Assembly (NCBI GenBank): GCA_016200355.1
Contig: JACQEY010000117.1
Coordinates: forward strand, 1 to 37,846
DNA length: 37,846 nt
From: Nitrospirota bacterium
GTDB lineage: Bacteria; Nitrospirota; Nitrospiria; Nitrospirales; Nitrospiraceae
Direction: 5' to 3'
Position numbers and translations under genes: made by a program. Of this stretch, positions 1 to 37,846 are shown in pieces. Numbering within the stretch: the first letter of the stretch is position 1; the number at the start of each line of letters is the position of its first letter. The notes under the pieces are model-generated. The model worked only from the letters and a program-made list of their open reading frames with translations, had not been told where the DNA came from and searched no databases.

Positions 1-478
1 AAATTTTCGTTTCTGTACGCACGCGCTTAGCAACGGAGATCGCTTTTTTCACGACCTTGTTCAAGATGATGCCGGTCGTCTTGTGTGTGAGCGCAACCTC
101 GAACGCATCTTTGATCTGACCAAGAATCTGTGATTCGCCGACGATCATGGAGTCGAGGCTGGAGGCCACCCGAAATAAATGGCTGATCGCCCGATCTCCC
201 TCGTGCCAGTACAAATGGGGCGTCAGCTGCTCCGAGGACAGCGAAAGGTGGGCATCCGCCAGGAAGTCCTGGATTCGTCCATAGCCTGATTCGATCTCAT
301 CGACGACGGCATAGACCTCAACACGATTGCAGGTCGAGAGTAATACCCCTTCCCGCACCCCCTGATACGAGCAAAGACGGGCCAAGGCTTCACCCATTCG
401 GCTCTCAGGAATCGCAAGCTTCTCGCGGATTTCGATCGGGGCGGTCTTATGGCTCAAGCCAACGGCAATAATGTGCAT
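1..478 (-). CDS. hemA: Glutamyl-tRNA reductase, N-terminal part (runs off the window)
   Basis: Reduces glutamyl-tRNA(Glu) to glutamate-1-semialdehyde with NADPH, the first committed step of C5-pathway tetrapyrrole synthesis in the cytoplasm. Only the first 159 codons are present; the C-terminal part lies beyond base 1. Reading from the ATG at 478, the protein begins MHIIAVGLSHKTAPIEIREK, typical of the family. The catalytic cysteine lies in LLSTCNRVEVYA near residue 50, and the conserved GESQILGQIKDAF stretch lies near residue 120. The start codon is one base after the stop of the upstream ccsA/hemX-like gene, so the two are almost certainly cotranscribed, an arrangement common for hemX-hemA. 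Identification is firm; the absent C-terminus is a window effect, not a truncation. Confidence 0.95.
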   Translation of the reverse strand, partial: MHIIAVGLSHKTAPIEIREKLAIPESRMGEALARLCSYQGVREGVLLSTCNRVEVYAVVDEIESGYGRIQDFLADAHLSLSSEQLTPHLYWHEGDRAISHLFRVASSLDSMIVGESQILGQIKDAFEVALTHKTTGIILNKVVKKAISVAKRVRTETKI

Positions 479-479
479 G

Positions 480-1283
480 TCAAGACACCGATCCGTGACT
501 CTTGAGAACCACACCAATGAGAGTCAGAATAACCCCTGCAAATCCGATGATTGTTAGATAGGCCGCGCGTTTGGCTCTCCAACCCACTGTTAGCCGCCCG
601 GTCAGTACGACAAAGTAGAACACCCACGTCAGCAACGCCCCTGTTTGCTCGGGGTTCCAGTTCAGATACGATCCCTGCGAGAACTCCGCGGAAAGCGCAC
701 CGGTAATGATGCCGAGCGTGAGCAGCGGAAACCCCGTCACGATCGACTGCTGATTGAGGTGATCGAGAAAGTCCAGTGCGGGCAGTTTTGAGTAGAGGAC
801 GTTGAAACGTTTGGACTTGAGAAGTCCATCCTGAATCAGATACATGACACCAGCCACAAAGGCCACGGCAAACCCCACGGTACCGAGCATGCTCAGCGTG
901 ACATGGACCCACAGCGTTCGAAACACCGGCGTGAGCGACGGTGCGGTTTCCGGTAATGCAGCGGCAGAGACCAACGAGAGTAATGCCAGGGGGACGATGA
1001 ACGAGCCAAGCACGTGCAGATGATGGCGAAACTCCACGGCAAGAAAGACCAAAATCAGCACCCAGGAAAAAAACGACAGGGCCTCATAGAATCCTGGCTG
1101 CGAGACGTCCGTGGTCCCGATCATCCCTGCGCCCAATGCGATCGTGTGTGAGGCAAACCCGGTCGCTGTCATACCCAGGGAGACGTTTGCCAGGACCTCA
1201 GAAGGCCTGATCAGGTAGGTAAGAAAGGCAACGGTGGCAGCAAAATACAGAGCCAGCGTCACCACGAAAAACATGGCGGCCAT
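480..1283 (-). CDS. ccsA: CcsA/HemX-type cytochrome c assembly membrane protein
   Basis: A 267-residue multi-pass membrane protein with about eight hydrophobic segments. It matches the cytochrome c assembly / HemX family, whose members handle heme at the membrane or influence glutamyl-tRNA reductase level. The family tryptophan-rich signature is recognisable but degenerate: NWNPEQTGALLTW near residue 210 stands where CcsA proteins have WGxYWxWDPKExWALxTW. Weak conservation of this WWD-type motif leans toward HemX rather than a full CcsA. The start at 1283 is preceded by GAGAGGATAG. It lies directly upstream of hemA with one base between them, which supports a role tied to heme. Whether it takes part in cytochrome c maturation or only in HemA control cannot be read from sequence. 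Confidence 0.8.
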   Translation of the reverse strand: MAAMFFVVTLALYFAATVAFLTYLIRPSEVLANVSLGMTATGFASHTIALGAGMIGTTDVSQPGFYEALSFFSWVLILVFLAVEFRHHLHVLGSFIVPLALLSLVSAAALPETAPSLTPVFRTLWVHVTLSMLGTVGFAVAFVAGVMYLIQDGLLKSKRFNVLYSKLPALDFLDHLNQQSIVTGFPLLTLGIITGALSAEFSQGSYLNWNPEQTGALLTWVFYFVVLTGRLTVGWRAKRAAYLTIIGFAGVILTLIGVVLKSHGSVS

Positions 1284-1345
1284 AGAGGGCTATCCTCTCA
1301 ACTTTCCAGGACAAACAGACAGACATTAAACGAGGAATTATATCG

Positions 1346-2149
1346 ATGGCGCGAGATGGGAGTCAACCAAACGATCGTGGAGTGAGAGGCCGGACGACCA
1401 CGTCTCGCCCCCCCGGCACCCTCTATGTCGTCAGCTCGCCGATTGGCCACCCTGATGACATTACTCTTCGGGCCCTAGCCACGCTACGCTGCGTCACGGT
1501 TATTGCCTCAGAGGACCCTCGCGTGACCCAGGCGCTCCTGGCCCATCATGATATTACCGCAACAGTTACAAGCTACGGCCCGTTCAATCGTCACGAGAAA
1601 ATGCTGCTCCTTCTGCATCGACTCACACAGGGGCAGGATATCGCCCTCGTCTCAGACAACGGCACCCCGGTGATCTACGACCCAGGCAGTCTGCTTGTGG
1701 CTGCTGCCCATCAAGCAGGTATCCCAGTCAAGACCATCCCAGGTCCTTCTACCATGATAGCAGCGACAGCGATCTCTGGCTTTTCTGGTGATGCCATCAT
1801 CTTTGAGGGATACCTTCCCTCAAGCAGTCGCCGTCTCGCCCAATACCTCTCCCCGCTCCGAAAGGAACGAAGAACCCTCGTTCTCTATGTGGCCCCGAAC
1901 GCCCTCACCAGACTACTGAAAACCCTGGCACAGATATTCCCCACCAGACAGATTGCCATCGCCATGGATCTTACGACGTGCAGGGAAACCTTCTTTCGCG
2001 GTAGGCCTAGTGAGCTGCTCGATGTGGTTGGGCCAGTGCCCAAGGATTCAGCAGTGACGGTCGTCATTGAAGGATATCGGGTGGGATCGCACACAAAAAC
2101 AATGCGCAGAAAAGTGCCGCGCGCTACTCGTCTTCGCGGCGGCGAATGA
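1346..2149 (+). CDS. RsmI-like tetrapyrrole-methylase-fold SAM methyltransferase (divergent)
   Basis: 267 residues in the tetrapyrrole methylase fold, closest in layout to RsmI, which methylates the 2'-O of C1402 in 16S rRNA. The segments appear in RsmI order after a 24-residue polar lead: GTLYVVSSPIGHPDDITLRA, ASEDPRVTQALL, LVSDNGTPVIYDPG, IPGPSTMIAA and FEGYLPSSSRR. Several positions depart from usual RsmI: SPIGH for TPIGN, EDPR for EDTR, SDNGTPVIYDPG for SDAGTPxISDPG, and VAPNAL for the ESPHR segment. This suggests a paralogue with changed substrate, or relaxed constraint. The ATG at 1346 follows GAGGA nine bases upstream. The gene diverges from ccsA across a 62-bp gap and its 3' end overlaps the convergent tusA gene by 26 bp. 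Fold assignment is firm; the rRNA substrate is inference. Confidence 0.8.
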   Translation: MARDGSQPNDRGVRGRTTTSRPPGTLYVVSSPIGHPDDITLRALATLRCVTVIASEDPRVTQALLAHHDITATVTSYGPFNRHEKMLLLLHRLTQGQDIALVSDNGTPVIYDPGSLLVAAAHQAGIPVKTIPGPSTMIAATAISGFSGDAIIFEGYLPSSSRRLAQYLSPLRKERRTLVLYVAPNALTRLLKTLAQIFPTRQIAIAMDLTTCRETFFRGRPSELLDVVGPVPKDSAVTVVIEGYRVGSHTKTMRRKVPRATRLRGGE

Positions 2150-2366
2150 GCACTCGATAGGACCCTTCAACGCGATCTTGCGAAAGGACGGTGTGCCCCT
2201 CATTACTCACGCTGCGAGGAACATTCCGAATCGGGTCGCCATCGTCCAACAGCACTGACAGAATCTGTCCTTGCTCCATCGCTTCCAATTTCAACTTCGT
2301 TTTGACAAAGTTATAGGGGCAAATCACTCCCCGCAAATCCAACTCGGTATCTGGCTGACCAGTCAC
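2124..2366 (-). CDS. tusA: TusA/SirA-family sulfur-carrier-like protein
   Basis: A small protein of 80 residues with the TusA fold. The signature LDLRGVICPYNFVKTKLKL near the N-terminus has the conserved CP of the sulfur-relay cysteine. The usual CPxP is here CPYN, so the second proline is missing. TusA proteins pass persulfide sulfur for tRNA thiolation, molybdopterin or sulfur oxidation. The chosen start is GTG at 2366 because GGAG sits eight bases before it and the protein then has the normal TusA length; an open frame runs upstream to 2501 but encodes low-complexity charged sequence. The gene overlaps the 3' end of the convergent RsmI-like gene by 26 bp. A specific sulfur pathway cannot be named, and the gene symbol is a family label only. 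Confidence 0.75.
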   Translation of the reverse strand: MTGQPDTELDLRGVICPYNFVKTKLKLEAMEQGQILSVLLDDGDPIRNVPRSVSNEGHTVLSQDRVEGSYRVLIRRREDE

Positions 2367-2509
2367 TGTCGTATCTCCTTCTCTCTCTCCGCCGCGCCTT
2401 TCCCCTTCGCGATAGTCTTGATGACTCACCGCGCCAGGCTGGACGCTAATCCTAACAAGGAGGCATCCCTCCCGCAAGCACAGCACCGAATATGCCGGCA
2501 TGGTAAGCG

Positions 2510-2541
2510 AAAAAAAAGGGGCAGCGTTTCGCTGCCCCTTC
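2510..2541 (-). terminator. Rho-independent terminator of the exported-protein gene
   Basis: On the minus strand an 11-bp perfect stem, AAGGGGCAGCG paired with CGCTGCCCCTT around an AAA loop, is followed by a run of eight T. It lies about 25 bp after the stop codon of the gene ending at 2566 and before the start of the tusA-like gene, separating the two transcripts. Confidence 0.85.
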
Positions 2542-2565
2542 TACATCACAGGAATGTGTCTCGAG

Positions 2566-3327
2566 TTAGTTCAGGCCCTTGACCAAGTTTGGTTTGGAGT
2601 AGTCGGCCCCGTAGTCCGACTTGGTTCCGGTTGCTGCATTGCCCCACCCTGGCTGTGGTTCACACTGCCAGCAGGGAGCGTCGCCGCTAAATCCACCACC
2701 AACCGAGCTGGTGATGCCGGATTCGATCTTTCCTGGAAGCACAGAGCCGGCGATGCCGCCGGTGATCCCGCCACGATTCGTCCCAATCGCGCGCTCATTC
2801 TCAGGATCCGGACGTTGTCCAAGTCCACCGAACCCCTGCTTCGTCGCATCGACATGGGTCACGAATGCTTCAAGCACCGTTTTCCTTCCGGTGCCATAGG
2901 GCTGATCGGCCGTCGTTTCCTCCCTCACTTGAACAGTGACATCGTCACCGACATTGAGCGTCTTAATGGCTTGCATGTTTGAGCGATCCGTGAGGTTAAG
3001 GATCACGACGGTGCGCGCTCCGTACCCTGACTTACCCTCCTGCCCCTCGTCGAATATCTTTCCTGCCCCGCCGGTTTCAATCATGAGCCTATGCTGGGCC
3101 ATATCAATCGCAAACACCCGTCCGTACACCGTCTCAGGCTGCGACAACCGCTCGAGGAAGTTGGTTCGATCAAAGGTGGTCACCCGTGTGTTCGATCCCG
3201 ATACATCGCCGACCCCCTCGCCCACACCCATGCCGGATTGGTTAGATTGCAAACGCTCCTGAGCGATTGACACACCAGCTGAACCGACAAAAAGAATTGC
3301 CGCTCCCAGTGCCAACACTTTACGCAT
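2566..3327 (-). CDS. Exported glycine-rich protein of unknown function
   Basis: I do not recognise this 253-residue protein. It begins with a clear signal peptide (MRKVLALGAAILFVGSAGVS, cleavage likely after IAQ near residue 23), so it should be periplasmic or outer-membrane associated. Residues about 65-155 read like a small beta-rich domain (TVYGRVFAIDMAQHRLMIET, VVILNLTD, VGDDVTVQVREE), resembling proteins with a repeated short OB-like or DUF-type beta fold. The C-terminal 80 residues are rich in Gly, Ser and Asn and contain a CWQC pair. It is a single-gene unit: a terminator follows it and tRNA-Leu lies upstream on the same strand. The ATG at 3327 fits the signal peptide. Coding potential is strong; function is unknown. 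Confidence 0.75.
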   Translation of the reverse strand: MRKVLALGAAILFVGSAGVSIAQERLQSNQSGMGVGEGVGDVSGSNTRVTTFDRTNFLERLSQPETVYGRVFAIDMAQHRLMIETGGAGKIFDEGQEGKSGYGARTVVILNLTDRSNMQAIKTLNVGDDVTVQVREETTADQPYGTGRKTVLEAFVTHVDATKQGFGGLGQRPDPENERAIGTNRGGITGGIAGSVLPGKIESGITSSVGGGFSGDAPCWQCEPQPGWGNAATGTKSDYGADYSKPNLVKGLN

Positions 3328-3569
3328 GTGCTGCCTCCATGGTGAGATTAGAAAAGAAAATGATATGCATTGACGAACACCACAATGGGACCAATATCAT
3401 GGCATTGAAACTTCTTCATCACTCTTAAGTTACAAACTATAGGTTACCCATTCGGACATGTCAACTGAAGACATGAGGCTTAGATTCGATTCGGTTTCGC
3501 GCACAATCCGATCACCACCCGAGCTAAAAAAAGCTCCTTGCCAGACCCTGCCGACACGCGGTAAACCGA

Positions 3570-3656
3570 TGGTGCCCAGAGGGAGGGTCGAACTCCCACT
3601 CTCTTACGAGAACCGGATTTTGAGTCCGGCGCGTCTGCCAATTCCGCCATCCGGGC
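3570..3656 (-). tRNA. tRNA-Leu(CAA)
   Basis: The minus strand folds as an 87-nt class II tRNA with encoded CCA. The acceptor stem is GCCCGGA paired with TCTGGGC (one G-U pair) and the discriminator base is A. The anticodon arm is CCGGA-CTCAAAA-TCCGG, giving anticodon CAA, which reads UUG. The variable arm is long, and the T arm is GGGAG-TTCGACC-CTCCC. A plausible sigma-70 promoter lies just upstream. Confidence 0.97.
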
Positions 3657-3679
3657 TTATCCATTTCTGAAAGCGGTTC

Positions 3680-3708
3680 TTCTTAGCACGAAGCTATGTG
3701 CTGGTCAA
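3680..3708 (-). promoter_or_regulatory. Candidate promoter for tRNA-Leu
   Basis: On the minus strand TTGACC (3708-3703), a 17-bp spacer and TAAGAA (3685-3680) precede the tRNA by about 24 bp. The -35 is good and the -10 weak. The spacer contains the inverted repeat AGCAC/GTGCT. Placement supports a tRNA promoter. Confidence 0.5.
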
Positions 3709-3798
3709 TCCGTTCCCCCTCTTTATCTTCGCTCGACCGCAATGTTACAATTTCCACTCACGGTCACCTCATCATTTATGCGGGAGGATGCTCACACC

Positions 3799-4077
3799 AT
3801 GTCAGACGTCCAGTGCGTCACGTGCGGACAAGCCGGAGAAACGATTACGGACCCTCTCTTCATGGGGAAACTTGAAGCCGAGATTAAAGCCAAGGTCTGC
3901 AAACCCTGCTGGAAAAAATGGGAAGGCATGCGGGTCATGGTCATCAACGAGTATCAAGTCAACTTGGGCGAAGAGAGTGGCAGAGAACTCGTGAAAAAGC
4001 AGATGAAAGCCTTTCTCAAACTTGGTGAGCAAACTGATACCGGAAAGCTTGATCAGAACTATCGCCCACCGGCCTAA
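3799..4077 (+). CDS. yggX: YggX-like Fe(2+)-trafficking protein with two CxxC pairs
   Basis: 92 residues. The central part, CWKKWEGMRVMVINEYQVNL followed by LVKKQMKAFL, aligns with the YggX segment WxxWxxxQTMLINEKKLN...LxxEMxxFLF. YggX proteins protect labile Fe-S clusters and supply iron under oxidative stress. This one differs from the Escherichia coli type by carrying CVTC near residue 6 and CKPC near residue 34, which together could form a zinc- or iron-binding ribbon; classical YggX has a single key cysteine. The ATG at 3799 was chosen because GGGAGGA lies ten bases before it; an open frame continues upstream to 3742 but adds unlikely sequence. It stands alone between tRNA-Leu and a promoter for the next operon. 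The family assignment rests on the central motif and is reasonably secure. Confidence 0.75.
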   Translation: MSDVQCVTCGQAGETITDPLFMGKLEAEIKAKVCKPCWKKWEGMRVMVINEYQVNLGEESGRELVKKQMKAFLKLGEQTDTGKLDQNYRPPA

Positions 4078-4174
4078 GGAGATCGTTCTTTGGTTTGTAT
4101 AGTTTTTCTGCATCGGCTAGACCGTTGACCGCCGAAGCCTTCCGTGAATTTCTCCAGTGATCTCGCAGGCTTCG

Positions 4175-4204
4175 TTGACAGGCCAATTTGAAAAATGATA
4201 CATT
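4175..4204 (+). promoter_or_regulatory. Candidate sigma-70 promoter for the bfn-rplM-rpsI operon
   Basis: Consensus TTGACA at 4175-4180, an 18-bp spacer and TACATT at 4199-4204, about 70 bp before the GTG start of the first bifunctional-nuclease gene. The region 4078-4274 otherwise holds no gene. A second possible -35 (TTGACC, near 4126) has no clear partner. Confidence 0.55.
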
Positions 4205-4274
4205 TCTTACTTCTTGATCCATCCGCAGGTTCAGCAGCACCCCCTGCTAGGGAAGAGTAAGGAGCCGGTGTGCC

Positions 4275-4730
4275 GTGATTACGCAGATGCATGTCAAAGG
4301 GTTGATGTTCGACCCTTATAATAACGCGTATATCGTCGTGCTTCGAGACGAAGAGCATTCCGACATGCTCCCCATTTGGGTCGGCAAGTCAGAGGCTGGT
4401 GCGATCAGCATGTCAATGGAAAACATCACGCCCCCCCGACCGATGACGCACGATTTCATGAAGTCGCTCCTTGATGCCTACAATGCGAAAGTCATCAGCG
4501 TGGTCATTACAGACTTGTCGGAGCACACCTATTTTGCAAAAATCCATTTGATGTACGAAGATTCAGAATACACCGTCGACGCCAGACCCAGCGATGCGAT
4601 TGCACTCGCGCTTCGAAGCAATGCGCCGGTGTTCGCGAACAATTCAGTCATCACCAAACAGAGCTCCGAAGAACTCGAGCAGTGGCTGGAAAATCTTAAA
4701 CCGGAAGATTTCGGCAAACTCGACTCCTGA
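4275..4730 (+). CDS. Bifunctional nuclease-domain protein (BFN/DUF151), first copy
   Basis: 151 residues, almost entirely one BFN (DUF151) domain, a family with reported RNase and DNase activity in plants and solved structures from bacteria. Typical family segments are present: LPIWVGKSEAGAI near residue 33, TPPRPMTHDFMKSLL near 53, VVITDLSEHTYFAKI near 77, and [20 protein letters not shown] near 102. The start is GTG at 4275, with AAGGAG eleven bases upstream. A second BFN gene follows after 16 bp, so the two form a tandem pair. They precede rplM-rpsI on the same strand with short gaps, suggesting one transcript. The biological target of BFN proteins in bacteria is not settled. Confidence 0.88.
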   Translation: MITQMHVKGLMFDPYNNAYIVVLRDEEHSDMLPIWVGKSEAGAISMSMENITPPRPMTHDFMKSLLDAYNAKVISVVITDLSEHTYFAKIHLMYEDSEYTVDARPSDAIALALRSNAPVFANNSVITKQSSEELEQWLENLKPEDFGKLDS

Positions 4731-4746
4731 GCAAGCAGACTTCATT

Positions 4747-5244
4747 ATGAGCGCCGTCGATCTACCCAAAGAGCAAGACCTGGTTGAATACAGGGTCGAG
4801 CGCATCCTCGAAGAGGCCAATACAGACACGAGAATTGTCATCTTGGCACGACAGGACGGCGTCCTCGATACGTTTCCAATTTGGGTCGGAGCCGCAGAAG
4901 GCAATGCCATTAAGCTAGCACTCGATACCATGCTCACGCCACGGCCAATGAGCCATGACTTGATCAAGAGTTTCGCCGAACATTTAAACATTACGATCCA
5001 ACGCGTCATCATTACGGACGTGAAAAGCAGCACCTATTACGCGACGGTCTATGTTGCCAACAAAGGCGTGGAGCGGACCATCGATGCCAGGCCCAGCGAC
5101 GCAATTTCGTTGGCCCTTCGGGCTTCTTGCCCAATCTATATTACCCAAGACGTGTTGAAGCGAAGGAGCACGACGAATCTCGACGCTTGGCTGGCAAAAC
5201 TAGAGTCGAAAGATATCAGCACACCGGAAGTACAGGAAACGTGA
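4747..5244 (+). CDS. Bifunctional nuclease-domain protein (BFN/DUF151), second copy
   Basis: 165 residues with the same domain as the preceding gene: [45 protein letters not shown] and [20 protein letters not shown]. The two copies are clearly paralogous but have diverged widely outside these motifs. This copy has a longer N-terminus (about 20 acidic residues) and a longer C-terminal tail. The ATG at 4747 lies 16 bp after the stop of copy one; no strong ribosome-binding site is visible, so translational coupling to the first copy is likely. It ends 31 bp before rplM. The duplication may reflect two nuclease partners acting as a heteromer, which is inference. Confidence 0.88.
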
Positions 5245-5275
5245 CTTACTCGATAGCGAAGGAGCGGGAAGAACG

Positions 5276-5704
5276 ATGTTGACCTACATGCAAAAGCCTT
5301 TGGAAGTGCAGGAAAAGTGGTATCTCGTGAATGCTGAGGGGAAAACGCTGGGCCGATTGGCAGCCCACGTCGCCGGGATGTTGCGTGGTAAACACCGGCC
5401 GACCTTTACCCCCAATGTGGATATGGGTGACCATGTTGTGATCGTGAATGCAGAGAAAATCCATCTGACCGGTAACAAAATGGCCACGAAACTCTATCGC
5501 CGTCATAGCGGTTTTCCTGGTGGACTCAAGACCGCGACAGCGCAGCATGTGTTCCGAAAGGACCCGACAGAACTCTTGGTCAAAGCGATCGAAGGCATGC
5601 TTCCCAAAAACCCGTTGGGGAATCATATGGCCAAGAAACTCCGTGTCTACGTCGGGCCCACCCATCCTCATCAGGCACAACAACCGGAACCAATCACCCT
5701 TTAA
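5276..5704 (+). CDS. rplM: 50S ribosomal protein L13
   Basis: 142 residues, the normal bacterial L13 length. Family landmarks are clear: [20 protein letters not shown] near the N-terminus, [20 protein letters not shown], the [19 protein letters not shown] stretch, and the late segment [20 protein letters not shown]13 is an early assembly protein of the large subunit that binds 23S rRNA. AAGGAG lies upstream of the ATG at 5276. As in most bacteria it is followed directly by rpsI (33-bp gap), and the pair ends in a terminator. Here the usual pair sits behind two BFN genes. The C-terminus extends a few polar residues beyond many orthologues. Confidence 0.97.
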
Positions 5705-5737
5705 ACATCACAAGGGCAAAGAAGGAGACGTAGCAGC

Positions 5738-6130
5738 ATGGCAGTAGCGACTCAATATGCAACCGGACGACGAAAGTGCGCCATTGCCAGAGCCTGGGTC
5801 ACGGGAAGGGCAGGCGATATCACGATCAACGAACAGCCAATCGAGAAGGCCTTCCCACAACTGACTCTCCGGCAGATTATTCAGTTCCCGCTCGAAATCG
5901 GTGGTGTGATGGGACAGTACTCCATTAAAGCCACGGTACAGGGCGGCGGACCGACCGGCCAAGCCGGCGCCTTGCGTCATGCCATTGCACGCGCATTGAT
6001 AGAGCTCAACCAACCCCTCCGTGCACCCTTGAAGAAGGAAGGCTTGCTGACCCGCGATTCGCGCGTCAAAGAGCGGAAAAAGTACGGACAGAAGGGTGCA
6101 AGAAAGCGGTTCCAGTACTCAAAACGATAA
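5738..6130 (+). CDS. rpsI: 30S ribosomal protein S9
   Basis: 130 residues, standard S9. It has the N-terminal YATGRRKCAIARAWV motif, the GGGPTGQAGALRHAIARAL core, and the basic C-terminal tail ending GARKRFQYSKR, whose last residues reach the P-site tRNA in the ribosome. GAAGGAG precedes the ATG at 5738. It is cotranscribed with rplM and closed by a strong terminator at 6151-6183. Confidence 0.97.
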   Translation: MAVATQYATGRRKCAIARAWVTGRAGDITINEQPIEKAFPQLTLRQIIQFPLEIGGVMGQYSIKATVQGGGPTGQAGALRHAIARALIELNQPLRAPLKKEGLLTRDSRVKERKKYGQKGARKRFQYSKR

Positions 6131-6150
6131 ACATCGGAGCCACAGTCAGA

Positions 6151-6183
6151 AAAAGGGAAGGCTCCATGCCTTCCCTTTTTTTG
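6151..6183 (+). terminator. Rho-independent terminator after rpsI
   Basis: A 9-bp stem AAGGGAAGG / CCTTCCCTT around a 7-nt loop, followed by a T run, starts about 20 bp after the rpsI stop codon. It closes the bfn-bfn-rplM-rpsI transcript; argC begins 30 bp further on. Confidence 0.88.
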
Positions 6184-6213
6184 TGTCCGTGGCACACATG
6201 GCAGGTGATACAA

Positions 6214-7287
6214 ATGAAAAAGGTACGCGTCGCCATTGCAGGGGCCAGTGGGTATGCTGGAGCGGAGCTCGTTCGCCTGGCAGCTCTCCACCCGCACTTC
6301 GATCTCCACGCTGTCACTTCTGAGAAGTCTGCCGGGGCTCCCGTGGCAACAGTTTTCCCAAGTCTGACCGGCCTCGTGTCTCTCTCGTTTCAAGCGCTCT
6401 CACCCGAAGCCTTAGCGGAACAGACAGATGCGGTCTTCTTGGCCCTTCCCCATACCAAATCATTAGAGCCGGTCTCCGCCTGTCTCAAAACCGGCAAACT
6501 GGTGGTGGACCTCAGCGCCGACTACCGGCTCACGGATCCTGCCGTCTATGAACAATGGTATAAAACACCGCATACCTATCCGGGATTGCTGAAGGACGCG
6601 GTCTACGGACTTCCCGAATTGCATCGTGCCGCCATTGCCAAGGCAAAACTCGTCGCGTCACCCGGCTGTTACCCAACGGCAGCTGTTCTGCAATTGGCCC
6701 CACTGTTCGCACAGAATCTCGTGCAGCCTCACACCGTAGTCATCGATGCGAAGTCCGGCATTTCCGGGGCTGGGCGAAGCCCGGCGCTCCCCTACCATTT
6801 CCCTGAAGCCCATGAATCCTTAGAGCCCTACAAAATCGGGGGCCACCGCCACATCCCTGAGATCGAACAAGAACTCGGTAGGTTGCTTCAACGAGCCTCG
6901 CAACCATCAGGAAAGATGGCCCCAGAGCCGATCGTGACATTCACTCCGCACCTCGTCCCGATGAATCGAGGCATCTTGAGCACCGCCTACTGCAAGCTGA
7001 AGAGTCCGATGTCGCTGCCGGACCTGCGCGCGATGTATCGAGACTTTTATAAAGGCGAGCGATTCGTCAGATTCCAGGAAGAGACCATTCCGAATCCGCG
7101 TTACATCAAGGGCTCCAACTATTGCGATATCGGCGTCTACCTGGACTCCCGATCAGGATCGGTCATTACGGTCGCCGCGCTGGATAATCTGGTGAAGGGC
7201 GCAGCAGGCCAAGCGATTCAGGCCATGAACCTCATGTTGGGATTCCCTGAGGAGACAGGCTTGACGGCACCAGCCGCCTACCCCTAG
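6214..7287 (+). CDS. argC: N-acetyl-gamma-glutamyl-phosphate reductase
   Basis: 357 residues. Catalyses the NADPH-dependent reduction of N-acetylglutamyl phosphate to the semialdehyde, the third step of arginine synthesis. The N-terminal Rossmann segment VAIAGASGYAGAELVRL, the active-site cysteine in SPGCYPTAAVLQ near residue 150, and KSGISGAGRSP are all present. The ATG at 6214 gives the normal ArgC N-terminus (MKKVRVAIAGASG) with AGGTG upstream; an open frame starting at 6166 runs back into the terminator and is not used. The stop TAG at 7285-7287 is also the first triplet of a repeated MITE-like element. argJ follows 228 bp later on the same strand, so the two probably serve one arginine unit. 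Confidence 0.96.
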   Translation: MKKVRVAIAGASGYAGAELVRLAALHPHFDLHAVTSEKSAGAPVATVFPSLTGLVSLSFQALSPEALAEQTDAVFLALPHTKSLEPVSACLKTGKLVVDLSADYRLTDPAVYEQWYKTPHTYPGLLKDAVYGLPELHRAAIAKAKLVASPGCYPTAAVLQLAPLFAQNLVQPHTVVIDAKSGISGAGRSPALPYHFPEAHESLEPYKIGGHRHIPEIEQELGRLLQRASQPSGKMAPEPIVTFTPHLVPMNRGILSTAYCKLKSPMSLPDLRAMYRDFYKGERFVRFQEETIPNPRYIKGSNYCDIGVYLDSRSGSVITVAALDNLVKGAAGQAIQAMNLMLGFPEETGLTAPAAYP

Positions 7288-7489
7288 CAGGATGCTGAAA
7301 AAGTCCGCCAGCGGCGTTCTCACTTCGCGCAGAGGCTCAACGTACCGAAGCGTACGCCTCGCCTCTCCGCTTGCTGCGGCCTTGCTGGACGGCCTTTTTG
7401 AGCATCCTGCGCGGTGTTCTCCTGTTGTTCTAGATATGCAGACCATTGAATTTCAGCAGTGCCACAAAAGTTTTTCCGCAGACTCCTAG
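7284..7489. mobile_element. MITE-like composite repeat between argC and argJ
   Basis: A 206-bp non-coding element with imperfect inverted ends. It starts CTAGCAGGATGCTGAAAAA and ends TTTTTCCGCAGACTCCTAG; the end, read in reverse, matches the start at 15 of 19 positions. Inside are further inverted arms: GGATGCTGAAAAAGTCCG near 7289 against CGGCCTTTTTGAGCATCC ending near 7408. A related, longer copy lies at 37531 to the window end and half copies lie at 25471-25520 and 28357-28386. The first TAG is the argC stop codon. No transposase is encoded, so it would need one supplied in trans. It ends 27 bp before the argJ start. Confidence 0.7.
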
Positions 7490-7515
7490 TCCACATTGAG
7501 CAGGACATCTTGCTC

Positions 7516-8745
7516 ATGAGCATAACCAAAAAAACACCAACCGCATCTCCGCGCCGTGGAGTCACCGCCCCGCAGGGGTTCCGCGCAGCCGGCATCCATT
7601 GCGGCATCAAGAAGCCAGGCCTGCTGGACCTTGCGCTCGTCGTTTCTGAACAGAGCGGTCCCATCGCCGGAGTCTTCACGAAAAATCAGGTGGTCGCGGC
7701 GCCGGTCATCGTCGATCGCCTGCACCTGCGCCAGGGAATCGGGCGGGCCATTCTCGTCAACAGCGGTAATGCAAACGCCTGCACCGGCAATAAGGGATTA
7801 GCCGCCGCAAAGAAGACTGCCACCGTGCTTGCACGCCACTTGCGTATCCCCTCGCAACAAGTATTCATCGGGTCAACCGGTGTGATCGGTCGTGCATTAC
7901 CGGTCGATCGAATCATAAAAGGCATACCACAGTTGCTCGCTCAACTCAGCGACCGTGGAGGGCCGGATGCCGCTCGGGCGATCATGACGACCGACCTGCG
8001 CCCGAAATCCGTCGCCCTTCAAGACACCATCGGTGGTCGTCTGATTACCATCGGCGGGATGGCCAAGGGTTCTGGAATGATCCATCCCAACATGGCCACG
8101 ATGCTGGCCTATTTCACCACGGATGCGTCAATCACGAAGAGCGCCCTCCAACTGGCTCTCAGCCTGGCCGCCAATGAGTCATTCAATTGCATCTCGGTCG
8201 ACGGTGACACGAGTACGAACGATACGGTCCTGTGCTTGGCAAACGGCATGGCAGGCAACCACAGGATCAAGGACGGCACGGCTGCCTTTCAGCGATTTCT
8301 CCTGCTCCTGACAGAAGCCTGCCAAGCACTCGCCCTGGCGATTTGCCGCGACGGGGAAGGTGTCACCAAGGTGGTGAACATCGAGGTGACCGGAGCAGCC
8401 ACAGTAGCGCAGGCACGGCAGGTCGCCCAAACCATTGCGACCTCGAACTTGGTAAAGACCGCCCTCTTCGGCGAGGATGCCAATTGGGGCCGGGTGATGG
8501 CGGCGATCGGACGAGCCGGAGTTCCGATTACTCCTTCGAAGTTGAGTCTGTCGTTCGGCGGGGTTCCGATGGTAAAAAAAGGAATGGGACTCGGGCTTGT
8601 TGCTGAAGCCCGCATCGCGGAAGTCTTTCGCCAGAAAGAATTTACGATCACGGTGGGCTTGGGGCAAGGCCGTCACCGATCTCACATCTGGACGACCGAT
8701 CTGTCGTTCGACTATGTCCGCATCAACGCAAGCTACCGATCGTAA
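7516..8745 (+). CDS. argJ: Bifunctional glutamate N-acetyltransferase / amino-acid acetyltransferase
   Basis: 409 residues of the ArgJ (OAT) family, which transfers acetyl from N-acetylornithine to glutamate, giving cyclic arginine synthesis, and may also use acetyl-CoA. The self-cleavage site is plain: MAKGSGMIHPNMATML near residue 190, where the threonine of MATML becomes the N-terminal nucleophile of the beta chain. VNSGNANACTG, FIGSTGVIGR and the late GEDANWGRVMAAIGR are family hallmarks. The ATG at 7516 (MSITKKTPTASPRRG) is preferred, with AGGA about eleven bases upstream. The frame is also open back to a GTG at 7459 inside the repeat element, which would add MPQKFFRRLL. Neighbouring argC supports an arginine role. 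Confidence 0.95.
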   Translation: MSITKKTPTASPRRGVTAPQGFRAAGIHCGIKKPGLLDLALVVSEQSGPIAGVFTKNQVVAAPVIVDRLHLRQGIGRAILVNSGNANACTGNKGLAAAKKTATVLARHLRIPSQQVFIGSTGVIGRALPVDRIIKGIPQLLAQLSDRGGPDAARAIMTTDLRPKSVALQDTIGGRLITIGGMAKGSGMIHPNMATMLAYFTTDASITKSALQLALSLAANESFNCISVDGDTSTNDTVLCLANGMAGNHRIKDGTAAFQRFLLLLTEACQALALAICRDGEGVTKVVNIEVTGAATVAQARQVAQTIATSNLVKTALFGEDANWGRVMAAIGRAGVPITPSKLSLSFGGVPMVKKGMGLGLVAEARIAEVFRQKEFTITVGLGQGRHRSHIWTTDLSFDYVRINASYRS

Positions 8746-8959
8746 CCAGACCTCCAAAATTTTGAGCAAACCAGATCGTTCGCGAGCGGACAATTTCAAC
8801 TCGTGAGCACTGCACACACCAGGCTTCGTTCAAATGCTCACCATTCATAACTCGCTGTAAATACTTCCATTTCGACGTTCTGTTCGTTGACTTTTTGAAT
8901 CAGAGACGATATTTCTCTGTCGCACACACACGTATCCTCATGCCAGTGAGAACACATAC

Positions 8960-9469
8960 ATGGCCATGCCAATACTGAGCGAACAGGTTGAGCGGAGCAT
9001 TCTGCTGATCCGTGGACATAGAGCGATGCTGGATGCGGATCTGGCAAGTCTGTATGGCGTTCTCCCAAAGAGGCTTAACGAACAAGTCCAGCGCAACAAG
9101 AAGAGATTTCCCTCAGATTTTATGTTCCAGCTGACACTTGAAGAAGTCGAACGTTTAAGGTCGCAATTTGCGACCTTAAAGACAGGTCGTGGGCAGCACA
9201 GAAAATACCGCCCCTACGCCTTCACCGAGCAAGGCGTAGCCATGCTCTCGAGCGTGCTGCATAGCGAACGTGCCATTCAAGTGAACATTGCCATCATGAG
9301 AGCGTTTGTTCAGCTTCGAGAGATGATCGGTTCGAACAAGGGACTTGCCCGGCGACTCAGTGAATTGGAAAAGAAATACGACAGCCAGTTTCGAGTCGTC
9401 TTCGAGGCGATTCGTGAACTCATGGCGGAGCCAGAGCCCAAGGTCAAACGAATCGGGTTCAAAACTTAA
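8960..9469 (+). CDS. ORF6N domain-containing protein
   Basis: 169 residues. The N-terminal 90 residues match the ORF6N domain: RSILLIRGHRAMLDADLASL, LYGVLPKRLNEQVQRNKKRF, FPSDFMFQL and, after a short gap, RPYAFTEQGVAMLSSVL. ORF6N domains are DNA-binding-type modules found in phage antirepressor-like proteins and scattered on bacterial chromosomes. The C-terminal third (LARRLSELEKKYDSQFRVVFEAIRE, shown only in part in the protein's helical heptads) looks coiled-coil. The ATG at 8960 or the one at 8966 may start it; no strong ribosome-binding site is seen. No other phage gene is nearby. The 214 bp before it (8746-8959) hold no recognisable gene. The specific role is unknown. Confidence 0.85.
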   Translation: MAMPILSEQVERSILLIRGHRAMLDADLASLYGVLPKRLNEQVQRNKKRFPSDFMFQLTLEEVERLRSQFATLKTGRGQHRKYRPYAFTEQGVAMLSSVLHSERAIQVNIAIMRAFVQLREMIGSNKGLARRLSELEKKYDSQFRVVFEAIRELMAEPEPKVKRIGFKT

Positions 9470-9572
9470 CCGCAGGAATACGGTCACTCTTCCTGAATCA
9501 ACCTCATTGCCTAACTGGCTGGTGAATTCGAATTAAGAAAGACCAGGAAGCGACAAGGTGCCCTTCTTGCTC

Positions 9573-9614
9573 GCAGAACGCGCGGCCTAGGAAGGCCCTC
9601 GTTCGATGCGCGCA
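9573..9614. repeat. GC-rich 42-bp repeat, copy 1
   Basis: Contains GCGCGGCCTAGGAAGGCCCT followed by a GCGCGC end, giving an inner stem GGCCT/AGGCC and an outer GCGCG/CGCGC. It matches copy 2 (9697-9738) at about 34 of 42 positions. The hairpin form is similar to REP-type elements. Confidence 0.6.
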
Positions 9615-9696
9615 GTCGAGGGCAACCTTGGCCACTCCCCTCTAATATGGTGGGAAGGAAGGAAAAAAAAGAACCGTCTGACGATTCCCTATCCTA

Positions 9697-9738
9697 GCGC
9701 AACGCGCGGCCTCAGAAGGCCCTCGTTGAACGCGCACA
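9697..9738. repeat. GC-rich 42-bp repeat, copy 2
   Basis: Direct repeat of 9573-9614 at 124-bp spacing, with the same inner GGCCT...AGGCC stem and the shared core AAGGCCCTCGTT. Differences are concentrated in the loop and the outer arm. Confidence 0.6.
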
Positions 9739-9836
9739 CAACGGGAAGCCGCCAGGCCAGCCCCGAAAAGCAGAACATCCCCGTTTTATCGCCCCGTGAA
9801 ACAAGAATTCTATACACCTTTGTGTTTTCCGAGAGC

Positions 9837-10751
9837 TTATAACGCCTCGACTTTCTCTTCTCTGGCATAACGTTCTACGATCGATGCGCTATCCCCCTTA
9901 CCTCTCATAGTACATTCTATGCACCCAGAAACAGCCTTGATCCGTCTTGGAGTTAACCACTGGCTATCGTTCCCGCGACTCGTACCGAGCAAATCATATT
10001 CCGTGAAGGGGCTTGTAGTGCGCTGCCCAGATAAATAGATTGCAAACTCTAATGCTGCAACGTTGGCAACCACTCCATTAAGTGGTGCCACGGCAGGTGC
10101 CTTTATGTCCATTCCAGAAACGTAACCTCTCCTCACCTGGAAGGCTTGCTCTTCTGGTGTGCTGAGAAAAAATCTGGCTTCGTGTACGTCAATTTGGCCC
10201 ATGCAAGTAAGACACGGGCCCTCAGGTAACACTACTGCAAGCCTACCGCAAGCAGCCGTAACGCACCCCTCCTTGGCCTCAATTTCCACACCCAAATCAA
10301 ACAGTGGAATCGAAAAGGCTAATGCCAATTCGTTGAGTATTAAACGAGCACCATCATTGTCCACACATCCAAAGAGCACATCAACATCCTTCAACGCATC
10401 CAACGCTTCGGCCGTTTGAAGTTTGCTTTGGATTATTCGCGTATGCGCCTCAGGTGCATGATTTCGAATGTATTGTCCTCCCAGAATGGCCTTTGCATTC
10501 CCGACTTCATCTAGTGTCGCAGTGACCAGCCGGTTCATGCTGTGATCCTCTGCAATGTCATCGTCAACCAATACGAAATCACGACAACCTATATATGTAA
10601 GCGCCACAATGATTTGCGAACCAGTTCCCCCGTTTCCTACCACACCAACTCTTACTCGGCCGATTTCTCTTTGACCTTCTTCAGTAAACCAGGGAAGCTG
10701 TCGATCAAAAGATTGGCTCACCGATCTCTCATCATCATCGCGTGAAACCAC
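9837..10751 (-). CDS. ThiF/MoeB/E1-like adenylyltransferase
   Basis: 304 residues of the E1-like superfamily, which adenylates the C-terminal glycine of a ubiquitin-fold or sulfur-carrier partner. The nucleotide-binding loop VGVVGNGGTGSQ is near residue 36, followed by VLVDDDIAEDHSMNRL with the conserved Asp and Asn-Arg, and FGCVDNDGARLIL near 130. Two CxxC pairs, PCLTC near 185 and GCIEC near 278, probably bind zinc as in MoeB and ThiF. The start is a GTG at 10751; the frame is open back to about 10784. It follows the JAMM-protease gene by 20 bp on the same strand, the E1-plus-JAB pairing known from bacterial ubiquitin-like gene sets. No carrier or E2 gene is visible. Codon use appears more AT-rich than the flanks, hinting at transfer. 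Confidence 0.85.
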   Translation of the reverse strand: MVSRDDDERSVSQSFDRQLPWFTEEGQREIGRVRVGVVGNGGTGSQIIVALTYIGCRDFVLVDDDIAEDHSMNRLVTATLDEVGNAKAILGGQYIRNHAPEAHTRIIQSKLQTAEALDALKDVDVLFGCVDNDGARLILNELALAFSIPLFDLGVEIEAKEGCVTAACGRLAVVLPEGPCLTCMGQIDVHEARFFLSTPEEQAFQVRRGYVSGMDIKAPAVAPLNGVVANVAALEFAIYLSGQRTTSPFTEYDLLGTSRGNDSQWLTPRRIKAVSGCIECTMRGKGDSASIVERYAREEKVEAL

Positions 10752-10771
10752 TTGCTGGAGGTGTGACCCCG

Positions 10772-11074
10772 CTACGGAAGGGAACTAAGGACATACGCTG
10801 AGAACTCCCGAAGACCATATCGGTCTGTTGCTGAAAACCTTGGGAAGGTTCCGCCATGATTATGGACTTCAATCAACGCTTCGCTAGACTTGATCGCGGA
10901 ATTGATCACTCTGACAATCGACTCAATATCCAAATTCCAACCGCGCGCATCCATCGTTACTTCGTCATCGGGAATCAGAATCACATCACGGACCATAAAG
11001 ATTGGTTCGCCACCAGAATAGGTCCAATTTGCGAGCAGGAAGGCAAAGTGAGCTAGCCCCACTTTCGTGGACAC
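10772..11074 (-). CDS. JAMM/MPN (JAB) metalloprotease domain, short and probably truncated
   Basis: 100 residues carrying a complete-looking JAMM zinc motif: VHNHGGTFPRFSATD gives HxH (residues 71 and 73) and Asp84 at the canonical HxH-x10-D spacing, with the usual Ser at 81. JAMM proteases cut isopeptide or C-terminal tails from ubiquitin-fold proteins. The upstream segment AHFAFLLANW resembles the start of JAB domains that lie next to ThiF genes, but the glutamate normally found just before it is missing. The only start, GTG at 11074, lies inside a 29-bp inverted repeat. The stop after VLSSLP also comes early, since related proteins carry 40 or more further residues. Both ends therefore look damaged. 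It may be a remnant, or may act as a fragment; a frame break before the ThiF-like gene is possible. Confidence 0.65.
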   Translation of the reverse strand: MSTKVGLAHFAFLLANWTYSGGEPIFMVRDVILIPDDEVTMDARGWNLDIESIVRVINSAIKSSEALIEVHNHGGTFPRFSATDRYGLREFSAYVLSSLP

Positions 11075-11129
11075 CTCAAAAAGGGGACAATAGCCCCTGG
11101 GAGGTGTCCACGAAAGTGGGGCTAGCTCA
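11049..11129. repeat. 81-bp palindromic element with 29-bp perfect arms
   Basis: The left arm at 11049-11077 (TGAGCTAGCCCC to GGACACCTC) is repeated exactly in reverse at 11101-11129. The 23-bp centre contains AGGGG/CCCCT, which extends the fold. Read from the inside out, the sequence TGTCCACGAAAGTGGGG looks like insertion-sequence terminal repeats facing each other. No flanking target duplication is evident. The JAMM-gene start codon lies in the left arm. Confidence 0.85.
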
Positions 11130-11495
11130 GGAATGTTTTCTGATTGCTCAGCCTGAAAGCCTGTCCTAATACCCTCCTTCGTGCGGCGGGACCGAACTCA
11201 TCGTACCATCCACACCACTAACCCCTAACCCTTCACCGAAATCGCGCCTCACCCCCTCTGACGCTGGTTTGACTTCCGACTATGAGAAGGCGCAAATTGG
11301 CATCTCTTATCCATACGACACAGAGATGTACGGTGACCCCTTGTTAGTCTCGCCCAATCCAGCCACACAGCATCGTTCAATAAGAGAGTTACGCCCTCTT
11401 GGAAGACTTCGCCATGAGGGCGTTGTTGTCTGCGCAGCGGTAGCCATCATCGGTATGCAGTCATGCGGACGTAACATCATCGGAAGGAGTTTGAG
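11130..11495. other. Gene-free interval upstream of the small membrane protein
   Basis: No convincing gene. One open frame at 11269-11499 has no homology-like features and overlaps the next start. A stem ACGCCCTC / GAGGGCGT with a 17-nt loop lies near 11391-11423, in what may be the 5' leader of the gene at 11496. No ubiquitin-like or E2-like coding sequence was found that could complete the ThiF-JAMM pair. Confidence 0.55.
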
Positions 11496-11717
11496 ATGAA
11501 AAGACTAGCAACCTTTTTGGCCATACTGATCCTGGGATCGCCCGCGCTGGCCCTGGCGGAAGAACATGGGGGGTACCGAGGAATCGGATCGCTCTACTTC
11601 ACCTTCATGGGCGCAATCTTGATCTATGGCGTCTACGATAGCTTCGGCAAGAAAGCGATGTATGTCATGGCGCCGATCATTGTGGTGGGGCTCTATCTGA
11701 TGTTACCCGATAAGTAA
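11496..11717 (+). CDS. Small membrane protein with signal peptide, unknown function
   Basis: 73 residues. It begins with a signal-like segment (MKRLATFLAILILG, with cleavage possible after LALA near residue 21). Two closely spaced hydrophobic stretches follow: GSLYFTFMGAILIYGVYD and YVMAPIIVVGLYLML. The mature protein is thus tiny and membrane-bound. GGAAGGAG lies seven bases before the ATG at 11496, which strongly supports translation. I do not recognise the family. It converges with the topoisomerase VI genes 40 bp downstream. Confidence 0.75.
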   Translation: MKRLATFLAILILGSPALALAEEHGGYRGIGSLYFTFMGAILIYGVYDSFGKKAMYVMAPIIVVGLYLMLPDK

Positions 11718-11756
11718 ATCCTGATCGCGGGATATGACGAAAGAAAAGGGGCCGGG

Positions 11757-12863
11757 TTAGTCCAGCCAGTCCTTCTCTTTCAGTTTTCGCGGAAGATATT
11801 TTTTCGTGAGGTACTGGAAGTCTTTGTTGGCGAGGGCGTCCAGTTCGTACTTGAGTCCGCTCGCGAGCATCCGCTTGATTTCTGCCTGCCAAGCCGGTTT
11901 CTGGAACCACTGATAGTTGAGAAGCTCTTTCGCCCGGGCGATGTCCTTCTCATTCAGTTTGATCCCGACGTTGCGCGGAAGTTCGTACCGTTCTGGGTCG
12001 GCGCTGGAAAGCCCGATGAACTTGGCTTTGGGAATCGCCATCCGTTGGCTCTCAAAGGCCAGATTGATCGAGCCTTGCTTGACGACGGAATAGATGTAGT
12101 ACCCCCAGGGATCGTTATCGACCAGGACATAGACCGGGAGCCGATACTCTTCGTGCAGCCGCCTGGCCAAACGGCGGACCCCGCGGGGAGGTTGTCCATT
12201 CCCTGTCAGCAGCACGCAGTTATAGCGACGCCAGAATTTGTCCTCGGAGAGACGATTCCACTGAGTGCCCTTCTCCACCAACAGTACGAAGTCCGCCGTG
12301 CAGCGGCGGATCTCCACATACTCCGGCTCGACAATCGATGGGACCGAGTAGCCACCTTTGCCCAGCTTGGCGCAATCCACGCGATCGCCATCATCCCCGA
12401 GCACGAGTGGGCCGACCACACTCCCGCCGTTCTCCGCGCGCACATGCAATTCTTCACGGAGTGCCACGAGCGACACTTCCAGATCTTCAATAATCGGGTC
12501 TGATTCATCCTGGGTATCGAATGTATTCTCGTGCGAGTCCTGAATGGTGTGTTTGGTCCGGTAATAGATCTCTCTAAGCGAGGTCGTCAACTCCGCACGC
12601 TGTAATTCGGAGAGGGCGTCCGCGACCAATATGGTCTGCATAAATTTCTTGGCCATGCCTACGTTGAAAAATGAACGGGCCTGTTTCTTCTCCCCCATCT
12701 CGAGCAGGCCCTTGCGTTCGTTGAACGTCACGTTCGAAAGCGCGCGAATCGGAATCGCCATCGTCGGATCTTTTGCCCGCTGCGCGGCTGTGATCACCAG
12801 ATCAGCCAGCCCGATCAATTTTTTCTCGACCGTCCCGTTCTTCGTTATCTTCGTTTTGGCCAT
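11757..12863 (-). CDS. top6A: DNA topoisomerase VI subunit A (Spo11-like)
   Basis: 368 residues of the TopoVI-A/Spo11 family, the DNA-cutting subunit of a type IIB topoisomerase that passes duplex DNA through a double-strand break. The winged-helix part carries REIYYRTKH, with the catalytic tyrosine at residue 100 or 101. The toprim part has a glutamate in LLVEKGTQWNRL and the metal-binding aspartates in VLVDNDPWGYYIY near residue 250. The length is normal. The ATG at 12863 is eight bases after the stop of subunit B, and AGGA overlapping that stop serves as its ribosome-binding site, so the two are translationally coupled. This enzyme is best known from archaea and plants, so its presence in a bacterial housekeeping region is notable. 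Confidence 0.95.
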   Translation of the reverse strand: MAKTKITKNGTVEKKLIGLADLVITAAQRAKDPTMAIPIRALSNVTFNERKGLLEMGEKKQARSFFNVGMAKKFMQTILVADALSELQRAELTTSLREIYYRTKHTIQDSHENTFDTQDESDPIIEDLEVSLVALREELHVRAENGGSVVGPLVLGDDGDRVDCAKLGKGGYSVPSIVEPEYVEIRRCTADFVLLVEKGTQWNRLSEDKFWRRYNCVLLTGNGQPPRGVRRLARRLHEEYRLPVYVLVDNDPWGYYIYSVVKQGSINLAFESQRMAIPKAKFIGLSSADPERYELPRNVGIKLNEKDIARAKELLNYQWFQKPAWQAEIKRMLASGLKYELDALANKDFQYLTKKYLPRKLKEKDWLD

Positions 12864-12871
12864 GCGTCGTC

Positions 12872-14839
12872 CTATTTTTTCTTCCCTGTCAGGCGAGCCT
12901 TGCGACCTTTGCGAACTGCCCCTGCTGGTCGCTGTGAGGATGATTTCTTCTTAGCAGGCCTCGCCTTCGCAGTCTCTTTCCGGGCAGGTTTCGATGGAGC
13001 CGGATTTTCTTCGATAGGTTCTGTGTCTGAAACGCCGACTGCCAGTGGTGTCTCTCCATCAACGCCTTCAGCTGTGACGATGATGGAATGCGGCAGACCT
13101 TCCGGTCCTGCGCCGGTCTTGCCGAGCGTTTCATCCGTCTTGATGCCGCCAGTCCGTGAGGACGCAATCTTTTGCAGCTGCGCTTTGAGCTTTTCGGTGG
13201 GCAGCTTCCCGCCCTTCAGACGGTTACAGGCTTCGACGACTTCTTCAATATAGAGTTCGAAGATATTACGCCGCCGGTATTCGCTCGCCGCCCGTTCGCG
13301 TCGGCGCAGAAAAAGCCCAAGTCGCCGGCCACACTCGCGGAGCGCGAGGGTAATTTCCTTGTGAATCTCGTCGTACTCCGCAATTGCTTCTTTGGACTCG
13401 CTCGTAAAGGGTACCCAGACGGAGGCGATGTGCACGAAGATGACCATCGGCCCGGCCGGCAGAGCTCCGCATGATTGGCTGATTCCATAGTTGCGCCAGG
13501 TTGTGGCAAGCACCGCCTTGAAGATCGCACAAGCGGATTGCTGATACAGCAACGGAACCCGGTTGGCGTAGCGAATCACACGCGCCAGTTCCGATTCCCC
13601 CTCTTCCTTCTCCCCCTCCGCCAGCGGCTGCGCCGGCTTCTCAGACTTCGCCGCGCTACCCGGTGCTTGTCCGAAGGCGAGCCCTGCTTCGATAATGAAG
13701 GGATTGCCGCGATAGACGGAGGGAGGCCGGCTCACCGCGGTATAGAACTCCCCTTTGATCTGTCTGTAGAGACCCGAGAGGATCGCCTTCTCACCGATCG
13801 GCGAAAGGCAATTGGTCGGCGGCGCCATGATCTTCGTCGCCTGAATCGTGTGATAGAGCGATTCGGCAATCGCGCCGCGAATGTCACGGGGCTTTGCCTT
13901 GGGCGAAATCTTTGCCGTCTTGCACATTTCATCCGCGAGCGCAGGCGTCACCCGGCAGAAATCGCTCGACAGAAAGCTTGAAAGTGTCTGGCTCTTGGCA
14001 TCCTGGAGCATCTTGAGGAACATGCCGAACTCGATACCGTAGGGATGAGGCTTGATTTCCTTCGGTGAAGGCGGCAGTTCGTGATAGGCGCGTGGATATT
14101 CCTTTGTCTCGCCTTCCGGCGTTCGATACATGAGTCGCACGTGGGGATTGGCAATAGACGTCTGATCGAGATACTCGTCCACCGATGCGCGGCCTTTCTG
14201 GTAGCGCCCTTCGACTTCGATCGCCACCTGCGTGCCGCGAGGCTGGCTCCACTCGATCTGTTTGTTCTCATGGACCAGCGGCTCGTTCTTCTTTGTATCG
14301 ATCTGCACTTCGAAATAATGTGCTGCGGCTTTGGGACCGATACGTGAGATGATCTTCACCGGTTTGCCGGTCGTCAGTTGGCCATACATCCCTGCCGCTG
14401 AAATGCCGATCCCTTGCTGGCCGCGGCTCATACGCAGGCGATGGAACTTGGAGCCGTACAAAAGTTTCGCGAAGATTTTCGGAATCTGCTGGCGAACGAT
14501 CCCGGGGCCGTTGTCTACCACTGTCACTCGAAAGCGTGTCGCCTGGCTTGCGGGCAGCACAGCTGAAGATCCGATAGCCACGACCTCCAGCTGTACCGTC
14601 ACCTCAGGAAGGATTCCAGCTTCCTCACAGGCGTCCAAGGCGTTGTCAACCGCTTCCTTGACACAGGTCAACAGGGCTTTGCGAGGGTTGTCGAACCCGA
14701 GTAAATGCCGGTTCTTGGTGAAGAACTCGGAAACGGAAATCTCGCGCTGCCGCGCGCCCATTTCCACCGCCGTCACTGTTGAGGCTTCTCGTGGAGTTAT
14801 TTTCTTGGACGCAGATACAGGTAGCTTGTGCGTGGCCAT
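12872..14839 (-). CDS. top6B: DNA topoisomerase VI subunit B (GHKL ATPase)
   Basis: 655 residues. Binds ATP and drives the gate of topoisomerase VI. The Bergerat (GHKL) fold is complete: the N box EAVDNALDACEEAG with E62 and N66, VVDNGPGI near residue 108, and the glycine lid SRGQQGIGISAAG near 138. The middle carries the helix-two-turn-helix and transducer-like regions. The C-terminal 70 residues are rich in Lys, Ala and Pro (PARKETAKARPAKKKSSSQ), a basic tail likely to bind DNA. The ATG at 14839 follows AAGAGG. Together with top6A downstream it forms a two-gene unit. The enzyme would relax supercoils or decatenate; its role alongside the usual gyrase and topoisomerase IV is not known. Confidence 0.95.
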   Translation of the reverse strand: MATHKLPVSASKKITPREASTVTAVEMGARQREISVSEFFTKNRHLLGFDNPRKALLTCVKEAVDNALDACEEAGILPEVTVQLEVVAIGSSAVLPASQATRFRVTVVDNGPGIVRQQIPKIFAKLLYGSKFHRLRMSRGQQGIGISAAGMYGQLTTGKPVKIISRIGPKAAAHYFEVQIDTKKNEPLVHENKQIEWSQPRGTQVAIEVEGRYQKGRASVDEYLDQTSIANPHVRLMYRTPEGETKEYPRAYHELPPSPKEIKPHPYGIEFGMFLKMLQDAKSQTLSSFLSSDFCRVTPALADEMCKTAKISPKAKPRDIRGAIAESLYHTIQATKIMAPPTNCLSPIGEKAILSGLYRQIKGEFYTAVSRPPSVYRGNPFIIEAGLAFGQAPGSAAKSEKPAQPLAEGEKEEGESELARVIRYANRVPLLYQQSACAIFKAVLATTWRNYGISQSCGALPAGPMVIFVHIASVWVPFTSESKEAIAEYDEIHKEITLALRECGRRLGLFLRRRERAASEYRRRNIFELYIEEVVEACNRLKGGKLPTEKLKAQLQKIASSRTGGIKTDETLGKTGAGPEGLPHSIIVTAEGVDGETPLAVGVSDTEPIEENPAPSKPARKETAKARPAKKKSSSQRPAGAVRKGRKARLTGKKK

Positions 14840-15019
14840 TCATCCTCTTATATCAGTCAGGCGAGGACACCGGACAGGTTCGATAAACCTTCACGTATCA
14901 TCTCTTACGATTGAGATAACACAGCGGACCTCTTCACGCTAGTGAGAGGAGCGCAGCGGCCCATGGCGGGGGGGGGTACGATGGGGAAAACCGCCAACTA
15001 GGATGAGTAGAAGATTAGG

Positions 15020-15171
15020 GTGGGAGGAGCGCGCACCTACCGAGGAATGCATAGGTACGGCGGTGATCTTGGCGGGACTTTAGGCTTCCCAGTCAAGCTG
15101 GGCTTGCACACCATCCCGACGCTCGACCCCCTCATGAACCATATTCCCTCGGGGTGTTAAGCTCCTCCCAC
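15020..15171 (-). ncRNA. ssrS: 6S RNA
   Basis: The minus strand folds into a long interrupted rod. The ends GTGGGAGGAGC and GCTCCTCCCAC pair perfectly over 11 bp and enclose about 130 nt. The central part reads GGTGTGCAAGCCCAGC and then ACTGGGAAGCCTAAAGT, which aligns with the conserved Escherichia coli 6S core GGTGAGCATGCTCGG...CCGAGAAGCCTTAAAACT. 6S RNA mimics an open promoter and sequesters sigma-70 RNA polymerase in stationary phase. A consensus-like promoter ends seven bases before the 5' end. The 3' end is set by the closing stem and is approximate. The assignment rests on structure and core similarity, not a database search. Confidence 0.8.
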
Positions 15172-15177
15172 GAATAT

Positions 15178-15206
15178 ACAATATTCTTCCGATGCGGACG
15201 AGTCAA
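15178..15206 (-). promoter_or_regulatory. ssrS: Sigma-70 promoter of the 6S RNA gene
   Basis: On the minus strand TTGACT (15206-15201), a 17-bp spacer and TATTGT (15183-15178) place a start site near 15171, exactly where the closing stem of the RNA begins. Confidence 0.7.
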
Positions 15207-15217
15207 GGATTGGCTCA

Positions 15218-15547
15218 CTATGCATGGCCGCTGCCTTCGGCTTCTTCATATTCGTCAATGAGCTGCTCGAGTTCATCGAGTTCAGCTGGACTGACGTTCT
15301 GAAACGAGACCCCGAATGTGTCCTCTCCGACCCACTGCACACGCCCCTCTTCGATCGAGACTGGTTCTTCCGCACCGGGAATGACCAGTCGCACACGGAT
15401 CACCTTGCCGGGATAGACTTCGATGTCGCAATCGAACCTGGCGCCACCGACCGAGAGGTCGAGGGTCACCGCTTCGATCTCATGTGAGTTTCCCAACAGG
15501 AATCCCTGCAGCTGTGCCGGCACTCGCCGGTGTTGTCGTCGCTCCAT
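15218..15547 (-). CDS. PilZ-domain protein
   Basis: 109 residues, a single PilZ domain with a short acidic tail. The c-di-GMP binding landmarks are present: ERRQHRRVPAQL at the N-terminus supplies the RxxxR motif, and LDLSVGGARFDC near residue 30 supplies the D/NxSxxG motif. PilZ proteins sense c-di-GMP and act through partner proteins in motility, adhesion or envelope functions. The ATG at 15547 starts directly at the domain. The gene stands alone; its stop codon is about 10 bp upstream of the 6S promoter on the same strand. With both binding motifs intact, c-di-GMP binding is likely; the partner is unknown. Confidence 0.88.
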   Translation of the reverse strand: MERRQHRRVPAQLQGFLLGNSHEIEAVTLDLSVGGARFDCDIEVYPGKVIRVRLVIPGAEEPVSIEEGRVQWVGEDTFGVSFQNVSPAELDELEQLIDEYEEAEGSGHA

Positions 15548-15643
15548 GTTACTCCCACGCTCCTATTTCGTATTCGATTCAGGAGCGATGCCGAGAAGCC
15601 ATATCCCGCCATCACAGCGTTATCCACGCAATGATGGAGCACT

Positions 15644-16267
15644 CTATTTCCTGAGCTTGAGGATCGTACCGTCGATCTTGGTGTCGGCCATGAACTTCTC
15701 GAAATTTTTGTTGTAGAGTTCGTTGAGCAACTCCTGGGCATCCTCTGGGTCGAACCAGAAAACCTGGTTGGTTCCACTACTGGTGAGGGTCTCACGAACT
15801 TGACTGCCATCGGCGTGATTTTGCACTTCAATGGCTATTCGACTTGTGGCGTGAAGAGCGGTCTGTCCGATACCGCTTGTGGCATCCACCCCGACATCGA
15901 TCAGTGTACCGGTGATGGTTATGTCTGCCCCGGTTGTCCTGTTGCCTTTGGCAACAGTCGCGTTCCAGCCTTTCCATTTGAGATAGTCGGCGAAGGCCTC
16001 TGCCGTGGCCTCGCTAAGGGTACTGCTGGAGAGGCTGAAATGACTCTCGCCGCCCCAGAGGTGATGTCGGATGCCGAGGTGAGATCGGTCGGTGCGATGG
16101 TCTTCAAACGGCTGAATCGCGACGGTCGGGGAACTCATCGCAACGACTTTCTCACCGACCTCGCTCACTATGGGGACTGTCAGATCGATGCGCTCGCCTT
16201 TACCTGCACAGCCTGCGGCCAGACAAATTCCCAGAAACCCGATGCCGAGAAATTGATAGTGGTTCAC
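15644..16267 (-). CDS. Predicted lipoprotein, YajG-like
   Basis: 207 residues. A lipobox (LAAGC, cysteine near residue 20) follows a hydrophobic signal, so it is a lipoprotein, probably of the outer membrane. The mature region has TVAIQPFEDHRTDRSHLG, LSEATAEAFADYLKWKGW and a beta-rich middle ADITITGTLIDV. This layout recalls YajG and other lipoproteins that resemble secretion- or assembly-linked beta-alpha-beta units, but the match is weak. The gene follows pal on the same strand by 61 bp and may be cotranscribed with it. Function is unknown. Confidence 0.65.
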   Translation of the reverse strand: MNHYQFLGIGFLGICLAAGCAGKGERIDLTVPIVSEVGEKVVAMSSPTVAIQPFEDHRTDRSHLGIRHHLWGGESHFSLSSSTLSEATAEAFADYLKWKGWNATVAKGNRTTGADITITGTLIDVGVDATSGIGQTALHATSRIAIEVQNHADGSQVRETLTSSGTNQVFWFDPEDAQELLNELYNKNFEKFMADTKIDGTILKLRK

Positions 16268-16328
16268 AGGGCCTCCTTCCTAATCGATGTCTGGTATCTG
16301 CAACAAGATGGCCCGACCGAACTCACGA

Positions 16329-16889
16329 TTATTTGGCAACGAAATGTGCCCGCCGATTCTGTTGATAGCAGTCCTCGTTCTGCTGCTTGCAGAAGGGCCT
16401 CGTCTCTCCGTAGCTTGTGATTTGGAGCTGCGAAGCCGGGACGCCAAGATCCTGGAGGTATTGCTTGGTGGCACGCGCCCGTTTCTCGCCCAGGACGAGG
16501 TTGTAGGCCACAGTGCCCCGCTCATCGCAATGGCCTTCGATCAGCACAGTCTTGCTCCCACTGGCGCGAAGCCATCCGGCATTGGCATCCAACACCGGCA
16601 TGGCATCCTTGCGGATTTGAAACCGGTCGTAATCGAAGAATACGTCGCCCAATGCGTTGGTGGCGGACACTCCGCCCGTCTCAAGCGCGCGGTTGGAGGG
16701 TACACTGCCGGATGGCCGGTCGAATGAACGCTCCAGTGGTACTGTCTTGATCGCATCCGGCTGGACCGCCTCGGCCTTGGCCTTACTGAACTCATCGCCG
16801 GACGAGGAGGAAACGTTCTTACCAGCGCAGCTCGCAAGCAGAAACATGAGGCCCAGACTCAGACACAAGCTGATAACTTTTCGATTCAT
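16329..16889 (-). CDS. pal: Peptidoglycan-associated lipoprotein (Pal)
   Basis: 186 residues. A signal peptide ends in the lipobox LLASC near residue 21. A low-complexity linker precedes an OmpA-type peptidoglycan-binding domain: VFFDYDRFQIRKDAMPVLD, then VLIEGHCDERGTVAYNLVLG with the meso-diaminopimelate-binding Asp/Arg residues, then GEKRARATKQYL. Pal anchors the outer membrane to peptidoglycan and works with Tol proteins in cell division; no tol genes are in this window. The C-terminus carries two extra cysteines (PFCKQQNEDCYQQNRRAHF), common in this subfamily. The ATG at 16889 fits the signal peptide. Confidence 0.93.
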   Translation of the reverse strand: MNRKVISLCLSLGLMFLLASCAGKNVSSSSGDEFSKAKAEAVQPDAIKTVPLERSFDRPSGSVPSNRALETGGVSATNALGDVFFDYDRFQIRKDAMPVLDANAGWLRASGSKTVLIEGHCDERGTVAYNLVLGEKRARATKQYLQDLGVPASQLQITSYGETRPFCKQQNEDCYQQNRRAHFVAK

Positions 16890-17143
16890 GGTAGAGCCTC
16901 CTAATTTGTCGTGATCATCAATCGTGCCGCTTCGTCAGGGTCAGGATAGTCTGCTCTATCGTCTTGGACTATTCCCTACAAGCTAGAAGATCTGAATGCC
17001 AGAGTACCGCTCATACTTATAGGTGCTCAATAGGTGTCCGTCAACCCCAAATCTCGCCCCCTGTCCATGACGGGGTGCGGGCGAGTATCTTCTTTCCGAA
17101 CCGAAAGTTGCATCCCTCTCTAGCTTTCGCTAAGGTGCGGTTC

Positions 17144-18769
17144 ATGACCCATTCCCTCGCGCGTTCACTCGTGCTTGCCGGCGCGAGCGGGCTGTTCCTC
17201 CCGCTAAGTTTTCCAAAATCTGATCTGGGACTATTGGCCTGGATCGCCCTCGTGCCGTTGCATTGGGCGTTGGACGGCAAGAACAAAGCGCAGGCATTTT
17301 GGATCGGCTGGCTGTCCGGCACGATTGCCTTTACCGGCATGATGTCCTGGGTGGTCACTGCCATGAACACCTACGGCAAGGTCCCGCTGGCGATCAGCTA
17401 CGGCCTCATGTTACTGCTCACGGCCTATCTTGGCCTCTATGTCGGTCTCTATTCTGCCGGGGCCGTGTGGTTTCGAACCCTGATTCCTCGCTACGGTTTC
17501 TTTGTATTTCCCTGCCTATGGGTGACCCTCGAACTGATCCGGACATATGTGTTGAGCGGATTACCCTGGGGACTCCTCGGCTATTCCCAATATCGCCAGA
17601 TTGAGATCATTCAGATTGCGGACCACATGGGGGTCTACGGAGTTTCCTTCCTTATTGTACTGGTGAATGTCGCGCTGGCGGAATTCTTGTCCTGGTTGAT
17701 GCCGTACTTCCGGAATTTCCGTCCGGCAAGGCTTCCCTGGGAACTCGCAGCGATGGCGACATTGGTGGTCACACTTTCGTGGCAATATGGTCTTGCAACG
17801 TTATCTGAAACGCCTTTTTCTGGTATTCCCCGATCGTCCATCAGTGTGGGAGTGGTGCAGCCGAATATCGATCAGGCCGTGAAGTGGGATACCGCCTATC
17901 GAGAACAGACTCTCGCACACTTTGACCAGCTGACCGAACGGCTCGGCCGTGCCACAGATTTAGTGGTTTGGCCGGAGGCGGCAACACCGTTCGTCTTTGA
18001 GCGTGAGCCGGTCTATCAGCTGCAACTCATTGCCCTGGCCAATCGAGCCCAAGCCCCGATCTTATTTGGAAGCCCCGCCCTACGTTACTACCCAGATCGG
18101 CGGCCCTACCTATTGAACAGCGCCTACCTCCTCTCCCCTGACGGCCAGGTGTTGGGACGCTACGACAAACATCATCTGGTCCCCTTCGGAGAATATATTC
18201 CGCTCAAATCTTCGCTCTTGTTTTTCCTCGACAAATTGGTAGAAGGGATCGGCGATTTCGAAGCGGGAACTGGTCCGACGGTCTTGACGTTGACGCCGAA
18301 GCCCCGATCGGCAGCTGCCAGCAATGCTGGGGCGACACCGAGACCGATAAGCTTTGGAGTGGCAATCTGCTACGAAGTGATCTTTCCAAACCTGGTGCGG
18401 CAATTCGCTTCGAATGGCGCCGAGTTCTTGGTGACCGTGACGAACGATGCCTGGTTTGGCCACTCATCGGCTGCCTCACAACATTTTTCCATGGTGGTGT
18501 TTCGTTCCGTCGAGAATCATTTAGCCTTTGCTCGCTCAGCCAATACCGGCATTTCCGGGTTCATCGACCCATTCGGGCGCATCGTTGAAGCGACGCCGAT
18601 CTTCACGGAACAAGCAGTCAAAGCGACGATGCAGGTCTGGCGTCCGCATACGTTTTACAGCCGGCACGGCGATGTGTTTGCCTACGGCTGTGCTATAATC
18701 TGCGCGCTTTTGTTCCTGTTCGGCTTGTTCCGCACCAAGGAATCTGAGCCCGATGCAGTACCGGTATAA
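17144..18769 (+). CDS. lnt: Apolipoprotein N-acyltransferase
   Basis: 541 residues. Adds the third acyl chain to lipoproteins at the inner membrane, a step required for Lol export. The first 230 residues form several membrane helices; the remainder is a nitrilase-like domain with the catalytic Glu in VVWPEAATPF, Lys in GRYDKHHLVPFGEYIP and Cys in VAICYEVIFPN. A final helix lies near the C-terminus. The ATG at 17144 (MTHSLARSLVLAG) was chosen because AAGGTG precedes it and the N-terminus then begins at the first helix; the frame is open for 180 bp further upstream. It heads a run with prfB, lysS, lolC and lolD, a grouping that joins lipoprotein maturation to its export machinery. Confidence 0.94.
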   Translation: MTHSLARSLVLAGASGLFLPLSFPKSDLGLLAWIALVPLHWALDGKNKAQAFWIGWLSGTIAFTGMMSWVVTAMNTYGKVPLAISYGLMLLLTAYLGLYVGLYSAGAVWFRTLIPRYGFFVFPCLWVTLELIRTYVLSGLPWGLLGYSQYRQIEIIQIADHMGVYGVSFLIVLVNVALAEFLSWLMPYFRNFRPARLPWELAAMATLVVTLSWQYGLATLSETPFSGIPRSSISVGVVQPNIDQAVKWDTAYREQTLAHFDQLTERLGRATDLVVWPEAATPFVFEREPVYQLQLIALANRAQAPILFGSPALRYYPDRRPYLLNSAYLLSPDGQVLGRYDKHHLVPFGEYIPLKSSLLFFLDKLVEGIGDFEAGTGPTVLTLTPKPRSAAASNAGATPRPISFGVAICYEVIFPNLVRQFASNGAEFLVTVTNDAWFGHSSAASQHFSMVVFRSVENHLAFARSANTGISGFIDPFGRIVEATPIFTEQAVKATMQVWRPHTFYSRHGDVFAYGCAIICALLFLFGLFRTKESEPDAVPV

Positions 18770-18786
18770 TCAGAAAGGATCGCTCC

Positions 18787-19924
18787 ATGTTAGATGAGGT
18801 AAAAAATCGTGTGCGAGCCGTCGAGCAATTGGTAACGGAACTACGGGGGCATCTTTGACTTCGCCCGCATGACGACCGAGTTGGCACATTTGGAACAACA
18901 GACCTCGCAGCCGGATTTTTGGAACCACGCTCAGAAGGCCGCCAAGATCGGCCGCAGGAAGTCCACGATTGAGCACGACCTCCAACAGTGGCGGGATATC
19001 GATGGGAAGATGAACGATCTGGGCGCGTTACTTGAATTGGCAGAAGAAAGTGGTGATGCGGGGCTCCTGAAGGAGTTGACGTTCGAGCTGGATCAATTCG
19101 AACCGAAACTCGCGGCCCTACGGCTTGAGCTTCTGCTTTCGGGCGAACTGGACCCCAACAATGCGATTGTGGCGATCCATCCCGGCGCCGGTGGAACAGA
19201 ATCGCAGGACTGGGCGCAGATGCTGCTCCGGATGTACATCCGCTGGGCCGAGAACAAGAAATTCAAAGTCGAAACATTGGACCTGCTCCCAGGAGAAGAA
19301 GCGGGCGTGAAGAGTGTGACGCTGTTAGTGACAGGGGCCTATGCCTATGGCTATCTCAAGGCCGAAGCAGGCGTGCATCGGCTGGTGCGCATTTCACCCT
19401 TCGATGCGAATAAGCGGCGACATACATCCTTTGCCTCGGTCTTCGTCTATCCCGAGGTGAATGAAGATATCGACCTCGTGATCGAAGACAAAGACCTCAA
19501 GATCGACACCTTTCGGGCCGGCGGCGCCGGCGGCCAAAATGTGAATAAGGTCGAGACGGCCATCCGTATGACACACCTGCCGACCGGGATCGTGGTGCAA
19601 TGTCAGAACGAACGGTCACAGCTCCAGAATCGCAACGGCGCAATGAAGGTCTTAAAGGCGCGCCTCTATGAACTAGAACTGAAAAAGAAAGAGGCGGAGT
19701 TCAATGCAATCGTCGGGGAGAAGAAGGACATTGCCTGGGGCAGCCAAATTCGATCGTATGTGTTCCAGCCCTATCAAATGGTCAAAGACCACCGGACCGG
19801 CTACGAAGTGGGCCAAGTGGCCGCCGTCATGGACGGCGATCTGGACGGGTTCATCGAGGCCTACCTGAAAGGGAAAATGGCAACATGCGCAGGACAAGAG
19901 GCGATGGATGAACCACCCCTCTAG
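18787..19924 (+). CDS. prfB: Peptide chain release factor 2, with programmed +1 frameshift
   Basis: The gene is read as 18787-18855 joined to 18857-19924, giving 378 residues. Recognises UGA and UAA and triggers peptide release. The first 23 codons end CAT CTT TGA C; slipping one base at CTT continues as [11 protein letters not shown]2 motifs follow: SPF in [15 protein letters not shown] for stop-codon recognition and GGQ in [14 protein letters not shown] for hydrolysis. AAAGGA lies before the ATG at 18787. Low RF2 activity makes TGA a slow codon and promotes the shift, so the gene is autoregulated. It lies 17 bp after lnt and 32 bp before lysS. Reading only from the ATG at 18869 would miss the true N-terminus. 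Confidence 0.95.
18845..18859 (+). promoter_or_regulatory. Programmed frameshift site of prfB
   Basis: GGGGG at 18845-18849, a Shine-Dalgarno-like purine run, is followed by CTTTGAC at 18853-18859, the canonical RF2 recoding signal. The in-frame TGA is 18856-18858. Confidence 0.92.
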
Positions 19925-19956
19925 CCCTTGCCCATTGCCTTAAGCCTGAAGCAATT

Positions 19957-21438
19957 ATGGACGAACTGAACGAGCAGCAGCAGCAACGCATCAAAAAGCT
20001 CGACGCCCTGCGTGAAGCGGGCGTGGCCCCCTACGGCACACGATTCGAAGTGAAGGACCGTGCGGGCCAACTCATCAAGTTCCATACCGAGAAAACCAAA
20101 GAGGTGCTGGAAGAACAAAAAATTTCCTGCACTATTGCGGGACGCATCGTCGCACTACGGCGATTCGGCAAGGCCGGCTTTGCAGTGTTGCAAGATGGAT
20201 CCGACCGGCTTCAGGTCTATTTCAAGAAGGATCATCTCTCGGAGCAGGGCTATCGCATCGCCGAACTGCTCGACTTGGGCGATTGGATCGGCGTAACCGG
20301 CACCCTCTTTCGCACGAAGACCAATGAGTTCACCGTTGATGTCGCACAGCTGACCTTCCTGAGCAAGGCCCTCAGACCTCTTCCGGAGAAGTGGCACGGG
20401 TTGACGGACGTGGAGACCCGCTATCGACAGCGCTATGTCGACCTGATTGCCAATCCAGAAGTCCATGGCATTTTCGCCACGCGCAGCAGAATCATCGCCG
20501 GCATTCGCGCCTTTTTGATCGAACGAGGCTTCCTTGAAGTCGAAACACCGATGATGCATCCGATTCCCGGTGGCGCGACAGCGAAACCGTTTGTCACCCA
20601 CCATAATGCGCTCGGCGTCGATCTCTATCTCCGCATCGCGCCGGAACTCTATTTGAAGCGGTTGATCGTGGGCGGCTTTCCCCGCGTGTTTGAAATCAAC
20701 CGCAACTTCCGGAACGAAGGCATCTCGACGATTCACAACCCAGAGTTCACGATGCTGGAGTTCTACGTGGCCTATGCCGACTATCAAGACTTGATCATCC
20801 TCACTGAAGAACTCGTCTCCTCCTTGGCGCAACAGGTCCTCGGTAAAACAGTCATCGACTATCAGGGTAAAGAGATCACGCTCACGCCTCCGTGGCGCCG
20901 TTGGTCGTATCATCAAGCGATTCTAGAAGTGAACAGCCTCGATCCCTCCGTCCTTGAGAATAGGGAACAGGCAATTGCGGCAGCCAACACTCTGGGTATC
21001 GCAATCGATCCGAAATGGCCGCTCTTCAATATCGTGAACGAGATCTTCGAGGAAACGGTCGAGCCGAATCTGATTCAGCCTACCTTCATTACCGATTACC
21101 CGATTGAAATTTCCCCGCTCGCACGGCGCAAAGATTCGAATTCGGCGCTGACCGATCGCTTTGAGCTCTACATTGCAGGCCGTGAAATCGCGAACGCCTT
21201 TTCAGAGTTGAACGATCCACTGGATCAACGGGAACGATTCGAAGGGCAGGCGGCGCAGCGGGCGGCGGGCGACGAAGAGGCGCATCTGGTCGACGAAGAT
21301 TTCCTGCGAGCCTTGGAGTATGGCATGCCACCGACCGCGGGCGAAGGCATCGGCGTCGACCGGTTGATCATGCTCTTTACCGACCAAGCGTCGATCCGCG
21401 ACGTGGTGCTCTTTCCTCAACTCAGACCCGAGAAATAA
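19957..21438 (+). CDS. lysS: Lysyl-tRNA synthetase, class II
   Basis: 493 residues. Charges tRNA-Lys. The N-terminal OB-fold anticodon-binding domain ([20 protein letters not shown] near residue 55) precedes the class II catalytic core: motif 1 FLEVETPMM, motif 2 [13 protein letters not shown] and motif 3 [11 protein letters not shown] near the C-terminus. The length is normal. The ATG at 19957 starts [20 protein letters not shown], typical of LysS; the ribosome-binding site is weak. It is 32 bp after prfB and only two bases before the GTG of lolC, so it is likely in one transcript with them. Confidence 0.96.
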
Positions 21439-21440
21439 CG

Positions 21441-22721
21441 GTGGCCCTCCCCTACGAAATCTTTGTCGGATTGCGATATCTGCGCGCGAAGCGCCTGAAT
21501 CGGACAATTTCATTGAACACCGTAGTCTCTATTGCCGGGATCACACTCGGTGTGGCTGCCCTGATTGGGACGGTCGGCATCATGACCGGCTTCAAAGAAG
21601 ACATTCAGGCAAAGATTCTTGGGACAACGGCCCATATCATTGTGCAGGATCGGATGAAAGACAGCATGAGCGAGTACGATCCCGTCGCCAAACAGGTGAC
21701 AGCTGTGCCCGGCGTCGTGGCGGCCACCCCGTTTGTGCTCAAGCAGGTCTTGCTTACGACCCAGAGCGGCGTGCAAGGCATTGTGATCCGTGGCATCGAC
21801 CCGCAACGCGAAGCGACGGTGACCGAGCTGGCCAAGAATCTCTCGACTGGAGAGTTGGCCGATCTCAGCAGGCCGGTCAAGGTGAAGCAATCACCGGTCG
21901 ATGATCCGAACGGCCCAGCAGTCGAGACGGAAAAACCCGGCATCATCCTGGGTAAGGAATTGGCGCTGCGGCTCGGCGTCTTTGTCGGTGATACGGTCAA
22001 TGTCGTGTCCCCTCCCGCTGGTCCGATCAGTGCGATCGGCATGGTACCCAAGATCAGGACCTTTGCGCTGGTCGCTCTATTTCAATCCGGCATGTACGAG
22101 TACGATTCGTCGTTGGCCTACATCGACCTCGCGGAGGCACAGAAGTTCTTCAACATGGGACACACCGTGACGGGCATCGAAATTAAAGTCACGGACGTCT
22201 TCCACGCGGACGAGACGGCCCGTTCCGTGGAACAGTCGCTCGGCTTCGCCTATGGCGCGCGCGACTGGATGCAGATGAATCGCAATCTGTTCTCGGCTCT
22301 CAAACTCGAAAAGACAATGATGTTTCTCTTGTTGGTGCTGATCACGATCGTAGCCTCCTTCAACATCGTCAGTACCCTCACAATGATCGTGACGGAAAAA
22401 CAAAAGGAGATTGCAATCCTCAAAGCCATGGGCGCGACACGCAAAAGCATTCGGCGTATTTTCATGCTGAACGGATTGATCATCGGCCTGTCCGGAACCG
22501 CCATCGGCATTCCGCTCGGCTATACGTTTCTTTGGCTGATCCAGACATTTTGGACCTTCGATCCCTCGGTCTATTACATTTCGCGAATTCCCGTCCACGT
22601 ACAAGCGATGGATGTCTTCCTTGTGGCAGGCTCTGCAATTCTTATTAGCTTCGCCGCCACGGTCTATCCCTCGCTCCAGGCAGCCAAACTCGAACCGGTG
22701 GCCGCGCTGCGCTACGAATGA
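21441..22721 (+). CDS. lolC: Lipoprotein-releasing ABC transporter permease (LolC/LolE)
   Basis: 426 residues of the LolCE/MacB-like permease family. One N-terminal helix (near residue 25) is followed by a large periplasmic domain and three C-terminal helices, starting FLLLVLITIVASFNIVSTL. The family segment IAILKAMGATRKSIRRIFM near residue 325 couples to the ATPase. LolCDE extracts mature lipoproteins from the inner membrane for transfer to LolA. Only one permease gene is present, so a homodimer (LolF-like) is likely rather than a C/E pair. The start is GTG at 21441, two bases after the lysS stop codon. lolD follows. Confidence 0.92.
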   Translation: MALPYEIFVGLRYLRAKRLNRTISLNTVVSIAGITLGVAALIGTVGIMTGFKEDIQAKILGTTAHIIVQDRMKDSMSEYDPVAKQVTAVPGVVAATPFVLKQVLLTTQSGVQGIVIRGIDPQREATVTELAKNLSTGELADLSRPVKVKQSPVDDPNGPAVETEKPGIILGKELALRLGVFVGDTVNVVSPPAGPISAIGMVPKIRTFALVALFQSGMYEYDSSLAYIDLAEAQKFFNMGHTVTGIEIKVTDVFHADETARSVEQSLGFAYGARDWMQMNRNLFSALKLEKTMMFLLLVLITIVASFNIVSTLTMIVTEKQKEIAILKAMGATRKSIRRIFMLNGLIIGLSGTAIGIPLGYTFLWLIQTFWTFDPSVYYISRIPVHVQAMDVFLVAGSAILISFAATVYPSLQAAKLEPVAALRYE

Positions 22722-22767
22722 TCATGCCAGCCCCTTCATCATTTTCCTTTCATTCTGGAACTCCGGC

Positions 22768-23430
22768 GTGATCACCGTCACCGACCTGTATAAATCATTC
22801 CCGATGGGAGGACAAACCCTCACAGTGCTGAAGGGTGTTAATCTACAGATTCAGCGAGGCGAATTGATTGCGATTGTCGGGGCTTCGGGAGCCGGAAAGA
22901 GCACGCTGCTCCATATTATCGGGACCCTCGATCGTCCTACGAAAGGGACGGTCCACTTCGACGGCCAGGATGTGTTCCAGATGTCGGAAGGTGAACAGGC
23001 GGATTTCAGGAATCGGCGTATTGGGTTTGTCTTCCAGTTTCATCATCTCCTGCCGGAATTCACCGCGATCGAAAATGCCTGTATGCCGGCGCTGATCCAG
23101 CGACGGCAACCAGTAGATATTGAACCAGAAGCCATTGCGTTGTTGCAGGAAGTTGGACTGGGAGCTCGGCTGCATCACAAACCTGGTGAATTATCCGGCG
23201 GTGAACAGCAGCGCGTGGCGGTCGCACGAGCCCTCTTGCAGAAGCCCGATCTTGTGTTGGCTGACGAGCCGACAGGAAATCTGGACACCCATACGGGCGA
23301 GGCGCTCTTTGCGATGATGCGTGAACTGAATAAGGCCCGCGGGACGACCTTCGTGATTGTCACCCACAACGACAAACTGTCTGCCCAAGCCGACCGGATC
23401 GTGCATATGCAGGACGGCCAAATTGTGTAA
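22768..23430 (+). CDS. lolD: Lipoprotein-releasing ABC transporter ATP-binding protein
   Basis: 220 residues. It has Walker A GASGAGKSTLLHIIG near residue 42, a Q loop in FVFQFHHLLPEF, the signature LSGGEQQRVAVARAL near 150, Walker B LVLADEPTGNLD and the switch His in IVTHND. It powers LolC in lipoprotein release. LolD-type features include FHHLLPEFTAIEN, close to the usual FHxLLPEFTAxEN. The GTG at 22768 (VITVTDLYKSFPMGG) is preferred, with GGA seven bases upstream; no in-frame ATG is available between the end of lolC and there. It lies 46 bp after lolC. Confidence 0.93.
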   Translation: MITVTDLYKSFPMGGQTLTVLKGVNLQIQRGELIAIVGASGAGKSTLLHIIGTLDRPTKGTVHFDGQDVFQMSEGEQADFRNRRIGFVFQFHHLLPEFTAIENACMPALIQRRQPVDIEPEAIALLQEVGLGARLHHKPGELSGGEQQRVAVARALLQKPDLVLADEPTGNLDTHTGEALFAMMRELNKARGTTFVIVTHNDKLSAQADRIVHMQDGQIV

Positions 23431-23520
23431 GCGATATTGTGATATCCCGCCGTCTTCGCCGGATCGTTCCCGTGCCAAATCAACCCATCGTTTACACACA
23501 ATAGGATCGCTCGTCTAACC

Positions 23521-23549
23521 TTGACGAGAGCCATTTCATCCAATAAACT
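23521..23549 (+). promoter_or_regulatory. Candidate promoter upstream of the TraF-like gene
   Basis: TTGACG at 23521-23526, a 17-bp spacer and TAAACT at 23544-23549, some 38 bp before the ATG at 23587. Moderate matches only. Confidence 0.35.
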
Positions 23550-23586
23550 CAGCAAAGTCTCTCAACTCACAAGGAATTGTTCTCCT

Positions 23587-24732
23587 ATGTCGTATTATCG
23601 GTCTCTGCGTGCCGCTGTGATCTTCTTGGGCCTCATAGTTCCTGCACAGTCGATGGCCTTGGAATTCGTCGCCGTTGGACCTCGAGCAACGGGCATGGGT
23701 GGCGCGGGCGTGGCTGTGACGACGGACTCCTTGGCCACCTATTGGAACCCTGCCGGACTCGCGATGACCCAGACGGTGGATGTCAGGATTCAAGGCGGTG
23801 GACAGGTGATCGATCGTCTCGGCATCGCCGACGCGGTCCACGACCTTGAAAACTTCAATACGACTGATACCTCGGCCACTAATCTAGCCAAGGCCCAAGA
23901 CATCGCCAATCGCATCAATCGACCAGGCGCGACAGTGTCGGTAAATGGATCAGCAGGGCTCTATATCAAAGGACACTTGGGGGAGCATGCCTTCGGACTT
24001 AACGTGTCGGATGTCGCAACCGGTGGGGGTTTTGTTTCTACTCCTGTACAGCCCTCCCAGCCTGGCGGGCCTGGCACCCCCATCAGTCTTACAGGACAAA
24101 TGGCACTTCGTGGACTTGAGGCCAGACAGGTGGCGTTCTCCTATGCCTATGCCTTTTCCGATAAAATGTTTTCTATCGGTGTGACGGGAAAAATTCTTCA
24201 AGGCGCCGCCTACAGTGGGAGCACCCTCCTCACTGGAGGGACCGACGTGTCCATTCACGACAATTTCGGGAAAGCCACGATTTCGACCACCTTCGGTATC
24301 GACGTGGGAGCCATCTACCGCCCATCATCCTGGCTGCGCTTTGGACTGGTGGCGAAAGACATCAATCAACCGACCTTTGATGATGTCGGCGGAGGAGAGC
24401 TGAAACTTGGCCCCCAGGTTCGAGGCGGTGTCGCCGTCAACCCCTATTCCTCATTGACGTTGACAGCAGATGTGGATGCGACCTCGAACAAAACCTTTGT
24501 TCCAGGCATCAAGAGCCAGGTGTTGAGTCTAGGAGCTGAACAGACCATCCTCTCCGAATTCCTGTCGTTCCGCCTCGGCGCCTTCAAGAATATGAAAGAT
24601 GCCGGGACACCCTTCACCCCTACTGCAGGGTTGGGCCTACGGATCTTTGCACTCCGTATCGATGTAGGTGGCGGGTATGACTTCCGAGAACAGGGCGCAC
24701 TAGTGTCTGGCTCTGCCTCTTTGACATTCTAA
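23587..24732 (+). CDS. TraF-like outer-membrane beta-barrel protein
   Basis: 381 residues. A signal peptide ends near MALEF at residue 24. The N-terminal mature sequence VGPRATGMGGAGVAVTTDSL, followed by YWNPAGLA, is the hallmark shared by PorV/UPF0164-type and TraF-type (PF13729) proteins and FadL-like barrels. Alternating hydrophobic strands follow, and the chain ends in ASLTF with the C-terminal Phe used by BAM. No plasmid-transfer gene is nearby, so the TraF label names the fold, not conjugation. The ATG at 23587 was chosen because the signal peptide starts there; AAGGA lies 14 bases upstream. It is followed by a lipoprotein gene on the same strand after 15 bp. Substrate is unknown. Confidence 0.78.
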   Translation: MSYYRSLRAAVIFLGLIVPAQSMALEFVAVGPRATGMGGAGVAVTTDSLATYWNPAGLAMTQTVDVRIQGGGQVIDRLGIADAVHDLENFNTTDTSATNLAKAQDIANRINRPGATVSVNGSAGLYIKGHLGEHAFGLNVSDVATGGGFVSTPVQPSQPGGPGTPISLTGQMALRGLEARQVAFSYAYAFSDKMFSIGVTGKILQGAAYSGSTLLTGGTDVSIHDNFGKATISTTFGIDVGAIYRPSSWLRFGLVAKDINQPTFDDVGGGELKLGPQVRGGVAVNPYSSLTLTADVDATSNKTFVPGIKSQVLSLGAEQTILSEFLSFRLGAFKNMKDAGTPFTPTAGLGLRIFALRIDVGGGYDFREQGALVSGSASLTF

Positions 24733-24747
24733 TGGTATACTGAATTC

Positions 24748-25353
24748 ATGTGTACGCTTCATCAACTGCGACGTGCCATCCTCCTCTGCCTTCTCCCTCT
24801 CGTAGTCGCCGGCTGTGGCGGCTTACAGGAAGTGTGGGAGGGACCAGGCGCGAGAATGTTCCGGCCTCAAGCCATTGCGGTGCTTCCCCCCATGGCAAGC
24901 CAATACGACAACGCACGCGAGGATATTCAAGAGGTCTTGTCCGGCGCCCTGAACAAGACCGCCAATATCGAGCGGGTGGTGTCTCCTGAAAATGTGACGG
25001 ATATCTTCCAGGCTTCGAAAGAGGCATTCGATGCGTTGGTGTTCTACTTCTCGCGCCTGGAAATGACGGGTCAGTCCGACAAGGATTCCGCTGTAAAGTT
25101 GGGCAAAGCGCTGAACGTGGACTCGTTCTTAGTTGTACGGGTGAACTCTTGGGAATACATGCGCAAAGAAGGTGATAACGTCGGCCGAGTGGGCCTCAGC
25201 CTCCGTCTGGTCGATGCCACCACCGGCACCACCGTGTGGAAGGCGCGACATGAACGGTCGAGCAGCTATATGTTCTATCGGCCGAATTTAAAGGATCTTG
25301 CGAAAGAGTTGGCAGCTGAGATGATTAAAGCCATGCCCCCCCAAGCCAAATAA
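24748..25353 (+). CDS. Predicted outer-membrane lipoprotein, DUF799/GNA1162-like
   Basis: 201 residues with a lipobox VAGC (cysteine near residue 23). The mature part has IAVLPPMASQYDNAREDIQE, then FDALVFYFSRLEM, then LGKALNVDSFLVVRVNSWE and SLRLVDATTGTTVWKARHE. This order resembles the GNA1162/DUF799 group and the periplasmic-facing CsgG-like assembly lipoproteins, in which such phrases recur. It follows the TraF-like barrel gene after 15 bp, so the two may act together in the outer membrane. Between it and trpA (25354-25516) lie a nine-base repeat array and a partial MITE-like element rather than a gene. Confidence 0.72.
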   Translation: MCTLHQLRRAILLCLLPLVVAGCGGLQEVWEGPGARMFRPQAIAVLPPMASQYDNAREDIQEVLSGALNKTANIERVVSPENVTDIFQASKEAFDALVFYFSRLEMTGQSDKDSAVKLGKALNVDSFLVVRVNSWEYMRKEGDNVGRVGLSLRLVDATTGTTVWKARHERSSSYMFYRPNLKDLAKELAAEMIKAMPPQAK

Positions 25354-25376
25354 TAGTCCCCGCCTCATCTCTTGTT

Positions 25377-25412
25377 CATTTGGTCTATTTGGTTTGTCTG
25401 GTTTTTTGGTTG
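25377..25412. repeat. Nine-base tandem repeat array (TTTGGTTNN type)
   Basis: Four units of nine bases: CATTTGGTC, TATTTGGTT, TGTCTGGTT, TTTTGGTTG. The same unit type occurs at 28240-28345. It lies between the lipoprotein gene and the end of trpA. Confidence 0.65.
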
Positions 25413-25470
25413 GACGAAACTAAGCAGATCAACCCGAGAGATCGGACAGACTGCCTTGCCCCGAAGTGCC

Positions 25471-25520
25471 GGCCATTGAAATTCTGCAGGACCAACATGG
25501 ATTTTCCAGCAGCCTGCTAG
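25471..25520. mobile_element. Half MITE-like element ending in the trpA stop codon
   Basis: GGCCATTGAAATTCTGCAGG to CAGCAGCCTGCTAG matches the right end of the element at 7442-7489 at about three quarters of positions. Its final TAG, read on the minus strand as TAGCAGGCTGCTGGAAAA, provides the TAG stop of trpA. Confidence 0.6.
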
Positions 25521-26335
25521 CGGGTTTTTGGCTGAGCCGCGCTCATGGCAGCTTTCAATGAGCGGACAAATTCCGCCACATGCTTCACCATCTCCGGTTT
25601 CTGCTGGTATGCGGCGATCTGCTTGACGATCGCACTGCCGACGATCACCCCATCGGCAATGGCCGAAACCTTAGCAGCATCTTCCGGCGTTGCGACTCCG
25701 AATCCGACTGCTACCGGAACGTGGGTGACCTTCTTAATTTTCTCGACGTTCTTACCCACATCGACCAGGTTGACCAATTTCGCGCCGGTGATGCCGGTCA
25801 GCGACACGTAATAGACGAAGCCCTGTGACTGGCGCGCGACAAAGGTCCGTCGCTCTGCCGTGCTCGTGGGAGCCAGAAGAAATATCAGTGGAAGCCCAGC
25901 CGCGGCAGCCGGCCCTTTGAGCGGGCCTGCTTCATCCGGCGGCATGTCAGGAAAAATGAGCCCATCGATACCGGCCTGGGCAGCCTCCTGGCAAAACCGT
26001 TCAGGACCGAATGCGTGAATACTATTGTAGTAGGCCATCAAGACCAGCGGAATCTGGGTTCTGGCCCTGAGACGAGTGACCATGGAAATGATCGTTCGAA
26101 GCGATGTCCCACTGCGCAAGGCTCGCTCTGCCGCCTGTTGAATCACGGGACCATCGGCGATGGGATCGGAAAACGGGACACCCAGTTCAATGATATCGGC
26201 ACCGGCCTGTTCTAACGCCACAACGAGTTGCTCTGTCTCTTTCAGTGAGGGGTCGCCTGCCATGACATAGGCAATGAGTGCCTTTTCACCTCGCTGCCGA
26301 AGCTGTGCAAAGGTGCGGTCAAGCTTTGAGGTCAC
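25517..26335 (-). CDS. trpA: Tryptophan synthase alpha subunit
   Basis: 272 residues. Splits indole-3-glycerol phosphate to indole, which channels to the beta subunit. The (beta/alpha)8 active-site residues are visible: the Glu in [15 protein letters not shown] and the Asp in the same stretch, with [12 protein letters not shown] and the phosphate-binding [10 protein letters not shown] near residue 212. The ATG at 26335 overlaps the trpB stop by four bases, the classic coupling. The stop codon comes from a repeat element (25471-25520). It is the last gene of the minus-strand trp operon. Confidence 0.96.
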
Positions 26336-27525
26336 AGCGTAATCCCTCGCATGTTCGCGATCTGCTGGACATCCTTATCTCCTCGGCCGGATAGATTCAC
26401 GACCAGAAGCTGGCTCTTCTTCATCGTGGGCGCGACCTTCATCGTGTGAGCAATGGCGTGGGCGCTTTCGAGTGCCGGCATGATCCCTTCTTCTCTGGCC
26501 AATAGATCGAATGCCGCCATGGCTTCGTCGTCGGTCACTGAGGTGTATTCAGCTCGCCCTTGATCCCGCAAATAACTGTGCTCGGGGCCGATTGCAGCAT
26601 AGTCCAACCCGGCTGATACCGAATGGGTTAGATTCACTTGTCCGTCATCACCCTGAAGCAAATAGGTCATGGTGCCTTGCAAGACGCCCGGCTTTCCTCC
26701 GGAAAAACGCGCGGCATGTTTTCCGCTCGCGACCCCCAGGCCGCCGGCTTCGACGCCGATCATTTTTACCTTCTTGTCCCGGATGAATGCATGGAAGAGT
26801 CCTATGGCATTGCTGCCCCCGCCGACGCAGGCAATCAGGCAATCCGGCAACCGCCCTTCAGCCGCCAGGATCTGTCGCCGAGCTTCACGTCCGATGATGG
26901 ATTGGAAGTCCCGAATCATCATCGGATAGGGATGGGCTCCGAGCACAGAACCGAGGATGTAGTGGGTCGTGCGGATATTCGTCGTCCAATCCCGCATGGC
27001 TTCGCTGATGGCATCCTTGAGCGTGCGGCTTCCTGCGTCAACCCCGGTGACAGTCGAGCCGAGCAGTCTCATCCGGAAGACGTTCAGCGCCTGACGCCGC
27101 ATATCGTCGGTCCCCATGTACACTTCACATTGAAGGCCAAACATCGCCGCGACAGTCGCCGTCGCCACCCCATGTTGGCCGGCTCCGGTTTCAGCGATGA
27201 TGCGAGGCTTCTTCATCCGCCTGGCCAGAAGTCCTTGCCCGATCGCGTTATTGATTTTATGAGCCCCGGTATGACAAAGGTCTTCGCGCTTCAAATAAAT
27301 CTTCGCTCCACCCAGCCGCTTCGTAAGTCGCTGCGCAAAGTAGAGAGCGGTAGGACGACCGACGTAGTGCTTCAAGTAATAGGCGAGCTCGGACTGAAAG
27401 CCTCGATCCTTTTTTACACGGGCATATTCCTGCTCCAATTCAAGCAGGGCAGGCATCAGTGTTTCTGGAACATAGCGTCCGCCATACGCGCCGAAACGGC
27501 CTTGCTTGTTGGGAACAGAACTCAT
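26332..27525 (-). CDS. trpB: Tryptophan synthase beta subunit
   Basis: 397 residues. Condenses indole with L-serine using pyridoxal phosphate. The PLP lysine is in [15 protein letters not shown] near residue 90, the phosphate grip is [10 protein letters not shown] near 230, and [13 protein letters not shown] and [15 protein letters not shown] are family hallmarks. The N-terminus, [19 protein letters not shown], is typical. The ATG at 27525 is 44 bp after trpF. The four-base overlap with trpA supports stoichiometric production of the alpha2-beta2 complex. Confidence 0.97.
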
Positions 27526-27569
27526 CTTCGTCCTTCTGCCTGCTTAGGCCGGGTGCAGTATAAACAGGG

Positions 27570-28211
27570 TCATGTTGGAGAGACAACTCTGACGGCGTGA
27601 ATAAATGCACGCACTTTCGCGTGGTCTTTCTTGCCGGGCGCCTGCTCAACGCCGCTGCTCACATCCACACCGTACGGTTGTACCGCCTGGATGGCTTTCT
27701 TGACATTGTCCGGGGTGAGCCCCCCGGCTAGGAGAATGTTCGCAGCCTTGGCTACTTCTGCGGCCAGTTGCCAATCGATCACCTGTCCAGTGCCTCCATA
27801 AGACTGCTCGGAAAAGGCGTCCAGTATGAACCCTCGAACACCGGCCCGACCACGATACTCCGCCAAAGCGAGAAACGTGCTCCGATCTTTCACGCGCAGC
27901 GCTTTCAGGATAGTACGGCCCAACTCTTTGCAATAGATCGCCGATTCATTTCCGTGCAACTGTGCGATTGCGAGTCCACAGTCATCCATCAGACTCCGAA
28001 CCACTTGTTGGTCTTCGTCGACGAACACACCCACCGGTATCACCAAGGGAGGCAGATTCATAATGATCTGCCTGGCCAGCGTAGGCTCGATATACCGGGG
28101 GCTTTTCAGATAGAACACGAACCCCAAGGCATCGGCCCCCGCCTCGACTGCAACGGCAGCATCCTCAGCGTTGGTAATCCCACAAATTTTGACTTTGGGT
28201 ATAGCGGCCAT
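27570..28211 (-). CDS. trpF: Phosphoribosylanthranilate isomerase
   Basis: 213 residues. Converts N-(5-phosphoribosyl)anthranilate to the ribulose form. Landmarks: KICGITNAEDAAVAVEAGAD at the start with the catalytic Cys, DALGFVFYLKSPRYI, QLHGNE near residue 95, LDAFSE with the catalytic Asp, and AGGLTPDNVKKAI near 165. The ATG at 28211 starts MAAIPKVKICGIT. It is separated from trpC by 172 bp holding nine-base arrays and a partial MITE, so whether it stays in one transcript with trpC is less certain than for the other junctions. Confidence 0.95.
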   Translation of the reverse strand: MAAIPKVKICGITNAEDAAVAVEAGADALGFVFYLKSPRYIEPTLARQIIMNLPPLVIPVGVFVDEDQQVVRSLMDDCGLAIAQLHGNESAIYCKELGRTILKALRVKDRSTFLALAEYRGRAGVRGFILDAFSEQSYGGTGQVIDWQLAAEVAKAANILLAGGLTPDNVKKAIQAVQPYGVDVSSGVEQAPGKKDHAKVRAFIHAVRVVSPT

Positions 28212-28239
28212 CTTAAACGCTCCGCACGTCTAGAGAAGT

Positions 28240-28345
28240 CAGGTCTGTCTGGTCCATCTGGTTTCTCAGGTCTATCTGGTTTGTTTAGTTCTTCGAGTCG
28301 GACTTGTTTAACCAAACAAACGAGACAAACCAAATAAACCAAATA
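28240..28345. repeat. Paired nine-base repeat arrays in opposite orientation
   Basis: Left array 28240-28293: CAGGTCTGT, CTGGTCCAT, CTGGTTTCT, CAGGTCTAT, CTGGTTTGT, TTAGTTCTT. Right array 28310-28345, on the other strand: AACCAAACA, AACGAGACA, AACCAAATA, AACCAAATA. The arrays can pair with each other to form a large hairpin between trpF and trpC. Unit length nine is a multiple of three, so reading frames through it stay open. Confidence 0.7.
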
Positions 28346-28356
28346 ACAGTCTTCCT

Positions 28357-28386
28357 CTGCTGGCGAGCTTTTTCAGCATCCTGCTA
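28357..28386. mobile_element. Half MITE-like element ending in the trpC stop codon
   Basis: CTGCTGGCGAGCTTTTTCAG followed by CATCCTGCTA, read on the minus strand, is TAGCAGGATGCTGAAAAAGC, identical over 19 bases to the left end of the argC-argJ element. Its TAG is the trpC stop codon. Confidence 0.7.
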
Positions 28387-29205
28387 TGCGTGCGACGGAG
28401 CCGGCACTCCTCGTAACTCACGAATCTTTTCCCCGATGTCATCGGCTCGAATGAGCGATTCTCCCACGAGCATGGCATGGATGCCGGCTTCGACCAGCCG
28501 GACGACGTCGGCGCGCTGGTGGATGCCGCTTTCGCTGACGATCAGCTTGCCGGACGGAATCCGTTTCGCCAAGCGCAGCGTGATGGCCAGATCGGTCGTG
28601 AAGGTCTTAAGATCTCGGTTGTTGATACCGATCAGCCTCGCCTCCGGGAGTCGCTCCAATACCCTATCAAGTTCGCGCTCATGATGGGTCTCGATAAGCA
28701 CGTCCACCCCTAACCCACGGGCGAGGGCATAGAAATCGATCAGTTGCTGCCGTTCAAGCGCGGCGACGATCAAGAGGACTGCATCGGCCCCGTAGGCTCG
28801 CGCTTCGTAGAATTGAATCTCGTCGACCATGAACTCTTTGTTCAAGACGGGCATGGGCACCGACTGTTTGATCTCTCGGAGATAGTCGAGGCTCCCCTGG
28901 AAGAAATCCTTGTCGGTTAAGACGGACAGCGCCGAGGCGCCATGGACATGGTAGGCCTTGGCAATTTCGAGATAGTCGAACCGCTCAGAAAACTCAGGGC
29001 GGAGCAGGCCAAGACTGGGTGAGGCCTTTTTCACTTCGGCAATCAGCGAAGGACTGCCGCCCGTTCTCGTAGCTTCGAGGGTCACGGCAAAACCGAGTGG
29101 ACCTGGCGCGTCTTGAATCTTCGCCTTCAACTCGGAGAGATAGCCCCGGCTTCGCTTGCGCCGGAGTTCCGCTTTCTTATGCTCAAGAATGCGAGAGAGA
29201 ATCAC
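28384..29205 (-). CDS. trpC: Indole-3-glycerol phosphate synthase
   Basis: 273 residues. Closes the indole ring from carboxyphenylamino-deoxyribulose phosphate. Family segments: LIAEVKKASPSLGLL near residue 65 with the catalytic Lys, ALSVLTDKDFFQGSLDYL, VLNKEFMVDEIQFYEARAYG, LIGINNRDLKTF and IVSESGIHQRADV. The start is GTG at 29205 (VILSRILEHKKAEL), eight bases past the trpD stop and with AAGGG upstream; the frame is open much further back, inside trpD, which is not meaningful. This TrpC is a single-domain protein, not fused to TrpF. The stop codon comes from a repeat end. Confidence 0.94.
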   Translation of the reverse strand: MILSRILEHKKAELRRKRSRGYLSELKAKIQDAPGPLGFAVTLEATRTGGSPSLIAEVKKASPSLGLLRPEFSERFDYLEIAKAYHVHGASALSVLTDKDFFQGSLDYLREIKQSVPMPVLNKEFMVDEIQFYEARAYGADAVLLIVAALERQQLIDFYALARGLGVDVLIETHHERELDRVLERLPEARLIGINNRDLKTFTTDLAITLRLAKRIPSGKLIVSESGIHQRADVVRLVEAGIHAMLVGESLIRADDIGEKIRELRGVPAPSHA

Positions 29206-29212
29206 AATGGCA

Positions 29213-30226
29213 TCAGCCCTTATTCGTAAATGCGATGAGACGGGCCAATTTCTCAGCCGCGGCACCAGAATCGATAGCCTGGCCCGCCAGGAGGAACCCC
29301 TCTTGAAGGGTTGCCGCCTTGCGCCCTGCAACAAGAGCCGGCGCGGCATTTAAACAGACGATGTCCCGTTTCGGCCCCTTCCGCCCTTGGAGAATGTCGC
29401 GAGTGATCGCGGCATTCTCTTGCGGAGTCCCTCCAGTCAGCTGTTTAGCTGGAACCAGCGCCAGTCCAAATTCCCCCGGGTCCAGAAGATAGTTTGAGAG
29501 AACACCCCCCTTGGCTTCCGAAATCTGCGTCTTTGTAGTGAGTGTGATCTCATCGAGCCCGTCCATCCCATGGACGACAAAGCAATGTTGCGACCCGAGA
29601 TGCATGAGCACATTCCCCAGCAGAGAGGTTAATCGACCTTCATAGACACCGAGCACTTGAATGGTAGCTCCCGCAGGATTGGTCAGGGGGCCCAAAAGAT
29701 TCAATATAGTCCGGATGCCCATTTCCTGTCTTGGGGCGGCACAATGTTTCATGGCTCCATGATAGAGCGGGGCGAAGAGAAAGCCGATCCCGACCTCATT
29801 GATACAATCGGCCACACGTTCAGTCGGCAGATCGATCTTGACCCCGAGGGCCGATAGGACGTCTGCACTCCCTGACTTGGACGACACGGAACGGTTGCCG
29901 TGCTTTGCCACAGTCATGCCTGCACCTGCGAGGACAAGCGCCGCTGTGGTGGAAATATTGAACGTGTGGGCTCCGTCCCCGCCCGTGCCGCAAGTATCCA
30001 CAACCAGGGGATCTCCGATTGCGATGCGGACGGCTTTGGCACGCATAGCCCGCACGGAGCCGGCAATTTCCTCGACGGTTTCTCCCTTCAGACGGAGCCC
30101 CATCAAGTAGGCGGCAATTTGGGCCTGAGTCGCTGCGCCTTCCATGATCTCGAGCATCACCGACTCGGCTTCTTGTTCGGTGAGGGAGGAACGGTCGGCA
30201 AGTTTAGCAATCGCGTTTTTGATCAT
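29213..30226 (-). CDS. trpD: Anthranilate phosphoribosyltransferase
   Basis: 337 residues. Joins anthranilate to PRPP. Substrate-binding motifs are intact: VDTCGTGGDGAHTFNIST near residue 75, VAKHGNRSVSSKSGSADVL near 105, and FLFAPLYHGAMKH near 150. The N-terminal helical domain has SLTEQEAESVM. It is a separate enzyme rather than a fusion with TrpG. The ATG at 30226 is 24 bp after trpG, and trpC starts eight bases after its stop. Confidence 0.96.
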   Translation of the reverse strand: MIKNAIAKLADRSSLTEQEAESVMLEIMEGAATQAQIAAYLMGLRLKGETVEEIAGSVRAMRAKAVRIAIGDPLVVDTCGTGGDGAHTFNISTTAALVLAGAGMTVAKHGNRSVSSKSGSADVLSALGVKIDLPTERVADCINEVGIGFLFAPLYHGAMKHCAAPRQEMGIRTILNLLGPLTNPAGATIQVLGVYEGRLTSLLGNVLMHLGSQHCFVVHGMDGLDEITLTTKTQISEAKGGVLSNYLLDPGEFGLALVPAKQLTGGTPQENAAITRDILQGRKGPKRDIVCLNAAPALVAGRKAATLQEGFLLAGQAIDSGAAAEKLARLIAFTNKG

Positions 30227-30250
30227 GGATCGGAAGCGGGGCGAGCCACG

Positions 30251-30814
30251 CTACAGCTTAAGGAAGTTTCGAAGCAGATCCTTCCCCGACGTGGTGAGAA
30301 TCGACTCTGGATGAAACTGTACCCCTTCAATACCCAGCGATCGATGGCGGAGTCCCATGATTTCACCCTCGTTCGTCTCGGCAGAGATTTCAAAACAGGA
30401 CGGCAACGTTTCTCGCTTCACAATCAGAGAGTGGTAGCGTGTCGCGTCAAAGGGAGTAGGCAGCTTATGAAAAATCGTTTTCCCGTCGTGCTGGATCTTC
30501 GACGTTTTGCCATGCATTAACCGTTCGGCTCGGACAACTTCGCCGCCGAACGCCACTGCCAGAGACTGATGGCCGAGGCAGACGCCCAAAAGCGGGAGAC
30601 GCCCGCCAAAATACCGGACAGTCTCGACCGATACGCCCGCTTCCATTGGTGTGCAGGGTCCAGGAGAAATAACGATGCGGCTAGGTTGTAGCAACTCTAT
30701 CTGGTCGATCGTAATCTTATTGTTGCGGAATACTCGAACGTCTTCACCCAGTTCCCCGAAATACTGCACGAGGTTATACGTGAAGGAATCATAGTTGTCG
30801 ATCATCAGTAACAT
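30251..30814 (-). CDS. trpG: Anthranilate synthase component II (glutamine amidotransferase)
   Basis: 187 residues. Releases ammonia from glutamine for TrpE. The class I triad is present: Cys in [15 protein letters not shown] near residue 80, and His and Glu in [11 protein letters not shown] near 169. [12 protein letters not shown] is another hallmark. The ATG at 30814 ([16 protein letters not shown]) matches the family N-terminus; the second Met four codons on is also possible. No clear ribosome-binding site is visible. It lies 82 bp after trpE. Confidence 0.95.
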
Positions 30815-30896
30815 AAAAAAACCGTGCGGTGTCAGACGTTGGGGGGATCGGCAAGCCTCTGATCGCCTCACCCCTTACCCATCACGCCTTACGTGC

Positions 30897-32393
30897 TCAT
30901 TCCAGTCCCTGCTCGGCCAATTCGACGGCTTTCATCATGGCCTGAGCCTTATTACAGGTCTCTTCATACTCATGTTCAGGGTTCGAATCAGCCACAATGC
31001 CGGCTCCGGCCTGAATGAAGGCCTGATGCTTTCTCACGACGACCGTCCGGATATTAATGCACATGTCCATATTGCCGGAGAAGCTAAAATAGCCCACCGC
31101 GCCGGCATAGGGACCGCGCCGCGTGGGCTCGAGTTCATCGATAATCTGCATCGCTCGAATCTTCGGCGCACCGGAGACCGTGCCGGCAGGGAAGCAGGCG
31201 CGCAACACGTCGTATGAGGTCTTCGATTCATCCAGTTGCCCTGTCACATTCGACACAATGTGCATCACATGCGAATACCGCTCAACGTGCATGAGCGAAT
31301 CCACAGTGACCGAGCCTGGCTTCGCCACGCGGCCGACATCGTTCCGCCCAAGATCGACGAGCATCACATGCTCGGCCCGTTCCTTTTCATCAGCCAATAG
31401 CCGCTGTTCCATCCGTTGATCTTCGTCAAGATTGACGCCGCGGCGGCGCGTGCCGGCAATAGGGCGGACGGAAATTACGCCGTTTTCGCAACGGACAAGC
31501 GTCTCAGGAGAGGAGCCAACCAGTTCGACCCCCGCGATACGGAGGTAATACATATAGGGAGAGGGATTCACCACGCGCAAGGCGCGATAGAGCTGCAAAG
31601 GCGGCGCCTGAACATTGGTCTCCCATCGCTGGGATAATACCGCTTGCACGATGTCGCCGGCCCGAATGTATTCCTTCGTTCGCACGACCATCTTCTCAAA
31701 GTCTGCCTTGCTCATGTTCGCCGTAAAGGTCACCGGCTTGCGGCGGCGATGCGGACGCGTTCGGCGGAGCGGACGTCTGAGCCTTGTAATCGTGCGTTCA
31801 ATCCGTTCCGTTGCCGAACGGTAGGCGGTCTTGATGCCGCGTTCCCCCTTTGTCGTAACATGGGCGGTGGCCACGACTTTAATCTTCTGGGCCACATTGT
31901 CAAAGATCAGCATCGTATCAGTGAACAGGAAGGCAAAGTCAGGCAGATTGAGCGAGTCCTTCTGCCGAGCGGCCAGGTCCTCGAACGTACGCACCATGTC
32001 GTAGCTCAGATATCCGACGGCGCCGCCGACGAACGGGGGAAGGCCCGGCACGGTCACCGGGCGATAGCCGTCCATCATCTCCCTTAGACGTTCGAGAGGA
32101 TTCCCACAGGTCGCAATACGCTTCTTGCGCGTACCCTGCACGACAAGAAGATCGCCACGATCCTCATACACGACAATGGGTGAACCACTACCGAGAAAGG
32201 AGTAGCGTGCCCATTTCTCACCACCCTCAATGGACTCTAGGAGGTAGGCTGAGGGGCCATGATCGATTTTAGCAAAGGCAGAAACGGGGGTCTCATAGTC
32301 CGCGAGGATCTCTCGATAGAGCGGAACGAGATTACCCTCTCCGGCATACTGACGAAATTGGTCTAGACTGAGTGAGTATTGCGGCGGGGCCAT
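30897..32393 (-). CDS. trpE: Anthranilate synthase component I
   Basis: 498 residues. Makes anthranilate from chorismate with ammonia from TrpG. The tryptophan-feedback site motif LLES is in SAYLLESIEGGEKWARYS near residue 48, so feedback inhibition is likely kept. The chorismate domain shows GTRRRGVNLDEDQRM, VDLGRNDVGRV, FPAGTVSGAPKIRAM and AGAGIVADSNPEHEYEE. A short Arg-rich insert (RLRRPLRRTRPHRRRKP, residues about 205-220) lies between the two domains and is unusual. The ATG at 32393 has AGGA seven bases upstream and lies 12 bp after a LysM lipoprotein gene, so the operon may start further upstream than trpE. Confidence 0.97.
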   Translation of the reverse strand: MAPPQYSLSLDQFRQYAGEGNLVPLYREILADYETPVSAFAKIDHGPSAYLLESIEGGEKWARYSFLGSGSPIVVYEDRGDLLVVQGTRKKRIATCGNPLERLREMMDGYRPVTVPGLPPFVGGAVGYLSYDMVRTFEDLAARQKDSLNLPDFAFLFTDTMLIFDNVAQKIKVVATAHVTTKGERGIKTAYRSATERIERTITRLRRPLRRTRPHRRRKPVTFTANMSKADFEKMVVRTKEYIRAGDIVQAVLSQRWETNVQAPPLQLYRALRVVNPSPYMYYLRIAGVELVGSSPETLVRCENGVISVRPIAGTRRRGVNLDEDQRMEQRLLADEKERAEHVMLVDLGRNDVGRVAKPGSVTVDSLMHVERYSHVMHIVSNVTGQLDESKTSYDVLRACFPAGTVSGAPKIRAMQIIDELEPTRRGPYAGAVGYFSFSGNMDMCINIRTVVVRKHQAFIQAGAGIVADSNPEHEYEETCNKAQAMMKAVELAEQGLE

Positions 32394-32405
32394 ATGGCCG
32401 TCCTA

Positions 32406-33032
32406 TTACTCTTGGCCCACGATGAGTTTCTGTCCTACCTCGATAATATCGTCCGGCAGCTTGTTCCACTTTCTGACCTTGTCCACCGAAACGCCATACC
32501 GCCGACTGATCCGATAGAGCGTTTCGCCAGGCCTCACAACATGAACTGAGGGCGATCCCACGCCTCCCAACAACGAATCTGTTGGCCTGGGCACAGCAGA
32601 AACATCCGAGGCCGTCCCAGGAGCCGATGCGCTCAGATCCACAGCATCGGAGGTCGGTTCAACCGGCAGTGCCTTGCGCATCGGTGTGAGCTTGCGCTTC
32701 ATATCGGCTTTGGCTTTGCGTTCCAGCAGCGCAGATTCCTTCATCGCCTCGGCTTCTTCCTGCACGCGGGCCATTTGTTCCCGAGCGGTTTGTAGCTGTG
32801 CCGTCAGTTCCCGACTCCGGGCTTCATACTCCATCAACTCACTTCTGCTCCGCTTCACTTCACTATCGAGCTCTCCGGTGCGCTTTTCTTCTTGGGCCAG
32901 AAGGCGTTGAAAATTCAGGCTGCGCGCCTTTTCTGCATCGTATTTTTCTGCCATGACACATCCGCTTAGCAACAGCCCTCCGCAGATGATGGTAATGATT
33001 CGATAGCTGGGTCTTGGCCTCGACTTGTTCAT
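32406..33032 (-). CDS. LysM-domain lipoprotein with coiled-coil region
   Basis: 208 residues. The start at 33032 (MNKSRPRPSYRIITIICGG) gives a lipobox LLSGC near residue 24, with GGGGAG before it; an upstream frame adds non-signal sequence and is not used. Residues about 35-120 form a charged coiled coil (EEKRTGELDSEVKRSRSELM). The C-terminal 45 residues form one LysM domain: VVRPGETLYRISRRYGVSVD followed by KVRKWNKLPDDIIEVGQKL, which binds peptidoglycan. It may tether the outer membrane to the wall. It lies 12 bp before trpE on the same strand, an unusual partner for a trp operon. Confidence 0.8.
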   Translation of the reverse strand: MNKSRPRPSYRIITIICGGLLLSGCVMAEKYDAEKARSLNFQRLLAQEEKRTGELDSEVKRSRSELMEYEARSRELTAQLQTAREQMARVQEEAEAMKESALLERKAKADMKRKLTPMRKALPVEPTSDAVDLSASAPGTASDVSAVPRPTDSLLGGVGSPSVHVVRPGETLYRISRRYGVSVDKVRKWNKLPDDIIEVGQKLIVGQE

Positions 33033-33224
33033 GCAATTCTCCCCTTTCATGGATACTTCCTCTGACGGTCGTGAGGGATTTTCCCTCCCGCAGCAAAGGG
33101 TGGCCAATGGCTGCCAATCAATGAAAAATTGACTCAACTAGTCTCAGTACAATAATGTCTATCGCAGCGAAAGTCAAAGCGAATATGGCGCCTTTGCTGT
33201 TTGACCCATTCCTTAGCCCTATGA

Positions 33225-36570
<3,346 letters not shown>

Positions 36571-36850
36571 AGATTGCAGTGTATTAGAGACAACCGGCTA
36601 TGCTGGGCAGCCTGAAACACCAGGGGCTGTCCCCTATCGCCTGGACCCTGCAATGTGAGATTTGGCAGAACAGAATGACTTGATAGGAACCTATCAGACC
36701 TGTATCCATGGAGCTGTAGATGTACCATACGGATGGAGTGGCGAGCAAGCTTATGCTGCAAACACGTCACAATATCAAATGGTTGCAGTGTATGTCCGCA
36801 GAAAAACAGAGGTATTGGAAAGGATGACTCGATGAAACTGGCACTATTTA

Positions 36851-37561
36851 TTATGAATCGTCTCGAAATACAAAAGCCTGGAGATCAAGGGAGGATTCGA
36901 GATGGGAGGCAGCGGCTTCTGCCTGAGCTTCCCTGGAAAATTGACCAATCTGAACTCGATATCGCTTTCCTTCTGGAAGATCGACAACCTGGATTCTGCC
37001 TCCTGAATAGAACTGTTTCACGCGCTCTAAGAAATTGATGGCATTCTGATAATCGGAAAAAGACCCAACTTGCACTCTTAAAACCCCCATCTCGGCAGTC
37101 CGTCCTTGATACCCCACCACCCGTAGTTCAATCTGGTCGGTTCCTGCCCCGGTCATCCCCAGCGCATGCGCCCCGGCGAGTGAGAGATCGAGCACCCGCC
37201 CCCTGGCAAAGGGGCCACGATCGTTAATCCTGACAGTCACCTGTCGACCGGTACTCATCGATCGAACAACGGCAATTGACCCTAATGGCAAGGTCCGATG
37301 AGCAGCCGTCAGCTGATGCATGTCGTACCGTTCGCCATTTGCCGTCTTGTTTCCATGAAATCCTGGGCCATACCATGAGGCGACCCCGCACTCGACGAAC
37401 CCCACAGGATAGCCTGGGAAATAGGTAGGTTTGGGAGCACCGCTGCAAGCAGCCAGGGCACCGACCATGAGGGGTATGAGAAGAAGGGCTGAGCAGCGAG
37501 ACCAGGTGGCCTCAGCGCTGCGTGATATGTCTAGCAGACGGCAGAAGAACTTCTTTGGCAT
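36851..37561 (-). CDS. rlpA: RlpA-like septal ring lytic transglycosylase lipoprotein
   Basis: 236 residues. A long signal sequence with lipobox LAAC (cysteine near residue 39) precedes a double-psi beta-barrel: CGVASWYGPGFHGNKTANGE, then RYDMHQLTAAHRTLPLGSIA, then RINDRGPFARGRVLDLSLAG. A SPOR domain ends the chain (VLRVQVGSFSDYQNAINFLE), which targets denuded septal glycan. RlpA cuts glycan strands lacking stem peptides. The ATG at 37561 and the next ten codons (MPKKFFCRLL) lie in the end of a repeat element. No other start is possible before the signal helix, so the element appears to supply the start. No ribosome-binding site is evident. An alternative open frame to 37813 would begin deeper inside the element and is less likely. 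Confidence 0.88.
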   Translation of the reverse strand: MPKKFFCRLLDISRSAEATWSRCSALLLIPLMVGALAACSGAPKPTYFPGYPVGFVECGVASWYGPGFHGNKTANGERYDMHQLTAAHRTLPLGSIAVVRSMSTGRQVTVRINDRGPFARGRVLDLSLAGAHALGMTGAGTDQIELRVVGYQGRTAEMGVLRVQVGSFSDYQNAINFLERVKQFYSGGRIQVVDLPEGKRYRVQIGQFSREAQAEAAASHLESSLDLQAFVFRDDS

Positions 37562-37846
37562 ACGAAAACTTCGATGGTATGCACGTGCGGGACAACAGGG
37601 CGACACTACTGGAGGATGCTCAAAAATGCTAGACGTCTCACCCGCACAACCCTGGCGCACCGAGACGCGGCCTTGCCCCAAGCAAGGCCGCAGCGAGCGA
37701 AGATCCGAGGAGGTACAAACCGCACTTCGTGTGTGCCGTTCGCCCTTGCGATGGGTCCTGGCGAACGGAGAAGCCCCCACAGTGTTTCCGACCTCCGAGA
37801 AACTCCTTCTCACCGTTGAGGGTCTGAGCGATGCGAGAACGCTGCC
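37531..37846. mobile_element. rlpA: MITE-like composite repeat at the rlpA start, cut by the window end
   Basis: Starts CTAGCAGACGGCAGAAGAAC, the same end type as the reverse of the argC-argJ element. It then follows that element in order: ACTTCGATGG near 37566-37577, GGATGCTCAAAAA near 37615, and a strong hairpin GGCCTTGC/GCAAGGCC near 37671. It is longer than its relative; the last bases (GATGCGAGAACGCTGCC) match the part near that copy's other end, so the terminus lies just past base 37846. Confidence 0.65.

Follow-up and report, generated by a model that had tools for sequence, protein, structure and literature searches.

The window analyzed here, the whole stretch of 37,846 nucleotides of a Nitrospirota contig (C199 of a 2.94-Mb assembly, G000, with 242 contigs and a completeness of 92.6%), carries argC, trpC, and trpA genes that match their respective NCBIfam models. 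By argC, its nearest named relatives are Nitrospira and Nitrospiraceae MAGs. A short MITE adjoins the argC stop codon, and other copies or modules of it are found elsewhere in the window, as follows.

6166 to 7287, plus strand: argC (TIGR01850), a 373-codon frame whose stop is the element's TAG.
7285 to 7286, plus strand: left copy of the target TA, forming the argC stop TAG with G7287; relatives have empty sites here.
7287 to 7486, plus strand: the full MITE, 200 bp, with left end GCAGGATGCTGAAAAAG, a hairpin body, and a right-end module.
7287 to 7410, plus strand: hairpin unit GCAGGATGCT..GAGCATCCTGC, with AAAAAG and CTTTTT tracts in its stem.
7417 to 7486, minus strand: right-end module of ~70 bp, with outer end GGAGTCTGCGGAAAAAC (inward reading).
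7487 to 7488, plus strand: right copy of the target TA; GTCCACATTGAGCAGG comes next, as it does where relatives have no element (G021, TAATCCACATTGAGCAGG).
25459 to 25519, minus strand: right-end module (TAGCAGGCTGCTGGAAAA..) at the trpA stop.
25517 to 26335, minus strand: trpA, whose stop TAG comes from the adjoining right-end module.
28216 to 28386, minus strand: copy at the trpC stop, with its left end at 28386-28369 and TTGGTTT-type repeats in its body; the far boundary is approximate.
28384 to 29349, minus strand: trpC, whose stop TAG comes from the adjoining element copy.
37532 to 37710, plus strand: diverged copy of approximate extent, with a right-end module at 37532 and no gene stop there.

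The argC stop codon (TAG, 7285-7287) is composed of the target TA and the first base of the element, a G, and TA adjoins both outer ends of the element. An earlier note on this DNA had placed the start of CTAGCAGGATGCTGAAAAA exactly at this stop and had described the far end as an imperfect inverse of the left one. Both observations were borne out: the sequence starts at 7284, its TAG is the stop of the frame at 6166-7287, and the far end reads CTAGGAGTCTGCGGAAAAA inward from 7489. The ends (GNAGNNTGCNGAAAAA) are imperfect terminal inverted repeats of an element that is short (200 bp) and present in high copy number. Its hairpin unit is closed by GCAGGATGCT/..AGCATCCTGC, and its right-end module was found again in other copies. 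A transposase gene is absent, 200 bp being too short for the 342- to 363-amino-acid transposase of the insertion sequence (IS) described below.

Four matches to the left end were found in the window at ≤3 mismatches, against a shuffled mean of 0.02, one of them (at 7395) being the inner arm of the argC element itself. The trpC stop comes from the same left end, as the earlier note had stated, with an exact match on the minus strand at 28369-28386; the right tail of this copy is truncated (..AGACGTGCGGA..). At trpA an element end also supplies the stop (25502-25519), but this end belongs to a right-end module and is not a close variant of the left end, so that the claim of three left ends out of three at stops held for argC and trpC and failed for trpA. 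Nor do all recognizable ends in the window lie at stops, the diverged right-end module at 37532 being away from any gene stop; the body of that copy, at 37681-37710, matches positions 7357-7386 of the argC element. Neither an Rfam search of window positions 7200-7600 nor a search of plasmid and phage DNA with the element returned a match.

In some copies, TTGGTTTGTTTGG-type repeats stand in place of the usual hairpin body, in the window at 25378-25407 and 28315-28344 and elsewhere at L004 and L027, as a second exchangeable module. At 9570-9738 the window also holds two 45-nt direct repeats, 80% alike and with 124 nt between them, that contain ACGCGCGGCCT..GGCCCTCGTT; a similar motif forms the body of the argC copies in G032, G035, and G036, and the repeats may be another element copy, one without ends. 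Separately, an inverted repeat at 11049-11129 has perfect 29-bp arms, each containing GCTAGC, and a 23-nt spacer.

The element is both abundant and widespread. At ≤2 mismatches its left end occurs 165 times in the assembly, compared to 0 occurrences of the reversed pattern. Of 148 genomes taken from the phylum, 52 carry the left-end pattern with ≤1 mismatch, and all 21 genomes tested by DNA match to the element were positive (the window's genome, 12 of the genus, and 8 of the order). In two other families of the phylum, 5/16 and 6/8 of the ends that we read coincided with gene stops, and these shares are upper values because the 20 stretches were chosen by a pattern containing TAG.

Comparison of filled and empty sites shows how the element sits in its target. 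At most empty trpC sites the sequence is ..TAA, with trpF starting only a few bases later. In one trpC pair, the filled site of G005 reads GCC TA-GCAGG...GTTTGC-TA-AGATGG, versus GCC TA-AGATGC at the empty site of G022; TA stands on each side of the element, whose first base is G, and TAA has become TAG at the same place. Similarly, the argC element has TAGTCCACATTGAGCAGG as its right flank, in agreement with TAATCCACATTGAGCAGG (G021) and TAGTCCAGATTGAGCAGG (G005) at empty sites. Among eight full MITE pairs in the stretches read, five retain TA on both sides, and in the other three it has been lost from one side. The outer 4-mers of the five TA-keeping pairs are equal (CTAG) in three and CTAG/CTAA in two, and TA alone therefore fits all five. 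For the IS copies with TAG at both ends, the outer 4-mers are equal in two of five, and a sixth copy has lost the TAG; the target duplication may thus span 2 bp or 3 to 4 bp.

The bases around the TA were likewise biased. In the 86 copies that start with TA, the preceding base is C or T in 74, and the following base is G in 65, A in 12, and C or T in 9. TA is missing in 37 of 123 left ends, and some copies have extra bases between the stop and the element, which may have arisen by later change or may mark a different variant of the end. Genes with a left end 0 to 14 nt after the start of their stop codon end in TGA in only 3 of 67 cases, compared to 81 of 204 other genes of the window's genome, and this rarity distinguishes a TA target from a mere preference for gene ends. 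A 144-bp element in another genome (G152; L386, 1291-1434) closes convergent open frames with both of its TAG ends, one of the frames having a low codon score; such double closure is what an insertion at the palindromic CTAG of overlapping stops would produce.

The earlier note had proposed that the repeat might end genes by design, in which case C termini would be expected to differ at loci without a copy. Orthologous loci proved otherwise. We found argC in 30 of 31 genus genomes (the window's included), and in all 29 with a visible C terminus the stop follows the same residue, irrespective of whether the site is filled (10 genomes; 6 TAG, 4 TAA) or empty (19 genomes; 18 TAA, 1 TAG). A set of named argC loci, 80 kept of 204 relatives found and some from the same genomes as the genus set, gave the same result, with 79 of the 79 that reach the C terminus stopping at the same residue; four loci match the element pattern, which missed at least two diverged copies (L292 and L293). 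The gene trpC was also found in 30 of the 31 genomes, and its end, visible in 28, falls at the same residue in 27, including all 7 filled ones; the trpC of G002 is one codon longer and has a TGA stop. Across 19 trpA loci (the gene being present in 18 of 19 stretches read, plus the window), the protein has 272 residues and the same end in every case, and six sites are filled, four by the left end and two by the right end, so that both orientations occur.

Given that the ends of argC, trpA, and trpC are unchanged whether filled or empty (27 of 28 for trpC), the element does not set where a gene ends and is not a gene-ending device. The observation behind the earlier note is thus confirmed and its interpretation partly supported: an element end does supply the last base of the stop codon, and the coincidence with stops is genome-wide and far above expectation (see below), but an ending of genes by design is not supported, the stop lying at the same position in orthologues that lack the element. 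Several species carry an element at one and the same stop of argC, trpC, or trpA, differing in its body or its orientation. The tails shared at trpC suggest a single insertion there, the body of which may have been exchanged in several lineages. At the argC locus of G034 (L115), a second short argC 3' end (query residues 345 to 373) lies behind the element with its own TGA stop, as a tandem remnant.

Genome-wide placement was quantified from a search pattern free of TAG. An initial count of 48/103 left ends at stops was set aside, being biased because its pattern held TAG, and was replaced by a set based on the 16-mer CAGGATGCTGAAAAAG, which occurs at 74 places in the window's genome and 49 in G027, all of which were read (52 further places in G001 were left out of the counts). 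Stops were taken from gene calls made with our own codon model rather than from curated annotation. Left ends fell exactly at same-strand gene stops in 28 of 74 cases in the window's genome and 16 of 49 in G027. After 5 of the 123 left ends without a gene on their left were dropped, 44 of the remaining 118 lay at a stop and 23 more 1 to 14 nt after one. As a null we took YTAR sites (pyrimidine-TA-purine) outside coding sequence, of which 80 of 904 oriented sites (8.8%) lie at a stop and 11 of 904 (1.2%) at 1 to 14 nt. The binomial P value for the excess at stops, 3e-17, is only indicative because copies in both genomes may partly share descent. The other suggestion of the earlier note, insertion restricted to sites where a stop can be replaced, is not supported: 79 of the 123 left ends do not coincide exactly with a gene stop, even though 23 of these follow one closely.

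The excess held within classes of intergenic spacer. Left ends were at stops in 13 of 19 cases between convergent genes (15.4% expected) and in 31 of 53 between genes of the same direction (21.6% expected), and only 6 of 112 copies with both neighbors known lay in divergent, promoter-containing spacers, versus 193 of 766 YTAR sites (these counts exclude 11 of the 123 copies, located within called genes or at the edge of a contig). Of the 118 left ends, 43 face the 5' side of an opposite-strand gene. Right ends were at stops less often, in 7 of 38 cases in the window's genome (8 by script, with one spurious frame dropped) and 0 of 4 in G027, these 42 being part of 78 matches. Some left ends, including G000:C149:9524 (L018) and G000:C186:21895 (L075), adjoin a Shine-Dalgarno-like AAGGAG of an opposite-strand gene (..CTGCTAAAGGAG..), and the element can thus also sit directly upstream of start regions.

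We also considered the hairpin of the element. The stretch 7285-7416 folds with a predicted energy of -66 kcal/mol (z score, -4.5). In a consensus of 13 copies, from 15 printed units of which two odd ones were left out, 7 of 37 base pairs are kept by two-sided changes, with a covariation term of only -1 kcal/mol. AAAAAG and CTTTTT tracts flank the GC-rich part of the hairpin in the layout of a two-way terminator. A simple terminator scan picked out a single site, located in the tail past the main hairpin (mean of 0.2 in shuffled sequence). We infer that this strong predicted hairpin may help copies behind genes to be kept.

A candidate partner was found among DDE transposases in a search covering two Pfam families in 18 genomes, with 1.5 kb read beside each match. 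Of 36 DDE_Tnp_1 loci, two (L399 and L414), from two relatives of the window's genome, lie between convergent CAGGCTGCGGAAAAAC ends with a spacing of about 1.32 kb. Their frames of 342 and 363 amino acids belong to the IS5 family (NF033581; E values, 4.5e-83 and 1.4e-79), and the MITE, at its right end, and the IS are alike only over the outermost 17 to 22 bp. Four other DDE_Tnp_1 loci (L100, L101, L406, and L410) have a single end-like match nearby. No copy of the IS was seen in the window's own, 92.6% complete assembly, where the sole DDE_Tnp_1 match has no second end nearby. A transposase gene beside another copy (C127:1633) was examined as the autonomous form and rejected, as it lies behind a 126-bp unit with no second end nearby. 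Among the plasmid matches listed for the L414 transposase, the best was from Skermanella (63.4%) and the best IS-named one was ISAzs10 of Azospirillum (62.7%); three of four Alphaproteobacterial IS copies that we read have TAG on both sides.

Taken together, we regard it as very probable that the element is a nonautonomous IS5-type MITE with a YTAR target, whose stop-restoring insertions survive while others are lost. Observed directly are the ends, the TA-to-TA junction relative to an empty site, the unchanged stops, the dependence on TA-containing stops, and an IS with the same inverted repeats; we infer that an IS of the L399/L414 type, or a relative, probably moved the copies. In the proposed mechanism, the partner transposase would insert at TA in a pyrimidine-TA-purine context, and the element's outer ends would begin with a purine, mostly G. 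Where the struck TA forms the first two letters of TAA or TAG, the left TA plus the first element base would again make a stop, with frame and position unchanged. The protein would remain unchanged because the element rebuilds the stop on landing, and such a copy would survive, with insertions inside genes and in promoter spacers being lost.

Target choice and purging are not the whole story, because the YTAR null is exceeded about three- to fourfold; together they predict fewer insertions at stops than were seen, even between convergent genes. One could suppose that copies are aimed at gene 3' ends, or selected there as a stop plus terminator, beyond the available targets. The element would then be mobile gene punctuation, its transposition or survival biased toward 3' ends, with native TAA-plus-spacer ends swapped over time for a standard TAG-plus-hairpin cassette whose body is exchangeable around a fixed stop. 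This proposal, which overlaps our preferred explanation and concerns the excess only, draws on the surplus at stops in same-direction and convergent spacers, the strong predicted hairpin with its A5/U5 tracts, and the three stops filled in several species with differing bodies or orientations. A pure preference for gene ends or terminators would not need the TA that host stops in fact contain (TGA, 3/67), however, and the small covariation term and the single scan site beyond the main hairpin also speak against it; we consider it possible but doubtful. We think it likelier that the excess stems from selection, favoring a hairpin that is harmless or useful when placed behind genes, than from targeting.

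Other origins fit less well. An IS630 (Tc1/mariner-type) MITE like the pneumococcal RUP, with TA duplication, would account for the TA junction and the pyrimidine-TA-purine preference, and the title of a reference cited in PMC2170065 mentions a CTAG preference of IS630. Yet 0 of 21 DDE_3 loci in the 18 genomes are flanked on both sides by element ends within 1.5 kb, whereas IS5-family loci are, which leaves this origin improbable; loci L429 and L430 show one end-like match apiece, and at L426 a pair of ends is separated by 205 bp with the gene not between them. We rate lower still a REP/REPIN moved by a RAYT (IS200-like) transposase, with TAG as the REP tetranucleotide. Short palindromic ends, a TAG-containing foot, and a very high intergenic copy number are what such a repeat would display, but the full elements have TA at both ends, a DDE insertion sequence carries the same inverted repeats, and a search of the genome for Y1_Tnp (RAYT) gave no match while being positive in 5 of 14 control genomes (a RAYT gene could have been missed because the assembly is 92.6% complete). 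Least probable of all are ordinary intrinsic terminators, immobile DNA that came to lie against stops through descent or convergence. A hairpin with a U tract behind genes would suit them; nevertheless, copies across loci and species are 87 to 96% identical to the argC copy among the matches listed, 43 of the 118 left ends are oriented toward the 5' side of an opposite-strand gene, and the empty and filled junctions at the same loci refute this reading.

Several known systems, described here from the available sections of the cited papers, resemble the element in part. The nearest kind is MITEPsy1 of Pseudomonas syringae, a 100-nt MITE with similar ends (inverted repeats ending ..CTGAAAAAGCC) that inserted at CTAG or YTAA and is thought to derive from ISPsy2 (PMC3189936); it differs in its reported 4-nt duplication, and those sections report no stop-codon bias (PMC3189936). 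ISAzs10-like IS5 elements share CAGG(N)CGCGG-like ends with an A run, and YTAG stands on both sides of the ISAzs10 copy read, but they are autonomous, ~1.3 kb long, and have only their ends in common with the MITE. QMITE1 and QMITE2 of Coxiella burnetii overlap the 3' ends of functional genes, some by 1 to 3 bp, a preference whose reason their authors call unknown (PMC5896051). They belong to another sequence family and alter the C terminus of some genes, and no stop-restoring rule is reported in the sections available (PMC5896051). In Streptococcus pneumoniae, RUP is inserted at sites with TA but is of another family, tied to IS630-Spn1 (PMC2229807), and TA duplication is described for the IS630 element ISY100 (PMC2170065). 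The pneumococcal SPRITE is terminator-like and enriched near gene 3' ends, but is also of another family and, in the part available, without an established duplication (PMC3049150). REP/REPIN sequences with RAYT share the hundreds of short intergenic palindromic repeats (PMC3116915, PMC2817692), whereas the present element has no RAYT match and its ends match a DDE element. Our literature search, of partial coverage and thus weak evidence of absence, found no description of this element family or of a stop-restoring rule.

The element is a small mobile repeat of Nitrospira, of a known transposon-relative kind with an unusually strong preference for gene ends. A target TA within stop codons, combined with an element that starts with a purine, provides a simple rule for transposon life inside operons that leaves proteins intact. 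The rule predicts that host genes end in TAA or TAG rather than TGA, and the leftover excess at stops offers a clear test of targeting versus selection. It also counsels caution, as a gene whose TAG stop lies in a repeat does not necessarily have an altered C terminus, and it may explain the 3'-end bias of MITEs that others have left open.
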